Positions 1-64,000 of a stretch of DNA of 64,000 nt are shown piece after piece. The notes beneath the pieces are model-generated. The model saw only the letters and a program-made list of their open reading frames with translations. It had not been told where the DNA came from and did no database searches. The position numbers and the translations under genes were made by a program. Origin of the DNA: Prochlorococcus sp. AG-436-C13 (GTDB lineage Bacteria; Cyanobacteriota; Cyanobacteriia; PCC-6307; Cyanobiaceae); NCBI GenBank assembly GCA_003212695.1, contig QCPC01000001.1, positions 1 through 64,000 on the forward strand. Reading direction: 5' to 3'. Numbering within the stretch: the first letter of the stretch is position 1; each line of letters starts with the position of its first letter.

Positions 1-2
1 CA

Positions 3-1025
3 GAAAAGGAACAAATCAAAAGGATTAAAAGCAATCAATTGCTTAAAACAATAATGAACCTTTTAATAGTAGGAATTGGTATTGGTGTTTTGTCTGGTTC
101 ATTTTTTAAATCATTACCTAAAAAAGAAAACTCTAATTTAATCAATTATAGAGACAAGGATCTCTATTTGATTCCATTAGATTTAATTAAAATTAACAAA
201 GAGATAAATAAAATCAGCCTGGCATGGGAAAGAATAGAAGGAAATTATAAAGACCTAAATGTAAGTGGTTTTGTAATACTTGAAGATGGGAGTTATGCGC
301 AAATAAATCCAAGCAATAAATTAGCAGCTGCAAGCAGTATCAAAATATTTATTTTAATACTTTGCTTAGAAATGATAGATAATGGCACCCTAAAATGGGA
401 TCAAGATCTTATTTTGACTAAAGATGCAATAGGAGGGGGATCTGGCTGGATGAGATATCAACAACTAGGCAGAAAATTTCCTATTTATGAAGTTGCGACT
501 GAAATGATTAGAGTAAGCGATAATACGGCAACAAATTTGCTTATTAATGCAATAGGTGGTATAGACATTGTAAATCAGAAATTAAACAATATTGGTATAA
601 CAGATACAACATTAAAAAACTTGTTGCCTGATTTAGAAGGTACAAATATAACTACAGCTAAAGAACTTGCTTTAATTCTTAAATTTGTTAATGATACAAA
701 GTTTCTGAGCATTAAAAGCAGAGACCTTTTTAGAGATGTTATGAGTTCATCTAAATCAAACAATCTAATACCAAGTGGTATTTTAAAAGGACTAAAAATA
801 GACACATCAGGAGATATTGATTACAATTTACTTATAGAAGGTTTCAGAGTCTTTAATAAAACAGGAGATATAGGTATTTCATATTCTGATGCAGCAATTA
901 TACAAATGCCGAATAATTCCAATGCTTTTGCAGGATTTGTTATTAAAGGTCCCTTTAATGATCCACGCTCTCCAGAAATAATTAGAAAAATGACAGCCTC
1001 AATGATTTCATTGCTAAAGAATTGA
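3..1025 (+). CDS. Class A beta-lactamase-like serine hydrolase (5' partial)
   Basis: Serine hydrolase of the beta-lactamase/penicillin-recognising fold. Counting from the TTG at 39, SSIK (residues 99-102) is the SxxK nucleophile motif, SDN (160-162) the second motif and KTG (274-276) the third, with class A spacing. An N-terminal hydrophobic stretch (about 7-22) suggests export or a membrane anchor. The frame stays open to the window edge and the upstream residues are basic (E-K-E-Q-I-K-R), as expected before a membrane segment, so the true start probably lies outside the window; ATG at 54 is an alternative. The omega-loop glutamate of true class A enzymes is not obvious, so a peptidoglycan or peptide role is as likely as beta-lactam hydrolysis. 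Substrate unknown. Confidence 0.75.
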   Translation, partial: EKEQIKRIKSNQLLKTIMNLLIVGIGIGVLSGSFFKSLPKKENSNLINYRDKDLYLIPLDLIKINKEINKISLAWERIEGNYKDLNVSGFVILEDGSYAQINPSNKLAAASSIKIFILILCLEMIDNGTLKWDQDLILTKDAIGGGSGWMRYQQLGRKFPIYEVATEMIRVSDNTATNLLINAIGGIDIVNQKLNNIGITDTTLKNLLPDLEGTNITTAKELALILKFVNDTKFLSIKSRDLFRDVMSSSKSNNLIPSGILKGLKIDTSGDIDYNLLIEGFRVFNKTGDIGISYSDAAIIQMPNNSNAFAGFVIKGPFNDPRSPEIIRKMTASMISLLKN

Positions 1026-1135
1026 TCAAATTAGTTCCAAACCCTAAACATTGCTATATCAAGCTTTTTAGTAAAAAAACAAGATCTATGTATCCGCCTT
1101 ATGAAACAATCAATTTAAAGACAAAAAATTAAAAA

Positions 1136-2224
1136 GTGAGTTCATCCAGGAAGCGCAGAGTATTTCCCTTTGCAGCAGTAATTGGTCAAGCAGAAATGAA
1201 GCTAGCGCTTCTTTTAAATGTGATAGATCCGCGTATTGGTGGGGTCATGATAATGGGAGACAGGGGGACTGGTAAATCAACAACCATTAGGGCTCTAGCA
1301 GATCTATTACCAGCAATTACAGTTGTTCAAGGAGATCCCTACAACAGTTCACCGGATGATCCTGATCTCCAAAGTGCAGATATTCAGCAGCAAATACAAG
1401 ACGGTCTTACACCTACTATGGAAAAGAAGCAAGTTCCAATGGTAGACCTCCCATTGGGTGCGACTGAAGACCGTTTATGCGGAACAATAGACATTGAGAA
1501 GGCATTAAGTGAAGGAGTAAGAGCTTTTGAGCCAGGTCTTTTGGCCAAAGCAAACAGAGGGCTTCTTTATGTAGATGAAGTAAATCTTCTTGATGATCAT
1601 CTTGTTGATGTCTTATTGGATTCAGCTGCATCTGGTTGGAATACAGTTGAAAGGGAAGGGGTGTCAATAAGACACCCTGCAAGATTTGTTCTTATAGGTT
1701 CAGGTAATCCAGAGGAAGGAGAATTACGTCCACAGCTGCTTGATAGATTTGGAATGAGTGTTGAAGTAAGAACTGTTAGAGAACCAGAACTAAGAGTACA
1801 AGTAGTGGATCAAAGGACTTCTTTTGATAATGACCCTGATTCCTTTGTTTCTTCAATACAAGCATCTCAAGATGCTCTCCAAGCAAAAGTTGTTGCAGCT
1901 CAAGACCTTCTAAGTCGAGTAAAAATCGATGAGGATCTTAGGCTAAAAATATCTGCAATATGCGGAGAACTTGATGTCGACGGACTAAGGGGGGACATTG
2001 TTACTAATAGAGCAGCAAAAGCTTTAGCGGCTTTTGAATCTCGCTCTGAGGTCACAGAAGATGATGTTGCACGTGTAATCTCGTGTTCTCTAAGACATAG
2101 ACTTAGAAAAGATCCTTTGGAGCAAATAGATTCAGGCGACCGAGTAGTAAAAGCATTTTGCAAAATATTCGAACGAAATGAAGAAGCTAATCTTTCTGAT
2201 TTTGAATTGGCTGCCGTGGAGTAA
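1136..2224 (+). CDS. chlI: Magnesium chelatase ATPase subunit I
   Basis: AAA+ motor of Mg-chelatase, which inserts Mg2+ into protoporphyrin IX with ChlD and ChlH at the first committed step of chlorophyll synthesis. Walker A is GDRGTGKST (residues 41-49) and Walker B LLYVDEVN (about 143-150). The 362-residue length matches cyanobacterial ChlI. The start is GTG; the next residues (SSSRKRR, then VFPFAAVIGQ) match the family N-terminus. It is followed after 4 nt by ruvC, so the two are probably cotranscribed. Identification is secure from the motifs and full-length colinearity with the family. Confidence 0.96.
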   Translation: MSSSRKRRVFPFAAVIGQAEMKLALLLNVIDPRIGGVMIMGDRGTGKSTTIRALADLLPAITVVQGDPYNSSPDDPDLQSADIQQQIQDGLTPTMEKKQVPMVDLPLGATEDRLCGTIDIEKALSEGVRAFEPGLLAKANRGLLYVDEVNLLDDHLVDVLLDSAASGWNTVEREGVSIRHPARFVLIGSGNPEEGELRPQLLDRFGMSVEVRTVREPELRVQVVDQRTSFDNDPDSFVSSIQASQDALQAKVVAAQDLLSRVKIDEDLRLKISAICGELDVDGLRGDIVTNRAAKALAAFESRSEVTEDDVARVISCSLRHRLRKDPLEQIDSGDRVVKAFCKIFERNEEANLSDFELAAVE

Positions 2225-2228
2225 TTAA

Positions 2229-2699
2229 TTGATAATTCTTGGAATAGATCCTGGTCTAGCAAGAGTAGGCTTTGGAGTTATAGATGTAAGCAATAATAAT
2301 AATCAAATAAAAATGCTTGACTGTGGAATTATAGAAACAAATAAAAATAGAAAAGAAGCCGAAAGAATGGTTGAGATTGCAAAGGATCTTCGAACTTTAA
2401 TACGCAAATGGAATCCTGATCTTGCAGCAGTTGAAAAATTTTTCTTTTACAAGTCAAGTACAACAATTTCTGTTGTTCAAGCCAGAGGTGTTTTAATAAT
2501 GACCCTTGCAAGATTCAAAGTTCCTATAGTAGAGCTTCCACCAATGCAAATAAAGCTTGCAGTTACTGGTTATGGAAAAGCAAGCAAGCAAGAAGTAATA
2601 GAAGCAGTAATGAGAGAGTTAAAATTAGAATCTCCACCTCGACCTGATGATGCTGCAGATGCACTAGCAATAGCTATAACTGGCTTCCTTCAGCAATAA
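2229..2699 (+). CDS. ruvC: Holliday junction endonuclease RuvC
   Basis: Crossover junction endodeoxyribonuclease that resolves Holliday junctions together with RuvAB. The RNase H-like catalytic acidic residues are visible: D7 in GIDPG, E69 in AAVEKFF, and D141 and D144 in the [10 protein letters not shown] motif. Length 156 residues is normal. The start appears to be TTG giving M-I-I-L-G-I-D-P-G, since no ATG lies before the first catalytic aspartate. It begins 4 nt after chlI and 13 nt before the next gene, consistent with one operon. Confidence 0.96.
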
Positions 2700-2712
2700 G
2701 TTTCATACAAAG

Positions 2713-3327
2713 ATGAAAAATAAAAACAATTCAAACTCTAAAATAAATCAATCTAAAGAAAAGGAGTTGGCAAGAATTTATTTTAAAGAAATACGTAAAG
2801 CAAGTCTTTTAGAAACAGAGAATCTTATATTTGAACGAGTCAAAGAATATATTATAAGTTTAGAAAAAAAAGAAGTTTTAGAAAAAATAATTGGTATTTA
2901 TTGGCCATTAGATGGTGAAGTTGATCTGAGAAATCTGAAGAAAACTTTAAGGTCAAAGTTAGCCTTACCAGCATGCAATGTAAGCGGAGAGATAAGTTAC
3001 CACAAATGGACAGATGATACTTTAGAAAAAGATTTTTTTGGTATTCCTGCTCCTCTTTCTCAACCTCCCCTAGAAGCAAACGAAATTAGTTTGATAATTG
3101 CCCCTGCAATAGCAATAGATCAAATGGGTACAAGATTAGGATATGGGAGAGGATGCTTTGATCGTCTAAGAAGTAAAAGAAGATGGAAAGCAATCAAATC
3201 ATTAGCGATTGTCCCGAGTAAATGTATTTCAAACTCTTTATTACCTAAGGATAAATGGGATATACCATTTGATGGATGGATAAATGAAAAAGAAATCTTC
3301 CAATTTCATGACTTAGATAACCAATAG
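2713..3327 (+). CDS. 5-formyltetrahydrofolate cyclo-ligase family protein
   Basis: Converts 5-formyl-THF to 5,10-methenyl-THF using ATP (folate salvage). The family signature near residue 138 (GTRLGYGRGCFDR) is present, as is the internal YWPLDGEVDLR segment that forms the substrate pocket. The N-terminal 20 residues are Lys/Asn-rich and poorly conserved, so the ATG chosen could be slightly early. It lies in the chlI-ruvC run with a 13-nt gap. Length of 204 residues fits the family. Confidence 0.9.
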   Translation: MKNKNNSNSKINQSKEKELARIYFKEIRKASLLETENLIFERVKEYIISLEKKEVLEKIIGIYWPLDGEVDLRNLKKTLRSKLALPACNVSGEISYHKWTDDTLEKDFFGIPAPLSQPPLEANEISLIIAPAIAIDQMGTRLGYGRGCFDRLRSKRRWKAIKSLAIVPSKCISNSLLPKDKWDIPFDGWINEKEIFQFHDLDNQ

Positions 3328-3365
3328 ATATTATGGTTATTTAAAAATACATAGCCAAAATTTTC

Positions 3366-3809
3366 ATGGCTGAACAAGCAGAGTTTCCAATTAAACTTAA
3401 TTTTGGGAGTTGTGAGCTAAACAAAATTGTTACTAAGCTGAATACATGTTCAGAACCTAGAAAAAGATACGAGTATTTACTTTTTCTGGCCAAAAGGCTC
3501 CCATCTCTTCCATCTCAATCTTTAAATGCTGCAATTAAAGTTAAAGGCTGTATTTCTCAGGTATATGTCTTAGGCGAACTTAAAGATGGAAAATTATTCT
3601 GGAGGGGTTTTTCAGATGCTCTTATAACCAAAGGCATGCTCGCACTACTTATTATTGGTCTAGATAATCTCTCCCCTTCAGAAGTACTTGCTATAGATCC
3701 AGGCTTCATTCCTGCTACAGGTCTAAATAATAGTCTTACCCCTTCACGAGTTAATGGGTTTATGAATATTTTTCTGAACATGCAAGCTCAAGCAAATTCA
3801 TTTATATAG
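3366..3809 (+). CDS. sufE: Cysteine desulfuration protein SufE
   Basis: SufE accepts persulfide sulfur from the cysteine desulfurase SufS and passes it to the SufBCD Fe-S scaffold. The acceptor cysteine is C62 in KVKGCISQVYV, the exact family context. At 147 residues it has the usual SufE core. It stands alone here, not next to the suf operon. The ATG start gives the expected helix before the conserved KRYEYLLFLAKRLP stretch. Confidence 0.93.
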   Translation: MAEQAEFPIKLNFGSCELNKIVTKLNTCSEPRKRYEYLLFLAKRLPSLPSQSLNAAIKVKGCISQVYVLGELKDGKLFWRGFSDALITKGMLALLIIGLDNLSPSEVLAIDPGFIPATGLNNSLTPSRVNGFMNIFLNMQAQANSFI

Positions 3810-3848
3810 ATAAAGTCAACAAGAAAACAATGCTTATTAGCTAAGGTT

Positions 3849-5168
3849 ATGAATCAAAAAATTGGTATAGGACTTTTGGGACTTGGGACAGTTGGAACTG
3901 GAGTGGCAAATATTATTAATTCACCAGAAGGAAGGAACCCTTTAGTTGCAAGAATCAAAATTGCTCGAATAGCAGTTAGGGATGCCAAAAAAATCAGATC
4001 AATAAAAGTGGATCCATCAATTGTGACAAGTGATCCTTTTGAAGTTGTAAACGACCCCAATGTTGAAATAGTAGTTGAAGCAATCGGAGGGATTGAACCT
4101 GCAAAAAGCTTAATAATGCTTGCCATTAAATCTGGTAAATCAGTTGTAACAGCAAATAAGGCAGTTGTTGCTAGGTATGGAAAAGAGATTTCCGATGCCG
4201 CAAATAAAGCAGGAGTTTACGTATTAATTGAAGCAGCTGTAGGCGGAGGAATTCCCATAATTGAGCCTATAAAACAATCTCTTGGAGGTAATCGAATAAA
4301 AAAAATAACGGGAATAATTAATGGAACAACTAATTACATACTTAGTGAAATGGCAAAGGGAGGAGCTAAATACCAAGATGTTCTGAATGATGCTCAGAAG
4401 CTTGGTTACGCCGAAGCAGATCCTAGTGCTGATGTAGATGGTGATGATGCAGCAGATAAAATTGCAATACTTAGTGGACTTGCCTATGGAGGTTCCATAG
4501 ATAGAGAGTGCATTCCTACAAAAGGTATAAGCAAACTTGAAAGTAAAGATATTAATTGCGCTAGAGAATTGGGATACGAAGTGAAATTACTTGCGGTTGC
4601 AGAATATATAGAAAATAAAAAAAGAGAAAATCATCTACATTCATTAGCTCTACGAGTCGAACCAACCCTTCTACCAAAAGATCATCCTTTATCATCAGTA
4701 AATGGGGTAAACAATGCAATCCTTATTGAAGGTGATCCTATAGGGGAAGTTATGTTTTATGGCCCTGGGGCTGGCGCAGGACCAACGGCGTCTGCCGTTG
4801 TTGCGGACATACTAAATATTGTTGGAATCAAACTAATGCAAAAAGAAGGAGAAAATTCTTTAGATCCTCTGTTATCAGGCTTTAGTTGGAGAAACTGTAT
4901 TCTCGCAAATACAAGAGAAATTTCCCAAAAAAATTATCTTCGACTTATTACAGAAGACACTCCAGGAGTAATAGGCAAAATAGGTAATATCTTAGGGAAG
5001 CATCAAGTTTCAATTGAATCAATAGTTCAATTAGATTCAAACAATGCAAAAGCCGAAATCATCGTAATAACCCATAAAGTAAGTAAAGGCCAAATCAATG
5101 ACTCTTTACAAGAAATTGAAAATATGAAAGAAGTACTTAAATTAGCGGCTCAGCTAGGTTGTCTTTAA
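3849..5168 (+). CDS. hom: Homoserine dehydrogenase
   Basis: NAD(P)-dependent reduction of aspartate semialdehyde to homoserine, leading to threonine and methionine. The N-terminal Rossmann motif GLLGLGTVGTG (about residues 8-18), the catalytic-domain motifs GIINGTTNYIL and GYAEADPSADVDGDDAADK, and a C-terminal ACT domain (about 360-439, beginning YLRLITEDTPGVIGKIG) are in order. It is a stand-alone enzyme of 439 residues, not fused to aspartokinase. The ACT domain implies feedback control by threonine, a family property not tested here. Confidence 0.96.
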   Translation: MNQKIGIGLLGLGTVGTGVANIINSPEGRNPLVARIKIARIAVRDAKKIRSIKVDPSIVTSDPFEVVNDPNVEIVVEAIGGIEPAKSLIMLAIKSGKSVVTANKAVVARYGKEISDAANKAGVYVLIEAAVGGGIPIIEPIKQSLGGNRIKKITGIINGTTNYILSEMAKGGAKYQDVLNDAQKLGYAEADPSADVDGDDAADKIAILSGLAYGGSIDRECIPTKGISKLESKDINCARELGYEVKLLAVAEYIENKKRENHLHSLALRVEPTLLPKDHPLSSVNGVNNAILIEGDPIGEVMFYGPGAGAGPTASAVVADILNIVGIKLMQKEGENSLDPLLSGFSWRNCILANTREISQKNYLRLITEDTPGVIGKIGNILGKHQVSIESIVQLDSNNAKAEIIVITHKVSKGQINDSLQEIENMKEVLKLAAQLGCL

Positions 5169-5259
5169 ACTCAGGTAAACATGGCAAATAAAATTAGAAA
5201 TTGTTAAATATATAAATGATGAGAATTTTTTTCATCCTTATCAACTTTGAAGACCCCTA

Positions 5260-5478
5260 ATGTCTCTTAAATTTGAGAAGCATTATTATCTAGGCAAATC
5301 AATGACCTCAGAGGACATTAGTCAAGGTGACTGCGTACAGCTTTTAAATGAAGAGAAGCTATTTCAAGTAATAGGGATTGATTGTGAACATCAGAAATGT
5401 TGGGTAAGGCAATGGCCACTATCAGACTCTGGCTCACCAGTATTTGAGATAGCTATTAAGCAAATTTGTGCTACTTAA
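5260..5478 (+). CDS. Conserved cyanobacterial small protein, unknown function
   Basis: A 72-residue protein I recognise only as a picocyanobacterial type, with no function assigned. It has no membrane segment. A compact beta-rich core is suggested by GDCVQLLNEEKLFQVIGID, followed by CEHQKCWVRQWPLSDSGSPVFEI, which contains two cysteines four apart and two tryptophans. ATG at 5302 (MTSEDIS) is an alternative start that would begin at the better conserved part. It stands alone between hom and the ABC transporter genes. Confidence 0.75.
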   Translation: MSLKFEKHYYLGKSMTSEDISQGDCVQLLNEEKLFQVIGIDCEHQKCWVRQWPLSDSGSPVFEIAIKQICAT

Positions 5479-5515
5479 AATATATTCATTATCAAATAAT
5501 TGAAATAATAATAAC

Positions 5516-7102
5516 ATGAAATTGATTAAATTAGCTTTTAGAATATCATTAAAATTTACAGCTTTAGTATTAGTATTTATTCAAATTTCTTGCACTCCTC
5601 AAAAAAACAATAATTTAATAACAATTGCAAGTAATGGAAAAATAGATTCACTTGACCCAGCTCAGGCAAACAAATTACTTGCTATTCAGTTAATAAGTGC
5701 TTTAGGAGATACTCTTTATAGGGTAGATTCCAATGGATCTCTTGAGCCTAGACTTGCAAAAGAAGCACCTAAAGTAAGCAAAGATGGTCTAGAAATTTCT
5801 ATAACCCTAAGAGAAAATATATTTTTTCATGATGGTACACCTTTTGACTCAAATTCAATGGCTTTTAGTATTAAACGTTTTAAAGATATCGGTACTCTTA
5901 ATTATATAATAAATGATAGAATCATAGATGTTGAAACACCAGAAAAATATCTACTTGTCATCAAACTTTCAAGACCTTCAAGTTCAATAAAGGGTCTGCT
6001 TACTTCAATAAATCTAACTCCTGTTTCACCTGTCTCTTATTCACAATATCAAGATAAATTTCTAAATAAAAACTTAATCGGAACAGGACCTTACAAGCTA
6101 ATTAAGTATTCTCCTGAAAGAATAAGCATACAGCCCTTCGAAAAGTATTGGGATGAAAAGCCTAATAATTCTGGAATAAATTACATAAGTTTCAATACAT
6201 CTACATCTCTTTATAGCGCTATTAAAACAGGCCAAGTAGATGTTCTTCTTTCAAATTCTATTGAAGATGGTCATAGACTTGCTTTAAATAAATCCTCCAA
6301 AAAAGGGCTCTTAATTGAAGGCAAAGGGCCAGCCATGCAAATTGGATACATTGCTTTTCGAACAAATTCTAAGTTGCTTAATAAAAAGGAAGTAAGAAAA
6401 GCAATTTCATATAGTCTTGATAGAAAGCTGATTTCTAAACAAGTAAGTTATGGATTAAGAGATCCCTTAAGATCAATTATACCTCCTATATTACAAATAA
6501 ATAGCACTCCTCAATGGCCTAAATATAGCCCAGAGATTGCTAAAGAATTATTTAAAGAAGCTGGATACTGTAAAAATAAAATACTATCTATTCCATTAAC
6601 TTTCAGATCAAACGTACCTTCAGACAAACTTTTAGCACTTACATGGCAAGAACAAATCAAACGAGATCTGGCAGATTGCTTTGAAATTTCATTAAATGGA
6701 GTTGAATCTACAACAGTATATAAACAACTATCTCAAGGTATTCATGAAGCAGTAATCCTTGAGTGGACAGGAGACTATCCAGATCCATATGCATATTTAT
6801 CACCATTACTAGATTGCAAAAAAATCAAAAATGAATCTTGTGAACAAGGTGAGGCTTTAATAGGAGGAACCTTCTGGGGAAATATAGATCTTCAAGAGTC
6901 TCTTAATAAAAGTGAACTTTTAGTAGGAGAAGAGAGGCTAAAAGAATTACGTAAAGCTGAAGCTATTGCAGCAAATGGTTTGCCTGTAATACCAGTTTGG
7001 ATTCTAAATCCTAGGGCTTGGGTACAAACCAATTTGACTAAACCTGAATTTGATGGAAGTGGAAGATTACGTATCGAAAAAATCTCACTAAATAATGAAT
7101 AG
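5516..7102 (+). CDS. ABC transporter substrate-binding lipoprotein (SBP_bac_5 family)
   Basis: Peptide/nickel-type extracytoplasmic binding protein. The first 26 residues form a signal sequence ending in a cysteine (IQISC), so lipoprotein anchoring is likely although the lipobox is not ideal. Family landmarks follow: IDSLDPAQA near the mature N-terminus, the LRENIFFHDGTPF motif, and GTGPYKLIKY. The 528 residues are typical. Its stop overlaps the next gene, a DppB-type permease, by 8 nt, so the two are translationally coupled. Substrate (oligopeptide, metal complex or other) cannot be read from the sequence. Confidence 0.93.
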   Translation: MKLIKLAFRISLKFTALVLVFIQISCTPQKNNNLITIASNGKIDSLDPAQANKLLAIQLISALGDTLYRVDSNGSLEPRLAKEAPKVSKDGLEISITLRENIFFHDGTPFDSNSMAFSIKRFKDIGTLNYIINDRIIDVETPEKYLLVIKLSRPSSSIKGLLTSINLTPVSPVSYSQYQDKFLNKNLIGTGPYKLIKYSPERISIQPFEKYWDEKPNNSGINYISFNTSTSLYSAIKTGQVDVLLSNSIEDGHRLALNKSSKKGLLIEGKGPAMQIGYIAFRTNSKLLNKKEVRKAISYSLDRKLISKQVSYGLRDPLRSIIPPILQINSTPQWPKYSPEIAKELFKEAGYCKNKILSIPLTFRSNVPSDKLLALTWQEQIKRDLADCFEISLNGVESTTVYKQLSQGIHEAVILEWTGDYPDPYAYLSPLLDCKKIKNESCEQGEALIGGTFWGNIDLQESLNKSELLVGEERLKELRKAEAIAANGLPVIPVWILNPRAWVQTNLTKPEFDGSGRLRIEKISLNNE

Positions 7103-8114
7103 AACTAGATCACTTTTAAAATATACATTATCAAGATTAGCTTTGGTTCCAATAATGCTATGGCTAATATCAACCTTGGTTTTCTTGTTGCTAAGAGTTG
7201 CACCAGGTGACCCCGTAGATGCAATCCTTGGGAACAGAGCAGATTCTTCTGCGAGAGAAGCATTAAGGTTAAAACTCGGGCTAAATGAACCTTTGTTAAA
7301 TCAATATTTAACCTATATAAGTAATCTTATACATGGAGATTTAGGCCAATCTCTTAACAACCAAGAATCAGTAAGCCAAATAATTGCAAGAACATTACCA
7401 GCAAGTATTGAATTAGGACTATCAGCAATAGTTTTCGCTTTATTCATTGGCATTGCTGTTGGCTTCACAGGTATTGCCAAACCAGAAGGGAAAACAGACT
7501 TGGCAGGGCGCTTATTTGGGATTGGAACATACGCATTACCACCCTTCTGGGCAGCAATGCTTATACAAATTCTATTTTCTGTAATTCTTGGCTGGCTTCC
7601 CATAGGTGGAAGATTATCTCCTAGTTTAATTGCGCCTAGTGGAACCGGTTTTCTTATATTCGATAGCATTAGAAGTGGAAATTTAATTGTTTTAACAAAT
7701 TCCTTAAGGCATCTTGTATTGCCAGCAAGTACTTTGGGTTTACTTCTAAGCGGAGTATTTAGCAGATCATTAAGAATTAATTTTGAAAAAATACTAAAAA
7801 CAAATTACATAGAAGCCGCGAGAATCAGAGGTATTAAGGAAAATAAAATAATTGTTTATCATGCTTTGCCTAATGCATTGCTGCCTTTCCTAACCATTGC
7901 TGGTCTTACAGTTGCTTCTTTAATAGGTGGAGCTCTACTAATTGAAGTTACTTTTTCTTGGCCAGGGTTAGCCTTAAGTCTTCAAGAAGCAATAAATCAA
8001 AGAGATTATCCAATGGTACAAGGAACAATAGTAGTGGTTTCTAGTTTGGTTGTTTTTATAAGTCTTTTTGTTGATTTATTAATTGCATTCGTAGATCCAC
8101 GTATTAAATATTAA
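7095..8114 (+). CDS. ABC transporter permease (DppB/OppB type)
   Basis: Inner-membrane permease of the peptide/nickel ABC family: six predicted spans, the LLRVAPGDPVDAILG motif after the first span, and the EAA loop EAARIRGIKENKIIVYHALPNALLP near residue 240, where the ATPase docks. 339 residues. It overlaps the binding-protein gene by 8 nt. No DppC-type second permease and no ATPase gene follows; the next gene is convergent and their stop codons overlap. The remaining subunits must be encoded elsewhere or be absent. Confidence 0.93.
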   Translation: MNRTRSLLKYTLSRLALVPIMLWLISTLVFLLLRVAPGDPVDAILGNRADSSAREALRLKLGLNEPLLNQYLTYISNLIHGDLGQSLNNQESVSQIIARTLPASIELGLSAIVFALFIGIAVGFTGIAKPEGKTDLAGRLFGIGTYALPPFWAAMLIQILFSVILGWLPIGGRLSPSLIAPSGTGFLIFDSIRSGNLIVLTNSLRHLVLPASTLGLLLSGVFSRSLRINFEKILKTNYIEAARIRGIKENKIIVYHALPNALLPFLTIAGLTVASLIGGALLIEVTFSWPGLALSLQEAINQRDYPMVQGTIVVVSSLVVFISLFVDLLIAFVDPRIKY

Positions 8115-9757
8115 TTTTTAAAAAGTTTATAAATTTTAGAATGATCAAGTATATGAAACTTTAGATTAACATTGCTATTCTGATTACTGAAAACAGGCAT
8201 TGCTCTTTTGGTTCCTAAGCTTTCAAGAAACTCCATTATATTTTGCGCCAATAATACTTGAACCGAAGCCGGGTTAGCCCCAACCAAAGAATCACTAATT
8301 TGATATACATCACTTCCTTTGGCTTCACCTTCTTCTATTTCTATACTTATTGGAGAGAAATGACTTGCACCTTCGATAATTAAAGTTCTGCTTAACATGT
8401 TTTCATTAGTTGATATTAAAAGGCCTAATTGCTCTGAAAGAGGAGGTGTTATCAAGTCAAAAGTCCCACCTGTTAACAAAATAGGAACATTAATTTTATC
8501 TCCCATCGATTGAGGCCAAAGCAACTTCCCAAAACTATTAATTCCTACAATTGCAGAAAGAGAAGGTATTTCTTTTTCACTAGTGACAGGAACATCATTT
8601 AACTGACATTGTAAAAGCCTGGAAATATTAGTAATAGAAAAATCATTTAAGGCTTTATTACATCTTTCCATTAAACCTTTTTCAACGATTGCTCCTGAAG
8701 CTAAGAAGGCATTTAAAGCACCTAAAGAATGTCCCATCAATACAACATTCTTAGCCTTAATATTGAGCAAACCTCTTTCTTTTTCTTCTAAAACTGCTTT
8801 TAAGTCTTCCAGTCGATAAGGGAAAAGCTCTATTCCACTTGGGAAAGGATCTTTTCCTTGTACCAATAGATTCATTGCCTTAGTATTACTTCCTTGATGA
8901 TTAATAAGAACTATTTCCCATCCATTTTGACTAAGACTTTTAGATAGCCAGTGAAAATGTTTTGGATCACTTCCCAAACCAGGCATAAAAAGAATCCACT
9001 CGTTTCTGATAGCTTTCTTGGATTGTGATGGAGGACTCCAGATTTCAATTTCTATATCATCAGCTCTATATAAAGACTTAATTTTTATTTTTTTAATTGA
9101 AGGATCATTTAATTCTTTATTAAATATTGCGTTGGTTTCTAAAAGTATTTCTCTAGAAGGAAGTTTTCTTAAATCTGTTATAAGTTTTTCTTGTTTTTCT
9201 AATTCTTTACGCCAATTAGTTAAAACTTTAACCAACTCATCTAAATTAATTTGTATCACATCAGCTGGTAATGCTTGCATAAGGTCCAATAATGAAACCT
9301 GTTTCTGATCATCTAGAAGTTTCTCTAAAGTATTGAAAATCATTATCCCTTTTTTATCTTGATCGATTACCACAAGATCACTTATCTCATCTAACAACTT
9401 CCTACCTGACCAACTTCTTAAAAGCTGGCGTTCCATACTTCTATCTTTGAAAAGAGGGTTAGATAGAAAACCAGACAAAGCTGATCTACTCTCAAAACCA
9501 AGTATATTTAACCAGAATCCTAATTCTATAACCTCCTTATCTTCTATCTGATCTATCTGGTAATTCTGCATATCTTGATTTAACTTCTGATTCCAAAAAA
9601 TCAATTGATCTATTTCAATAGGTATAGTCATATCTTCAAAATGGAACTCAATCCTTTCAGCCGCGTGAAACTTACCAAAAATAAAATTGCTTGCAGTCAA
9701 AGTTGCAACCAGAAAGCTAGCAATTGTTCTTCGCAAAGGCCATTTTGAAGACAACAA
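8111..9757 (-). CDS. DUF1400 alpha/beta hydrolase, exported
   Basis: Cyanobacterial alpha/beta hydrolase with an N-terminal signal-like hydrophobic stretch (RRTIASFLVATLTASNFIFG), a DUF1400 region (about residues 35-150) and a C-terminal lipase/esterase-like domain. The nucleophile elbow is GHSLGA; a candidate acid lies in FDLITPP and the histidine in GASHFSP. The start is a TTG (9757 or 9754), and it overlaps the likely 5' end of the divergent MFS gene. The stop overlaps that of the convergent permease gene. Substrate unknown; lysophospholipase-like activity is only an inference from the fold. Confidence 0.85.
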   Translation of the reverse strand: MLSSKWPLRRTIASFLVATLTASNFIFGKFHAAERIEFHFEDMTIPIEIDQLIFWNQKLNQDMQNYQIDQIEDKEVIELGFWLNILGFESRSALSGFLSNPLFKDRSMERQLLRSWSGRKLLDEISDLVVIDQDKKGIMIFNTLEKLLDDQKQVSLLDLMQALPADVIQINLDELVKVLTNWRKELEKQEKLITDLRKLPSREILLETNAIFNKELNDPSIKKIKIKSLYRADDIEIEIWSPPSQSKKAIRNEWILFMPGLGSDPKHFHWLSKSLSQNGWEIVLINHQGSNTKAMNLLVQGKDPFPSGIELFPYRLEDLKAVLEEKERGLLNIKAKNVVLMGHSLGALNAFLASGAIVEKGLMERCNKALNDFSITNISRLLQCQLNDVPVTSEKEIPSLSAIVGINSFGKLLWPQSMGDKINVPILLTGGTFDLITPPLSEQLGLLISTNENMLSRTLIIEGASHFSPISIEIEEGEAKGSDVYQISDSLVGANPASVQVLLAQNIMEFLESLGTKRAMPVFSNQNSNVNLKFHILDHSKIYKLFKN

Positions 9758-10983
9758 AAGCTCTAAGTCAATGGTGGTTACAGTTCCCAGCAGAATTGCG
9801 CAAAATCACAATTTGTCGTTTTTTTGCATCAATAGGAGCTGGAGGTGTCATCTACTTCACATCTCTAGTATTCAATAATTTATCTTTTTCTGCAACGGAA
9901 ATAGGAGTCGGTTTTTGTTTTGCTGCTACATCTGGAACATTAGCAAGGCTTACGGCAGGATTCTGGCTAGATAAAAGTAAAAGCTTTTCTTCTCCACTTA
10001 AAACTGCCGCACTATTAGCAATTACAGCTGATCTATTACTTTTTTCCGCAGAAACACATAACGATTACTTATTAGGCGAGCTCTTCTTAGGAGGTGCCGC
10101 AGGCTTTTATTGGCCATCTATTGAGCTTGCTATTGCAAAATGTTCAAAATACGGTTCATCAGCAAAGGGATTTGCCTTGGCAAGATCAGCAGATGCACTA
10201 GGTATAAGTATTGGAGCACTTTTAGGATTATTGCTTGTAGAGTTAAACCATATAAGATTAATATATATGGTTGAGATAATATGTATGCTTATACTTTTAA
10301 TTATACTGAAAGATAATTTCAAAAGTCAGAGTTTATACGAAGGAGAATATCAGGCTGACAATATAAGCACTATAAACAATTTTAGCCTATATAAAATACT
10401 TAACTTAATTAAGAATCTTTATCCAATATTCTTAATAAGTATACTTAGCACTGGAATACTTTCATTAATGCAAATTGGCCTACAACTAGATCTTGTAAAA
10501 GGTGGTATATATAGGCCTAGATTTAATGAGAGCATTATAGGTTGGATAGTTTCATACAAGCTTATATTACTTCTTATAATGCAGTGGCCTATAGGGAAAT
10601 GGTTGTCAGAAAAATCTGTTAATTATGGATTGAAATTAAGTAACATATCCTTATTAGCAGGATGCCTATTATTGGGCTTATCTAGTATGAGTTATAATGG
10701 CTTATATATTATAATAATAGGATTAATACCTTTGTCAGCAGGTATTGCAATGTTTTTACCTACAGCAACGCAGGCTATAGTAGAGATTTCACCAAAGGGT
10801 TCAAGGGGAATCGCATTATCTATTTATTCACAATGCTTTGGAATAAGCTTCTTAGTATTTCCTATTTTGGCAGGCAAAATAATAGACACCCAAGGCAATG
10901 GAATGTTAATTTGGATCTTAATATCAATATGTTGTGTTTTTGTATATCCACTAACAAACAGATTAAGTATAAGCAAACTATAA
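9724..10983 (+). CDS. Major facilitator superfamily transporter
   Basis: About 12 hydrophobic segments over 419 residues with an MFS-type basic loop after the second span (RLTAGFWLDKSK) and a conserved C-terminal half (RGIALSIYSQCFGISFLVFPILAG). Substrate unknown. No ATG precedes the first span in frame; TTG at 9724 or TTG at 9745 are the available starts, both inside or very near the start of the divergent hydrolase gene, so the two promoters must lie within each other's coding sequence or the starts are later than drawn. The 3' end overlaps the next, convergent gene by 6 nt. Confidence 0.87.
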   Translation: MFFAKAILKTTKALSQWWLQFPAELRKITICRFFASIGAGGVIYFTSLVFNNLSFSATEIGVGFCFAATSGTLARLTAGFWLDKSKSFSSPLKTAALLAITADLLLFSAETHNDYLLGELFLGGAAGFYWPSIELAIAKCSKYGSSAKGFALARSADALGISIGALLGLLLVELNHIRLIYMVEIICMLILLIILKDNFKSQSLYEGEYQADNISTINNFSLYKILNLIKNLYPIFLISILSTGILSLMQIGLQLDLVKGGIYRPRFNESIIGWIVSYKLILLLIMQWPIGKWLSEKSVNYGLKLSNISLLAGCLLLGLSSMSYNGLYIIIIGLIPLSAGIAMFLPTATQAIVEISPKGSRGIALSIYSQCFGISFLVFPILAGKIIDTQGNGMLIWILISICCVFVYPLTNRLSISKL

Positions 10984-11334
10984 AGTATTTTCTTCTAGTT
11001 CAATTATTCTTCTCTCTCTTAGGAATAAGAAAAATGGTGCCGCAAATGCTATAGCAATAGAAAAAGTAGCTAATACAATAAACCAAAAATATTTCATACT
11101 AAGCCTTCTTGATTCAATAAACATCCAAATAAAAATAGCTGAAGACAACACAAGCAAGTCAAATGAAAGTGATTGAGATGCTGGGTTGTTAAAAGCAAGC
11201 GCTAAAAAGCTTTTCAGATCAAACCCAGGTCCATATTCATTGATAAATTTAATATTTGAAATTGTAGTCAAAATAGCTCCTGCCATAGAAATCAAGAGAT
11301 ACAAATAGCTTATCCAATACTTATAATTATTCAT
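10978..11334 (-). CDS. DUF2834-type small membrane protein
   Basis: A 118-residue integral membrane protein with three to four hydrophobic segments (about residues 7-26, 55-72, 85-105). The pattern near the C-terminus, ending AAPFFLFLRERRI, is the signature I associate with DUF2834. Function unknown. It converges on the MFS gene with a 6-nt overlap. Confidence 0.75.
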   Translation of the reverse strand: MNNYKYWISYLYLLISMAGAILTTISNIKFINEYGPGFDLKSFLALAFNNPASQSLSFDLLVLSSAIFIWMFIESRRLSMKYFWFIVLATFSIAIAFAAPFFLFLRERRIIELEENTL

Positions 11335-11469
11335 TTTTAATAATCTAATAGATAAAATTACCTTATAAAGTTATCATTATGTGGACTATTAGAACTATTA
11401 AAATCAAAACGAATTGGTATTAAGCTTAAAAATAAATCTCAAGATAAATAAGAACAAGCAAGCACAACC

Positions 11470-12291
11470 ATGAAAAGGTTTAAATCTCTACATCTGGCAG
11501 TTGTTGGTCATGTTGAATGGGTATCTTTTGTAGAAGTAGAAAAAATGCCATATCAAGGAAATATTAGTCATGGCAACCAGTTAGAAGAAAAACCTGCTGG
11601 AGGAGGTGCTGTTTCTGCTTTAAAGATGGGTCAACTATCTCATCATCAAGTGCATTTTTTCACATCTCTAGGCAAAGACAATATAGGTAAAGAATGCTTT
11701 AAACAGCTGACTTCTATGGGCCTAAAACTACATGTTGCTTGGAGAGACAAGCCGACAAGAAGAGGCTTTAGTTTTGTTGATAAAAATGGAGATAGGGCAA
11801 TAACAGTAATTGGGGAAAGACTGCAACCAATAGCAAAAGATCCATTGCCATGGGATTTACTAAATGGGTTTGATGGTGTATTTATAACTGCTACAGATTC
11901 AGAGGCAATTAGGAAATGTAGGAATGCAAAGGTCCTCTGTGCTACTCCAAGGTTAGGGATAAGCCAGTTAAACAAATCAAATGTAGAGCTAGATGCTCTA
12001 ATAGGAAGCAAATTAGATCCCGACGAACAATTTGACTGGCAAAGCCTATCAACAAAGCCCAAAATAATTGTTGAAACAGAAGGATCTAAAGGAGGGGAAG
12101 CATATCCTGGAGGAAGGTATCAGGCAATTGAATTGAAAAGAAAGCCAAAAGATACCTATGGTTGTGGAGATAGTTTCGCAGCTGGATTCACTGCGGGCTT
12201 AGCGGCTAAATGGAGCATTCAAAAGTCGCTGCAATTAGGGGCGGATCTTGGTGCTGAGTGCGCAACTAAATTTGGTCCATATAATATGTAA
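11470..12291 (+). CDS. PfkB/ribokinase-family carbohydrate kinase
   Basis: Sugar or nucleoside kinase of the ribokinase fold. The C-terminal signature DTYGCGDSFAAGF (near residue 233) provides the catalytic aspartate and anion hole (GCGD), and the N-terminal substrate-binding region contains AGGGAVSALKMGQL. Length 273 residues is on the short side of the family (about 300). Substrate cannot be assigned. It may be cotranscribed with the two small genes that follow within 40 nt. Confidence 0.9.
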   Translation: MKRFKSLHLAVVGHVEWVSFVEVEKMPYQGNISHGNQLEEKPAGGGAVSALKMGQLSHHQVHFFTSLGKDNIGKECFKQLTSMGLKLHVAWRDKPTRRGFSFVDKNGDRAITVIGERLQPIAKDPLPWDLLNGFDGVFITATDSEAIRKCRNAKVLCATPRLGISQLNKSNVELDALIGSKLDPDEQFDWQSLSTKPKIIVETEGSKGGEAYPGGRYQAIELKRKPKDTYGCGDSFAAGFTAGLAAKWSIQKSLQLGADLGAECATKFGPYNM

Positions 12292-12314
12292 AGGATAACT
12301 AGAGTAATTAAGCG

Positions 12315-12551
12315 ATGAAGGAATTAAAAAAATCAAATATTATAAAGTTAAAAGATCACTCGACGAAAGAAAAAGCTGCTAATTCTGACTTGATATCAAT
12401 ATCTATATTTACAGCTATAACAGTTATCCTTATTTTCTTTGAATCTATTTATATATTAATTAGAGGATTAAGTAAAGGTATTATAAAGAAAGAGATTCTT
12501 TCAGAAGACAGCAACTTAGGCTTCGATCTTTATATAAAAATGAAGTCTTAG
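12315..12551 (+). CDS. Small single-span membrane protein, unknown
   Basis: Not recognised. 78 residues: a charged N-terminus (MKELKKSNIIKLKDH), one strongly hydrophobic span around residues 30-52 (LISISIFTAITVILIFFES) and a charged tail. It follows the PfkB-type kinase by 23 nt and precedes another membrane-anchored small protein by 36 nt, so a shared transcript is plausible. Confidence 0.6.
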   Translation: MKELKKSNIIKLKDHSTKEKAANSDLISISIFTAITVILIFFESIYILIRGLSKGIIKKEILSEDSNLGFDLYIKMKS

Positions 12552-12587
12552 ATGAATTACAAATTAGAAATAAATATGGAATAAAAC

Positions 12588-12959
12588 ATGCCTATACTTT
12601 ATATTTTAGCAGCCATATTAACTGCAATATTTATTTTTTCTTCTTACAAGTTATATAAAAAAAGCAAAAAGACTGCTTCATCAAGTCTATTAGAAAGGTT
12701 TAAGAAAGAATACAAGAGTAGCAATAAACACAATCAGAGAATAAGGGAACATCACAATATCCAACTTTTAAACGACCCAAAAGCCAACCTGCAAATAAAT
12801 GAATGGGATCAAGAGTATGAATTATTTGAAAAGATGAGAATTCATAGAGCTAGGCTAAAAAAATTCGGAAAATCCAAAATGAATAATCAGGTTTATTACG
12901 AAGAAAAAGAAGGTAATGTATTTATTTTCTCCAAAGATGGAGAAAAAACAAATATATAG
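12588..12959 (+). CDS. Membrane-anchored small protein, unknown
   Basis: Not recognised. 123 residues with an N-terminal anchor (residues 2-20, PILYILAAILTAIFIFSSY) followed by a long hydrophilic helical region rich in Lys, Arg and Glu, ending FIFSKDGEKTNI. The topology suggests an inner-membrane anchor with a cytoplasmic coiled helix. ATG start at the hydrophobic stretch. Confidence 0.65.
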   Translation: MPILYILAAILTAIFIFSSYKLYKKSKKTASSSLLERFKKEYKSSNKHNQRIREHHNIQLLNDPKANLQINEWDQEYELFEKMRIHRARLKKFGKSKMNNQVYYEEKEGNVFIFSKDGEKTNI

Positions 12960-12986
12960 AACTGATAAAGCCTAAATATATGATAT

Positions 12987-13244
12987 TTAAGCAATATCAA
13001 GGTATTCGTTAAAGTCCCTATTGGCCCAATGATATTTTCCTATATCTTTGATTTTACTGACATTAACAAATTTATCCAATCTTTCTGAATTTTCAAAACC
13101 AACAACATTCTTAGCAAATTGTCCTTTTCCATGATCTTGATTATCTTCTTGAATCTTTTCTTTTAGTCTTTCTTTATAATTTCTTGCAATATTTTCTATT
13201 GAAAAACCATTTGGTGAAGGACGTTTTGGCCAGAAATTTTTCAT
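12987..13244 (-). CDS. Small soluble protein, unknown
   Basis: Not recognised. 85 residues, strongly charged, no membrane span. It begins MKNFWPKRPSPNGFSIENIARNY and is helical in its middle part (KERLKEKIQEDNQD). The 100-bp spacer separating it from the next minus-strand gene is AT-rich. Real by codon character and its own ATG, but function unknown. Confidence 0.6.
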   Translation of the reverse strand: MKNFWPKRPSPNGFSIENIARNYKERLKEKIQEDNQDHGKGQFAKNVVGFENSERLDKFVNVSKIKDIGKYHWANRDFNEYLDIA

Positions 13245-13351
13245 AGAATCTTCTTTATTTTTTTACAAGCTAAGCACAAATATATAATTAAGCAATGGCT
13301 AAATTAAAGTTTAACTATTTTCCTAGGCAAAATCTAAAAAGGTTTTAAAGC

Positions 13352-13546
13352 TTATTTATTCATTGTTGATAAAAGTTTCTCCTCGCAGCGAATTAAATCT
13401 ATGCAGTTGGGATGATCATGTATGTATTTATTAAACTCCATAGCAAGCATTCGTGCTTCAAAAGAATCACTTGCATAAAAGCAATTTTCTTGTCTGCCAT
13501 TATCGAATGAACGATAGCGGACTGTGTAAGGTTTCAAATGATTCAT
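13352..13546 (-). CDS. Conserved picocyanobacterial small protein
   Basis: 64 residues of the type seen in marine picocyanobacteria: PYTVRYRSFDNGRQENCFYASDS, then a helix (FEARMLAMEFNKYIHDHP) and IDLIRCEEKL. No membrane segment. The strand-helix layout resembles small binding domains, but no function is known to me. Start at ATG with an AGGAG-like stretch upstream on the minus strand. Confidence 0.75.
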   Translation of the reverse strand: MNHLKPYTVRYRSFDNGRQENCFYASDSFEARMLAMEFNKYIHDHPNCIDLIRCEEKLLSTMNK

Positions 13547-13659
13547 TGACTCCTTATTTTTTTAGGATGTCAGTTTCACTATCACTCCTAAAGAAGGTTA
13601 ATTACCACTAATGTTTTCCAATCAATATATAGTCAACACTAATAAAATAATTCTTAAAG

Positions 13660-14214
13660 TTAAGTGCCAGGCATTGGAGGCTTATAGCCAACACCCCTAT
13701 CGGAACATTCGAGGCTTTCTCTCGTATCTACTCCAGTAACAGGATTAGTCCCCTGAGCTATCTCACAAAGATTGCGCTGATCATCACTGTCAAGTACAGA
13801 AAAGCTAAAATCTGCACCTTCTATCTGTGCGCCTGCAAAACTACTTCCAGAAGCAATCATATTAACTAACACAGCATTTCTTAAGTCAGTCTTTTGAAAA
13901 TTAACTCTATCTGAAAGAGTATCTGTCAGATCAATGCCGTTAAGATTAGAACCTTTTAAATCAGCCAAAGTTACAACAGTTCCATGCAGATCAACATCGC
14001 TAAGGTTTGCATCCCTTGCTGTAGCGCCGGCAATTGAAGACTTAGACAAATCCTGTCCATGAAGGTCTATACCAGTGATCTGAGAGCGTACATAATTAGG
14101 AACTTCGTCCCCAACATTTAGAACAGCTGTGACCTTTATAGGCTGAAAGAATATTAAAGCAAAGAGAATTGCAAGTAATCCCAGCAATCTTAGGAACGAA
14201 TGATATAAAACCAT
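13660..14214 (-). CDS. Exported pentapeptide-repeat protein
   Basis: Signal-peptide-like N-terminus (residues 5-27, SFLRLLGLLAILFALIFF) followed by pentapeptide repeats of the A(D/N)Lxx type from about residue 47 to 135 (for example ANLSD, ADLKG, SNLNG, TDLRN, ADFSF), which should form a right-handed quadrilateral beta-helix. The C-terminal 45 residues contain two cysteines (LCEIAQG and LECSDRG) that could form a disulfide in the thylakoid lumen or periplasm. Such lumenal pentapeptide proteins are widespread in cyanobacteria; the function is unknown. Confidence 0.85.
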   Translation of the reverse strand: MVLYHSFLRLLGLLAILFALIFFQPIKVTAVLNVGDEVPNYVRSQITGIDLHGQDLSKSSIAGATARDANLSDVDLHGTVVTLADLKGSNLNGIDLTDTLSDRVNFQKTDLRNAVLVNMIASGSSFAGAQIEGADFSFSVLDSDDQRNLCEIAQGTNPVTGVDTRESLECSDRGVGYKPPMPGT

Positions 14215-14336
14215 TTTTTATAAGTAATCAAATTGTTTTTTTATTATCTCGCTTAATGCATGAAGCAATAACACAATAGATATATCCATTAACCATTAAT
14301 AAAAAAATCTCTATAATAAAATCAATTTAAAATCGT

Positions 14337-14519
14337 TTAAAGGGGTTTTCCAGAAAAATATTGATGCACCACTGGATTAGTCCAATAAACTCCCACGCAA
14401 GACATAAGGAATAAATTCAAAACCACAAGCGCACTGCCCATAAAAAGTGATCTCTGGTGAAAATCTTCTTTAAAGCCTTCTCCTTCGTTTAATACTATAG
14501 CCTCAAATTCTTTCTTCAT
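14337..14519 (-). CDS. Small single-span membrane protein, unknown
   Basis: Not recognised. 60 residues: an acidic N-terminal part (KKEFEAIVLNEGEGFKEDFHQRS), one span near residues 26-47 (LFMGSALVVLNLFLMSCVGVYW) and a short tail. Size and topology resemble small thylakoid subunits, but no match to a known one can be claimed. Confidence 0.65.
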   Translation of the reverse strand: MKKEFEAIVLNEGEGFKEDFHQRSLFMGSALVVLNLFLMSCVGVYWTNPVVHQYFSGKPL

Positions 14520-14887
14520 TAAAAGTAATTTATTTCATTGAATATAACCAATTAAATAAGGCTCTGTGCCTCTTCGTGGCTCATAAAAGCTTTTTCATGA
14601 GATTTATAGATTTTCTTCAACTTTTTCCGATAATCATGGTTTAACTGAGTCTTGACCTTCGATCTCTTATTACTAGGAGATTAAAAAATTCAGGTCAAAT
14701 CACCTCGTAAGCAGGATTTAAAATTGCGACATGCATTAATCATAAAAGCTTCATAACTAATACATTAAAAAAATTCTTTATAGTATTTCTGGTAATTAGC
14801 TTCTTATCTTTTCCGTCTTATATGATGAATACCCCAAAACGCTTAAAAGAAATAGTTGCTAGCAGCTGAATATTTAGTTAAATTAAT
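14520..14887. other. 368-bp spacer without a clear gene
   Basis: AT-rich spacer between two divergent small genes. One frame on the + strand stays open from about 14712 to the TGA before 14880 and reads as a hydrophobic segment followed by a short basic tail, but it lacks a usable start codon. No tRNA-like fold, terminator or conserved element was recognised. It must hold the promoters of both flanking genes. Confidence 0.5.
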
Positions 14888-15142
14888 ATGTCTGAAGGTA
14901 CTCATCGAGTATTAGAGTTTCAACCCAGTAGCTACCAAATGTCCACAAGTAAAAGAGAAGAGATTAGCTCTCACTTGCGCTATATCAGACAAGAGCTAAG
15001 GGACTTAGATCAAATTCTTACACAAGATGGTTTATTGCCAGAAATTACTGAGCTGAAAGAGGTATACAACTCTTTAGATGCTTTATATCAACTCATTACA
15101 GGTAAAGTTAAGAAAAAACCCAAGCCAGAATTTGATGATTAA
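14888..15142 (+). CDS. Conserved small helical protein, unknown
   Basis: 84 residues, cytosolic, mainly helical: SKREEISSHLRYIRQELRDLDQIL looks like an amphipathic coiled helix, followed by a second helix and a Lys/Pro-rich tail (KVKKKPKPEFDD). Not a family I can name; the type is common in picocyanobacteria. It converges on isiB. Confidence 0.7.
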   Translation: MSEGTHRVLEFQPSSYQMSTSKREEISSHLRYIRQELRDLDQILTQDGLLPEITELKEVYNSLDALYQLITGKVKKKPKPEFDD

Positions 15143-15198
15143 TACTCTTTCAAATAAAGAGCAATTAGAAATAGACTAGATAAATAATAAAATTTCTA

Positions 15199-15720
15199 TT
15201 ACAAGCCAGATATTTCTGACTTTAATTGATTTGCCCACTGAGATATGCGGTCATCTGTCATATCAGACTCACTATCTTCATCTAAAGGTAGGCCACAAAA
15301 AGAATTACCAATTATACTTTTTGATTCATCAAAAGTGTATTCGCTTGGACTTACATAGCCAACCATTGTTGCCCCGGCTTGTTGGAAATACCTATGTAAT
15401 TCTTCCATAGCATCACAATAGTTTTCTGTATATGTAGACGAATCACCTAATCCAAATATCGCTACTTTCTTACCTGAAAGATTTAGTTCTCCTATTTCAT
15501 CAAGAATAGTATCCCATGCTGTTCCAGACCTCTCTGAATCGGCTCCTGTATTCCAGGTTGGTATTCCACAAATGATTGCATCATGAGCGCATAGCTCTGA
15601 TAGATCATCAACATCAGACATATCTTTAGGTGTTTCTACTCCACCTAATAATCCAGCAATTCTCTCTGCAATGTCCTCAGTCTTACCTGTAGTTGTTGCG
15701 AAATAAATGCCTACTGTCAT
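15199..15720 (-). CDS. isiB: Flavodoxin
   Basis: FMN electron carrier that replaces ferredoxin under iron limitation. The phosphate-binding loop is at residues 7-15 (FATTTGKTE), and the isoalloxazine-binding loops appear as PTWNTGADSE (around residue 55-65) and GLGDSSTYTENYCD (around 94-107). The 173-residue length marks a long-chain flavodoxin. It is the first gene of a minus-strand group that includes two small membrane proteins and the pcb genes. Flavodoxin next to IsiA-type antenna genes is the cyanobacterial isiAB arrangement, so iron-responsive expression is a reasonable inference. Confidence 0.95.
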   Translation of the reverse strand: MTVGIYFATTTGKTEDIAERIAGLLGGVETPKDMSDVDDLSELCAHDAIICGIPTWNTGADSERSGTAWDTILDEIGELNLSGKKVAIFGLGDSSTYTENYCDAMEELHRYFQQAGATMVGYVSPSEYTFDESKSIIGNSFCGLPLDEDSESDMTDDRISQWANQLKSEISGL

Positions 15721-15827
15721 TTTAATTTGTAAATCAATAATGTCCTAGGCGATATTGGATATAAATGAAGAAAAGAAGTCACTTTCTTAAGTTCAATCTT
15801 ATACCTTCCAATGTAACGATAGTTGTT

Positions 15828-16187
15828 TTATAGGGAAGAGAATTGAGAGAGACCACTATGAAGTCCATAGGTTATAAGTATGAAAGACATGACTCCAAGA
15901 CTTAAAAGCATCGATGTATATAAACGATTAACTCCATAATTCGATTCAACTGGATTAAAGTCAGCTACAACAAAAGACTTTCTTGAGTATTTCGAACGAT
16001 TAAAAAATCCTGATGGATTTAATTCATAATTTTCCTTTTGGAATCCTAAAGCTGCATCTAAATTTGTTTCTTGATCTTCTTTAAAAAATCTTGGGAACAT
16101 ATATGTATGCCATAAAGCTATAACTGCTACCCAAAAAATCGTACTAAGTCCGGCTATTCCAAAAAGAAAAAACTTAAAGAATTCCAT
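15828..16187 (-). CDS. Two-span membrane protein between isiB and pcb, unknown
   Basis: Not recognised. 119 residues with one span at each end (about 5-27 and 92-113) joined by a hydrophilic loop of some 65 residues rich in Phe, Asn, Arg and Ser (GFFNRSKYSRKSFVVADFNP). The hairpin topology with both termini on one side resembles some photosystem accessory subunits. A good ribosome-binding site (AAGAGG) precedes the ATG. Its position upstream of isiB and downstream of pcb on the same strand suggests a photosynthetic or iron-stress role, by context only. Confidence 0.7.
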   Translation of the reverse strand: MEFFKFFLFGIAGLSTIFWVAVIALWHTYMFPRFFKEDQETNLDAALGFQKENYELNPSGFFNRSKYSRKSFVVADFNPVESNYGVNRLYTSMLLSLGVMSFILITYGLHSGLSQFSSL

Positions 16188-16228
16188 AAAACCTCTTAAT
16201 ATAATAGTTAAGTTAGTAAAGAATATTT

Positions 16229-16372
16229 TTATAGCGATGTTTTTTTAGTTGTATTTCTCATATCTTCCAAAAACCTACCTCTTATATACATAAATATGCA
16301 AAGCGTTCCAATAATAATTGGCGGATGAAAAGAAATTAAATTACTTACTGTCTGAATCTCTTGGCTAGACAT
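16229..16372 (-). CDS. 47-residue single-span protein next to pcb, unknown
   Basis: Short ORF beginning MSSQEIQTVSNLIS, with a span around residues 18-30 (PIIIGTLCIFMYI) and a basic C-terminus (RGRFLEDMRNTTKKTS). Size and layout resemble low-molecular-mass photosystem subunits, but I cannot match it to any of them. It lies 42 nt upstream of the two-span gene on the same strand and 236 bp downstream of the first pcb, beyond that gene's terminator. Confidence 0.55.
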   Translation of the reverse strand: MSSQEIQTVSNLISFHPPIIIGTLCIFMYIRGRFLEDMRNTTKKTSL

Positions 16373-16541
16373 CAGAGTGTTTTAAAAAGTAATTAAATTT
16401 ACGACCATTTCAATTTGCTTGATGTATTAAAAAATATTAATGAAGGCATTTTTTTTTACCTTTATACGAATCAGTTTTACCTTTATATCCTATTTAATCA
16501 TAAAAAAGAGTGAAGATAAGTATGGCTTATTTTTACTTACA

Positions 16542-16573
16542 AAAAAAGCCCCTCTTTTTAGAGGAGCTTTTTT
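16542..16573 (-). terminator. Rho-independent terminator after pcb (first copy)
   Basis: Hairpin with arms around GCCCCTC and GAGGAGC, flanked by A and T runs on both sides, so it could work in both directions. It lies 36 bp past the stop of the first pcb gene. Confidence 0.85.
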
Positions 16574-16608
16574 AATAGAATTTAATCTATAAGAAGTTAA
16601 ATCCTGGA

Positions 16609-17694
16609 TTAGGAATTTATTCTGAAAGTAGATTGCTGTTCATTACCAATTGAAGCTGTTACGTTCTTAAAGTTAAAACCTAAAGCCCTCAAAGCATGCC
16701 AGAAATGTCCTTGCAAGAAGAAGAAACCAAGATAATAGTGAACATTACATAATGCAGCACGGGTGGAATGTCCCCAAAAAGCAGTTGCATCAGATAGGTC
16801 ACCTGTATCTACCCAATATGGAGAGATAGCAAATTTAAGTTGCAAGGTCTCACCATACCAAGCTTCAGGATAAACAGTTGTATTTGATGCAGCCCAGAAA
16901 GCGGCAACAATAGCCATCCAACCTATACCGGCTAAAGACCAGGAAAGTACAGCTTCAGCTGAAAGCAATTCAGCACCTTTGAATTTGCTCCATTCTCCAA
17001 GTCTTTTGTCTTCCCAAGGAGTAGAACCTGCAACAATGTGAAATGCTCCTCCAGTGATTTCAGCAAATGCCAAGAAAGCATGACCACCCATGACATCCTC
17101 TAGGCTGTCAATAGTAATGAAATCAAATTGTCTTTGCCAAATCATGGACAGGTCTAGGTTGTAATTAACCTGACGAACTGCTCCTAAAGCTGGATCATAA
17201 ATTCCATGAATTCTCGCCCATTCAACGAACCAGGCGCAGGCAACACCCATAAATATTAAATGGTGGCCAAGAATAAAAGTCTGGTTGTCTGGGTTATTCC
17301 ACTCAAGCTTAAATTTCTTAGCTTGTAAAACCTCACTATCTTCTACATTCTCATCAAAAAGAACTCCATGAAGAAGACCTCCTCCTCCATAGACCATAGA
17401 AAATATAAGGTGAAAAATTGCAATAGTTGCTACACCAGCTCCAGTCCAGACTCCAGCTTCATCAAAGCCAATGCCAATAGAAGCAAGGTGAGCCAAAAAT
17501 AATGAGCTTTGATGGCCCATAGGTATTTCTGGGTTGTAGCGAGCCAACTCCCAAAGAGTGCTACCACCAGCCGCAAAACAGATCAGTCCTGTATGGCCTA
17601 CATGTGAGGCAATAAATCGGCCAGAACGGTTGGTAACCACAGAATTACCAGCCCACCATCCATAGGTAACGTCTGGATTTCCATAGGTCTGCAT
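16609..17694 (-). CDS. pcb: Chlorophyll a/b-binding antenna protein Pcb (copy 1)
   Basis: Prochlorophyte chlorophyll-binding light-harvesting protein, a six-span relative of CP43 and IsiA that carries divinyl chlorophylls a and b and surrounds a photosystem. The start M-Q-T-Y-G-N-P-D-V-T-Y-G-W-W-A-G-N is the family hallmark, and conserved His pairs occur in HVGHTG, GHQSSLFLAHLAS, GHHLIFMG and GGHAFLAF. At 361 residues it is the longest of the three here, with about seven extra residues near position 227 (STPWEDKRLGEW) where the others read shorter. Whether it serves photosystem I or II cannot be decided by eye. A TAAAG-NN-CTTTA element lies about 70 bp upstream. Confidence 0.95.
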   Translation of the reverse strand: MQTYGNPDVTYGWWAGNSVVTNRSGRFIASHVGHTGLICFAAGGSTLWELARYNPEIPMGHQSSLFLAHLASIGIGFDEAGVWTGAGVATIAIFHLIFSMVYGGGGLLHGVLFDENVEDSEVLQAKKFKLEWNNPDNQTFILGHHLIFMGVACAWFVEWARIHGIYDPALGAVRQVNYNLDLSMIWQRQFDFITIDSLEDVMGGHAFLAFAEITGGAFHIVAGSTPWEDKRLGEWSKFKGAELLSAEAVLSWSLAGIGWMAIVAAFWAASNTTVYPEAWYGETLQLKFAISPYWVDTGDLSDATAFWGHSTRAALCNVHYYLGFFFLQGHFWHALRALGFNFKNVTASIGNEQQSTFRINS

Positions 17695-17762
17695 AATTTT
17701 TTAAGCAATACAGGCGAATATCCAATGCAGATTACACTGTGCTCTATAGATATGCGCAGAAT

Positions 17763-17780
17763 AGTTAAAGGTCTTTATTT
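17763..17780 (-). promoter_or_regulatory. Conserved pcb upstream element, copy 1
   Basis: On the + strand AGTTAAAGGTCTTTATTT, containing the inverted repeat TAAAG-GT-CTTTA. Its near-edge is 69 bp before the pcb start. The same sequence occurs three more times in the cluster in the same orientation, embedded in otherwise diverged DNA. The dyad suggests a dimeric regulator site, or a conserved upstream promoter part; TATTCNGNNCATAT-like DNA follows towards the gene. Confidence 0.7.
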
Positions 17781-18275
17781 AGTTAGTAAGAAATATCTTT
17801 TTATCAGTAAAAAAAAAGGGTCCCAAAAGGCCATTTTTAAACAATATTTAAATAAATCATGGTTTAACTATTAAGCGAGAACAGCTGCGATGCAAGGCTT
17901 TATAAAGTTAACTCAAAAAATTCTACTGTTGGAGTTGAACTACGCATGCATTAGAAATAAATTCAAATAAAAATAATAAAAAAATCATTACGAAGTCAAT
18001 TAAAGCTGATTTGGAAAGAAAAACAGAGCTGAAATCTAAGCAAAATGGTTTTAAAATTTTCCAATTCTAAAATTTTGGTAAATTAGAAAAGCAATTCAAG
18101 GCAAATTTAAACACCTAAAAAAGAAAACCTTTTATGGGATGGGAATAGATTTCGGAAAATGAACTATGAACTTCGTTGGCTTTACTTTATTAAATTAATA
18201 GTAGTGTCAAAAAAAGTTTTTTCATGCAAATAATCTTAAGCTCCAGGCTTAAATAACTTACTTTGCATTGTCTTG
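17781..18275. other. 495-bp AT-rich spacer between divergent pcb and small-protein gene
   Basis: No ORF with plausible coding character on either strand. It is much longer than the equivalent spacer of the neighbouring units (roughly 90-120 bp), so extra DNA has been inserted or retained here, which could house a small RNA or the promoter of the downstream small gene. Nothing more specific was recognised. Confidence 0.4.
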
Positions 18276-18488
18276 ATGATTGATTTCTCGCATTTGCTGG
18301 ATTTCGCAACGCAACTACCTCACCCTTCAGATATAGGTTTAGTAAAGCCATCAGGTGGGTTCCAACTGCTACCAGTAGTATTTGGAATACTTGCAATAAT
18401 TCAGGTATCTCAATTTCATTGGTATGCAAGAGACTGCAACGATCCAGAAAAATTTGAAGGAACTGAAAGACAGAAGTTATCGCGTTGA
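18276..18488 (+). CDS. Pcb-linked small membrane protein (LLDFATQLPHPSD family), copy 1
   Basis: Unrecognised 70-residue protein. It starts MIDFSHLLDFATQLPHPSD, continues with an I-G-L-V-K-P-S-G-G-F hinge, has one span (about residues 31-47, LLPVVFGILAIIQVSQF) and ends in a charged tail containing NDPEKFEG. The ATG is preferred over the TTG 3 nt upstream because the two paralogues at 20524 and 20866 begin at the same residue. It is divergent from pcb copy 1 and shares with the degenerate copy at 19.9-20.1 kb the pattern FG-IQV-QF-NDP. Context points to an antenna or photosystem role, not demonstrated. Confidence 0.85.
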   Translation: MIDFSHLLDFATQLPHPSDIGLVKPSGGFQLLPVVFGILAIIQVSQFHWYARDCNDPEKFEGTERQKLSR

Positions 18489-18537
18489 AAACTATCCAGT
18501 AAACACCTTCTAAGTTAAGCCTGATTTATTATTTATA

Positions 18538-18569
18538 AAAAAGAGCGGAGCTTATGGCTCCGCTCTTTT
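18538..18569 (+). terminator. Strong terminator after small protein copy 1
   Basis: Ten-bp GC-rich stem AGAGCGGAGC / GCTCCGCTCT with a TTATG loop and a T run on the + strand; an A run precedes it. It lies about 50 bp past the small-protein stop. Confidence 0.9.
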
Positions 18570-18602
18570 ATGGAATAAATTTAAAAATTAAAAAAGCAAT
18601 TA

Positions 18603-18634
18603 AAAAAGCCCCTTTAAATTAAGGGGCTTTTTTA
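18603..18634 (-). terminator. Terminator after pcb copy 2
   Basis: Stem AAGCCCCTT / AAGGGGCTT with a six-base loop, flanked by an A run and a T run. It lies about 55 bp past the pcb stop; with the adjacent hairpin it isolates the two convergent genes from each other. Confidence 0.88.
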
Positions 18635-18688
18635 AACTAATTTGCACCTATCAAGTAAAAATTAATAGGAAAACAAATAATTATCAAG

Positions 18689-19738
18689 TCAAAGAGTTCT
18701 TGGAATTCCAAATGGACCTGTCCTATCACGCAATCGCTTGAAGTCAAAGCCCATTGCTCTTAATGCATGCCATAAGTGGCCTTGTATAAAGAAGAAGCCA
18801 AGATAATAATGGACATTAACCAAAGCAGCTCTAGTTGTATGGCCTAGGAAAGCAGTTCCACCTGGAACTGTATCTATCCAATAAGGGGCAATTGAGAATT
18901 TAAATTGCAAAACTTCCCCGTACCATGCTTCTGGATAAACAGTGGTATTTGTAGCGGCCCAGAAAGCAGCAACACATGCCATCCAGCCAATACCTGCTAA
19001 TGACCAAGAAAGGATTGCTTCAGCAGAAAGCAAATCTTTCCCCTTGAATTTTGTGTAAGTGCCAATTTGCTTAGTTGCAATATGGAACGCACCACCTCCT
19101 AGCTGGAAGAAAGCTAAAAACGCATGGCCTCCCATTACATCTTCAAGGCTATCAATAGCTAAGAAATCAAACTGGTGATTCCAAATCTGTGTTAAGTCAA
19201 GATTGTAATTAACTTGACGTATTGCCTCTACAGCAGGGTCGTAAATTCCATGAATCCTGGCCCATTCGACGAACCAGATATTGGCAACACCAAAAAAGAG
19301 CAAATGATGCCCAAGTATAAAAGTCTGATTGTCTGGGTTATCCCATTCCAATTTGAATTTTCTAGCTTGTGGCACTTCGGAATCTTGCATATCTCCAGTG
19401 AAATATACTGAATGCAAAAGTCCGCCTCCCCCATAAACCATAGAGAGAATAAGGTGAAGTATGGCGATATTGGCAACACCAACACCTGTCCATACTCCTG
19501 CATCGTCAAAGCCAATGCCAACAGATGCTAAATGTGCAAGAAAAAGAGAACTTTGATGTCCCATTGGTAATGAGGGATCAAAGCCTGCTAGTTCAACAAG
19601 TGTGGCTGCACCGCACCCAAAGGCAATTAGTCCTGTATGAGCTGCATGAGCTGCAATGAATTTGCCTGAGCGGTTGGTGACTCCAGAATTACCAGCCCAC
19701 CACCCGTAGGTGACATCTGGGTTTCCGTAGGTCTGCAT
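18689..19738 (-). CDS. pcb: Chlorophyll a/b-binding antenna protein Pcb (copy 2)
   Basis: Second six-span Pcb/IsiA-type antenna protein, 349 residues, beginning MQTYGNPDVTYGWWAGN. It has the family His motifs (HAAHTG, GHQSSLFLAHLAS, GHHLLFFG, GGHAFLAF). It lacks the short insertion seen near residue 227 of copy 1 and ends with a different basic tail (KRLRDRTGPFGIPRTL). An element identical in its core to that of copy 1 lies about 70 bp upstream, and a terminator follows. A separate divergent small-protein relic lies on the other side of its promoter. Confidence 0.95.
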   Translation of the reverse strand: MQTYGNPDVTYGWWAGNSGVTNRSGKFIAAHAAHTGLIAFGCGAATLVELAGFDPSLPMGHQSSLFLAHLASVGIGFDDAGVWTGVGVANIAILHLILSMVYGGGGLLHSVYFTGDMQDSEVPQARKFKLEWDNPDNQTFILGHHLLFFGVANIWFVEWARIHGIYDPAVEAIRQVNYNLDLTQIWNHQFDFLAIDSLEDVMGGHAFLAFFQLGGGAFHIATKQIGTYTKFKGKDLLSAEAILSWSLAGIGWMACVAAFWAATNTTVYPEAWYGEVLQFKFSIAPYWIDTVPGGTAFLGHTTRAALVNVHYYLGFFFIQGHLWHALRAMGFDFKRLRDRTGPFGIPRTL

Positions 19739-19810
19739 AATTTCTTTTTAAGCGAAAAAGGCGCTATTCCCCATGAACACTACATGGAGGTCACTTAATA
19801 TGTACGAAAT

Positions 19811-19828
19811 AGTTAAAGGTCTTTATCT
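19811..19828 (-). promoter_or_regulatory. Conserved pcb upstream element, copy 2
   Basis: + strand AGTTAAAGGTCTTTATCT, one mismatch from copy 1, with the same TAAAG-GT-CTTTA dyad, 72 bp before the pcb start. The DNA towards the gene also resembles the other copies (TATTTCGTACATAT). Confidence 0.7.
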
Positions 19829-19916
19829 AAGAGAAATAAAAAAACATTTTTCAACATGCAACGAGATGAGATTTTCACTGCTCTTTGTTTTTATCTATAG
19901 GGAAATTTTCAATAAC

Positions 19917-20080
19917 ACCAAGATTCATTTCTTGAACTCTTTTACTCAAATCCTTTTTTGGCAACTATTACGGTAGGAGGCTTTAACCCCCTTGCAGCTA
20001 CTTTTGGAGTAATCACTTTTATTCAGGTTAACCAATTTATTTACTATGGTTTCGATGCAAACGATCCATCTAAAGACTGA
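19917..20080 (+). pseudogene. Degenerate copy of the Pcb-linked small protein
   Basis: Two frames together recall the 55-70-residue family. One frame reads KIHFLNSFTQI, comparable to THLLDFATQL; a different frame then reads GGFNPLAATFGVITFIQVNQF followed by NDPSKD and a stop. The second part aligns well with copy 1 (GGF, FG, IQV-QF, NDP). No ATG lies at the expected start and the frames are out of register, so this is a frameshifted remnant. A short protein could still start at an internal TTG. It is divergent from pcb copy 2 exactly as the intact copy is from pcb copy 1. Confidence 0.65.
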
Positions 20081-20388
20081 TTTCTTCTAAAAGAAAAGAA
20101 AAAGATTTGTTTTTTAAAGCAAACAAAAGCCTTGCCTCATGGTGAGTCTTTTTGCTTGAAAGAATTTCTAAAAAACAATTTTTTAAAAGCGCATTTTTCT
20201 TTCTCATCCCTAAGAGGTGTAAGAATTAAAGCTAGTCCAAATCTCATAACCAAATTTCCGAAGAAATTTCCAGGCTTTACAAATGTAGTGTCATTTTTGA
20301 TAGCTTCAGGAGCGCGCAAAAATTGATTGAAGAAAAAAAATATGTTTAGAGAGAGCAATTAAGCTCATTTTTATTGATTTGTCCTTTT
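20081..20388. other. Spacer where a fourth pcb may once have stood
   Basis: This stretch lies on the pcb side of an orphan upstream element but holds no pcb sequence. A minus-strand ORF of 73 codons (20137-20358) with a TTG start contains a hydrophobic part (FGNLVMRFGLALILTPLRDEKEK) that I cannot place, and its complement is open on the + strand as well. Either may be chance. No terminator stronger than a 4-bp stem was seen. Confidence 0.4.
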
Positions 20389-20406
20389 AGTTAAAGGTCT
20401 TTATTT
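20389..20406 (-). promoter_or_regulatory. Conserved pcb upstream element, orphan copy 3
   Basis: + strand AGTTAAAGGTCTTTATTT, identical over all 18 bases to copy 1 and in the same orientation, but no pcb gene follows on its left. It lies 118 bp before the small-protein gene at 20524, so it either survives from a deleted pcb or serves the rightward small gene. Confidence 0.65.
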
Positions 20407-20523
20407 GTTTGTCAATGTAAGTAGAAATTTAAAATCTCCTGTAAAGCTGATGTAAAGTCAATGAACACGGGTTTGGCAATGTGGCCACCTGCGTTATCTA
20501 TAAACAACCTGCAAACCTCATCA

Positions 20524-20718
20524 ATGATTGATCCAACTCACTTACTTGATTTTGCCACGCAATTACCTCACCCTTCTGACATTGGAATAATTAAGCCCTC
20601 TGGCGGGTTTAATTTTGTGGCAGCACTATGCGGATTAGGTGCATTTTTCGGCGCTTCACAATTCTTTTACTATTCTGATGATTCAAAAAGAATTGATCCT
20701 TGGGCCAAAAGAGATTGA
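20524..20718 (+). CDS. Pcb-linked small membrane protein, copy 2
   Basis: 64 residues, MIDPTHLLDFATQLPHPSD, then a K-P-S-G-G-F hinge, one span (about 31-48, VAALCGLGAFFGASQFF) and a charged tail (SDDSKRIDPWAKRD). The first 80 or so bases are almost identical to those of the next gene, indicating a recent tandem duplication. The frame is open 63 nt further upstream to an ATG at 20461, but the family alignment favours this ATG. Function unknown. Confidence 0.87.
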   Translation: MIDPTHLLDFATQLPHPSDIGIIKPSGGFNFVAALCGLGAFFGASQFFYYSDDSKRIDPWAKRD

Positions 20719-20865
20719 TTTTTAGATTTAAAGAGAATTTAAGAAAAACACTTAAACTTCTTCGATCATCTAAATTTCCATCAAATGCTTATTCAAAGTC
20801 ATCAAATCATCAATGACTTAGATAAGCCAACCAAATATTCATAAACAAATTTCAATTAAAACGAA

Positions 20866-21033
20866 ATGATTGATCCAACTCACTTACTTGATTTCGCCAC
20901 GCAATTACCCCACCCTTCTGACATTGGAATTATCAAGCCATCAGGAGGCTTCAATTTAGGAGCAGCTCTTGCAGGCTTGGGAGCTTTTTTTGGAGCTTCA
21001 CAATTCTTTTATTATGCAAATGCAAAAGACTGA
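20866..21033 (+). CDS. Pcb-linked small membrane protein, copy 3
   Basis: 55 residues, too short for common ORF cut-offs but clearly coding because its first 33 residues match copy 2 at the protein level with silent differences in DNA. The span reads LGAALAGLGAFFGASQFFYY and the tail is trimmed to ANAKD. It follows copy 2 by about 150 bp on the same strand and converges on pcb copy 3. Function unknown; likely a thylakoid single-span protein by context. Confidence 0.87.
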   Translation: MIDPTHLLDFATQLPHPSDIGIIKPSGGFNLGAALAGLGAFFGASQFFYYANAKD

Positions 21034-21135
21034 AATTATTAAGAGCTGATTTCAGTCAATTAAAATTGCTAAGCACTAGATTTTGAAATTTCTAAAAAAT
21101 TTAAATTTAGTCAATTTTAAAAAATTTTTTTTAAT

Positions 21136-21167
21136 AAAAAAGCCTCGTCAAATGACGAGGCTTTTTT
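21136..21167 (-). terminator. Terminator between small protein copy 3 and pcb copy 3
   Basis: Stem AGCCTCGTC / GACGAGGCT with an AAAT loop, flanked by A and T runs, hence potentially bidirectional; 31 bp past the pcb stop and about 100 bp past the small-protein stop. Confidence 0.9.
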
Positions 21168-21197
21168 ATTGTCTTTTGGTTTTGTAAACCTAAGCAG

Positions 21198-22256
21198 TTA
21201 TGAAGCTGTTGAATCGGTTAAACCACCTACAGCTTTTGCAATGCGTCTGAAATCAAATCCAAGTGCTCTTAAAGCATGCCATAAATGACCTTGGAGACAG
21301 AAGAAAGCAAAATAATATTGGACATTAACTAATGCTGCACGAGTAGTGTGTCCAAGGAAGTAATTACAATCTGATACATCACCAGTGTCTGCCCAATAAG
21401 GCGAAATACCAAATTTGAATTGCAATGGCTCTCCATACCACTCTGTTGGATAAACAGTAGTGTTATTAGCAGCCCAGAATGCTGCAACTACGCCCATTAA
21501 GAAAAGACCAGCTAAAGACCAAGAAAGAACTGCTTCAGCAGATAGCAATCCATTCCCTTTGAATTTGGTGTATTCACCAACTTGTCGAGTTGCTATGTGA
21601 AAAGCTCCTCCACTGATCTGTAAAAAAGCCAAGAAAGCATGGCCACTCATTACATCTTCAAGACTATCTATCTTAATGAAGTCAAATTGATGACCCCAAA
21701 CCATCCCAAAATCTCCATATCCAGGGAATACAGTACGAACCGCCTCAACAGCAGGGTCATAAATTCCATGAACTCTTGCCCATTCAACAAACCATATGTT
21801 TGCCACTCCAAGAAAAATCAAATGGTGACCGAGAATAAAAGTCAAATTATCTGGGTTGTCCCATTCCAACTTGAATTTATCAACTCGGCCAATAGGGCCT
21901 CCTTGAAGATCAGGGTCAAAAAGTAAAGAGTGAGCAAGACCTGCCCCCCCATAAACCATAGAAAAAATAAGGTGAAAGATTGCAATAGTTGCAACACCTG
22001 CACCAGTCCAAACACCAGCTTCATCAAAGCCAATGCCTAATGAAGCTAAATGAGAAAGATATATTGAGCTTTGATGCCCCATTGGCACCGAAGGATCAAA
22101 TCGAGAAAGCTCCCATAAACAACTTGCACCAGTTGCGAAGCAAATAATTCCTGTGTGTCCAACGTGTGAACCGATAAATCGGCCAGCTCTGTTGGTTACT
22201 ACAGAATTACCAACCCACCACCCATAGGTGACATCTGGGTTTCCGTAGGTCTGCAT
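21198..22256 (-). CDS. pcb: Chlorophyll a/b-binding antenna protein Pcb (copy 3)
   Basis: Third Pcb antenna protein, 352 residues when started at the conserved MQTYGNPD; the frame extends 21 nt further upstream (ATG at 22277) but the paralogues fix the start here. Six spans with family motifs HVGHTG, GHQSSIYLSHLAS and GHHLIFLG are present. It differs from the other two in the loop after span 4 (TVFPGYGDFGMVWGHQ) and in SGHAFLAF in place of GGHAFLAF. The upstream element and spacing are the same as for the others. The photosystem partner is not determined. Confidence 0.95.
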   Translation of the reverse strand: MQTYGNPDVTYGWWVGNSVVTNRAGRFIGSHVGHTGIICFATGASCLWELSRFDPSVPMGHQSSIYLSHLASLGIGFDEAGVWTGAGVATIAIFHLIFSMVYGGAGLAHSLLFDPDLQGGPIGRVDKFKLEWDNPDNLTFILGHHLIFLGVANIWFVEWARVHGIYDPAVEAVRTVFPGYGDFGMVWGHQFDFIKIDSLEDVMSGHAFLAFLQISGGAFHIATRQVGEYTKFKGNGLLSAEAVLSWSLAGLFLMGVVAAFWAANNTTVYPTEWYGEPLQFKFGISPYWADTGDVSDCNYFLGHTTRAALVNVQYYFAFFCLQGHLWHALRALGFDFRRIAKAVGGLTDSTAS

Positions 22257-22323
22257 AATTTTTAAAGATGAGGACAAAAACCTGACATACAGATTACAAG
22301 CGTCTCCTTCATATTTACGGAAT

Positions 22324-22341
22324 AGTTAAAGGACTTTATTT
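22324..22341 (-). promoter_or_regulatory. Conserved pcb upstream element, copy 4
   Basis: + strand AGTTAAAGGACTTTATTT, one change from copy 1 in the dyad spacer (GA for GT), both half-sites intact. It lies 67 bp before the start of pcb copy 3; the sequence between resembles the others close to the element (TATTCCGTAAATAT on the pcb strand). Confidence 0.7.
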
Positions 22342-22375
22342 AAATAAAATATGGAAAGGTGTAAAAAGCAGCTTT

Positions 22376-22522
22376 CTAAGAATTGCTTCCCGGGATAAAT
22401 TCATCATATTTATCTAAAAATTCTATAAATTTAGCCACTTCCAAATCTGAGCAATTAGCTGCTTCTTTTAATTCCTTGCCAAAATCCTCAAGCAGGAAAG
22501 AGTCGCTTTCTTTAGTATTCAT
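22376..22522 (-). CDS. Small acidic protein, unknown
   Basis: 48 residues from the ATG at 22522: MNTKESDSFLLEDFGKELKEAANCSDLE, then a helix with KFIEFLDKYDEF. Acidic, soluble, no span. The frame is open upstream for another 135 nt, but that part is Phe-rich and reads like untranslated AT-rich DNA. Not recognised. It lies just beyond the control element of pcb copy 3, on the same strand. Confidence 0.6.
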   Translation of the reverse strand: MNTKESDSFLLEDFGKELKEAANCSDLEVAKFIEFLDKYDEFIPGSNS

Positions 22523-22701
22523 AAGGGTTCTACTATAATTAACAATTAAATAGCAATTAAAAAAAGAAAAAAAAGGAAACATATTTTTATCTAAAGAAGC
22601 AATTAATTCGCTCAGCAGGAAAAGAAAATAGAAATCCTTGCAAAAGATACTTTGCAAACCTTTACATGTCGTGTAACATAGCTTTACATTTTCTTTCCTC
22701 C

Positions 22702-22811
22702 GTGAAGCCAGAAGCTGAAAATTTAATGGCTGGCTCTCAATGATTGGCTTTGTTGCAGCCTTTGGTGCCTATGCAACAACTGGCCAAATAATTCTTCCTG
22801 GCATTTTCTAA
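22702..22811 (+). pseudogene. hli: High-light-inducible protein gene with frameshift
   Basis: Hli proteins are single-span chlorophyll-binding relatives of plant LHC proteins that protect photosystems. Frame 1 reads VKPEAENL from a GTG; the -1 frame continues NGWLSMIGFVAAFGAYATTG and ends LPGIF-stop, the Hli core. The switch falls at A-AAT-TTA (22719-22725), so the product would read AENL-NGW if ribosomes slipped by -1. The simpler reading is loss of one A and a pseudogene. An intact hli follows 10 bp later. No convincing ribosome-binding site precedes the GTG. Confidence 0.7.
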
Positions 22812-22820
22812 TCAAACCCA

Positions 22821-23033
22821 ATGACTTCTTCTTCTTCTGAATCACAAATAACCACCGAATCTGGAAATCGTCAAAATATTTTTCCGATAGAAGCTGAACC
22901 TGAACTAATAGAAAACTATTCTGGATATATGGAAGATGCAGAAAAAGCAAATGGACGCTGGGCAATGATTGGATTTATATCTTTAATAGGTTCTTACTTA
23001 ATAACTGGTCAAATTATACCTGGTTTTTTCTAA
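22821..23033 (+). CDS. hli: High-light-inducible protein
   Basis: 70 residues: a hydrophilic Ser/Glu-rich N-terminus, then the Hli chlorophyll-binding span EKANGRWAMIGFISLIGSYLITGQIIPGFF (positions about 41-70), with the ExxNGRxAMIGF motif whose Glu, Asn and Arg ligate chlorophyll and pair helices. It lies directly behind the frameshifted hli copy. Stress-induced expression is a family property, not visible here. Confidence 0.93.
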   Translation: MTSSSSESQITTESGNRQNIFPIEAEPELIENYSGYMEDAEKANGRWAMIGFISLIGSYLITGQIIPGFF

Positions 23034-23266
23034 GTTTAAAAACAGCAATTAACTGTAAATATTTTACATCAATGAATTCTCTGACTATTTTATTATAAAT
23101 AATGATCAATTTAATTTGCGTTTTTGGTCTTACATATTCTAATTACAACAAGAAAGCAATAAAAGGATCTAATCCAGACATCAATATAAATAATTAAAAA
23201 AATATTACTTAAACTTTATCTCAGAATAGACTAAACTGAATATTAATAATTAAACATTCCAAAAAA

Positions 23267-23605
23267 TTGCTTCTACCTAAAAAAGGAGAGATACTAGCTG
23301 CCTCATCAGCATGGACAGCAGCATTACTTAACTTCATACCAGGCCTAGGTACAGGCTATATATATCAAAGAAGATGGAAAGCCTATTGGATTACAACTTT
23401 TATATCATTTGCATGGGTTTATTACGATCTAAATAGGCAATTGTCTATAGATCTATCTGACCCAGGTAATTCTCAAACAGATATCGCTGGCATAGGCATA
23501 ATAGGTTTGATACTCATTTCTTCAATATCATCTTTTGAAGCCGCTATGTCAGTTAGAAAAGAAAGGGATCTTTTGTCAAATTCATCTCCTTTGGATTCAA
23601 ATTAA
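23267..23605 (+). CDS. TM2-like small membrane protein
   Basis: 112 residues with three hydrophobic segments (about 12-30, 38-55, 74-92). The segment LLNFIPGLGTGYIYQRRWKAYWITTF has the pattern of TM2-type domains (a glycine hairpin followed by Y and R/K). Only a TTG (23267) is available before the conserved part. Function unknown. A related but frameshifted gene lies at 32.1 kb. Confidence 0.65.
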   Translation: MLLPKKGEILAASSAWTAALLNFIPGLGTGYIYQRRWKAYWITTFISFAWVYYDLNRQLSIDLSDPGNSQTDIAGIGIIGLILISSISSFEAAMSVRKERDLLSNSSPLDSN

Positions 23606-23705
23606 ACAAGCATTAGCAAATTTATTAAGGTTCATTTATATAAAATTTATTTTTTACAGATTAAGTCAATCCTCAATTAGGATCGCATGAATTTTTAATA
23701 GAAAA

Positions 23706-23846
23706 TTGATTGAATACCAAAGTTTTTCTATAACAGTATTGATATCACTTCTATGGCTTGCAGTGGTTCTTATTCAAGATAGTGGAGACGATGACGATCA
23801 AGGCGGCGGTCTAATGCAACCTGTTTACAACGGATACAGGTCCTAA
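23706..23846 (+). CDS. Conserved picocyanobacterial 46-residue membrane protein
   Basis: Short ORF with TTG start: IEYQSFSITVLISLLWLAVVLIQDSG, then D-D-D-D-Q-G-G-G-L-M-Q-P-V-Y. One span followed by an acidic run and a triple glycine; I recall this DDDDQGGG pattern from other marine cyanobacterial small proteins. Function unknown. Confidence 0.65.
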   Translation: MIEYQSFSITVLISLLWLAVVLIQDSGDDDDQGGGLMQPVYNGYRS

Positions 23847-23941
23847 GAGAGACTTCAAAAAAATCATTCTTTTAACAGTACTAAAAAAGAAAGGGTCCCA
23901 AGGCAATCTAGAGGTAGAATATTAAGAGAATATAAAGAGCT

Positions 23942-24169
23942 ATGAGATATTACTCTGGCGCTCCAGATAAATGCATGCAAGTAATTGATAGATATCTCGT
24001 AGAGAGAGTGTCTTACCTAGAAGGTGCAGATCGCCTTGCCTTGATTTCAGAATTCAAAGAATGGATAGTAGAAGGAAACGATCCTGAAGCTGATATTTGG
24101 ACGATACCTGATCTTACTGATGAAGGCTTATGTGATTTCTTCAAAAGAGCAATTTCCAAAAAATATTAG
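23942..24169 (+). CDS. Small protein of the EF-x-EWIV family, copy 1
   Basis: 75 residues, no span. Its core reads D-R-L-A-L-I-S-E-F-K-E-W-I-V-E, preceded by a helix (MQVIDRYLVERVSYLEG) and followed by an acidic linker and TIPDLTDEGLCDFFKRA. Two further proteins of this window (starting at 35690 and 63363) share the same core. Function unknown; the all-helical layout suggests a small binding or adaptor protein. Confidence 0.7.
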   Translation: MRYYSGAPDKCMQVIDRYLVERVSYLEGADRLALISEFKEWIVEGNDPEADIWTIPDLTDEGLCDFFKRAISKKY

Positions 24170-24262
24170 GAGCCAGCTCAAATGGATAATTTTTTACTGA
24201 TATAAAGTCTTTTACTTTAAAAACGAATAATTATAAATCTTAAAATAATCTGAGAAACTTAT

Positions 24263-24481
24263 TTAATTTTCGGAATGTTCATCATCTTTAGAAATTTCTA
24301 AAGCTGACGATAAAGCTTGAACAAAATCCGAAAAGTTACATTTCTGTATTCCGTCCTCTCCTTTAATACCATAGCCTGCAGCCAAACAAAGAGCATCTCC
24401 ATTCCCATTAAATTCATCTCTATGAACCTCTAAGTAAGAAGCCAAGTCTTTTCCCGATAATTTGCTTGGTTCTATCGACAT
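24263..24481 (-). CDS. Small acidic protein, unknown
   Basis: 72 residues, soluble, acidic: MSIEPSKLSGKDLASYLEVHRDEF, then GDALCLAAGYGIKGEDGIQKCNFSDFVQAL with two cysteines about 20 residues apart. The type looks familiar from picocyanobacteria, but I know no function. ATG start. Confidence 0.7.
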   Translation of the reverse strand: MSIEPSKLSGKDLASYLEVHRDEFNGNGDALCLAAGYGIKGEDGIQKCNFSDFVQALSSALEISKDDEHSEN

Positions 24482-24679
24482 TGCACTGATAAAGTACTTC
24501 TATAAGAATGGCAAGAGTTTTGAAGCCTTACAAAGGAAAGTTATATATATTAAAGATCCTAATTTGTTTGAACTAGTTTTTTGTAAGGTTACTAAATGGA
24601 TAAGCATATTTAAATCAAATAATATTAGAAAGAAAAAAATACTGATTATCTGAATATATCTTCACAATCATTTTAGTGT

Positions 24680-24715
24680 TATGAAATATATTTTATTTTA
24701 TAAATATATTTCATA
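24680..24715. repeat. Long perfect inverted repeat
   Basis: Two 14-bp arms, TATGAAATATATTT and its exact complement, separated by 8 bp. It lies 28 bp past the stop of the minus-strand DUF2470 gene. It may act as a terminator or mRNA-end stabiliser, but no proper T run follows. Confidence 0.7.
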
Positions 24716-24742
24716 GTGATAATTCGAATTCTATCCATAATT

Positions 24743-24997
24743 TCATTTAGCCATATTAACCAATGTTTTATGAGCATCCGAACTATCTTTTAGGATATGG
24801 TCAAAATAAATTGAAATTCTTTTACCATCTACATTTAATATCATTAATTCCTGATTTAATTCAACCATCTCAACGTGTTTAGGGTTATCTGCTCCTCCAT
24901 AATTAACTGCATATTTCAATATTGAAGAATTATGATCTCTATTCATATGAAGACAAATTCTTTTGCTGACTTCTGTAGAAATTGGTTCATTAGCCAT
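24743..24997 (-). CDS. DUF2470 domain protein
   Basis: 84 residues: almost exactly one DUF2470 unit, with the hallmark CLHMNRDHNSSILKYAVNYGG near the start and the family's hydrophobic strand-helix ending. In larger proteins this domain follows the FMN-binding split barrel in haem- and pyridoxamine-oxidase-like proteins; here it stands alone. Histidines in H-M-N-R-D-H are conserved family positions. A role in haem or tetrapyrrole handling is only an inference. Confidence 0.85.
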   Translation of the reverse strand: MANEPISTEVSKRICLHMNRDHNSSILKYAVNYGGADNPKHVEMVELNQELMILNVDGKRISIYFDHILKDSSDAHKTLVNMAK

Positions 24998-25018
24998 TTG
25001 CTTAGATAACTTCTTTTA

Positions 25019-25681
25019 CTAAAGTATAGTTATATCATTAAAAACAAAGCTTTTAATGTCATAAAAAATATTTTCTGAATCTTCTAATTTAATAACTCTC
25101 TTAGATAAGACCCATGGACCATCCTTATTTACAGGAATAAATTCATCTTCAAAAAAAGAAATAGGACTATTTGGCTCATTACTGGAAGGATTAAAATATT
25201 GACTGTTATATGTTTTACTTAAATAACCCATCCCTGTATCAATTGTATTTGTCGTGTAAATTCTAATTAAACTCCCATGAATATGCCTATATACCATAGT
25301 AACAATATTATCTTTAACCTTATATTTATCTCCTTTACTTTTGCCCCCTACTAATACTTCTTGCCCTACTTTATCAAAATCACCTGCTGTGAAGCTATTC
25401 AAACCATGAACGGATTCAAAACTTCTTCTGACTCTATGGATTGCGACTTCCCATAATTGGGAAGCGACTTGTTTTTTTATTTCTTCTTCATTAATGCCTT
25501 CTACTATTACTTTAAGGTCCTTACTAATTGCAAATTTTCCTTGATATGAGTTATTTTTATAATCCATAAAGCATGTCCCCTTATAACCAGAAAAATCTTC
25601 ATCCCAGGTATAACGATTCAAATAAGCATTCCTAAATAATTCAGTACAATCATTACCCTCTAGAATCTTTGGTGATGTCAT
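25019..25681 (-). CDS. DUF3386 family cyanobacterial protein
   Basis: 220 residues from the ATG at 25681. The opening LFRNAYLNRYTWDEDFSGYKGTC is the DUF3386 signature, and the family's beta-rich continuation follows. The frame is open 51 nt more upstream, but those residues (Cys/Phe/Leu-rich) lack family character, so this ATG is preferred. Function unknown; the family occurs in cyanobacteria and some plants. Confidence 0.8.
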   Translation of the reverse strand: MTSPKILEGNDCTELFRNAYLNRYTWDEDFSGYKGTCFMDYKNNSYQGKFAISKDLKVIVEGINEEEIKKQVASQLWEVAIHRVRRSFESVHGLNSFTAGDFDKVGQEVLVGGKSKGDKYKVKDNIVTMVYRHIHGSLIRIYTTNTIDTGMGYLSKTYNSQYFNPSSNEPNSPISFFEDEFIPVNKDGPWVLSKRVIKLEDSENIFYDIKSFVFNDITIL

Positions 25682-25809
25682 CTTCTTGGTGGCTAAATAT
25701 TGCAAAAAACATATTGTAGTCTTAATTTGCACAATTATTCATAAAGACATGACAATTTATGTAAGCTTTAGATTATTATATTTGTAGAATTTTTGTCTAA
25801 AAGGATTCC

Positions 25810-26019
25810 TTGACTATAGAACCAGAGGTTATTCCAACAAATAGCAATGCAGGGGAAGCGGCTAAAGTCGTTTATCCAAATTGGTTGCCGTTAGCAATAT
25901 TAATAATAGCTTTTTCTTTCTTAGTTTTCTTTATAAAATCAATTCTGACTCTAATATTAATGGTAATAGGCCTTATTTTTATCTGGAATCAAATTCAAAA
26001 GTTACTCACTTTAGAATAA
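25810..26019 (+). CDS. Small membrane protein, unknown
   Basis: 69 residues, TTG start. A hydrophilic N-terminal 25 residues is followed by one long hydrophobic hairpin (about 27-62, LPLAILIIAFSFLVFFIKS then ILTLILMVIGLIFIWNQ). Not recognised. No close partner gene on the same strand. Confidence 0.6.
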   Translation: MTIEPEVIPTNSNAGEAAKVVYPNWLPLAILIIAFSFLVFFIKSILTLILMVIGLIFIWNQIQKLLTLE

Positions 26020-26036
26020 AGTAATAACTCAAATAT

Positions 26037-26252
26037 TCAACTATATTCACCTGGTACATCATTTTTTCTTACTGTTACTTTACCTACTTTTTTACCTGAG
26101 AAACGTAGCAATTCATCTCCCGAAAACTCAAAACCTAGTTTTAAAGCTATTTGCGCAACGTCATCAGCTGTAGAAGATGATAAAACTTTATTTTTGATAG
26201 TTGGGTCTTCTTGCATCTTTACTAGAAATGCTTTTATGTTTTGAATAGTCAT
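26037..26252 (-). CDS. Nif11-type leader-like peptide
   Basis: 71 residues from the ATG at 26252, matching the Nif11 fold used as leader of prochlorosins and other ribosomal peptides: IKAFLVKMQEDPTIKNKVLSS, then D-D-V-A-Q-I-A-L-K-L-G-F-E-F-S-G-D-E-L. In precursors the leader ends in a Gly-Gly cleavage site followed by a Cys/Ser/Thr-rich core. Here there is no GG and no cysteine; the last 18 residues read GKKVGKVTVRKNDVPGEYS. It is therefore either a stand-alone Nif11 protein or a leader that lost its core. No LanM-type synthetase is in the window. Confidence 0.75.
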   Translation of the reverse strand: MTIQNIKAFLVKMQEDPTIKNKVLSSSTADDVAQIALKLGFEFSGDELLRFSGKKVGKVTVRKNDVPGEYS

Positions 26253-26475
26253 CAAACTTTCGTTCCAATTATTAAATTAATAATATAATATGAGTATTAT
26301 TTTATTAACCTCATGTTTAACATGAATAAAACACATATCATAATACTTGTTAACAATATTGATTAAATTTAATAAATTATATAATCATAGATATTCTATT
26401 TAAAAGAATTATTTATTAATAATATCGGGCATATGTTAGAAATATATTTTTTCTTCTAAAGCATGTCATGAGAAG

Positions 26476-27660
26476 ATGAATGTGCTTTTAAAACAATCCA
26501 TGGAAACTTTTCCAAAAATACTAATGATACTTGGAAGTGGCGAGCTAGGTAAAGAAATTGCTATTGCAGGCCAAAGGCTAGGTTGCAAAGTAATTGCATG
26601 TGATAGGTATGAAGGTGCTCCTGCAATGCAAGTAGCAGATATAGGCATAGTAATTAATATGAGCGATACAAAAACGCTTCAGTCAACAATAAGAAAACAT
26701 AAACCAGATGTAGTTATTCCAGAAATAGAAGCACTTTCAGTTGAGGCTTTGAAAGAGATAGAGGCAGAAGGTATAAATGTGATTCCTACCGCTAGAGCAA
26801 CAGCCATTACAATGAACCGAGATAAAATAAGAAGCCTTGCTTCAGAAAAATTGGGGATTAAAACAGCAAAATATGCTTATTCCTCAAGTAAAGAACAACT
26901 AAAGAAAATTGCTGAAGAGATTAAATATCCATTAATAATCAAGCCTGTAATGAGTTCATCAGGTAAAGGGCAAAGCTTAGTAAAAGAGTCTAAAGATATA
27001 AATAAAGCTTGGGATTATGCAATAAAAGAAGCTAGAGGAAATTCAACTAAGGTTATAATAGAGGAATACATAGATTTTCAATTAGAAATTACACTTTTAA
27101 CAATTAGAGAAAAAAATGGCTCTACAAAATATTGCTCACCTATTGGACATGAACAAATTAATGGTGACTATCAATCAAGCTGGCAGCCGCAAGTATTAAG
27201 AAATGATCAGTTACAAGAAATGCACAAAATTGCAAAAAAAGTAACTGATGAGCTTGGAGGTACAGGATTATTTGGTGTTGAATTTTTTATTAGAAATGAA
27301 GAGGTTATTTTTTCTGAACTTTCTCCAAGGCCCCATGATACAGGTCTTGTTACACTTATCAGCCAAAACCTCAGTGAGTTTGATCTTCATCTTCGAGCTA
27401 TTTTAGGTATACCAATTCCCGAAATCAAATGTTTTTCTGCTTCTGCAAGTAGAGTTATTCTTTCCAAAGATAATCTAACTAATGTATCTTATATTGGCAT
27501 AGAAGAAGCTTTAAAGGAAAAAGATACAGAGCTATTGATTTTTGGTAAACCCAATGCTCACAAAGGGAGAAGGATGGGAGTTGTTCTTGCAAAAGGAGAC
27601 ACTATTAATCAAGCAAGGATAAAGGCAGAAGCCTCTTCAAAATGCATAAAAGTGATTTAA
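26476..27660 (+). CDS. purT: Phosphoribosylglycinamide formyltransferase 2 (formate-dependent)
   Basis: ATP-grasp enzyme that formylates GAR from formate in purine synthesis. An N-terminal Rossmann-like part (ILMILGSGELGKEIAIAGQRLG), the central ATP-grasp fold (KPVMSSSGKGQSLVKE) and the FGVEFFIRNEEVIFSELSPRPHDTG metal-binding stretch are all in order. 394 residues is the family length. ATG at 26500 (METFPK) is an alternative start closer to the conserved region. It is flanked by long AT-rich spacers. Confidence 0.96.
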   Translation: MNVLLKQSMETFPKILMILGSGELGKEIAIAGQRLGCKVIACDRYEGAPAMQVADIGIVINMSDTKTLQSTIRKHKPDVVIPEIEALSVEALKEIEAEGINVIPTARATAITMNRDKIRSLASEKLGIKTAKYAYSSSKEQLKKIAEEIKYPLIIKPVMSSSGKGQSLVKESKDINKAWDYAIKEARGNSTKVIIEEYIDFQLEITLLTIREKNGSTKYCSPIGHEQINGDYQSSWQPQVLRNDQLQEMHKIAKKVTDELGGTGLFGVEFFIRNEEVIFSELSPRPHDTGLVTLISQNLSEFDLHLRAILGIPIPEIKCFSASASRVILSKDNLTNVSYIGIEEALKEKDTELLIFGKPNAHKGRRMGVVLAKGDTINQARIKAEASSKCIKVI

Positions 27661-27792
27661 AAGATTACTTATATTTATAGATGGAATTGGCACTATAGCT
27701 AGAGGAACAATCTCTTAATAATTACTTAAGGAAGTAAAATCAAATTCAGCTTTCTATTAATGTTATTTTTTGGTACCTACAGATCAAATATC

Positions 27793-28095
27793 ATGCTTAA
27801 CACCCTAAACCTTTGCACACTTTTAGAAAAATACTGTTACTCAAAAAAGATATCAGAAAAAGAGATAGAATTTCTGGAAAGATGCTGGCTTGAATCCTTA
27901 AATAGCCTTCACTACAATAGATATCCAGGTATTGCTCCTGCAGTAGTATGTGACGAAGCAGGTGTGGCAAGAGGCAGCTACTGGATAAGCTGTAATGCTG
28001 CAATTCTCGATAAAATAAGACCAATTGAAAGTTCTAAGAGCAGAAGTGCAAGGATATTTGATGTTCTTTTTCAATCTGGATTAATAGCTGCTTAA
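27793..28095 (+). CDS. Small soluble protein, unknown
   Basis: 100 residues from this ATG (frame open to an ATG at 27760). Helical N-terminus (LNTLNLCTLLEKYCYSKKIS), then a Cys/Trp-rich middle (ERCWLESLNSLHYNRYPG; YWISCNAAILDK) and an Arg-rich helix. Not recognised; I believe it is a marine cyanobacterial type. No partner. Confidence 0.65.
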   Translation: MLNTLNLCTLLEKYCYSKKISEKEIEFLERCWLESLNSLHYNRYPGIAPAVVCDEAGVARGSYWISCNAAILDKIRPIESSKSRSARIFDVLFQSGLIAA

Positions 28096-28317
28096 AAATA
28101 CATCTTTGAAAAGACATATTTTTATATTTATAGGATCAATGTTTCTTATAATTTATTTAGATAAGTCAACTATATATTTTAATTGATAATTTTACGTATA
28201 TTGAAATCAGTAAATTAGTCGTTAATTTACATTTTATAGATTATATTTATGTAAGGGTTGTTTTAGCAGCCTTTTTTATCTATTTAGGACTCATCGTACT
28301 TTTCCAAATAATCCAAA

Positions 28318-28437
28318 ATGAACAATGAAGAAAGCGGGGGAATGATTCCAGGCCTTATAGCTATTGGAATATCAGTTATTTTTGCTGCAGGGATAGGTTT
28401 TTTAGTTCTACATTTCCTACCAAGTACCCCATTCTAA
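28318..28437 (+). CDS. 39-residue single-span protein, unknown
   Basis: Short ORF MNNEESGGMIPGLIAIGISV, then F-A-A-G-I-G-F-L-V-L-H-F-L-P-S-T-P-F. One clear span, acidic N-terminus, proline at the end. Size class of small photosystem or cytochrome-complex subunits, but no match to a named one. ATG start. Confidence 0.6.
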   Translation: MNNEESGGMIPGLIAIGISVIFAAGIGFLVLHFLPSTPF

Positions 28438-28462
28438 ATATTCTTTGAGTAAAAGGAAAAAG

Positions 28463-29212
28463 CTAATTTATATATTTAGTTATGTCATACGTTTTCTCAA
28501 CTATAGGGTTTATAAACCCAGATCTTTCTTTAAGGAATGCAGAAGCCTCATCTATTGAGCCATCTACACTTATTAAATGATTCAAAATCCCAGTAAACTC
28601 TGCATCGCCTCCAGTTGTACTAGCCAAAACAACTTTTGGATTGAAAAGATCTATGAGCTTTGGGAGAGTGTTTTTACCTTTTATAAAATATCCTGCCAAA
28701 GGCAACTTCAAATTAACTACTGGAGAAATTACTGCCGTAAGATTTCGGGGTAAAATCTTCAGATCTAAGAAACCGTGAGGCTCCATATAAAAAGAATATT
28801 CTTTATCAGATACTATGTAACCATTTTCTAAGAAAGGGACATTTGCTCCTGCAGTTGCTTCAACACATAAAGGACCTATTTTAATACTTTCATTTGGCTT
28901 AAGCGAATTAATATTCTTAAAATCAAGTTGTTCTAAGAGCCTAGACGCAGAAGGAGAAGCAATTGCAGTTATAGATCTATCTAAGAGTTTCAATGAAGGC
29001 AAATGGCAATGATCAGCCAGACCCTGAGTTAACAATAGAAAATCTATGTGTTCTGGCGGATCAAATTCTTTATGTAATCGACCATTTATCAACCAAGGGC
29101 CTGGAGGACTAAAAAATAAATCCTCAGTAAACCAAGGATCGATCAATAGCCTTAATCCACCAAGTTCTATCAACCAAGTGCTTGAACCAAAATAAGTTGC
29201 ACAAAAGCTCAC
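28463..29212 (-). CDS. Metallo-beta-lactamase-fold protein
   Basis: 249 residues. The start SFCATYFGSSTWLIELGGLRLLIDPWF is the opening of the UlaG-like branch of the metallo-beta-lactamase superfamily, and LLLTQGLADHCHLPSLKLL corresponds to the metal-binding HxHxDH region. Here that reads Q-G-L-A-D-H-C-H, so the first two histidines of the canonical motif are replaced (T-Q-G-L-A-D-H). The fold is clear but metal binding is doubtful at one site. Common in cyanobacteria and chloroplasts; function unknown. The start codon needs care, since the frame begins in a diverged upstream stretch. Confidence 0.8.
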   Translation of the reverse strand: MSFCATYFGSSTWLIELGGLRLLIDPWFTEDLFFSPPGPWLINGRLHKEFDPPEHIDFLLLTQGLADHCHLPSLKLLDRSITAIASPSASRLLEQLDFKNINSLKPNESIKIGPLCVEATAGANVPFLENGYIVSDKEYSFYMEPHGFLDLKILPRNLTAVISPVVNLKLPLAGYFIKGKNTLPKLIDLFNPKVVLASTTGGDAEFTGILNHLISVDGSIDEASAFLKERSGFINPIVEKTYDITKYIN

Positions 29213-29380
29213 AAGAATAAACCTTCAATTTAGTTCTGACAATTACACAGGACAGAACCTCTTTAATATAGTCATACATGAAAATAATAACTAAGGTCAT
29301 ATAATCGTTATTACTTCTATATAAATTTTGTATAAATTGATTCTTCAAGAAATTAAGCTTCATATAATATAAATACATGT

Positions 29381-29426
29381 AGTGAAAGAATCATATAAAA
29401 TGATTTAGAAATCTTTCACTTTTTTT
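29381..29426 (+). terminator. Orphan hairpin with T run on the + strand
   Basis: Stem AGTGAAAGA / TCTTTCACT with an inner TCAT/ATGA pairing, followed by seven T. It reads as a terminator for + strand transcription, yet the nearest upstream + strand gene ends nearly 950 bp earlier, beyond a minus-strand gene. It may end an unannotated RNA from the 29.2-29.4 kb spacer. Confidence 0.55.
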
Positions 29427-29486
29427 CTAAAACTAATCCAAGGTGGATTGTTTAGTAAACACTTTTAACTAAGAAGAGCTACTACT

Positions 29487-29672
29487 ATGTCTTATGAATC
29501 AGGAAGTCTCGAATGCAGGAAACTCGTTGAGGCTAAAGAGAACCTTATTAAAATAATGCAATCTCTAGAATATCTGTCTAATACAGAGCATATAAACATA
29601 AAGTTAAAAGAAATCTATAAAGAAATAGAAGAAATGCATGAGATTAGGAGAAAATTAGAATTAGGTGTTTAA
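29487..29672 (+). CDS. Small helical protein, unknown
   Basis: 61 residues, MSYESGSLECRKLVEAKENLIK, then a long charged helix with heptad-like hydrophobics (IMQSLEYLSN, LKEIYKEIEEMHEIRRKLELG). Probably one coiled-coil hairpin. Not recognised; AAGAAGAG precedes the ATG as a possible ribosome-binding site. Confidence 0.6.
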   Translation: MSYESGSLECRKLVEAKENLIKIMQSLEYLSNTEHINIKLKEIYKEIEEMHEIRRKLELGV

Positions 29673-29749
29673 AATATATTAATATTTCTATATATCTAAT
29701 GAAGCTATTATATGAAATCCTAGGAATACGGAGTATATAGATTATCTTC

Positions 29750-29917
29750 TTAACCTTGTAAAATATAATATTCTGCAACATTATTAAGCATTTTTACTAC
29801 GACTTGATTAGAGCACTTTGTTCTCTCTTGGAGTCTCATACATGCTTCCTTGACATTAACAAAAGCATCCTCACAAATTTGATTTAATTCTTCAGATGAG
29901 AGACTTGAATTAGACAT
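29750..29917 (-). CDS. 55-residue helical protein, unknown
   Basis: Short ORF, MSNSSLSSEELNQICEDAFV, continuing with a helical stretch (VKEACMRLQERTKCSNQVV) and ending NNVAEYYILQG. Soluble, three cysteines. Coding character and ATG start support it; not recognised. Confidence 0.55.
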   Translation of the reverse strand: MSNSSLSSEELNQICEDAFVNVKEACMRLQERTKCSNQVVVKMLNNVAEYYILQG

Positions 29918-30026
29918 AAAAATTAATTTATTGATTAAATAATATTTTATGCTAAATAGAATTAATTAGTCAACCATTACAAATATTCGATCGAGTAATT
30001 ATAATCTGTTTATTTTCCCAAAATCA

Positions 30027-30494
30027 CTACTTTTCTATCCAAAAAACTTTATGGTTATCTCTTGAATCATGATAAGCAAGAATAATTAAAGGTATAGTAA
30101 TTAAAGATTTTCTAATATTATTTTTATAAGTCTTGATTAATTTTATATATTTCTTGTATGTCCAACCATGGTTACCAATATCATCCTTAAGCCAACAATT
30201 TCTTAAAGCTAAATAAAAAGACTCCATTCCATATTCGTCCCAACATTGCTGAGCAGCTAATATTAAAGGCTTGCCTTCTTTAATTAATTTCTGATATCTA
30301 AGCATTTCAGGGGCTTCATGAGACAAATCAGGCGGCAGTCTAGTTGGCAACTCTAGCAAAGTTATTTTTTCTAGCCTTAACCAACATCTATCAAGAATTA
30401 GAACTGGCAAGTCAAAAGACCATATTTCATTGTTTTTTTCATTTAAAACTAATTGAGTTTGTTTTTGATGACTACTCGTCAAGCAAAAAGACAT
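30027..30494 (-). CDS. Conserved hypothetical protein
   Basis: 155 residues from the ATG at 30494 (frame open to 30590). Visible features: SFDLPVLILDRCWLRLEKITLLELPTRLPPDLS, a helix APEMLRYQKLIKEGKPLILAAQQCW, and a basic C-terminus (YKKYIKLIKTYKNNIRK). No membrane span in the core. I believe it belongs to a cyanobacterial family of unknown function. Divergent from the aldo/keto reductase, whose start lies 124 bp away. Confidence 0.65.
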   Translation of the reverse strand: MSFCLTSSHQKQTQLVLNEKNNEIWSFDLPVLILDRCWLRLEKITLLELPTRLPPDLSHEAPEMLRYQKLIKEGKPLILAAQQCWDEYGMESFYLALRNCWLKDDIGNHGWTYKKYIKLIKTYKNNIRKSLITIPLIILAYHDSRDNHKVFWIEK

Positions 30495-30617
30495 TCTAAA
30501 TACCATGCATAATTTTATATAGCAAACTTTCAAACCAAATATAACTTTAAGAAAAAGAATAAAACAATTGACTAATGAAGCATTACTCAATCATTATGAA
30601 GACTCTGTGATAAAACA

Positions 30618-31580
30618 TTGACTGAGATCGGATTTGGTACATGGTCTTGGGGTAATAAATTTTTATGGGGGTACCAAGCCGAAAAAGATGACCAATTATT
30701 AAAGAAAACTTTTAAAGCTGCAATTGATAGTGGATTGACACTTATTGATACTGCTGATTCATATGGCACAGGTAATCTTACTGGAAGGAGTGAAACGCTA
30801 CTAGGCAAGTATCTTGAGGAATTGCCACTTTCAAAAAAAAGATCCATTACCATTGCGACCAAACTTGCTCCATATCCCTGGAGAGTTGGAAGGAAAGGAT
30901 TTAAACATCCATTTAAATTAAGCAAGAAAAGACTTAAAGGAAAAATTGATAGGGTCCAACTGCATTGGAGTACTTATAGGTATGCACCTTGGCAAGAGGC
31001 TCAGCTTATTGATGGCCTAGGAGACCTCTACGAAAATGGAGACATTACCGAGATAGGTGTCTCCAATATGGGACCCAGAAGATTGAGATGGATGCATAAT
31101 CGCCTAACAAGACGAGGCATTCCTTTAAAAAGTATTCAAATACAGTTTTCTCTTCTATCTCCCCAGAACAATAAAAAACAAATTCAGGATATTTGTAAAG
31201 AGTTAAATATTCAACTTCTTGCATATAGCCCACTAGCTCTTGGGGTTCTAGCTGTTAAACCTTCAGACGATAAGGTACCTAAAGCTAAAACTCTATTAAG
31301 AAAGATTCTTTTTAATCGACTTCTTCCTGGAAGTATTGTTTTAAGGAAAGAATTAGAAAGAATTGCTCGAGAACGAGGCGTATCCCAAGCTCAGGTTGCC
31401 TTAAACTGGTGCAGATCTCATGGGGCACATCCAATACCTGGAATCAGAACTCCCCTTCAAGCAAGAGATATTGGATCAGCTCGCAGATGGAAACTATCAG
31501 ACAAGGAAAAAGCATCCCTAGATAAACTTAGCAATGAAGTAACACAAAGAATGCCAAACAATCCCTTTCTAAGTGACTGA
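30618..31580 (+). CDS. Aldo/keto reductase
   Basis: NAD(P)H-dependent oxidoreductase with the TIM-barrel AKR fold. The tetrad is visible: D in LIDTADSYG with the catalytic Y of ADSYG, K in TIATKLAP, and H in VQLHWS. The C-terminal coenzyme motif is PIPGIRTPLQARD. Only a TTG fits the start (TEIGFGTWSWGNK immediately follows). 320 residues. Substrate unknown; the type is common and conserved in plastids and cyanobacteria. Confidence 0.92.
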   Translation: MTEIGFGTWSWGNKFLWGYQAEKDDQLLKKTFKAAIDSGLTLIDTADSYGTGNLTGRSETLLGKYLEELPLSKKRSITIATKLAPYPWRVGRKGFKHPFKLSKKRLKGKIDRVQLHWSTYRYAPWQEAQLIDGLGDLYENGDITEIGVSNMGPRRLRWMHNRLTRRGIPLKSIQIQFSLLSPQNNKKQIQDICKELNIQLLAYSPLALGVLAVKPSDDKVPKAKTLLRKILFNRLLPGSIVLRKELERIARERGVSQAQVALNWCRSHGAHPIPGIRTPLQARDIGSARRWKLSDKEKASLDKLSNEVTQRMPNNPFLSD

Positions 31581-31594
31581 ATGAAGTGGGAAAT

Positions 31595-31861
31595 CTATAT
31601 TTGTTTTCTTTCGGTATATAATAATTTCATTAATAGAATTGAGATATTGAAAATCAATGTAATTACATTAGCAACTAATACTGGTAGTGAATGTAATTGA
31701 AAACCATAAACAATCCAAAAAACAAGTCCTGATATAAATAGAAGCAACATTAAAAATGATACGTCTTCAGCTGACCTTGTTCTATATGTTCTAAGTACTT
31801 GAGGTAAAAAAGCAATTGTGGTTAGGAACGCAGCGATATAGCCATAGAAATCCATCCTCAC
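31595..31861 (-). CDS. SemiSWEET-type PQ-loop transporter
   Basis: 88 residues with three spans (about 6-24, 37-55, 61-80). Span 1 carries the PQ motif (TIAFLPQVLRTYRTRSAEDVS), and W-I-V-Y-G occurs in span 2, as in bacterial SemiSWEET sugar transporters, which work as dimers. Substrate untested. Convergent with the aldo/keto reductase gene 14 bp away. Confidence 0.88.
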   Translation of the reverse strand: MRMDFYGYIAAFLTTIAFLPQVLRTYRTRSAEDVSFLMLLLFISGLVFWIVYGFQLHSLPVLVANVITLIFNISILLMKLLYTERKQI

Positions 31862-32080
31862 AACCTATTCTGATTTAAGTTTTAAAGTGTAGGATAAACA
31901 AGTCGAGATTCAGAATATAAATCGTAAATTACCTATAATGTCTTATTGATTTATTGAGAAATAACTAGCTATATTTGCAATCGCCAAAATCGTTTAAAAA
32001 AATTAAATTTGTACTAATTATAAAAATATCCACAGTTTTAACACTTAGCCATTAAAGTCTAAGAGATTTAAACTAAAAAA

Positions 32081-32403
32081 TTGCTAAAAAAAGACGAAAA
32101 GAAGGCTATTACAAGGCTTGCATTACTAAGTGTAGGCTGGGGCGTAGGTCTTGATAGATTCTATGAAGGCAGAAACAAAGATGGAATACTTTCCTTTCTA
32201 TTCTTGGATGGACATTGATTTTTGGAAGTCTTCTTTATCTATCTCCATGTAATGGATATGACTATAACGAAGGAGTAAAAACCTACTCTGATATGAGTTT
32301 TAAAGCTCTTTCAATTTTTCCTCTTGGGTTTGGTACATACGGAATAATATTAGTTATCCGCAAAGTATTTAAACTTCTTAGATCTTTTGAATCTGCAGAG
32401 TAA
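32081..32403 (+). pseudogene. TM2-type membrane protein gene with frameshift
   Basis: From a TTG, the first frame reads LKKDEKKAITRLALLSVGWG, then V-G-L-D-R-F-Y-E-G-R-N-K-D-G-I-L-S-F-L-F, typical of a TM2 domain (GxDRFYxG), and stops at 32216-32218. The -1 frame continues seamlessly with LGWTLIFGSLLYLSPCNGY and a further span to 32403. One lost base near 32203-32210 explains both halves. Unlike the hli case, no canonical slippery heptamer lies at the switch. A sequencing error must be excluded before it is called a pseudogene. Confidence 0.7.
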
Positions 32404-32512
32404 AAAAGCAAATAATAGTAATCTTTTGATTTTCAAGCTCAACAAAGATTATTAGCTTATTTTTTAGGTTATATTTAACTATTAATCTAATTAAATATAA
32501 ATTAGGAGAGAT

Positions 32513-34429
32513 TTGGCTCTAATTAGTCTCAAAGATGCCTCAAAAGATTTTGGAGTCAGGACTCTATTTAAAAATTTAGACATCTATATAAATAAAAACG
32601 AGAGACTTGGCCTAATTGGTTCAAATGGTTCTGGCAAATCAACGTTACTAAAAGTCATTGCTGGTATTGAGCCGCTCGAAACAGGAATAAGGATTTGCTC
32701 TCCAATTATTCGTATATCTATAGTTGGACAAGAAAATACTTTAAACAAAAACAAAACAGTTTTAGAAGAGGTTCTTAAAGGATGTGGTGACAAAAGAGAC
32801 CTCTTAATTCGTTTTAAGACCCTTAGTAAAAAGGTTGCTGAAAATCCCCAAGACGAAAGTCTACTAGAAGCTCTTGGACGCTTAAGTCAATCAATGGACA
32901 ATAAAGGTGCATGGAATATTGAGCAAAAATGCGAAGAAGTCCTAAGAAAACTTGGGATAGAAGACGTTAACAAAAAGGTTGAAGAGTTATCAGGTGGTTA
33001 TCAAAAAAGAGTCGCTTTAGCCTCTGCTTTAGTGTCAATCCCTGATGTTTTACTCCTTGACGAGCCCACTAATCATCTAGATGCTTCTGCAGTTCAATGG
33101 TTGCAAGGGTGGCTTAAAAAGTATAAAGGTTCATTAGTTCTTATAACTCACGATAGATACTTCCTCGACAAAGTTACTACGAAAATGATCGAAATTGACC
33201 GTGGGAAAACTTCTACTTATAAAGGAAACTATAGTGAATATCTTAATCAAAAGACAGCCCAAAAAGGTTCAGAAGAATCATCTTACAATAAATTTCGAAG
33301 TATCTTAAGAAAAGAATTGAGCTGGTTGAGGCAAGGTCCAAAAGCAAGAAGTAGTAAACAAAAGGCTAGAATTCAAAGAATAGAAAAGATGAAATCAAAG
33401 GGAGTAATTAGAGGAGAAGACAGACTAGAGATTAATTCCTTAACCAGAAGGATTGGGAAAAAAGCAATTGAAATAGAGCACCTATGCTTAACAACCAATG
33501 AACTTAATAATAGCAAGGAAATATTAAGTGACTTCACATATAGTTTCAGTCCTCAGGACAGAGTAGGAATTATTGGGCCCAATGGGAGTGGTAAATCTAG
33601 CCTTTTAGATGCTATTGCAGGCATTAAAAAACCACTTAGTGGGAAAATCGAATTAGGGCAGACTGTTCATATTGGCTACTTAGATCAGCACACAGATGAG
33701 TTAAGCGAAGTTAAGTATCTAGAAAAAAAAGTTATAGACTTTATTGAAGAGGCTGGAGGAGAAAAAGAAACCAATAAAAAGCAATTTAATACTTCTAAAT
33801 TACTTGAAAGTTTTCTTTTTACACCATCAGAACAGCACAGTAAAATATCAAAACTCTCAGGAGGTGAAAAAAGAAGACTAACTCTTTGCAAAATACTTAT
33901 TCAATCTCCAAATATATTGCTATTAGATGAACCTACAAACGATTTAGATATAAGTACATTAAGTGTTCTTGAAGATTTTATTGAAAATTTTAAAGGTTGT
34001 GTAATTGTAGTTTCACATGATCGTTATTTTCTTGATCGAACAGTAGATAGAATTTTTGAATTTGATTGTAATAAATTAATAAGGTATGAAGGTAACTACA
34101 CTTCTTATCTGGAACAAAAGAAAGTTGATCTTAGAAATAAAAAAAATATTCCTCTAGAAAAAAATAAAACTCTAACCTCCTACAAATATTCAGAATCAGA
34201 CTCAAAAGATAGTCCAAGAAAGATAAGTTTCAAAGATCAGCGAGAGATAGTAGCTTTAGAAGAAAGAATAATAGAATTAGAAATACAGAAAAAAAATATT
34301 GAAAGCAATCTATCAACTAGTAAATCTGGCAAAGATATTAATAAATTAAGTATAAACTTAGCTGAAATAGCTCAGCAGATTCAGGATTCGGAGGAAAGAT
34401 GGCTAGTTCTTAATGAACTCAATTTTTAA
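32513..34429 (+). CDS. ABC-F ATPase (Uup-like)
   Basis: Two ABC domains on one chain without membrane segments: Walker A GSNGSGKST (about 37-45) with signature LSGGYQKR, and second Walker A GPNGSGKSS with signature LSGGEKRR, plus an inter-domain linker rich in R/K (RQGPKARSSKQKARIQR) and a C-terminal coiled coil (about 575-638). This is the layout of ABC-F proteins that act on ribosomes or on DNA repair (Uup). TTG start gives LISLKDASKDFG. 638 residues is normal. A promoter must lie in the preceding 110 bp. Confidence 0.93.
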   Translation: MALISLKDASKDFGVRTLFKNLDIYINKNERLGLIGSNGSGKSTLLKVIAGIEPLETGIRICSPIIRISIVGQENTLNKNKTVLEEVLKGCGDKRDLLIRFKTLSKKVAENPQDESLLEALGRLSQSMDNKGAWNIEQKCEEVLRKLGIEDVNKKVEELSGGYQKRVALASALVSIPDVLLLDEPTNHLDASAVQWLQGWLKKYKGSLVLITHDRYFLDKVTTKMIEIDRGKTSTYKGNYSEYLNQKTAQKGSEESSYNKFRSILRKELSWLRQGPKARSSKQKARIQRIEKMKSKGVIRGEDRLEINSLTRRIGKKAIEIEHLCLTTNELNNSKEILSDFTYSFSPQDRVGIIGPNGSGKSSLLDAIAGIKKPLSGKIELGQTVHIGYLDQHTDELSEVKYLEKKVIDFIEEAGGEKETNKKQFNTSKLLESFLFTPSEQHSKISKLSGGEKRRLTLCKILIQSPNILLLDEPTNDLDISTLSVLEDFIENFKGCVIVVSHDRYFLDRTVDRIFEFDCNKLIRYEGNYTSYLEQKKVDLRNKKNIPLEKNKTLTSYKYSESDSKDSPRKISFKDQREIVALEERIIELEIQKKNIESNLSTSKSGKDINKLSINLAEIAQQIQDSEERWLVLNELNF

Positions 34430-34434
34430 AGAAA

Positions 34435-34728
34435 TTATCTTCGATTTCTTCCACCATTGTCTTGGCGTCTTCCATCTCTTGAGTCTCTGCGAGGCTCTGC
34501 CTTGTTTACTCTGATATTTCTGCCCATCCATTCAACATCCTGAAGATCATCAATAGCTTTTTGCTCGTCAGCTTGATTAGCCATTTCAACAAAAGCAAAT
34601 CCACGTTTCCTACCTGTTTCACGATCAAGTGGAATTTTGCAGTCTTTAACCTCTCCATAACTGCTAAAAACTCCAACAATATCCTCCTGTTCAGCATCAA
34701 AAGAAAGATTTCCAATAAAAATTGTCAT
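34435..34728 (-). CDS. RRM-domain RNA-binding protein (Rbp)
   Basis: 97 residues: one RRM with RNP2 IFIGNL (residues 3-8) and RNP1 RGFAFVEM (about 43-50), then an Arg/Asp/Gly-rich tail (RRDSRDGRRQDNGGRNRR). This is the cyanobacterial Rbp type, whose members bind mRNA and are often induced by cold or light. Convergent with the ABC-F gene, 5 bp between stops. Confidence 0.95.
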   Translation of the reverse strand: MTIFIGNLSFDAEQEDIVGVFSSYGEVKDCKIPLDRETGRKRGFAFVEMANQADEQKAIDDLQDVEWMGRNIRVNKAEPRRDSRDGRRQDNGGRNRR

Positions 34729-34957
34729 ACAAAAAGGACCTAGAAGAAATTAATAAAAAAATGGTCCTAAAGGAAAGTCTCTATTACTAAAGCTTTAAGG
34801 CTTAAGCAAATTTAGATAGCCATTTGGAGCATATATTAATATTCTATTTCAATGAAGCCTGCTATCAAGTGAATAATGAAGAATTTAATCAAAATAATTC
34901 TCAAAAACATTTACTAAGTAGATAAGATCACTATCGTTGGAGAAATGATATTGCTAA

Positions 34958-35389
34958 ATGACAAACCCAGTTGAGTTTGGATCTTTTTATAAACTTCTCC
35001 AAGCAGTAAGGGATGGCAATGAAAAAAAAGGCCAAGAATTGGAGTGGATGTTAGCTGAATATGAACATGCTAAAGATGCTACAAGCGCATATGACGAGCT
35101 TGGACAGATTTTCTGTCATCATGGTGTTATGGAACTATATGAATATACCGGTGTTGAAAATGTTTCTTATATAAATAGCTTAGACAACTCAGTCTGGTCT
35201 TACTTAAAAGTAAGAATGAACAAAGGATTACATCAATACATGGTTCAATCTATGCTCACACATGCTAAAGATCATCAGTTAGCAAAAAAAGTCTCTGACA
35301 AATGGAATGGCAAGATTCAGGAAATAGAAGAAAATATTGAGGATTTAGCCAATTATGTGGCCGAAGGGATAGTAGAATTGATTATTTAA
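34958..35389 (+). CDS. Conserved hypothetical, helical
   Basis: 143 residues, soluble, mostly helical, acidic: FYKLLQAVRDGNEKKGQELEWML, a central IFCHHGVMELYEYTGVENVSY, and a C-terminal helix (KVSDKWNGKIQEIEENIEDL). Two adjacent histidines after a cysteine (CHH) could bind a metal. Not recognised. ATG start. Confidence 0.65.
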   Translation: MTNPVEFGSFYKLLQAVRDGNEKKGQELEWMLAEYEHAKDATSAYDELGQIFCHHGVMELYEYTGVENVSYINSLDNSVWSYLKVRMNKGLHQYMVQSMLTHAKDHQLAKKVSDKWNGKIQEIEENIEDLANYVAEGIVELII

Positions 35390-35689
35390 CTATAACAATA
35401 ATAAATTTTCCTCATATTGGATAACTCTATGGACTAAATAAATTAAAGAAAATTCTGAATATAGAAAATCGAGAATTTCATGTTATGGCCAACTAATTTT
35501 AAACTGAGCAAGGATTTATTTAATATCTATTAATCTCTATAAGATTAAGCGGCCTAATCTAAGTTGATTCCTAGTGCTTATAACAAGTCTCAAGAAAAAA
35601 GCAACTGCTTAAGAAGGATGTCATTGATTTAAGCAAATTAGTAGCAATTTATATATTCATTAGGTAGCTTGAATTAGCTTAATAAAAAC
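35390..35689. other. 300-bp AT-rich spacer
   Basis: No ORF, hairpin or repeat seen; it presumably carries the promoter of the next gene. Confidence 0.4.
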
Positions 35690-35884
35690 ATGCAAGAAGT
35701 TAATTCAGCACTTGAATCATTATCGCTTGCTGTTATTCATGTTTTGGATAGATCAAAGCATTTAAAGGGCAAGGATCAATATGCTCTAATAAATGAATTT
35801 GCCGAATGGATTGTCGATCTACCAAGCTATGAGGATGTTATAGCTTTCCCAGATATGACTATTAATAGAGATCATGAGGAATGA
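35690..35884 (+). CDS. Small protein of the EF-x-EWIV family, copy 2
   Basis: 64 residues. Core D-Q-Y-A-L-I-N-E-F-A-E-W-I-V-D, preceded by a helix (LSLAVIHVLDRSKHLKG) and followed by a short acidic part with FPDMTI. Same layout as the copies at 23942 and 63363 (TIPDL and KVPNS in the matching place). Function unknown. Confidence 0.7.
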   Translation: MQEVNSALESLSLAVIHVLDRSKHLKGKDQYALINEFAEWIVDLPSYEDVIAFPDMTINRDHEE

Positions 35885-35933
35885 CTCTTAGCAAAACTAT
35901 ATCTTGACTAAACAATCTTGATTAAATATATAA

Positions 35934-36572
35934 ATGGAGTTAATAGCTAGATATAAAAATTCAGGCTTCAAATCTGTAGCAGATGGCATAATAGCTTTTT
36001 TTGATAAGCGTAGTGATTTGCATCAGAAAGGCATAACTTTTGGAGACAATTTATCTAAACCTGAATTGCAGTCTAAGATTTCTACCGATATCAGCCTTGT
36101 AGCTATTGACCGTTCTGCCCCAGAAGCATATGCACTGTCTCAAATAATACTTCGTGGTGTTAATGCAGCTCTCAATCATTACCTCAAGACACGTTCTATT
36201 TTGAAAGAATGCTGCCCTGAAAATGATCTATTTGTAAATCCAATTTTTAACTTGCAAAGATATGCTCCTAAAGAAGGATTCAGGCAATGGCATTGTGATT
36301 GGAGCATTAGCAATGAAGCTACTGAACCAATGCACAGGGTGCTTGCATGGATACTTTATTGCAACGATGTTGAATCCGCCGGAACAGAGTTTCACTGGCA
36401 AAAACACCATGAAGAAGCAGAACACGGAAAGCTTATAATTTTTCCTGCTGGTATTTCACATATTCATAGAGGTCGCATAAGCGATTCTGAGACTAAAACC
36501 ATTGCCACAGGATGGATCAATGCAGGTAAACAAGCTTCCTATCTTTCACGCTTGGCAAAATTTGATAATTAG
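35934..36572 (+). CDS. 2-oxoglutarate/Fe(II)-dependent oxygenase-like protein
   Basis: 212 residues with a double-stranded beta-helix oxygenase pattern: metal motif HxD in RQWHCDW, distal His in AGISHIHRGRISDSETK, and a following stretch TIATGWI. The N-terminal part (helical, with KSVADGIIAFFDKR) fits the prolyl-hydroxylase-like family. Substrate unknown. ATG start; 50 bp from the preceding gene on the same strand. Confidence 0.78.
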   Translation: MELIARYKNSGFKSVADGIIAFFDKRSDLHQKGITFGDNLSKPELQSKISTDISLVAIDRSAPEAYALSQIILRGVNAALNHYLKTRSILKECCPENDLFVNPIFNLQRYAPKEGFRQWHCDWSISNEATEPMHRVLAWILYCNDVESAGTEFHWQKHHEEAEHGKLIIFPAGISHIHRGRISDSETKTIATGWINAGKQASYLSRLAKFDN

Positions 36573-36713
36573 TTTTTTCTCTTATTTCAATCATAAAAGC
36601 CTAAACTGCTTAATAAATAATTAGAGTTAAGTGCTTAAAGCAAATTATTTAACACAATTATTTTTTATTCTTGTCATTCTATAAGAAATTAAATTTCATT
36701 ATTGCAATAAAAT

Positions 36714-36959
36714 ATGTCCACCCAAGAACTTCTAGAAGATTCTTTGAAAGAACCCGCCATAGGTCAAACATCTAAATTCCATTGGCATGCAACTCCAATT
36801 GGTATAGCGGCCTTATGTAAAAAAGAGATGCCTGATCCTGCCAAAAACTCATATGAGGATGCCCTTAGGGAAGGTCTTGAGGTGGGTCTTGATCTAAGTA
36901 GAGAAGAAAGAGAGTCCCATTATTCAAAAAAAGGTTTAGTAATACTTTTTTATTCCTAG
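36714..36959 (+). CDS. Small soluble protein, unknown
   Basis: 81 residues: MSTQELLEDSLKEPAIGQTS, then KFHWHATPIGIAALCKKEMPDP and an acidic helix (YEDALREGLEVGLDLSREERESHYSK). Contains a HWH triplet. Not recognised, likely a picocyanobacterial type. ATG start. Confidence 0.6.
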   Translation: MSTQELLEDSLKEPAIGQTSKFHWHATPIGIAALCKKEMPDPAKNSYEDALREGLEVGLDLSREERESHYSKKGLVILFYS

Positions 36960-37159
36960 GAGTTAGGAATAATATCCTTCAATATTTATATGTCTTTTAT
37001 ATGTCTCTATTTATATTAATAAAGCCCAATATATAAATATAATTCCTTAAACTTTAAATAAGATCTTACGAAGAAAAAAATAATATAGATATATTTTTGT
37101 TGTTAATTTTCACAAAATACGAATTCTGCAGCCACCATAGTAGAAGTATTTATTTAATA

Positions 37160-38467
37160 ATGAATCTGACAAGCGAAGGAATACGAAAAAGCATAGGGCC
37201 AGGAATCATATTGGCTGGTGCCTGTATTGGAGGTTCACATTTAATGTCCTCAACAACAGCTGGAGCAAAATTTGGCTTTTCATTGGTTGGGTTAATATTA
37301 CTTACGAATTTATTTAAATATCCCTTCCTTCTCGTAGGAACAAGATTCACTGCTGTTACAGGCCTTTCATTATTAGAGGGATTTAAAGCTCGCAACCGAT
37401 TATATTTACCTCTTTATTTAATAGTAAGTTTAATAACAGGTACCTGCACTATTGCCGCCGTTAGCAATCTTACTGGTCTTCTTTTAAGAAATGTACCTAT
37501 TCTAAAAAATTTCCCTCCAATGGATTTGTCAATTGGAGTTTTAGTCATAAGTGGTTTAATTCTATTGCTAGGTCACTATAAAGCGCTGGACCGAATATCA
37601 AAAGCACTTGTAGTTATACTAGCGTTTTTAACAAGCATTGCGTTTATATCGCTGTTAGGTAGCAAATCGCTCAATGCTGTAGATATTAATTTCTTTAATA
37701 GCTCACCAAGTCCTTGGACATTATCTAATTTATCTTTCCTCATTCCTTTAATGGGTTGGATGCCTGGTCCAGTTGAATTATGTGTATGGCCTTCTCTATG
37801 GATGTTCTCAAGATCTAGAGAGGCAAAGTATATTGCAAGCAAAAAGGAAGCCGAGTTTGACTTTAACCTTGGTTATCTCATTACTGTTATAACTGCGATT
37901 CTCTTCTTATCATTAGGTGCATTCACTATGTATCAAAAAGGTGATGGGATGTTGGCCGGCAGCGGACTCTCCTTTGCACAAAATCTTATTCGCCTTTACA
38001 CAGAATCATTAGGTGGTTGGGCTAAATGGATAATTGTTCCAGCATCAATTGCTGCAATGTTTAGCACTACTTTAACCTGCTTAGATGCATATCCTAGAAG
38101 CATATCTGCAGTTCAGGGTCTTTTACAAAATAAAGATAGAGGAATCACATCCTCTGCTGCTGAAAAAAGACGTCTCAGAATATGGATGGTTTTACATATA
38201 TTTGCATCATTGACAGCCCTACTTATTGCAAAATCTGGTGGCATAAGTGTTAAACATTTCGTATTTGGAGCCATGACAGGAAGTTTCTTAACAGCTCCTA
38301 TATTTGCTTGGATGGCTATGGATACTATTAATAGTGATTTAGTCGAAAAAAGATATCAATATGGTATTGTTATGAAATCTTTGTCGTGGATAGGTTTGAT
38401 ATTCCTAGGGGGATTTAGTTTATTATTTATTGCTAATAAATTCTTTGGTTTTGGGGTTATGAATTAA
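37160..38467 (+). CDS. Nramp-related carrier lacking the DPGN metal site
   Basis: 435 residues, about 11 spans, with Nramp-family layout. The first span reads GPGIILAGACIGGSHLMSST-T-A-G-A, where manganese/iron Nramp proteins have DPGN; the SHL-ST-AGA pattern characterises a bacterial side branch of the family. In span 6, the canonical MPH is GWMPGPVEL. The metal-coordinating Asp, Asn and His/Met set is therefore incomplete, so the substrate may not be Mn2+ or Fe2+. The ATG at 37160 starts just before span 1; the frame continues 63 nt upstream without family character. Confidence 0.85.
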   Translation: MNLTSEGIRKSIGPGIILAGACIGGSHLMSSTTAGAKFGFSLVGLILLTNLFKYPFLLVGTRFTAVTGLSLLEGFKARNRLYLPLYLIVSLITGTCTIAAVSNLTGLLLRNVPILKNFPPMDLSIGVLVISGLILLLGHYKALDRISKALVVILAFLTSIAFISLLGSKSLNAVDINFFNSSPSPWTLSNLSFLIPLMGWMPGPVELCVWPSLWMFSRSREAKYIASKKEAEFDFNLGYLITVITAILFLSLGAFTMYQKGDGMLAGSGLSFAQNLIRLYTESLGGWAKWIIVPASIAAMFSTTLTCLDAYPRSISAVQGLLQNKDRGITSSAAEKRRLRIWMVLHIFASLTALLIAKSGGISVKHFVFGAMTGSFLTAPIFAWMAMDTINSDLVEKRYQYGIVMKSLSWIGLIFLGGFSLLFIANKFFGFGVMN

Positions 38468-38489
38468 ACACACTATAAAAGCAAATCAA

Positions 38490-38657
38490 TCAATGAGGTA
38501 AGTAAGACCCTTTTGGATATAATTTTGAAATTGCGATATGCTGACTATACTTTTTCTCAACTTGTTCTTTTTTAATTCTATAGTTTAAAAGTATTAGATT
38601 ATGAGCAATCCAAAGGACAAAGCATAAAACAAAAATCGGATTTATTGGGTGTACCAA
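38490..38657 (-). CDS. 55-residue single-span protein, unknown
   Basis: Short ORF with TTG start: VHPINPIFVLCFVLWIAHN, then a charged tail (YRIKKEQVEKKYSQH, LYPKGSYLPH). One span, positive tail. Not recognised; no ATG in frame, so moderate support only. Confidence 0.45.
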   Translation of the reverse strand: MVHPINPIFVLCFVLWIAHNLILLNYRIKKEQVEKKYSQHIAISKLYPKGSYLPH

Positions 38658-38727
38658 TTCATTCGTAAATTTCTACTTTACAACCTGGCAACATTTCTTC
38701 TACTTGTCATAAGTATTTAAGCTTAAA

Positions 38728-39066
38728 TCAACCAAAAGTTCTCCCATTCCAACCCCAGGAATTTGCAGATACATCCTCAAAACCTATATATATTCTTTGG
38801 CTAGGTATAGCAGTAGCTTTTTCAATTAACTTACAAAATGCCGCGGTCATTTTAGACGAATCAATTGAACCAATTGACTTTATTTCGACATAACAACATG
38901 GTTCTGTAGTTCCTGCAAATGTCATAGGTACTTTTGTTTGCAATAAGGTCATTACAAATTGTTCTGGTTTACCTGTAAGCACAGATAATTCATTCGAAAG
39001 TTTTTGAAGCAGTAACTCAGGCCTTTCTAAATTAGAAATAGATGTTTTGACATTAATTAACGGCAT
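38728..39066 (-). CDS. Macrophage migration inhibitory factor/tautomerase homologue
   Basis: 112 residues aligning end to end with MIF: MPLINVKTSIS with the catalytic Pro1 after methionine removal, TGKPEQFVMTLL (the strand and loop bearing residue Lys32 of MIF), and a C-terminus ending NSWGWNGRTFG, like the human NNSTFA tail. Bacterial members act as small trimeric keto-enol tautomerases; the physiological substrate is unknown. MIF homologues are known from some Prochlorococcus. Neighbouring genes are other accessory enzymes. Confidence 0.93.
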   Translation of the reverse strand: MPLINVKTSISNLERPELLLQKLSNELSVLTGKPEQFVMTLLQTKVPMTFAGTTEPCCYVEIKSIGSIDSSKMTAAFCKLIEKATAIPSQRIYIGFEDVSANSWGWNGRTFG

Positions 39067-39173
39067 ATGCTTTAAAAGGAGAGAAGAAATGTAGCCATCA
39101 ATTTATTTCTATCCCTTTTAAAAGTCAACGCCACATAATATTCAAATAAATAAAAATTTATCCATGATTTAAA

Positions 39174-39839
39174 TTATTCACCTAGCCTTCTCAACAAATT
39201 ATTATAAGCCTGAAAAACAAGATCAAGTTGTGGGGATTGCCCATATTCTGCAAGCATTCCCATAGCACCTGCATTTAGTCCAAACAAGGTATTTCTGTCT
39301 TCATTACTAGCTATATAACTTTGGATCCATCCTACACAAACTAATCTTTGTCCTTTAGTTACTTTCTTGACTGAATGCAAACTTGTGCTTGGATAAAAAA
39401 CTGCTTCTCCTTCAGAAAGTTTTATTTCCTTTTCTTCCTGAGTAGTTTGAATACAAAGTTCTCCTCCTTCATATGAGCTTTTATCACTCAAAAACAATGT
39501 AAAAGAAATATCACTTCTACCTGACTTCATAAAAGCATTGTCTACATGCATTCCATAACCCTGGGAAAATTCAGATTTTGAGAACATTACTCCATGTATT
39601 TTTTTTGGAAGGCAATAGCCATTGATAAGATTATTTGATTTGATTTGACTAGTTACGTTGGTACTACATTCAACATATGTGGTTGAATCTTTTTTCAACT
39701 GTAAGTTGTTTTTTACTTTAGATGCCTGATAGCCAGCAGTTTTCTTGCCATCTTCCCAATCTTCACTATTACTAAGAAGCTTATTCCTAAGCAAACTTAC
39801 CTCTTCTTTATCAAAGACTTCGTGAATCAAATGATCCAT
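39174..39839 (-). CDS. PKHD-type hydroxylase (PiuC/YbiX-like)
   Basis: 221 residues of the Fe(II)/2-oxoglutarate PKHD family often linked to iron uptake. The HxD metal motif is in YGMHVDNAF, the distal His in SLHSVKKVTKGQRL, and the 2-oxoglutarate-binding Arg in that same stretch. The N-terminus (VFDKEEVSLLRNKL) and the ...DWEDGKKTAGYQA motif match PiuC. Substrate unknown. No TonB receptor or siderophore gene accompanies it here. Confidence 0.92.
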   Translation of the reverse strand: MDHLIHEVFDKEEVSLLRNKLLSNSEDWEDGKKTAGYQASKVKNNLQLKKDSTTYVECSTNVTSQIKSNNLINGYCLPKKIHGVMFSKSEFSQGYGMHVDNAFMKSGRSDISFTLFLSDKSSYEGGELCIQTTQEEKEIKLSEGEAVFYPSTSLHSVKKVTKGQRLVCVGWIQSYIASNEDRNTLFGLNAGAMGMLAEYGQSPQLDLVFQAYNNLLRRLGE

Positions 39840-39936
39840 CTTGGCATCAAAATAATCTCATTTTTTTTCAACTTAGCCATATTTATAATAAAAGAACTAA
39901 GAAGTGTCTATTCCTACAATAATATTTTAGATCAAC

Positions 39937-41061
39937 TTAGACTGATGATAATTTCTGCCTCTTGTTGTCCCAGAGAATATATTTGAAACATCTATGAATA
40001 TCTCTAATCCTCAAATATTTTGCTCCAATAAGAAGGTGTTTATTTTTGTTGTGACAAGCACGTAATTGATAGTTTGGGATACGGTCACAAAGGTGATGAA
40101 TGCTGTGAAATGAAATATCCGCAAAGAACCAATTCAACACTCTAGGGATATCTAAATTACTACTTCCTTCAACAGCTCCTTGCAAAGAGCTCCATTCCTC
40201 TGTTCTGCTCGCGTAAGATCCTTCAAAGTTGTGTTGTACAAAAAATATACATATAAATATGGCTGCCGAAGCGGTCATGATAATTGAGTAACAAGTCCAA
40301 AAAAGGCCAAGTCCAAGCCATTTACTCATAAACAGCCAACTTATTAAGACAACCAAATTATTAGCCGTAAGATCTAATAGCTCTCCAAAAGAGTCACCAT
40401 AACCTGAATGATGAGATCTAAATTTGATAGAAATTGAAAAAATATTGTCAAAATCTTTTGTCTTTAATCTAAAAAAGAACTCACTACATATAGAGCATAT
40501 GTAATGAGTTATAGAATGAATCAATGTCAACCTAGGCTTTATGACTAAATAAAAGAAGCCACCTGGGAATAGCATTAGCCAGTGACGACTTATTGAATAA
40601 AGCAATTTGTTAATTTTAGGCAAAGCATGATATTCCTCAACCGTAATCACATCAATAGGTCCTCGGTAAATCTCCCAATCACCATTATGTCTATGATGAA
40701 AAGCATGATCACGAGACCAGGGATATTGAGGTATCGCATTCAGACATCCAAGTAAAAATCCTATGGCTCGATTAAGCCAACGAGAGCGAAACAAAGATCT
40801 ATGACCACAATCATGCATCAAAGAGAAAGCACGTGAAGAAAGTAACGTCAAGCACGCAAGTATTGGGAAAATCTCTAGATACATTAGAGAAATAGAAGTT
40901 GAATTCTTATTAATCAATCCAATTAAGATCCAAAGTCCAACAATAGGAACAACAGTTGTGAGGACTTGCCAAAATGCCCTGGCGTTACTTCTTTTAAGGA
41001 AAGGAGCTAGCGTAAAATCGCTACGCTTAATTGTTTGATTTTCTTTCAAAATTTCAACCAC
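39937..41061 (-). CDS. Membrane fatty-acid desaturase
   Basis: 374 residues with the three histidine boxes of di-iron membrane desaturases: HDCGH, HAFHHRH and HSIHH, and hydrophobic spans between them. The start is GTG (VEILKENQTIKRSDFTLAPF). It overlaps the short upstream ORF by 8 nt (TGGTTGA). This is not the same subfamily as the Delta-12-like enzyme at 43-44 kb: the boxes and lengths differ. Acyl position specificity unknown; modification of another lipid or a carotenoid cannot be excluded. Confidence 0.9.
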   Translation of the reverse strand: MVEILKENQTIKRSDFTLAPFLKRSNARAFWQVLTTVVPIVGLWILIGLINKNSTSISLMYLEIFPILACLTLLSSRAFSLMHDCGHRSLFRSRWLNRAIGFLLGCLNAIPQYPWSRDHAFHHRHNGDWEIYRGPIDVITVEEYHALPKINKLLYSISRHWLMLFPGGFFYLVIKPRLTLIHSITHYICSICSEFFFRLKTKDFDNIFSISIKFRSHHSGYGDSFGELLDLTANNLVVLISWLFMSKWLGLGLFWTCYSIIMTASAAIFICIFFVQHNFEGSYASRTEEWSSLQGAVEGSSNLDIPRVLNWFFADISFHSIHHLCDRIPNYQLRACHNKNKHLLIGAKYLRIRDIHRCFKYILWDNKRQKLSSV

Positions 41062-41167
41062 CTCTAAAGCTAGCGTTACTAGTGCCTTTAAAACTCAAAG
41101 CCCTATAAGCTTTACTTACACTAATAGGACTATCAAGGCATTCAATAATTTTAAGGCAGTACATCAT
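41054..41167 (-). CDS. 37-residue peptide coupled to desaturase, uncertain
   Basis: Short ORF starting with twin methionines: MMYCLKIIECLDSPISVSKA, then YRALSFKGTSNASFRGG. Its stop overlaps the desaturase GTG, and AGAGG in its last codons can serve as the desaturase ribosome-binding site; AGAAGAG precedes its own ATG. These signs favour a translated leader-like ORF. No recognised function. Confidence 0.45.
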   Translation of the reverse strand: MMYCLKIIECLDSPISVSKAYRALSFKGTSNASFRGG

Positions 41168-41225
41168 TCTCTTCTGATTCTTTTTGTATATAATCCAAAA
41201 TACATTTTTTTGTTTAAAACTGAAA

Positions 41226-41474
41226 CTAAAAATTCTTTGTTTCTCTAACAACAAAGCTGCTCTTCGTAATAAGAGAAGATGCTTCTATTTCAAGTCCCTT
41301 GACACTAGAAATCTCCCCCTTAATACCTTCGAGTTTCAATTGCTCAATCATTGTCTGAATGACCTGAGACTCTACTAATTTCTCATCAATAGTGTCAGGT
41401 GTGATTTTCTCAAAAAATTTACCTGCTTTAGCTTTTACTACTTCAGAAGAATTCGTTATTCGAAGTAAAATCAT
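41226..41474 (-). CDS. Small soluble protein, unknown
   Basis: 82 residues, alpha/beta: MILLRITNSSEVVKAKAGKFF, then helix VESQVIQTMIEQLKLEG and strands EISSVKGLEIEASSLI and SSFVVRETKNF. The pattern suggests a small DUF-like domain of picocyanobacteria; no function known. ATG start. Confidence 0.7.
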   Translation of the reverse strand: MILLRITNSSEVVKAKAGKFFEKITPDTIDEKLVESQVIQTMIEQLKLEGIKGEISSVKGLEIEASSLITKSSFVVRETKNF

Positions 41475-41703
41475 TTTTAGGTATGATTGATTTATTAGGT
41501 TAATAGCTTAATCAATGTAGCAGTAATAAACTAAAACTTCTACATCTAAAAAAAGCGACCAGCTCAAACCATAAAACAAAAAACTTGTTCTACAAAAATC
41601 TTCTCTTCATTTCTTGTCGATCAAGGATAGACAAAAATTCGTACTTCCTTCTTGTTTCAAGCTATAGATTATAAACATGCTTTACTTTGACATAATTAAT
41701 AAA

Positions 41704-42168
41704 TTAAGAGTTCAACCAAAGAGCTAAAGCCTTGTTAGGGTTTGAAATTTCTTTAATAGAAGTATAAAAAAAGTTCTTCCACCCTGAACTTGGTAATCCA
41801 GCAAATATCATTAGGTTTAAGGGATATTCTTCTGAATCGCTACATCGGCGAAAATCGTCGCGAAACAAAAATATAGACTTCTCTAATGCCATGGCAACGC
41901 CAAGTTCAATCATCACGCCTTCATCCGGTGGTAGACCATTTACTATCGCAAAGATCGCATCTGCCTTCTTAATATCATTAAAATCAGCAACAGCTATTTT
42001 ATGAGCCCATCCTGTATCAAGTTCTTCCACCTGTGCATTACGACAAAATGGTTCCCAGACTTCTGCACCTAAGTCTTCAATAGCTTCTACAAATTCTGGC
42101 AAAAGATTATCTTTCCATTGTTTTGAAAAGCCATAAGGAGAAGCTAAATAAACAATCTTTTTAGTCAA
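41704..42168 (-). CDS. Nucleoside 2-deoxyribosyltransferase-like protein
   Basis: 154 residues. The motif KKIVYLASPYGFS at the start, and GLPPDEGVMIELGVAMALEK, are diagnostic of the nucleoside 2-deoxyribosyltransferase family; the acidic residue in DEGVMIELG is the candidate nucleophile region. The family moves deoxyribose between bases or acts as a hydrolase on modified nucleotides. Its ATG overlaps the upstream phosphoribosyltransferase stop (ATGA), so the two are translationally coupled. Confidence 0.9.
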   Translation of the reverse strand: MTKKIVYLASPYGFSKQWKDNLLPEFVEAIEDLGAEVWEPFCRNAQVEELDTGWAHKIAVADFNDIKKADAIFAIVNGLPPDEGVMIELGVAMALEKSIFLFRDDFRRCSDSEEYPLNLMIFAGLPSSGWKNFFYTSIKEISNPNKALALWLNS

Positions 42169-42560
42169 GATATTTTGCTCCTAGTTAAATTAAAAAGCAT
42201 TTTTTCTTGTTCTGCAAAAGCAGGATTTTCCCATGGGAAAACAAGCCATTCTTCAGCATCACAAATCTCTATTGCTTTCCACCATTTAACTTCAACCTTA
42301 CTTAACCAAACAAAAGCGGTAACGCCAGGAATATCCTTTACCTGCTTTAAAGTTTGACCTGTTTCATAAACATCATCAACAACTAAAGAATTAGGCTGTG
42401 GTTTATTTAGCAAGGGAATCCTCAGTGAATGACTAATAGCAACAGCCAAGCAAAGTCCTCCTCTAGGAAATCCATAGACACCAGAAAAATCTTTCTTGAC
42501 ACATAAGTCAGTAATAGTTTTTACGCAATGATTAAATTCATCCCAACTAAGTAACCTCAT
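42165..42560 (-). CDS. Phosphoribosyltransferase-fold protein
   Basis: 131 residues with the PRPP-binding loop LVVDDVYETGQTLK (about residues 62-75) of type I phosphoribosyltransferases, where two acidic residues bind ribose. GFPRGGLCLAVAISHSLRIP precedes it. Shorter than hypoxanthine or adenine phosphoribosyltransferases (about 170-180). It is coupled by a 4-bp overlap to the deoxyribosyltransferase-like gene, suggesting base or nucleoside salvage as a unit. Exact base unknown. Confidence 0.9.
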   Translation of the reverse strand: MRLLSWDEFNHCVKTITDLCVKKDFSGVYGFPRGGLCLAVAISHSLRIPLLNKPQPNSLVVDDVYETGQTLKQVKDIPGVTAFVWLSKVEVKWWKAIEICDAEEWLVFPWENPAFAEQEKMLFNLTRSKIS

Positions 42561-42864
42561 ATCATTAGTAGTTTAATGAGCCAAAAGAGAAAAGAATCAA
42601 AGAATAAACCACTCGTGTAATCCTAAAAATAAATGCAAAAAGATAAATTAAAGTTCTATCCATTTAAATCTAACCTCACTAGGTTGCCCCATGATTTCTA
42701 ATAATAGACTATCTTAGTTCAGCCTATGAAAACAAGCTCTAAGATTTCTTCAACAAAAAGAATGACTACTTGACGACTAGAAAAGTGGATAAACTAAAAA
42801 AACAATCAATCAATATACATATTTTTATCAGCAACTACATACTCCCTCAACTAACAAAAAATTC
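42561..42864. other. Spacer of about 300 bp
   Basis: AT-rich, with a short AACCT/AGGTT hairpin near 42670. A + strand ORF that starts at 42770 and runs into 43108 overlaps the better-supported minus-strand gene and has no coding character. Probably the promoter region of the phosphoribosyltransferase gene. Confidence 0.4.
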
Positions 42865-43068
42865 TTATACTTGCTTTTCAAAAAAACAAGCCGGTATTAC
42901 AGAAGGAATTGTTCTTGAATTCCAAATACATTCTAGTCTTGTTTCAGTACATTTACCCTTAGAGTCTCTTGAGACACATTGCAAAGACGATCCTTTTATT
43001 ATATCTGTACTTAGGCTACCTATTATAACCGCTATAGTTATTTGGACAAAGGTTAATGCCTTATTCAT
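42865..43068 (-). CDS. Small exported or anchored Cys-containing protein
   Basis: 67 residues: an N-terminal hydrophobic segment (ALTFVQITIAVIIGSLS), then a hydrophilic part with four cysteines (LQCVSRDSKGKCTETRLECIWN and IPACFFE), which would suit disulfides outside the cytoplasm. The opposite-strand frame here is open too but lacks such order. Not recognised. Confidence 0.6.
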   Translation of the reverse strand: MNKALTFVQITIAVIIGSLSTDIIKGSSLQCVSRDSKGKCTETRLECIWNSRTIPSVIPACFFEKQV

Positions 43069-43168
43069 ATTGATATATTTTCTAAAGTTTATACTAGTCC
43101 AAAACTAATTAAATTAAATTATATAATATCAATCTAAACTGCAGAAAAAACATCACTTCTAGCCCTAT

Positions 43169-44320
43169 TTATAGTTTTTGCCATAGATACCTTGAGGTTC
43201 CTTCTTCAGCCTTTACAGCAATACAGTTACTGGCAATGCTCCATAAGGCTTTATGAATAGGAGTAGGATTATAAAGGTATACCTTAGGAAACGCCCTCTT
43301 AATTGCTAATGTAGCTTTCTTTGCATGATAATGAGGAATACTAGGTGATATATGGTGAATTACATGGGTAGAGCCAATATGGTGATGTAAGAAATTTAAA
43401 AGTTTTCCATACGGACGATCAATAGAAAGAAAGGCTCCTCTCATAAAAGAAAAGTCATTTCCAGAGAGATGTGGCACATCTGTATCAGTATGGTGTAACC
43501 ACGTATAGACAACAAGCCAACAATTAACTACTAGCAAAGGGGCCATGTATATCGTCAAAACAGAGACGAGTCCAAATATCTTTGCCCAAATTAATATCAA
43601 AAATAAAACTACTACAATTCCACAATCCGACAACCACACTTTTTTTGACCAAATTGACGGCCACAACTTAGAAGAGAAAGGAAATCTCGGCCAAAAATGA
43701 TTTGACATACCGTATCTAGGGCCACCAGTCTTACCAAAGAGTAAATATGCAGGCCAACCTGCAAAAAGATGAGTGATAAGTTGAAAAATACCAAATTTTA
43801 TTCTCCCTAAAGCCTTGAAAGATTCAATCTCATTTTCACCGCCTGCTTGTTCATGTACACCATCACCTCCTATTACTAAGGGAACATGAGTCTCACCATC
43901 AGTTATATGATTTGTAAATCGATGGTGAACAGAGTGAGATCGCTGCCAGGAGAAATAAGGCACTAACAACATTGAATGTAAAACATAGCCAATAAATGTC
44001 TCAAGTTTGCGATTATCTGAAAATGCTCCATGACCACATTCATGCGCAAGCACCCAAAAGCCCATAGCAGTAGTACCAGAGACCAATGAGTATAAGACCC
44101 AAACTGGAAACATTCCCGGGCTCCTAGGAATAGAAAAACCTATAAAAACTACAATCACCTGAATGAACAGTGTCTGAAAAAGATAAGCAAGAGATGTAGC
44201 TGTTTGACGAGTAAAGCATCGTTCTGGAACGACTCTTACTATTTCAGGCATAGATGGGACATCAGTCAGGTCAACTTCTAATGCCTGTCCATTAAGGCCA
44301 GAGGGGCGTACGTTATTCAA
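43169..44320 (-). CDS. Delta-12-type fatty-acid desaturase (FAD2/DesA-like)
   Basis: 383 residues with histidine boxes HECGH, HSVHH and HVIHH and plant/eukaryote FAD2-like surroundings: FWVLAHECGHGAFSDN, SWQRSHSVHHRFTNH, and YLHH-type ending IGSTHVIHHISPSIPHYHA. The regular structure of bilayer-embedded di-iron desaturases is clear. The N-terminus (MNNVRPSGLNGQ) is hydrophilic. It differs from the other desaturase nearby. Probable role: introducing a second double bond into glycerolipid C18/C16 acyl chains; head-group and position specificity are inferred from the family only. Confidence 0.88.
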   Translation of the reverse strand: MNNVRPSGLNGQALEVDLTDVPSMPEIVRVVPERCFTRQTATSLAYLFQTLFIQVIVVFIGFSIPRSPGMFPVWVLYSLVSGTTAMGFWVLAHECGHGAFSDNRKLETFIGYVLHSMLLVPYFSWQRSHSVHHRFTNHITDGETHVPLVIGGDGVHEQAGGENEIESFKALGRIKFGIFQLITHLFAGWPAYLLFGKTGGPRYGMSNHFWPRFPFSSKLWPSIWSKKVWLSDCGIVVVLFLILIWAKIFGLVSVLTIYMAPLLVVNCWLVVYTWLHHTDTDVPHLSGNDFSFMRGAFLSIDRPYGKLLNFLHHHIGSTHVIHHISPSIPHYHAKKATLAIKRAFPKVYLYNPTPIHKALWSIASNCIAVKAEEGTSRYLWQKL

Positions 44321-44654
44321 ACTCTTAATCTTAGAAAAGAAAGGTTTTTCTTAATCTTACGAACTAACAAAGCAATATTTTTGAATACATTTAAAACAAC
44401 ATAGAAAAAAAATGAGAAATTGACATCTAGGTCTATCTACTGAAAATAACAAAAGCCAACTGGCAATGAGAACGCCCATAAAACATATAAAACACTAATC
44501 AAAAAAAATTATTAAAAGCCAAATAGCCTTTCAATAAACCTATACACTTCTTTTACAACTATTAATTAAGTCTCATAAAGAACTCTATAGCTAAGGGGTA
44601 TTTAGTAATTAATTAGACTATTTATATGTGTACACACAGCGAGGTGAGTGCGCA
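44321..44654. other. AT-rich spacer upstream of desaturase and small membrane gene
   Basis: Holds divergent promoters; GAGGTGAG at 44641-44648 is the ribosome-binding site for the next + strand gene. No other element recognised. Confidence 0.5.
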
Positions 44655-44864
44655 ATGAATATCAAAATCAAAGCCTTTATATATGTTTCTGCATGGATAG
44701 CAGCATGGATAGCATTTAGCTCAATAATCAACGCAGGTCTTCTTGAGGTTAATGTTTACTCTCCAGATGACAAAGGTATGCTCATTACATTCCTGTTCAC
44801 AGCTGTCATTTTTCTTGGTGGTGCTATTTCCTTATATAAAGAAATCTTCACTAGTGATTCCTAA
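44655..44864 (+). CDS. Two-span small membrane protein, unknown
   Basis: 69 residues starting at the ATG seven bases after GAGGTGAG, which decides the start over the ATG at 44628. Two spans (about 5-27 and 45-63: FIYVSAWIAAWIAFSSI; MLITFLFTAVIFLGGAISLY), short tail. Not recognised; likely thylakoid or cytoplasmic membrane. Confidence 0.65.
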   Translation: MNIKIKAFIYVSAWIAAWIAFSSIINAGLLEVNVYSPDDKGMLITFLFTAVIFLGGAISLYKEIFTSDS

Positions 44865-45575
44865 AATATCCGCTTCTATTCATTTTTCAACCAGCTTTAA
44901 ACCATACTCTTCTAAAGAATAGTAATAGATTGAACTTATGAAGTCCTTTTTTCAAGAGATCTAGTAAGACTCAATGGGTAATCCAGGCTATTTACAGAGT
45001 TAATCTAATATCTTACGGCTACCATCTAATGGCATTCAACAATCAATCCTGAAGTGAAGGAGTTGCATGCATTTGTCATCAAATGGTAATCCAGAGGCAA
45101 TATTTAAACATGACTCTGCTCTTAATGAAGAATTCTATTCCTTTTCATTGTATCCTTGAATTGCTACTGAGTATCCAAATATTCTTCAACAGGTTTGTCT
45201 GTCTCTATCTATACGTCGCTACATGTATTCATCAATGAACCTATTAGTTGTCAATCCTATACATTTTCTATCACTTGGCACAACTTGTGGGGAGCAATCC
45301 GAAAGGTTTGAACCTCTCAACCAAGAGAAAACAACCAAATTCAAACGCCTAATTAAATAGTAGCTGAAGAAAGCAAAAATTCTTATTAAACTAACGCACA
45401 GATTATAAGAATAAAATTTCAAAAAGCATTGCAAGACAATTTAAAAAATTAGCCCTTAACATAGCAGAGATGGCTCTAGGTAAAATTAAGTTTACGAAGA
45501 TAATGCCTCCAATATGAATCTACATCTTGATGAAAAAAAAATAGACCTTATAATAATGATGCAAAGCAAATATAG
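44865..45575. other. 711-bp stretch without a convincing gene
   Basis: Short ORFs exist on both strands (a + strand ORF of 41 codons at 45235-45360, a 71-codon minus-strand frame at 45219-45434, and a 30-codon + strand ORF near 45064) but none has supporting start signals or homology I recognise, and several overlap each other. A + frame from 45513 to 45656 also overlaps the next gene. This is the largest uncoded tract of the window; it could host small RNAs or decayed genes. Confidence 0.4.
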
Positions 45576-45743
45576 ATGGAACAACAAACTAGACGTCAGA
45601 GAAACTCAAGCAATCTCTTTAATCCTAATAGTCAAGGATTATCTACTTACGACTTGACGTATGTAACAGCAGGAAATAACAAAAAAAGGGTGGAAGAGCT
45701 ATTGAATGATAGCGTCATCTACAAAAAGAGAGACGCAGCCTAA
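45576..45743 (+). CDS. 55-residue basic protein, unknown
   Basis: MEQQTRRQRNSSNLFNPNSQ, then GLSTYDLTYVTAGNNKKRVEELLND and a basic C-terminus (YKKRDAA). Soluble. Its TAA overlaps the ATG of the next ORF (TAATG), indicating translational coupling. Not recognised. Confidence 0.6.
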   Translation: MEQQTRRQRNSSNLFNPNSQGLSTYDLTYVTAGNNKKRVEELLNDSVIYKKRDAA

Positions 45744-45940
45744 TGGTTTTCCCTCTCTTCAAATCGATGACAGAGCTTCTCTTGCCTGTTAAACAAGCAG
45801 AAAAAAGAAGGGTAGAGAAGGGCTTTGCAAATCAAGATGCTATGCATCGATATATAAAGCTCACAGAACAAATGAATAAAAGCATAAAAAGAAAGAATGC
45901 TAAAAGAATCTTTGATCAATCATTCAAAGAGTCCGCTTAA
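45743..45940 (+). CDS. 65-residue basic protein, unknown
   Basis: MVFPLFKSMTELLLPVKQAEKR, then a long basic helix (RVEKGFANQDAMHRYIKLTEQM, KSIKRKNAKRIFDQ). Probably helical and nucleic-acid compatible by charge, but no family recognised. One-base overlap with the preceding gene. Confidence 0.6.
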   Translation: MVFPLFKSMTELLLPVKQAEKRRVEKGFANQDAMHRYIKLTEQMNKSIKRKNAKRIFDQSFKESA

Positions 45941-46181
45941 CCTCCTTTAAAGAAAGAAGTCTAAAAAATAGAATCAAGAAGACAAGCTAGACATCGGGAA
46001 TACTCTTGCTTTCATTCACCTCCCACCCATTAACTTATGGTATATTTGTACTATAAGGAGATTTGTAAATTCTTCTGCCTGCTTTATTCGAAGTAAGGTG
46101 TAGAAATACTCATCCCCTAAATGCATTTGAAAGCATTTGCTCTGTTTCATTAATCCAAAGTTTTTCTCAGAGGACTTAATT

Positions 46182-46427
46182 ATGATGCCAGATGGATGGT
46201 TAATTGAACCAAATAATAAATGGTTGCTTTTTTTCCATAAAGATACCTTGCCTATAAAAAGCATTACTAGAATTTATATAGATAAATGGGAAGTATCTTC
46301 TACTGGTACTCCTCTTCGATTCATCAATCGCAGAAAGGTTGAATTAGAACCTGCTTTAGAAACTTGGAATGAATTAATCAATAATGGTTGGCTGATTGTA
46401 AAACAGCAGCTTGACCAAACTGCATAA
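46182..46427 (+). CDS. DUF1651 family protein
   Basis: 81 residues from twin ATGs: MMPDGWLIEPNNKWLLFFHKD, then TLPIKSITRIYIDKW and a C-terminal helix (ALETWNELINNGWLIVKQQL). The W-L-I-E-P-N and LPI-K-S elements fit DUF1651, a family largely restricted to Prochlorococcus and marine Synechococcus, of unknown function. The frame is open another 45 nt upstream, without family character. Confidence 0.8.
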   Translation: MMPDGWLIEPNNKWLLFFHKDTLPIKSITRIYIDKWEVSSTGTPLRFINRRKVELEPALETWNELINNGWLIVKQQLDQTA

Positions 46428-46760
46428 AATATCCGATTAAATCTAGCCTTCCCATTCAAAGCAAGAAAAGTATGGACCTGTAAAAAAACGAGTTATATGT
46501 GCAAGCATATTTATACGGGGTATAAATAACTAGTAACAACAATGCCAAAAGCATTTGCAAGCAAATAATTGAAATTTGCTTGAAAAAATGAGAGGTTATG
46601 GCTATATATGGCTCTGCATGAATTGCTGTTGAATGGTATGCAAAATCTAATTTGTTTAATAATCCTAAAACAGCAGAAAAACAATCTAATTGCTATAAGC
46701 GAAAAAGTTAACGCATACTATAAATCTTTTCTTGGTATCTAATTACCCAATTTGAATCTA
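46428..46760. other. 333-bp spacer without a gene
   Basis: Short frames only (longest about 15 codons with ATG). No hairpin of note. It lies between two convergent genes, so it should be mostly untranslated 3' sequence. Confidence 0.4.
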
Positions 46761-47240
46761 CTAGAAATCCAATGCAACTTCTATAGCAGCTATTAATTCT
46801 TCATTGGCAGGCTCAATATTTGGTTGAAATCTTGCAATTACAACTCCATCTTTACCAACTAAGAATTTTTCGAAATTCCAACTAACATCTCCTTTTGGAT
46901 CAACCTTATTTAGTGTTGTATAAGGCTCAGTTGTATCTCCTTTTGCATGCACCTTGTTAAATATTTCAAACTTAGCTCCGAAGTTTAGTGAACAAAACTC
47001 TTTAATTTCTTCTACTTTGCCTGGTTCTTGTCCCCCAAAGTCGTTACATGGAAAGCCTAAGATTAAAAGGCCCTTCTCCTTATATTTATCTTGAAGTTCT
47101 TGTAGGCCTGAATATTGAGGGGTGTTTCCACAACGGCTAGCAACATTAACTATTAAAAGTACTTTTCCTGAATAATCTCCAAGTTTCTTCTTCTCACCAC
47201 TGGAGGTTTCAACTATAGTGTCTTTTACGTTTACCAACAT
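46761..47240 (-). CDS. Glutathione peroxidase-like peroxidase
   Basis: 159 residues. The peroxidatic cysteine is C37 (VASRCGNTPQY, Cys in place of selenocysteine), the conserved Gln in GFPCNDFGGQEPG, and the Trp and Asn in SWNFEKFLV, giving the full tetrad. Such non-seleno enzymes in bacteria usually use thioredoxin to reduce lipid hydroperoxides. ATG start; stands alone. Confidence 0.93.
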   Translation of the reverse strand: MLVNVKDTIVETSSGEKKKLGDYSGKVLLIVNVASRCGNTPQYSGLQELQDKYKEKGLLILGFPCNDFGGQEPGKVEEIKEFCSLNFGAKFEIFNKVHAKGDTTEPYTTLNKVDPKGDVSWNFEKFLVGKDGVVIARFQPNIEPANEELIAAIEVALDF

Positions 47241-47376
47241 AATCTAAGAATTTCTCTATAGAAGATAGTAGCAATTCTAATGATTTACGAGGTAGGGATA
47301 TTGCTACTGTTAATTCTATAACTATGTTCCTTCAAATAAACCTCATAAAATAGCTTCAAAAAACTAAGTAAAATAA

Positions 47377-47541
47377 TTAATAAAGCGTTACTTTTACTTT
47401 AGAAGAAAGCTTCTTAGACCTTAAAGCAAATAAAAGAGGTAGGGCAATCACTGTTGAAGCCGAAATTAATAACACAATATTTATAGTAGAAGAACTTACT
47501 CCCAACTCTGAGGAGGCTAAGGCAAATAAAACTTGTAACAT
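47377..47541 (-). CDS. 54-residue membrane protein, unknown
   Basis: MLQVLFALASSELGVSSSTI, then a span (NIVLLISASTVIALPLLFAL) and a basic tail (RSKKLSSKVKVTLY). Signal-anchor-like beginning. Size class of small photosynthetic subunits, no match recognised. It lies about 135 bp upstream of glutathione peroxidase on the same strand. Confidence 0.55.
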   Translation of the reverse strand: MLQVLFALASSELGVSSSTINIVLLISASTVIALPLLFALRSKKLSSKVKVTLY

Positions 47542-47699
47542 TTAGAATAATTCCTAGTGATAATTTCAATATATATAAAATTCAAACAATAGAAAAGTTA
47601 ATAATTAACCTAGAACTGAATTCATTTATACATTAACAAGCATCATCAGTCAAGGCAGGGTATGGAGTTAGGATATGATTGTCTTTTATATATTAAATA

Positions 47700-48311
47700 A
47701 TGGAGAACCTTGTAGATAACAATAGCTCATCAGATCATTATGAGAAAAATATCGATGAAACTTCTAAGAATAAAGAGTTGGAAAAGAAAAAAGAAACCGC
47801 TTCTGCTGCAACATCAGTTGAACTAACTGTATCTAAAAAAGAAGATAAAGAGAATAATACTAAGAAAAAAGAAGAAAAGAATTTAGTATTAAATTCAAAT
47901 ATAGAAGGACAATTCCAGAGTAAAGTAAATACAGAAACAATATTTCAGGCAATTGAAGATGGCTTCCCTAAAGTAAGCAAATCTTCTTCAGAGTATGCAT
48001 TTCCCCATCCTAGATATTGGATTGGCCCGCGTTATATGGCTATTTGGTCTATTCCAATTTTTGCTATTACGAAAACGAGAGAGCTTTTAAAAGCATCTAA
48101 CCCTATAAGACCTTATAGCGAATCAAATTATTCAGTTAAAAAGTATGAAACCATACATACATCAACACAAGAAGCTCTTTCCAACTCAGGATCTATGCGA
48201 TTCTTTGGTGCAAGGTTTCTAACAATATGGGTTTTACCTCTAGCTTTTACAGGGACAGTTATGGAATTTCTTTTCATAAGCCCTATGACTGGAGTAAAGC
48301 CATTTGGATAG
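47700..48311 (+). CDS. Lys/Glu-rich protein with C-terminal membrane part, unknown
   Basis: 203 residues. The first 65 are low-complexity and charged (Lys, Glu, Ser, Asn), followed by FPHPRYWIGPRYMAIWSIPIFA and a closing hydrophobic region (RFLTIWVLPLAFTGTVMEFLF). The two hydrophobic parts each contain a P-R/A-R-x-A/F-L-x-I-W pattern, suggesting an internal repeat (RYMAIWSIP and RFLTIWVLP). Not recognised. Confidence 0.65.
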   Translation: MENLVDNNSSSDHYEKNIDETSKNKELEKKKETASAATSVELTVSKKEDKENNTKKKEEKNLVLNSNIEGQFQSKVNTETIFQAIEDGFPKVSKSSSEYAFPHPRYWIGPRYMAIWSIPIFAITKTRELLKASNPIRPYSESNYSVKKYETIHTSTQEALSNSGSMRFFGARFLTIWVLPLAFTGTVMEFLFISPMTGVKPFG

Positions 48312-48424
48312 CTTAAAGAGTTAATTATACTATCCTAAGATCATTGTATAAACATTTTAAATACAAACACAACCAATAGCAAAAGATAATTATATATTAA
48401 AATTCAATTGAGAGAATACACAAT

Positions 48425-48559
48425 TTATTTATCTTCTAGATTTCTCTTTACGCCTCTATAAAAAGCAACAATAAAAAAAATCCCTATAGACAAATAAACC
48501 AATCTTTCAATTAGAAGTGTTAAAGGGTTACCTAAAAGTTCAGAAGCAGAATCCATCAT
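48425..48559 (-). CDS. 44-residue single-span protein, unknown
   Basis: Twin Met start, MMDSASELLGNPLTLLIERL, span VYLSIGIFFIVAFYRG, then KRNLEDK. Same layout as the 47-residue protein next to pcb at 16.3 kb (short N-terminus, one span, R-G-x-x-x-x-L-E-D tail), so the two might be related. Not recognised. Confidence 0.55.
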   Translation of the reverse strand: MMDSASELLGNPLTLLIERLVYLSIGIFFIVAFYRGVKRNLEDK

Positions 48560-48923
48560 TTAGCCTTTTTATTTTAAACCTTAGCACCAGGAGTTCTTAA
48601 TTGAGTTGCATATAGAACTCTCAATAGGGTTTTCATCTAAAGGTTATTACTAGTTAATGCAAAAGAAAAAGGGAAAATGCAATTGATATCATAATCGAAT
48701 TAACTCCTATCTCAGAGATATTAAAGAAAAAATTGGTAATGTAGTTCTAATTAAAGAGTAGCAATAATAAACAATAGTCGCCTAAATTTTATACTTGTTT
48801 TATATCATTGATTTATTAACACAAAAGCAACATTTCGTTAACGTTCAAAGTACTTTAGTTAAAAAGTAATGAAAAATTATTCATATTAGCTATTTATAAT
48901 TAATTACATCCGTTATAAAACAA
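48560..48923. other. 364-bp spacer without a gene
   Basis: AT-rich, only very short frames. It contains the promoters of two divergent genes; no hairpin or repeat stands out. Confidence 0.4.
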
Positions 48924-49325
48924 GTGCGCGTAATTCCTCGGCCAAGAATCTCAAGTAAAGAACTAGATCAAGCGATAGAGAAAGCTAATTTATCTTCAAG
49001 TGACTATGAGCTAATTGAATACATAAGATATAAAGGCATATTTTCGCAACCAAGCTTAGTTAAGGAGTTAAGAATAAAATCAAAGCCTCCTATTTTATCT
49101 AGGCTATGTGAGATATCCAGAAAAATCGGAGAGCATATTCCAAATCACTTTGAAGAGATTCGCAAATGGTCAGAATTAATCAGTGAAAATGGAGTTCGTT
49201 GGGATGGGGACTTGATTTGCAGTACTGCTAGGAATATTGAAGGAGATCCTTTGACTCCAGAAGCAGGAACCGTAGCATTCGAGATTCTTGTAGTGCACAA
49301 GGAATTTTTTACAGGGCTCAGTTAA
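48924..49325 (+). CDS. Conserved cyanobacterial protein, unknown
   Basis: 133 residues, GTG start (MRVIPRPRISSKELDQAIEK). Helical with a winged-helix look: YELIEYIRYKGIFSQPSLVKELRIKSKPPILSRLCEI could be a helix-turn-helix, followed by HIPNHFEEIRKWSELISENGVRWDGDLICS. I recognise it as a widely conserved cyanobacterial hypothetical. DNA binding is a guess. Confidence 0.75.
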   Translation: MRVIPRPRISSKELDQAIEKANLSSSDYELIEYIRYKGIFSQPSLVKELRIKSKPPILSRLCEISRKIGEHIPNHFEEIRKWSELISENGVRWDGDLICSTARNIEGDPLTPEAGTVAFEILVVHKEFFTGLS

Positions 49326-49371
49326 TAATCCAAAGTTAAATTCATAACAAACAAAAGATGATGGTCATCGC

Positions 49372-49668
49372 TCATGAGGATTTCTTCAAAAACTGGTAAA
49401 TCTTTTTTTTAGCACTAAGAATAAGTATTTGATTTTCCCCCTGTAAAGAGACACCGATTTGATTTTTAACTACTTCAACATTGATAAGTCCTACTCCACA
49501 TGTCTCTAGGAATAGTACTGGTAGAGTCTCTTTCTTTGCAGCCATATGTTGCAAATCAATTGCTTGTAAAATTGCTTTAGAAGCCTTATCTTCCCCTAGC
49601 TGTTCGCAAAAATCATTCCACAGAGAATTGACTGGTTTATATTCAGATAAATCAAGTGTATTAAGCAT
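49372..49668 (-). CDS. Small soluble protein, unknown
   Basis: 98 residues: helical N-terminus (NSLWNDFCEQLGEDKASKAILQAIDLQHMAAKKE) and beta-rich end (LPVLFLETCGVGLINVEVVKN, IGVSLQGENQILILSAKK). No family recognised. ATG start. Confidence 0.65.
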   Translation of the reverse strand: MLNTLDLSEYKPVNSLWNDFCEQLGEDKASKAILQAIDLQHMAAKKETLPVLFLETCGVGLINVEVVKNQIGVSLQGENQILILSAKKKIYQFLKKSS

Positions 49669-49725
49669 AATAGAATTATCCTAGAAGTAATAACAAATAA
49701 ATATCTTATCAGAATCAAATAATAT

Positions 49726-49881
49726 TTATTGCTTGTCTAATTCGGTCCTTTTGAATAAATTCGAATCATAATGAGTTCTAAGATCCTCAAACATTTCATC
49801 TAATATCATTTCTTGAGCATAATCAACTTTTTTTAGATGTTCCTTGGCGACCTTGGCTTCTTCGTTAGTCGGCAATTTCAT
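49726..49881 (-). CDS. 51-residue helical protein, unknown
   Basis: MKLPTNEEAKVAKEHLKKVD, then YAQEMILDEMFEDLRTHYDS and a basic tail. One long amphipathic helix pair, acidic overall. The ATG start and coding bias support it; function unknown. Confidence 0.6.
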   Translation of the reverse strand: MKLPTNEEAKVAKEHLKKVDYAQEMILDEMFEDLRTHYDSNLFKRTELDKQ

Positions 49882-50028
49882 AATCCAATATGAATATTAA
49901 TATTCTCAATTGTTCGAAACCTGTTGTCAATAGATAAGTAAAAAATATCTTATAATTCTTAGCTTCGAGAAAACGGTTTAATATTGAATCTTATTTAATA
50001 TAACTATTAATAGCATTACTATAAATAG

Positions 50029-51120
50029 TCAAACATTAAATAAAAATTCCATAACATCTCCTTCATTGACAATATATTCTTTGCCTTCACTGCGTATCCA
50101 TCCATTGTTTTTAGCTTCTACTAAAGAACCTGCTTCTAACAATTTTTCATAATTAATGGTTTGGGCACGAATAAAACCTCTTTCAAAATCTGTATGTATC
50201 ACTCCTGCAGCTTGAGGCGCTGTCATTCCAGAATTTATTGTCCAAGCTTTAGTCTCCTTCTCACCAGTAGTAAAATAAGTTCTAAGTCCTAGAAGATCAT
50301 AAGAAGCCTTTATTAAGGATTGCAAGCCGCCTTCTTCAACACCAAGGCTATTAAGATAATCAAATCTTTCAGACTCTCCTAACTCAATCAATTCAGCCTC
50401 AACCTGAGCTGAGATTCTTACATTTTTACTCTTTTGCTTATCAGCAAAACTTGCAACATTAGAAGAATGAATGTTTCCTTTAAAAAGATCATCTTCACTT
50501 AAATTGGATGCATAGATTATTGGTTTAGCTGTTAACAGTCCTAAAGGACTTATTAACTTCTTTTCTTCTTCATTCAAAGAAACATTTGTTGCAGTCCCTT
50601 CTTGCTCAATTTCCAAATAAATTTTTTCTAATGCTATATCCTCAGCTTGAGATTCCTTATTAGTACGAATTTGTTTTTTTAGGCGTTCTCTTCGTTTCTC
50701 TATTTGACTAATGTCAGACAATCCAAGTTCTAAATTAATAATCTCAATATCTCTTATTGGATTAACTGAGCCTGAAACATGAATAACATTTTCATCTTCG
50801 AAACAACGAACAACATGAACAATCGCATCTACTTCACGAATATTAGACAAAAACTTGTTACCCAAGCCTTCTCCTTGACTAGCACCTTCAACTAAACCAG
50901 CAATGTCAACAAATTCAATTTTAGTAGGAATCAGTTCTTTACTTTTACTAAGGGTTCCAAGTAACTTCAATCGAGCATCAGGAACAGATACTGTTCCTAC
51001 ATTTGGTTCAATAGTGCAAAAAGGGAAGTTTGCTGCTTGAGCTTGTGCATTTGCAACTAGAGCATTAAACAAGGTTGACTTGCCAACGTTTGGGAGACCA
51101 ACTATTCCTACTTTAAGCAT
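50029..51120 (-). CDS. ychF: Ribosome-binding ATPase YchF
   Basis: Obg-related P-loop protein that prefers ATP and binds ribosomes. G1 is GLPNVGKSTLF (residues 8-18), with switch and G3 FVDIAGLVEGASQGEGLG, a coiled coil inserted around 130-165, and a C-terminal TGS-like domain ending SEGKEYIVNEGDVMEFLFNV. 363 residues, full length. It is divergent from the membrane-fusion gene across a 123-bp spacer. Confidence 0.97.
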   Translation of the reverse strand: MLKVGIVGLPNVGKSTLFNALVANAQAQAANFPFCTIEPNVGTVSVPDARLKLLGTLSKSKELIPTKIEFVDIAGLVEGASQGEGLGNKFLSNIREVDAIVHVVRCFEDENVIHVSGSVNPIRDIEIINLELGLSDISQIEKRRERLKKQIRTNKESQAEDIALEKIYLEIEQEGTATNVSLNEEEKKLISPLGLLTAKPIIYASNLSEDDLFKGNIHSSNVASFADKQKSKNVRISAQVEAELIELGESERFDYLNSLGVEEGGLQSLIKASYDLLGLRTYFTTGEKETKAWTINSGMTAPQAAGVIHTDFERGFIRAQTINYEKLLEAGSLVEAKNNGWIRSEGKEYIVNEGDVMEFLFNV

Positions 51121-51243
51121 TAGAAAAAATCTAAAAACAACATTCGAGGGGTTATTCTGACCAAACTAATACCTCTAGTGCCTTTAAACCAGCCAAAGAG
51201 AAAAACCTAAATCGTCTTACAAAGAAAGTTCTTTCCAAAACCA

Positions 51244-52305
51244 ATGATAAGTCTAAATCGAAAAAAATTTATAGGACTCTTCACTTTTATACTAATCATT
51301 ACTGGAGCCAATGTTTTCTGGAAAACTAGGACTATAAACAACAACAAAGATCTAACTAGTTATACAGTTACAGCAGAGAAAGGTGTGCTTCCATCTTTGA
51401 TTAGTGCTAGCGGAAAATTACAGGCCCAAAGGAGTTTGAATGTCAATCCTTATATGCAAGGAATAATTGAGGAAGTTTTTGTTGAGGCAGGTGATGAAGT
51501 AGAAAAGGATCAACTACTTGCAAAAATTGAAGGTCGCGACATTAAATTCCGATTAAATGCATTGGAGGCAGAATTCGAAAATGCCAAAGCCTCTTTTAAT
51601 CGTAGAGAGCAAATATTTTTAGAAGGGGGAATAAGCAAAGAGAAATACGAAGAGTTCAGGAAAACTTTTCTTATTAGTAAAGCAAAACTTGATCAAATTA
51701 AAGTCGAGGAAAGGGAATTATTAATTAAATCTCCGTTAAAAGGATTAATTACAGCCAGATATGCAGAACCTGGTACTTACGTTTCGCCAACTGCTCCTAA
51801 TTCGAATGGAGAAATTTCAATAAAGAGTTCTGTTGTTGAAATTTCTCAAGGACTAGAAGTTATTTCAAAGGTACCTGAGAGTGATATTGGTCGTATAAGA
51901 GCCGGTCAAATGGCACGTATACGAGTCGAAGCTTTCCCAGATGAACGTTTCAATTCAATAGTAAGAGAAATCGCCCCTAGAGCAATTAGAAATAATAACG
52001 TAACTTCATTTGAAGTAAAACTATCTTTGCTCAACCCTCCTAAAAAATTACGGATCGGAATGACAGCAGATATTGAATTTGAGACTGGAGAATCTAGTCA
52101 AAGAACTATTGTCCCAACTGTTGCAATAGTTACTGAAGGTGGAAGCCCTGGGTTATTAATTGTCGGAGAAAATAAAGAGCCTTTATTTCAAAAAATTGAG
52201 CTTGGATCCAGTAGTGGTAATAAAACAGCAATTATAAATGGTATCAATCCTGGTGAAAGAATTTTTATAGATATACCTCCATGGTCAAAAAGAAAACGTA
52301 AATAA
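51244..52305 (+). CDS. HlyD-family membrane fusion (efflux adaptor) protein
   Basis: 353 residues: N-terminal membrane anchor (about residues 9-27), biotinyl-lipoyl halves (GIIEEVFVEAGDEVEKDQLLAKIEG and the second half LIKSPLKGLITARYAEPGTYV), a coiled coil between them (LEAEFENAKASFNRREQIFLEGG) and a beta-barrel domain (MARIRVEAFPDERFNSIVREIAPRA). Adaptor of an ABC or RND exporter; no partner transporter adjoins it, and polA follows in 30 bp. Confidence 0.9.
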   Translation: MISLNRKKFIGLFTFILIITGANVFWKTRTINNNKDLTSYTVTAEKGVLPSLISASGKLQAQRSLNVNPYMQGIIEEVFVEAGDEVEKDQLLAKIEGRDIKFRLNALEAEFENAKASFNRREQIFLEGGISKEKYEEFRKTFLISKAKLDQIKVEERELLIKSPLKGLITARYAEPGTYVSPTAPNSNGEISIKSSVVEISQGLEVISKVPESDIGRIRAGQMARIRVEAFPDERFNSIVREIAPRAIRNNNVTSFEVKLSLLNPPKKLRIGMTADIEFETGESSQRTIVPTVAIVTEGGSPGLLIVGENKEPLFQKIELGSSSGNKTAIINGINPGERIFIDIPPWSKRKRK

Positions 52306-52334
52306 AACAAATCCAAAATCACATAGTAAACATT

Positions 52335-55283
52335 ATGCAATTAGAAAAAGAAAAACCCATCTTGCTTCTTGTTGATGGACATTCTCTTGCATTTCGCAGC
52401 TTTTATGCATTTAGCAAAGGTGGAGAAGGCGGTCTTAGGACAAAAGAAGGACTTCCTACAAGCGTAACTTATGGTTTTTTAAAAAGTCTTCTTGATAACT
52501 GCAAAACACTCAGTCCTCAGGGTGTGACTATTGCTTTTGATACGGCAGAACCTACTTTTCGTCATAAAGCAGACCCTAATTATAAAGCCAATAGAGATAT
52601 TGCCCCTGAAACATTCTTCCAAGATCTAGAACAGCTTCAAGAAATACTTAGAGAAAACCTCAATTTATCACTTATCACAGCCCCAGGGTATGAAGCAGAT
52701 GACATTCTAGGAACACTTGCAAATAGAGCCTCAGACAATGGATGGATAGTTCGTATCCTTACAGGTGATAGAGACCTCTTTCAACTTGTAGATGACGATC
52801 GGAACATAGGCGTTCTATATATGGGTGGAGGGCCCTATGCAAAAAGTGGAAGTCCATCACTAATCAAGGAAGCCGAAGTATTGAAAAAGCTTGGAGTAAT
52901 TCCGACGGATGTAATAGACTTGAAAGCTTTAACAGGAGACAGTTCAGACAATATTCCTGGTGTCAGAGGAGTTGGACCTAAAACAGCTATTAATCTATTA
53001 AAAGAAAATGAAACTTTAGATGGCATTTTTAAACTATTAGATTACTTAGATGAAAAAGATAAAGATGCAACCCAAGGGGCTATTAAAGGTGCATTAAAAT
53101 CAAAATTAAGAGAAGGAAAAGAGAATGCTTACTTATCACGCCAATTAGCCGAGATAATGGTTGAAGTCCCAATTCAAGAAGAAATTACATTAGAACTAAC
53201 TGAAATAAATACAGATGATTTCAAGAAATCCCTTGAGAAACTTGAACTTTATAGCCTTATCAATCAGATTCCGAGTTTTATTGCCAGCTTCTCTAATGGT
53301 GGTTTCAAAGCAAATGAAAGGATTGTCTCTAAAAGCGAGACATCTAAAAGCATTGAGAAAGAAAAAACTTCTCCGCGCGATGAGCTACAACTTCCCAAGA
53401 TAAGACCACAGATAATTGAGACATCAGCTCAACTTAAATCCCTTGTAGATCGTTTAATCCAATGCAAAGAATCACTTCTGCCAGTCGCTGTTGACACTGA
53501 AACGACTAATTTAAATCCATTTAAAGCTGAGCTCATTGGGATTGGTTTATGCTGGGGTGAAGGGCTAGAAGATTTAGCCTATATTCCTTTAGCACATAAA
53601 TCTCAAGAAGAAGAAAGCAATCCTGATCGAAAACAAAAGCTATCTCTAATAGAAGTTATTAAAGCTCTTACCCCCTGGTTAAGCAGTACCAAACATCCAA
53701 AAGTTCTACAAAATGCCAAATATGATCGCCTTGTTTTTCTTCACAATGGCATACCTTTAGAAGGAGTAGAAATGGATACACTTCTTGCAGATTATCTATG
53801 TAATTCGACTAATAAACACAGCTTAAGTGAAATAGCCAAAAGAGAATTTGGCTTTACGCCAATTGGCTTCAACCAAATTGTTAGCAAAGGTAAAACATTT
53901 AAAGACGTAGATATCAACACCGCAAGTCTCTACTGCGGTATGGATGTCTACCTAACTAGAAAACTATCGTTTCTGATTAAATCTCGCCTTAAAGAAATGG
54001 GGTCAGATTTATTGGAACTTTTAGAAAAAGTAGAGCAGCCACTTGAACCAATTCTTGCAGAGATGGAAGCAAGAGGGATATGCATAGACATCCCTTATTT
54101 AAAAGAATTATCCAATGAATTAAACCAGACTATAAAAAGGTTAGAGGAAAAAGCCTTTAAACATACTGGATTAGAATTCAACTTAAACTCACCAAAGCAA
54201 TTAGGGGAAATTCTTTTCGAAAAACTTTCTCTCGACAAAAAGAAATCTCGCAAAACAAAGACAGGCTGGAGTACTGATGCAAATGTCCTTGAAAAACTTG
54301 AACAAGATCATCCATTGATACCACTACTTATTGAACACCGTACTCTTAATAAGCTTGCAAGTACTTACGTTGATGCGTTACCTCAACTAGTTGAAGCAGA
54401 GACTGGAAGAGTTCATACGGATTTCAATCAAGCAGTAACAGCAACTGGACGTTTAAGTAGTAGCAATCCAAATCTCCAAAACATCCCTATTAGAACAGAG
54501 TTTAGTCGTCGTATAAGGAAAGCATTCCTTCCTCAAGAGAAATGGAAATTAATATCAGCGGATTACTCTCAAATAGAGTTACGCATTCTTGCTCATCTCT
54601 CTGGCGAAGAAATTCTTCAAGAAGCCTACCGTAATGGAGAAGATGTTCACACACTAACAACAAAAATTCTTTTAGAGAAAGATTCTATTAATTCAGAAGA
54701 GAGGCGATTAGGTAAGACAATCAATTTTGGAGTTATTTATGGAATGGGAGTTAAACGTTTTGCAAGATCTACTGGAGTCAGTCCATCAGAAGCTAGAGAC
54801 TTTTTAAACAAATACAAAGAAAGATATCCAAAAGTATTCAAATTTCTCGAACTACAAGAAAGGCTGGCATTAAGCAAAGGTTATGTGCAAACTATATTGG
54901 GTAGGCGTCGTTATTTCAACTTTGACAAACATGGATTAGGACGTCTAAGAGGAAGTGATCCTATGGAAATAGATCTACAAAAAGCAAGGCGTGCTGGAAT
55001 GGAAGCTCAGCAATTAAGAGCTGCTGCAAATGCACCTATCCAAGGTTCGAGTGCTGACATAATAAAGATAGCAATGGTACACCTAGACACAAAACTAAAA
55101 GAGAATGATTTAGCAGCAAATCTTCTTTTACAAGTCCATGATGAATTAGTTCTAGAAGTAGAACCATCAGTAGTGGAAAAAGTTAAAGGCATAGTTATAA
55201 GTACAATGGAAAGAGCTGTAAGTCTTAATGTTCCTTTAGTTGTGCAAGCAGCTATTGGAAATAACTGGATGGATGCAAAGTAA
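52335..55283 (+). CDS. polA: DNA polymerase I
   Basis: 982 residues, three domains. The 5'-3' exonuclease (1 to about 310) has LLLVDGHSLAFRSFYAF and YEADDILGT. The 3'-5' exonuclease (about 370-560) keeps its acidic residues: DTETTNLNPF, the NAKYD motif and YCGMDVYLTRK, so proofreading should be active. The polymerase (about 580-982) has motif A SADYSQIELRIL, motif B KTINFGVIYGMG and motif C QVHDELVLEV. Roles: Okazaki fragment maturation and repair. ATG start, close to the preceding gene (29 bp). Confidence 0.98.
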   Translation: MQLEKEKPILLLVDGHSLAFRSFYAFSKGGEGGLRTKEGLPTSVTYGFLKSLLDNCKTLSPQGVTIAFDTAEPTFRHKADPNYKANRDIAPETFFQDLEQLQEILRENLNLSLITAPGYEADDILGTLANRASDNGWIVRILTGDRDLFQLVDDDRNIGVLYMGGGPYAKSGSPSLIKEAEVLKKLGVIPTDVIDLKALTGDSSDNIPGVRGVGPKTAINLLKENETLDGIFKLLDYLDEKDKDATQGAIKGALKSKLREGKENAYLSRQLAEIMVEVPIQEEITLELTEINTDDFKKSLEKLELYSLINQIPSFIASFSNGGFKANERIVSKSETSKSIEKEKTSPRDELQLPKIRPQIIETSAQLKSLVDRLIQCKESLLPVAVDTETTNLNPFKAELIGIGLCWGEGLEDLAYIPLAHKSQEEESNPDRKQKLSLIEVIKALTPWLSSTKHPKVLQNAKYDRLVFLHNGIPLEGVEMDTLLADYLCNSTNKHSLSEIAKREFGFTPIGFNQIVSKGKTFKDVDINTASLYCGMDVYLTRKLSFLIKSRLKEMGSDLLELLEKVEQPLEPILAEMEARGICIDIPYLKELSNELNQTIKRLEEKAFKHTGLEFNLNSPKQLGEILFEKLSLDKKKSRKTKTGWSTDANVLEKLEQDHPLIPLLIEHRTLNKLASTYVDALPQLVEAETGRVHTDFNQAVTATGRLSSSNPNLQNIPIRTEFSRRIRKAFLPQEKWKLISADYSQIELRILAHLSGEEILQEAYRNGEDVHTLTTKILLEKDSINSEERRLGKTINFGVIYGMGVKRFARSTGVSPSEARDFLNKYKERYPKVFKFLELQERLALSKGYVQTILGRRRYFNFDKHGLGRLRGSDPMEIDLQKARRAGMEAQQLRAAANAPIQGSSADIIKIAMVHLDTKLKENDLAANLLLQVHDELVLEVEPSVVEKVKGIVISTMERAVSLNVPLVVQAAIGNNWMDAK

Positions 55284-55332
55284 AAACATATCTAAATGAA
55301 AAAATTTTCAACCAAAACCCCTAAATAAAAAA

Positions 55333-56832
55333 GTGTCTTTAAAGCTAACAAACACTCTTACTAAGCGAATTGAACCTTTTAAATCGCTAACGCCAGGACA
55401 AGTAAATATTTATTGCTGTGGGGTAACTGTTTACGACCTCTGCCATTTAGGTCATGCACGAAGCTACATTGTATGGGATGTTTTAAGGAGATATTTGATT
55501 TCACAAAAGTATAAAGTCACTTTCATTCAAAATTTCACTGATATTGATGACAAGATTTTAGCAAGAGCAGCTAAAGAGAACTGCACAATGAATGAGATTA
55601 GCGACAAGAATATAAAAGAGTTCCATTGTGATATGGATGCTCTTGGAGTTTTAAGACCAGATCGTATGCCTCGTGCAACAAGATGTCTAGATGGGATTAG
55701 ATCTATGATTGAAAAACTAGAAAAGAAAGGGGCGGCCTATTCAGTAGAAGGGGATGTCTATTTTGCTGTAAAGAAACATACTAATTATGGAAAACTAAGC
55801 AATCGAGATCTTTCTGAACAACAATTAAATGCTGACGGACGAGTTAACGAAAAAGAAGAAGCCCGTAAACAAAGTCCAGTAGATTTTGCACTTTGGAAAG
55901 GAGCTAAAGAAGGAGAGCCAAGTTTCCCCTCTGCTTGGGGACAAGGAAGGCCAGGTTGGCACATTGAATGTTCAGCAATGGTTCTCCAAGAACTGGGAGA
56001 AACAATAGATATACATTTAGGTGGTGCTGATTTGATATTTCCTCATCATGAAAATGAGATTGCTCAATCAGAAATGGCCAATGGTAAGGAGTTGGCAAAG
56101 TTCTGGCTACATAACGGAATGGTGAATGTTGATGGACAAAAAATGAGCAAATCACTCGGCAACTTCACAACAATTAGAGCTCTGCTAAAGGGAGGAATTT
56201 CAGCAATGACTCTAAGAATCTTCATATTGCAAGCTCATTATCGCAAGCCTCTTGATTTCACAAAAGAATCTCTTGATGCTGCTTCTCAAGGATGGAAAAG
56301 ACTTAACACATGTTTATGCCTAGGTTTAAATAACCATAAAGTACTTGACTGGCCTAAGCACGATTTTCAAGAAACAAGTATTAGTGATATAGATAAACAC
56401 GCCACGAATGAAACACTAGCGAAATATCATCAACAATTCTTAGACGCATTAGATGAAGACTTAAATACGTCTGTAGCCATATCAATTTTATTTGAACTTG
56501 CACGCCCACTAAAATCACTAGCCAATCAACTCATTCGAGATATTCCTCAATCAATTAATGAATTAGAAAACAAAGCTTTATATACGAGATGGAAACTACT
56601 TGTGAGCTTGGCAGGCATTCTTGGCCTTAAAGCAGAGCAACCTCATAACAGTATTAGTAAGAAAGAAGAAAATCTAAATGCTTCTTTTATAAAAGAAGCT
56701 ATAAAAATACGTAAAGAAGCAAAATTATCTGGTGATTTTGCTAAAGCAGATAGGATAAGAGAAAAATTAAAGTCTCAAGGAATTGAGTTAATTGACAAAA
56801 AAGGCGGGGAGACTGACTGGATTCAAAATTAA
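55333..56832 (+). CDS. cysS: Cysteinyl-tRNA synthetase
   Basis: Class I synthetase. HIGH-type motif HLGHAR (about residues 36-41), KMSKS-type motif KMSKS (about 273-277), and zinc-ligand cysteines in [11 protein letters not shown] and in the HIECSAMV segment followed by HHENE. GTG start ([15 protein letters not shown]). 499 residues. It follows polA by 49 bp on the same strand. Confidence 0.97.
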
Positions 56833-56909
56833 GGAATTTCCCAGATCATGAACTTTTTGTCCGAAATGAATCCAAAAAATGAGAGACTCTTAATAATTTC
56901 TAGAGTAAT

Positions 56910-58163
56910 GTGAAAGCCATAAGCGTTTTGGGCTCCACTGGTTCGATTGGGACTCAAACTCTCGAGATAGCTCAAGAGTGCCCTAAAGACTTTAAAGTAG
57001 TTGCTTTAACTGCAGGTAAGAACTTAGATTTGCTTATAGAGCAAATCAAGCAGCATCAACCTGAGGTGGTAGCAATTGCCGATAAGGATGATTTAGCTGA
57101 ACTTCATCAACGTTTAAAGAACTTAGCAAATCAAAATAAGTCAAAACAAATCCCACACCTAGTTGCTGGCAGTGAGGGGCTAAACACAGCTGCTTCGTGG
57201 AACACTGCCGATCTTGTGGTCACAGGAATTGTGGGGTGCGCAGGTCTACTACCTACACTTGCTGCAATCAGAGCAGGTAAAGACATTGCACTAGCAAACA
57301 AAGAAACTTTAATCGCAGCTGGTCCTGTTGTTCTTCCAGAATTAAAGCTTAGTGGGAGTCGATTGTTTCCAGCAGATTCAGAGCATTCAGCTATATTTCA
57401 ATGCCTGCAAGGAACTCCTTGGGCAGAGAATGCTCGACTCTCAACTGGAATACCAACTCCTGGTTTAAGAAATATTCAATTAACTGCCTCCGGTGGAGCT
57501 TTTCGTGATTGGCCTGCAGAAAAATTAAAAAACGCCACCGTAAAGGATGCGACCAGTCATCCTAATTGGAGCATGGGAAAGAAAATTACAGTCGATTCTG
57601 CAACTCTCATGAATAAAGGGCTTGAAGTAATAGAAGCCCATTATCTATTTGGCCTGGATTATGAGCACATAGAAATAGTCATCCATCCTCAAAGCATTAT
57701 TCATTCAATGATTGAATTAGCAGATTCTTCAGTTTTAGCTCAAATGGGTTGGCCTGATATGAAACTTCCAATTTTATATGCAATGAGTTGGCCTCATAGG
57801 ATTGAAACGCCATGGAAAAGACTAAATCTCCCTACAATAGGCCAATTAACCTTTAGCAACCCTGATAAATCCAAATATCCATGTTTAGAGCTTGCTTACG
57901 ATGCAGGGAAGGCCTCAGGAACAATGCCTGCAGTTCTCAATGCCGCAAATGAAGAAGCTGTAGCACAATTCTTAGAAGAAAAGATTCATTTTATAAATAT
58001 CCCAAAAGTCATTGAGAGCACATGTGAAGTTCACAAAAAAGATCTAATGTCCAATCCTCAACTGAATGATGTAATTGAAGTAGACAATTGGGCTCGTAGA
58101 GAGGTTAGATCTTTCGTGAAAAGAAACTCCCATTCAATAGCATTATCAACTTTTAGAAAATGA
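56910..58163 (+). CDS. dxr: 1-deoxy-D-xylulose 5-phosphate reductoisomerase
   Basis: Second enzyme of the methylerythritol phosphate pathway, making MEP with NADPH. The nucleotide loop [14 protein letters not shown] (about 8-21), substrate/metal motifs [15 protein letters not shown] and [10 protein letters not shown], and the ...[21 protein letters not shown] helix are all intact. GTG start ([13 protein letters not shown]). The last codons overlap the next gene by 4 nt (ATGA). 417 residues is slightly longer than the E. coli enzyme (398). Confidence 0.97.
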
Positions 58164-58555
58164 GTCCTCATATAAGTCATCATCTACTGCTATGTGCTAC
58201 ATCTAACAAAGCTTTATGTTGTGAAGCAATTGAAGGTGAAAAGAGTTGGGAAAAACTCAAGAATGTTTTAAAGAGACTCAATCTTGAGGATCCAACTAGA
58301 CCAGAGGGAATTGTATTACGAAGTAAAGTTGACTGCTTAAGGGTTTGCAAGTCAGGTCCAATACTTTTAATTTGGCCAGAGGGTATTTGGTATCACAACG
58401 TCTCTTCTAATCGCATAGAGAAAATTATTAATTCTCATATTATCAAAGGCAATCCAATTAAAGAATGGGCTCTAAAAGAAACTCCTCTAGGAATATCTAG
58501 TAGAAGCATTAAGCAACCAGCATTTAACAACTTCATCCCCCCAGCATCCATCTAA
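58160..58555 (+). CDS. Thioredoxin-like [2Fe-2S] ferredoxin
   Basis: 131 residues of the thioredoxin-fold ferredoxin family. Cluster cysteines occur in two groups: [15 protein letters not shown] near the start and [16 protein letters not shown] near residue 62-66, followed by [10 protein letters not shown]. It is translationally coupled to dxr (ATGA overlap), whose downstream MEP-pathway enzymes IspG and IspH need reductant; supplying electrons is a plausible but unproved link. Its 3' end overlaps the convergent hydrolase by 69 bp. Confidence 0.9.
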
Positions 58556-59599
58556 TCCATGAAAGCCATTATGGCCTCCATTGCTAGTTATAAGAATCTC
58601 TATAGAACCAAGATCTTTTGATGAAAAACTTTTAGATAATCTCTCGGTAGGTTCTGAAGGGACCCAAGGATCATCAAGCGAATGTAGTAAAAATATCTTT
58701 TGAATATTCTTAGAGATATTAAGACTCAACGCCTGAATAGGAGAAGCCCTTCTGTAATAATCATCGACATTTGCAAAGCCCCATCTAGGGGATGTAATCG
58801 CCGAATCAAAGCCCCTAATAGAAGAAATAATTGGCCCATTTTTTCTATTTTTTCCTAGCAAAAGTTCTCTTTCTCCATCTGTAATACCAAATGGATCATT
58901 AAGTGTCTGTTGTATCAACCTATTCAATAACCACTTCTGATAAAACCTATTACGACTCCTTTCAATAGAAATACTAGATGATATTAAATCAAGCGGGCTA
59001 CTTATGCATACCAATCCATCGAATAAGGGTAGACGTAAGTAGGAATAGTTCTGAGCAAAGCAAGCATTTAACAATATTGTTCCCCCAAGTGAAATACCTA
59101 CTCCAAAAAGTGGAACATTAACTTTCTCTTTAATACTTAATGAGTGAGCAATTTTTCTCGCTTTTTCTATTGCAGGCAATACATCACTATTACAATTAGC
59201 TGAATATGTACCTGATGCAAACTCCCTTCCAGGAGCAGCGCCTCGAAGGTTCAATCTCATAACAGCAAAGCCCGAATCAAGAAGAGAAGCCGCCATACGT
59301 CTAAGACCTCTTCTACGACTTGAACCTCCCAATCCATGAACCATTAAAACTAAACCTTTAATATGAGATGTTTTTAAAGGACGATTAATAAAAGCAATTA
59401 AGTATTCTTGATCAGAATCAAACCTACGTTTTGAAGGAACTGCTATTTGAACAGTTTCAGTATCTATAAGAAATAATTTCTCATCAACAAAAGTATCCCT
59501 AAGTGTTTGCATATCTCCTCCAATCCAAGGAAAACGCTGAACGAAAGGAATTAAGCCTAGTTCATCAAGAAGAAAATTTTCGTTCTCAGCCTTTGGCAC
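58487..59599 (-). CDS. YheT-type alpha/beta hydrolase
   Basis: 370 residues. The oxyanion-side motif VHGLGGSSRRRGLRRMA, nucleophile elbow GISLGG, acid in LHSLDDPWVPSEP and His in NGGHNGFHG are those of the YheT/UPF0017 family. GTG start in the 14-bp overlap with the end of pntB. The last 69 bp lie antisense to the end of the ferredoxin gene. Substrate unknown. Confidence 0.9.
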   Translation of the reverse strand: MPKAENENFLLDELGLIPFVQRFPWIGGDMQTLRDTFVDEKLFLIDTETVQIAVPSKRRFDSDQEYLIAFINRPLKTSHIKGLVLMVHGLGGSSRRRGLRRMAASLLDSGFAVMRLNLRGAAPGREFASGTYSANCNSDVLPAIEKARKIAHSLSIKEKVNVPLFGVGISLGGTILLNACFAQNYSYLRLPLFDGLVCISSPLDLISSSISIERSRNRFYQKWLLNRLIQQTLNDPFGITDGERELLLGKNRKNGPIISSIRGFDSAITSPRWGFANVDDYYRRASPIQALSLNISKNIQKIFLLHSLDDPWVPSEPTERLSKSFSSKDLGSIEILITSNGGHNGFHGLDGCWGDEVVKCWLLNASTRYS

Positions 59600-61004
59600 T
59601 AATACCTAATTCCTTTAATTCCAAAAGAAGGTCCCCTAACACTTTCTTTGCATCTCCAAAAACCATAGAAGTGTTCGCTAAATCAAACAAATCATTCTTA
59701 ATACCCGAATAGCCAGAACTCATTCCTCTTTTTATAACAAATACTGTGCGAGCTTCTTGTACATCAAGAACAGGCATACCAAATAATGGGGAGGTTGGAT
59801 CATTCTTAGCTTGAGGGTTTACGACATCATTAGCACCAAGAACAAGAACCACATCTGTTGCTGGAAATTCAGGATTAACTATATCCATTTCTTTAAGTTG
59901 CTCATAAGGGACATCTGCTTCTGCTAAGAGAACATTCATATGTCCTGGCATTCGCCCAGCGACAGGATGAATTGCATAAATAACATCTATACCATTGCCT
60001 TCTAGGGCCCTAGTTACCTCTCTAAGAGTGTGTTGTGCCTGAGCAACAGCCAAGCCATAACCAGGAACAATTACAACTCTTTCTGCAGCTTCTAGAGTTA
60101 AAGCACATTCTTCTACGCTACAGCTTGTGATGTTGACGTATTCAGTAGAGTTATTTTCTCCTGAAGAGGTAGATCCTATCGCACCACCAAAAAGCACTGA
60201 TACTAAAGATCTATTCATTCCGTTGCACATCACTTGAGTAAGAATTAATCCAGCAGCGCCAACCATTGCTCCCGCAACTATAAGTAATTGACTACCTACT
60301 ACAAAGCCAGCGGCAGCAGCAGCTACACCTGAATAGCTATTTAACAATGAAATAACTACTGGCATATCAGCACCTCCAATAGGAAGTGTTACACCTATAC
60401 CCAACAAGGCTGAGCTTGCTACCAATAGCCAAAGCTCATTATCACTACCACCAATTAGAGAGACAATCGCAACAAAAGAAAGAACTGATAAAACAATATT
60501 GATGAAATGTCTTATCTTGCTTTGCATCCATGCTGGAGTGGAAAGCCAGCCCTTAAGCTTTGCCATGGCTACTATTGAGCCAGTAAAGGTTATAGAGCCA
60601 ACAAAAACAGATATAACAATAGAGACTGTCTCTATAACTCCAGATGAAGAATCAGTAGCAGGAAAAAGGCGAACAGCTAGAGCAACTAGCAAAGAAGACA
60701 TTCCACCACATCCATTAAAAAGGGCCACAGTTTCTGGCATTGCTGTCATTGCAACACTTTGAGCAGTAAAAGCTCCGAGAGAGCCTCCTAAAGCAGAGCC
60801 AAGTATTATCCATACCCATGCCTCAGGTGATTCCAAAAGGCTTCCAAAAGAACCTATCAAAACCCCAAAAACAGCAATAGCCATTGCTACTGCTGCCAAC
60901 CTATTCGCCTCACGAGCAGAACGAACCTTTGAAAGCCCTTTTATACCTAAAGCTAAAAGGAGAATCGCAAAAAGATCAATACAAAATTTCAAAATCAAAG
61001 CCAT
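59586..61004 (-). CDS. pntB: NAD(P) transhydrogenase subunit beta
   Basis: Membrane part and NADP(H)-binding domain III of proton-translocating transhydrogenase. Many spans (about 1-270) are followed by domain III with VVIVPGYGLAVAQAQHTLRE, the GRMPGHMNVLLAEA loop and VLGANDVVNPQA. 472 residues. It is preceded by the two alpha-chain genes on the same strand (gap 13 bp to the short alpha chain). The enzyme couples proton flow to NADPH formation, consistent with a photosynthetic cell. Confidence 0.97.
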   Translation of the reverse strand: MALILKFCIDLFAILLLALGIKGLSKVRSAREANRLAAVAMAIAVFGVLIGSFGSLLESPEAWVWIILGSALGGSLGAFTAQSVAMTAMPETVALFNGCGGMSSLLVALAVRLFPATDSSSGVIETVSIVISVFVGSITFTGSIVAMAKLKGWLSTPAWMQSKIRHFINIVLSVLSFVAIVSLIGGSDNELWLLVASSALLGIGVTLPIGGADMPVVISLLNSYSGVAAAAAGFVVGSQLLIVAGAMVGAAGLILTQVMCNGMNRSLVSVLFGGAIGSTSSGENNSTEYVNITSCSVEECALTLEAAERVVIVPGYGLAVAQAQHTLREVTRALEGNGIDVIYAIHPVAGRMPGHMNVLLAEADVPYEQLKEMDIVNPEFPATDVVLVLGANDVVNPQAKNDPTSPLFGMPVLDVQEARTVFVIKRGMSSGYSGIKNDLFDLANTSMVFGDAKKVLGDLLLELKELGISAKG

Positions 61005-61017
61005 TAAATGAAGCTCC

Positions 61018-61308
61018 CTATTTACGTGATGATTTACGACTAAACATTGCTAGCATTCTGTCAGTAACAAGGAAGCCACCGACAACGTTGAATAAAGCAA
61101 ACCCAAGAGAAACAGCTCCCATAAGCAATAAAGGTGTCCTTCCGTCGGCCGTAATAATCAATGTCAACGCAGCAAGCATTGTTATACCAGATATGGCATT
61201 AGCCCCACTCATAAGAGGAGTATGCAAAGTTGGCGGCACTTTGCCAATTAGTTCCAAACCTAGAAGGCTTCCCAACAAAAGCACCCAAAAAGCATCAGCA
61301 AATTCCAT
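61018..61308 (-). CDS. pntA-2: NAD(P) transhydrogenase subunit alpha, membrane part
   Basis: 96 residues, three spans (FADAFWVLLLGSLLGLELIG; ISGITMLAALTLI; LLLMGAVSLGFALFNVVGGFLV). It is the C-terminal membrane segment of alpha, separated from the dehydrogenase part as in cyanobacteria and several other bacteria. ATG start, 3 bp after the longer alpha gene. Confidence 0.95.
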   Translation of the reverse strand: MEFADAFWVLLLGSLLGLELIGKVPPTLHTPLMSGANAISGITMLAALTLIITADGRTPLLLMGAVSLGFALFNVVGGFLVTDRMLAMFSRKSSRK

Positions 61309-61311
61309 TTC

Positions 61312-62451
61312 TTAAAAAGCTCCTGAATTAATAACTTGAGCATGGCGTATTTCACCTTCCTTGCTTATTAAAGCCCCATCAATTAATTCGTCTTCGGTAT
61401 TAAGGACAAATTCTCCTTTTGTCATTAAAGGACTAATTAGTGCAAAAAGGTTCCTAGCGTACAAAGAACTTGCATGATTAGGGACTGAACATGGTAGATC
61501 AGAAGCTCCAATTAATTTAACGCCCTTCCGCACAACCATTTCTCCTAGCTTAGTACCAGAACAATTTCCACCTTGAGATACAGCAAGATCAACCACCACC
61601 GAACCTGGTCTCATTTTATCAAGCATCTCTTCATCAATCAGTCGAGGAGCTTTCTTTCCAGGAACTTGAGCAGTACAAATAGCTACATCGGCTTCAGATA
61701 ATTGCTCTGTCAATTGCTTTCTCTGTGCTTGAAGGAAAGCTTCAGAGACCTCCTTAGCATATACACCCTTTCCAGAAGATTCATCTTCCAGGTGAGGCGG
61801 CTCGATAAACCTTGCGCCCAAAGACTCAACCTGTTCCTTAACAGCTTGACGAATATCACTCACAGAAACAACTGCTCCTAACCGTTTAGCTGTTGCAATA
61901 GCTTGCAAACCTGCTACACCTGCTCCTAAAACAACAACCTTGGCAGGCTGAACAGTTCCAGCAGCAGTCATCAACATTGGGAAAAATCTATCTAAAGCGT
62001 TTGCTCCTAAAAGGACAGCTTTATATCCAGCAATATTAGCCTGTGAAGAAAGTGCATCAGCTGACTGAGCTCTACTTATTCGAGGCAAGAGCTCAAGAGA
62101 AAGCGCAGATAAGCGTGCCATTTCAAGACTTTTTGCAAGCTCTTGATTCCCATATGGTCCCAACAATCCAATCAATAATGTTCCATTTTTTAGCTTTAAT
62201 AGAAATTCATTACTAGGAGCGTTAACGCATAAAATTAAATCAAATTCCTGAAGAGAATCTCCATTTTCTTCAGAAAAGAAATCAGCTCCAGCATCTGAAT
62301 AACTACAGTCTGAGAAACCAGCAGATACTCCTGCTCCTTTTTCAATAGAGACTTTGAATCCAATAGAAACAAGCTTTTTTACAGTTTCAGGGGTTGCAGC
62401 AACGCGTGCTTCACCAAAAGCAACTTCAATAGGAACTAAAATTCTTGGCAA
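61312..62451 (-). CDS. pntA-1: NAD(P) transhydrogenase subunit alpha, NAD(H)-binding part
   Basis: 379 residues of soluble domain I, which binds NAD(H). The family motifs are present: VPIEVAFGEARVAATPETVKKL at the start, the Rossmann loop VVLGAGVAGLQAIATAKRLGA (around residue 172-192) and the RQAVKEQVESLGARF helix. First gene of the pntA1-A2-B unit on the minus strand; the spacer upstream (about 130 bp) is shared with the divergent gene. Confidence 0.96.
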   Translation of the reverse strand: MPRILVPIEVAFGEARVAATPETVKKLVSIGFKVSIEKGAGVSAGFSDCSYSDAGADFFSEENGDSLQEFDLILCVNAPSNEFLLKLKNGTLLIGLLGPYGNQELAKSLEMARLSALSLELLPRISRAQSADALSSQANIAGYKAVLLGANALDRFFPMLMTAAGTVQPAKVVVLGAGVAGLQAIATAKRLGAVVSVSDIRQAVKEQVESLGARFIEPPHLEDESSGKGVYAKEVSEAFLQAQRKQLTEQLSEADVAICTAQVPGKKAPRLIDEEMLDKMRPGSVVVDLAVSQGGNCSGTKLGEMVVRKGVKLIGASDLPCSVPNHASSLYARNLFALISPLMTKGEFVLNTEDELIDGALISKEGEIRHAQVINSGAF

Positions 62452-62581
62452 GGTAAGAATGCTAATTTCACTAGAGATTAAGACCGAAAAGGTTCGAAGA
62501 CCAGCATTTTTGTTGAAAAAAGCTTTTCCTTAATTGAAATTGTGGCTATGAAGAAAAAGACACTTAAATATCAAGAAGGAT

Positions 62582-63160
62582 ATGAGTCTAAAAGCAATCG
62601 AATGTCCAGACGGTGTATGCCATAGTCATCATGGTGGTCATGCCATTCCACGAGTGGCAATGCAAAAAAACCTACAAACTCATGGGAGAGAATGGTGCGA
62701 GCGTCTTGCAGAAAGAATCTATGAGATGTCAGTAGATACATATTCCCAAACAGTAATGCCAAGCCTCCATGCTTCTGGATGGCAAAGACGTCACCTTGAC
62801 TGGGAATTCAAATTTGCTGACAACCATTCAGAACCAGATGAAACATTAGTTGAGGGGATCATTAATGCGACTGAAAGCTTCCTTCGAAGTAGTGAAGTCC
62901 ATCGCTTGTTTATTCAAGAACTAGTTCAAGGAACTTTTGAAGAAGCTACAGAAGACCATCTAAAGTCAAAAGCAGTACGAGCACTTATTGAAAAAGAAAT
63001 AATTGCAATGCTCGAAGAGAACAAAGAGGATCTAATAGATCGTTTAGCTGAGAATTTATTAAATGAATCAAATGGTGACTTTAATATTTCGAAGAAGGCT
63101 GCTAGTGAAGGAATAAATGAAGTTAAAACGTTACTTTTAAATCATTCCAAATCAATTTAA
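62582..63160 (+). CDS. Conserved cyanobacterial protein with Cys/His-rich N-terminus
   Basis: 192 residues, soluble, mainly helical. It opens with CPDGVCHSHHGGHAIPRVAMQKN, in which two cysteines and four histidines could bind metal, and ends in helical segments (AVRALIEKEIIAMLEENKEDLIDRLAENLLNES). I recognise it as a conserved picocyanobacterial hypothetical, not by function. ATG start; divergent from the pnt genes. Confidence 0.75.
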   Translation: MSLKAIECPDGVCHSHHGGHAIPRVAMQKNLQTHGREWCERLAERIYEMSVDTYSQTVMPSLHASGWQRRHLDWEFKFADNHSEPDETLVEGIINATESFLRSSEVHRLFIQELVQGTFEEATEDHLKSKAVRALIEKEIIAMLEENKEDLIDRLAENLLNESNGDFNISKKAASEGINEVKTLLLNHSKSI

Positions 63161-63362
63161 ATAGGTAAAACTTCCATAAAGAAATATTTTCAAACCCATC
63201 TATATGTTTCCTTAAGATTCTCCTGATCCCAGTAGATACGTTCTATATATAAAGAATTCATTAAGACAATAATTCTATTTGTTCATAAAACTGCGTTTTG
63301 TATAAATAACACACTGGAAATTCACTTTGACATGCAAAGGTATCACCGTTGCAGAGATTAAA

Positions 63363-63605
63363 ATGAAAAAGCATTTACACAGGAGAATAAGCATCGCAAG
63401 CTGTTGGGCTTCTAGCAGGATTGCTCTATTAGATAGTATTGAAAGCTACGAAGACAGTTATGCAATAACTCAGGAATTCCGTGAATGGATAGTATGTATT
63501 GAAAATAAAATGTCTAAATTTGACTCTTCAGTTCTTAAAGTTCCTAATTCTTTTACGTCAATACAAAATGAAAGCAAAGAGCAAGACGAACTACTAGAGC
63601 TTTAA
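63363..63605 (+). CDS. Small protein of the EF-x-EWIV family, copy 3
   Basis: 80 residues from this ATG (frame open to 63327 with a second Met further upstream). The core is S-Y-A-I-T-Q-E-F-R-E-W-I-V-C, preceded by a helix (ISIASCWASSRIALLDSIESY) and followed by a variable part with KVPNS. Same layout as the copies at 23942 and 35690. Function unknown. Confidence 0.7.
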   Translation: MKKHLHRRISIASCWASSRIALLDSIESYEDSYAITQEFREWIVCIENKMSKFDSSVLKVPNSFTSIQNESKEQDELLEL

Positions 63606-63683
63606 TTATTTAATCTTTGAATACTTTCAGACAATCAAAAAAAAGCTAAATTAATTTAAAAATAAAACACCCTAATCAAATCA

Positions 63684-64000
63684 TTGAATACTGAAAACAT
63701 TGTAATTATTGGCTCAGGGCCAGCTGGTTATACAGCGGCAATATATGCAGCTAGAGCAAATCTTCAACCGTTATTAATTACTGGCTTCGTAAAAGGAGGT
63801 ATTCCAGGCGGGCAATTAATGACTACTACTTTTGTAGAAAATTATCCAGGTTTTCCAGATGGAATAATGGGTCCAGATTTGATGGATTTAATTAAAGCAC
63901 AAGCAATTAGATGGGGTACAAAGCTTTTAGAGGATGATGCACAAGAAATTGACCTTAGAACAAAACCATTCAAAGTAAAAACTTCTATTGAGACTATTGA
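63684..64000 (+). CDS. Thioredoxin reductase, N-terminal part (truncated by window)
   Basis: FAD-binding start of a NADPH-thioredoxin reductase-like flavoprotein: [21 protein letters not shown] (residues about 5-25), then [20 protein letters not shown] and a [12 protein letters not shown] helix. TTG start. The redox CxxC motif and NADPH domain lie beyond the window edge, so it is not possible to tell it from the related cyanobacterial DDOR-type or ferredoxin-linked variants. It is conserved enough to be near certain as this flavoprotein class. Confidence 0.88.

Follow-up and report, generated by a model that had tools for sequence, protein, structure and literature searches.

A one-base frame break in the first of two tandem hli genes of a Prochlorococcus genome, probably a recent pseudogene

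In Prochlorococcus sp. AG-436-C13, the first of two tandem high-light-inducible genes (hli1) is divided between two reading frames, and the switch falls on an A_AAT_TTA heptamer. From the window (the whole 64,000-nt stretch of DNA that was analysed) and its comparison with related genomes, we conclude that hli1 is probably an ordinary frameshifted copy, a recent pseudogene, and that programmed frameshifting is unlikely. We put at roughly 0.64 the probability that a real one-base deletion occurred recently in a dispensable copy, with the loss tolerated through the intact second gene (hli2) and other copies.

The frame break in hli1

The 5' part of hli1 (22702–22743, plus strand, as are all window features described here) starts with GTG at 22702–22704, where relatives have ATG, GTG or TTG. 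It continues in the 0 frame as AAG CCA GAA GCT GAA AAT TTA ATG GCT GGC TCT CAA TGA, encoding VKPEAENLMAGSQ, which contains VKPEAENL, with the stop at 22741–22743. Beyond the heptamer, the remainder of the gene lies in the −1 frame. This 3' part (22725–22811) reads NGWLSMIGFVAAFGAYATTGQIILPGIF (NGWLSMIGF...LPGIF) from the AAT at 22725, with zero stops in the 28 codons past the break before TAA at 22809–22811, and carries one extra codon (Leu) ahead of PGIF. A sequence-only reading of this DNA had proposed that the two frames meet exactly at an in-phase A_AAT_TTA (22719–22725), and the sequence and its translations confirm this. The Hli single-helix motif E..NG...M.G and the TGQIIPG end are complete solely when both frames are joined, with the extra Leu inside the end motif. 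By itself, the 28-residue −1-frame tail gave no Pfam match. The second gene, hli2 (22821–23033), is intact, encodes 70 residues and is conserved in relatives, with a match to PF00504 (E 0.0027) that is below the curated cut-off.

Relatives carry hli1 in one frame

We aligned the window with ten syntenic relatives, and in all of them the stretch is in a single frame. The commonest form is AEKF-NGW (7 of 10). Lys-Phe is spelled AAA TTT in seven relatives, after GAA in four and after GAG in three, the latter including the sister genome AG-363-C02 (G010); the remaining three have AAA TTC, AAG ATT and AGA TTC. In the window, the sequence GAAAATTT is one base short just before the Lys-Phe codons, and the deficit can be placed at GAAAA (22717–22721), where relatives have GAAAAA or GAGAAA before TTT. 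These comparisons back the one-base deletion that the sequence-only reading had taken as its default. That reading also held that a relative with one more A would count against programmed frameshifting. Other species do have such an A-run of five (5 of 10 relatives), but, given GAG AAA in the sister, either that G or an A of GAA AAA may be what the window lacks. An ancestral GAG AAA, the sister's spelling, would mean that the base was not lost by slippage in a homopolymer.

An exact-pattern search of 400 family genomes found the shortened pattern in three, of which the window's alone is hli. The other two do not read on as Hli in either frame, and hence no further shortened hli was seen among exact matches in this family sample. 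The intact pattern was found in 68 of the 400, although the shortened pattern is the narrower one and the two counts are not comparable as rates. In viral contigs, eight stretches match the shortened pattern, and all eight belong to genes other than hli. We also examined 49 of 80 loci, requiring at least 45% identity for the upstream stretch and leaving out 31 weaker loci. In 34 of the 49, an Hli1-like stretch lies at most 600 nt upstream of hli2, and every one of these aligns in a single frame, whereas the other 15 lack such a stretch; many of the 49 are hli loci other than the window's. No published account of such an hli frameshift or loss was found in the available portions of the literature on hli pseudogenes, gene loss and frameshift, and the accessible part of PMC10504305 has nothing on hli loss.

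The heptamer and downstream structure

The A_AAU_UUA heptamer is the −1 frameshift site of Rous sarcoma virus. As evidence for frameshifting in hli1 it is weak. A −1 shift at X_XXY_YYZ reads XXX YYY, and so AAA TTT in the new frame necessarily appears as A_AAT_TT in the old one; the heptamer thus follows from ordinary Lys-Phe codons and a missing base. We counted in-frame heptamers of the form X_XXY_YYZ (Y = A or T) in 661 mechanical open frames, each 100 aa or longer, taken from 796 kb of this genome. There are 1614 in 208,078 codon positions, and 113 of these are A_AAT_TTA. The product of slippage would be AENL-NGW. This had been described as near the family consensus; however, slippage does not give the commonest form in relatives, and AENLNGW is the poorer fit.

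The structure that stimulates −1 frameshifting usually lies about 5–9 nt downstream of the slippery site. In hli1, the predicted hairpin (22744–22786) begins 18 nt 3' of the heptamer, and the folding energy is not exceptional: z is −0.21 for 22726–22790 (matched or bettered by 75 of 200 shuffles), −1.31 for 22730–22800 (by 20 of 200) and −0.63 over the full gene (by 53 of 200). Hence hairpin folding revealed no stand-out structure of the kind that the sequence-only reading suggested looking for downstream.

Graded loss of hli1 and remaining copies

We searched 14 genomes of the genus, the window's own included, and 13 of these hold the pcb–hli2 locus, with the syntenic order pcb, small gene, hli1, hli2; the locus was not matched in G009, which is 54% complete. 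Among the 13, hli1 is intact in nine (G001, G002, G003, G005, G006, G007, G008, G011 and G012). It is frameshifted in the window, eroded in AG-363-C02, an apparent relic in AG-436-M02 (G004) and absent from AG-439-M18 (G013). In AG-363-C02, the Asn and Trp of FNGW are changed to Ser and Cys, giving FSGC, and with its stop codon lost the hli1 frame stays open into hli2, where the contig breaks off before hli2 is complete. This leaves an open frame of 106 codons (L008 1559–1876 / L036 2881–3198), Hli-like and with two helices, the first of which has FSGC. In AG-436-M02, the sequence after the upstream repeat aligns to intact hli1 with a score of 58, compared to a maximum of 38 among shuffles (0 of 300 as good), which suggests a relic. 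For AG-439-M18, the alignment does not support an hli1 relic, as its score of 28 was reached by 33 of 300 shuffles.

In the pcb gene tree, which was rooted at its midpoint for drawing only, the window genome and AG-363-C02 are sisters (99/98), a further split adds AG-439-M18 (81/87), and AG-436-M02 lies elsewhere. It follows that the three grouped genomes have each lost or altered hli1 in a different way, and the loss in AG-436-M02 looks separate from theirs. On a small scale, the locus shows the loss of a single hli copy in graded form across related Prochlorococcus genomes.

The window genome has nine Hli-like places in total, counting both window genes. Three intact close paralogues, two on contig C10 and one on contig C22, are 100, 97 and 91% identical to the query, and one of them sits in a second hli1–hli2 pair. 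For the remaining codons of the window's hli1, pN/pS is 0.137, compared to 0.074–0.137 for the nine intact relatives and 0.223 for AG-363-C02, values that rest on about 33 codons and large synonymous divergence (mean pS 0.69). These codons look still constrained, which fits either a very recent deletion or an error. Decay beyond the indel, the extra codon and a few replacements is hardly visible.

Upstream elements

Upstream of hli1 is a direct repeat, TTTGCA-AACC-TTTACA (22651–22666), which we take to be HLR1-like, the fit to the HLR1 consensus having been judged by eye. The first unit is TTTGCA in the window (22651–22656) and TTTACA in 10 of 10 aligned relatives, and TTTACA-nnnn-TTTACA is found upstream in 9 of 10. 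TAACAT (22674–22679), 17 nt after the first repeat, is a putative −10 element; relatives have TAATAT (6 of 10), TAACAT (2 of 10) or TAATAA (2 of 10) at this place, and a promoter scan did not report TAACAT at 22674–22679 as a −10 element. In the one relic locus, that of AG-436-M02 (L038 1420–1587), no usable hli1 is left, whereas the HLR1-like repeat is preserved before the surviving, intact hli2, as expected if the repeat drives hli2. The HLR1 element is bound by RpaB, according to the available text of PMC6331805.

Frame breaks elsewhere in the assembly

The window assembly comprises 1.55 Mb in 38 contigs, with 79.4% completeness. A survey of this genome for frame breaks found 5 of 325 ortholog-like genes (267 kb aligned) to be spread over more than one frame. 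Two of the five were kept as real by eye, one in a Psb28-like and one in a TM2-like gene. The Psb28-like gene (contig C3 of the window genome, 116760–117130, in L213) goes out of frame at an eight-T run near 116.87 kb and is one open frame in G001; the one-base change in the T-run is possibly a homopolymer error or a mutation. In the gene for the TM2-like small membrane protein (window 32080–32410), the frame breaks close to a short stretch duplicated in tandem (CTTTCCTTTC). The other three breaks were dropped: in one, both pieces span the same part of the query, as judged from coordinates only; another is a gene pair that forms one frame in the reference; and the third lies in a PsaK-like region, where the reference frame is itself doubtful. 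Several PsaK-like pieces stand in a row at 19773–21033 of the window, and no start of its own is apparent for the piece near 19958. In a control survey of 800 kb of G002, 12 of 605 genes were multi-frame; in 11 of these the pieces fall on the same part of the query, as those of tandem paralogues would, and 1 is collinear. A gap of this size, 2 of 325 against no more than about 1 of 605, gives no grounds for describing the window assembly as error-prone.

Discussion

Our leading explanation is that a one-base deletion hit the Glu-Lys codons just 5' of Phe-Asn-Gly-Trp in hli1. If the cell really lacks the base, ribosomes starting at the GTG at 22702 would make a 13-residue peptide and halt at the TGA, and no Hli protein carrying the pigment-binding motif would come from the frameshifted gene. 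The heptamer itself would then have emerged automatically, once AAA TTT came to be read one base off. Redundancy is the likely reason why the loss was tolerated, in that hli2 and further copies are intact and the nearest relatives have eroded or lost the same copy. With intact one-frame relatives on the one hand and a disabling indel on the other, hli1 would qualify as a frameshift pseudogene, provided that the base is indeed absent from the cell.

The main rival is that the base was dropped in error when DNA for a single-cell-type assembly was amplified, sequenced or assembled, with the gene intact in the cell; we regard this as possible, if rather unlikely. The contig number and completeness resemble those of several relatives that are single-cell genomes by name, and the T-run change in the Psb28-like gene belongs to the same genome. 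The apparent constraint on the remaining hli1 codons is also in line with an error. Benchmarks of a single-cell workflow average 3.0 indels per 100 kbp (PMC6122165), and we infer that the window assembly was made by this workflow. Frame breaks judged real, however, are few. Moreover, the break sits in the very copy whose counterparts in the nearest relatives are eroded or gone, which is what inclines us towards a real deletion, and an ancestral GAG AAA would speak against a slip in a homopolymer.

Readings in which the heptamer has a role fare much worse. Programmed −1 frameshifting at A_AAT_TTA, with full-length Hli produced as a regulated fraction, would make sense of a heptamer in phase, of the conservation of both hli1 parts in sequence, and of a predicted hairpin downstream. 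Yet in-frame heptamers of this kind are common in the genome, and this one follows from AAA TTT; the hairpin is at 18 nt, not at about 5–9 nt; and no use is evident for the 13 residues made in the 0 frame. Neither the frame change nor the site is conserved, as the 10 syntenic relatives and the 34 loci are all in one frame. The suggestion that such a frameshift might be conserved in relatives therefore found no support, the copy being lost or eroded in the nearest of them, and relatives, pattern searches, folding and heptamer background led us to reject programmed frameshifting as the leading reading. We consider it very unlikely. Just as improbable, in our estimation, is a combination in which the deletion is real and accidental low-level −1 slippage at the heptamer it created supplies some Hli1, keeping the downstream codons selected while the copy disappears. 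At ATGA (22740–22743), a −1-frame ATG overlaps the 0-frame stop. Ribosomes could in principle re-initiate there and produce a small peptide, MIGFVAAFGAYATTGQIILPGIF; alternatively, the short frame could be a leader that couples translation to hli2. However, this ATG is the Met of the Hli motif in 11 of 11 aligned rows, such that the overlap needs no selection, and the product would be without the E..NGW part; we give either possibility the least credence of all.

The window's hli1 is mostly a cautionary case. A one-base deletion directly ahead of AAA TTT always leaves a perfect slippery heptamer of the retroviral type in the old frame, and hence such heptamers at frame breaks in A+T-rich genomes are little evidence by themselves.

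With the hli (Hlip; high-light-inducible, small CAB-like) genes of Prochlorococcus, the locus shares the motif AEKFNGW..M.GF...TTGQIIPGIF, the tandem pair and the HLR1-like upstream repeat, but the window's first gene is out of frame and has the extra Leu codon. Programmed −1 sites of the X_XXY_YYZ type, such as those of Rous sarcoma virus and dnaX, are similar in heptamer form and phase. The bacterial dnaX site is A_AAA_AAG, as given in the available part of PMC5009743. Unlike these, the hli1 site is not conserved, folding at the usual spacing does not rise above background, and the 0-frame product has no known use. The gene chlD, of the chlorophyll pathway, is likewise related to photosynthesis and spread over two frames, yet its frameshift signal is termed highly conserved in the accessible text of PMC9227772, whereas the signal of hli1 is found in a single genome. 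Compared to frameshift pseudogenes formed by one-base indels, hli1 in the window appears too recent for clear decay of its remaining codons, but it has in common with them the one-base deficit, the intact paralogues, and the erosion or loss of the same copy in relatives.
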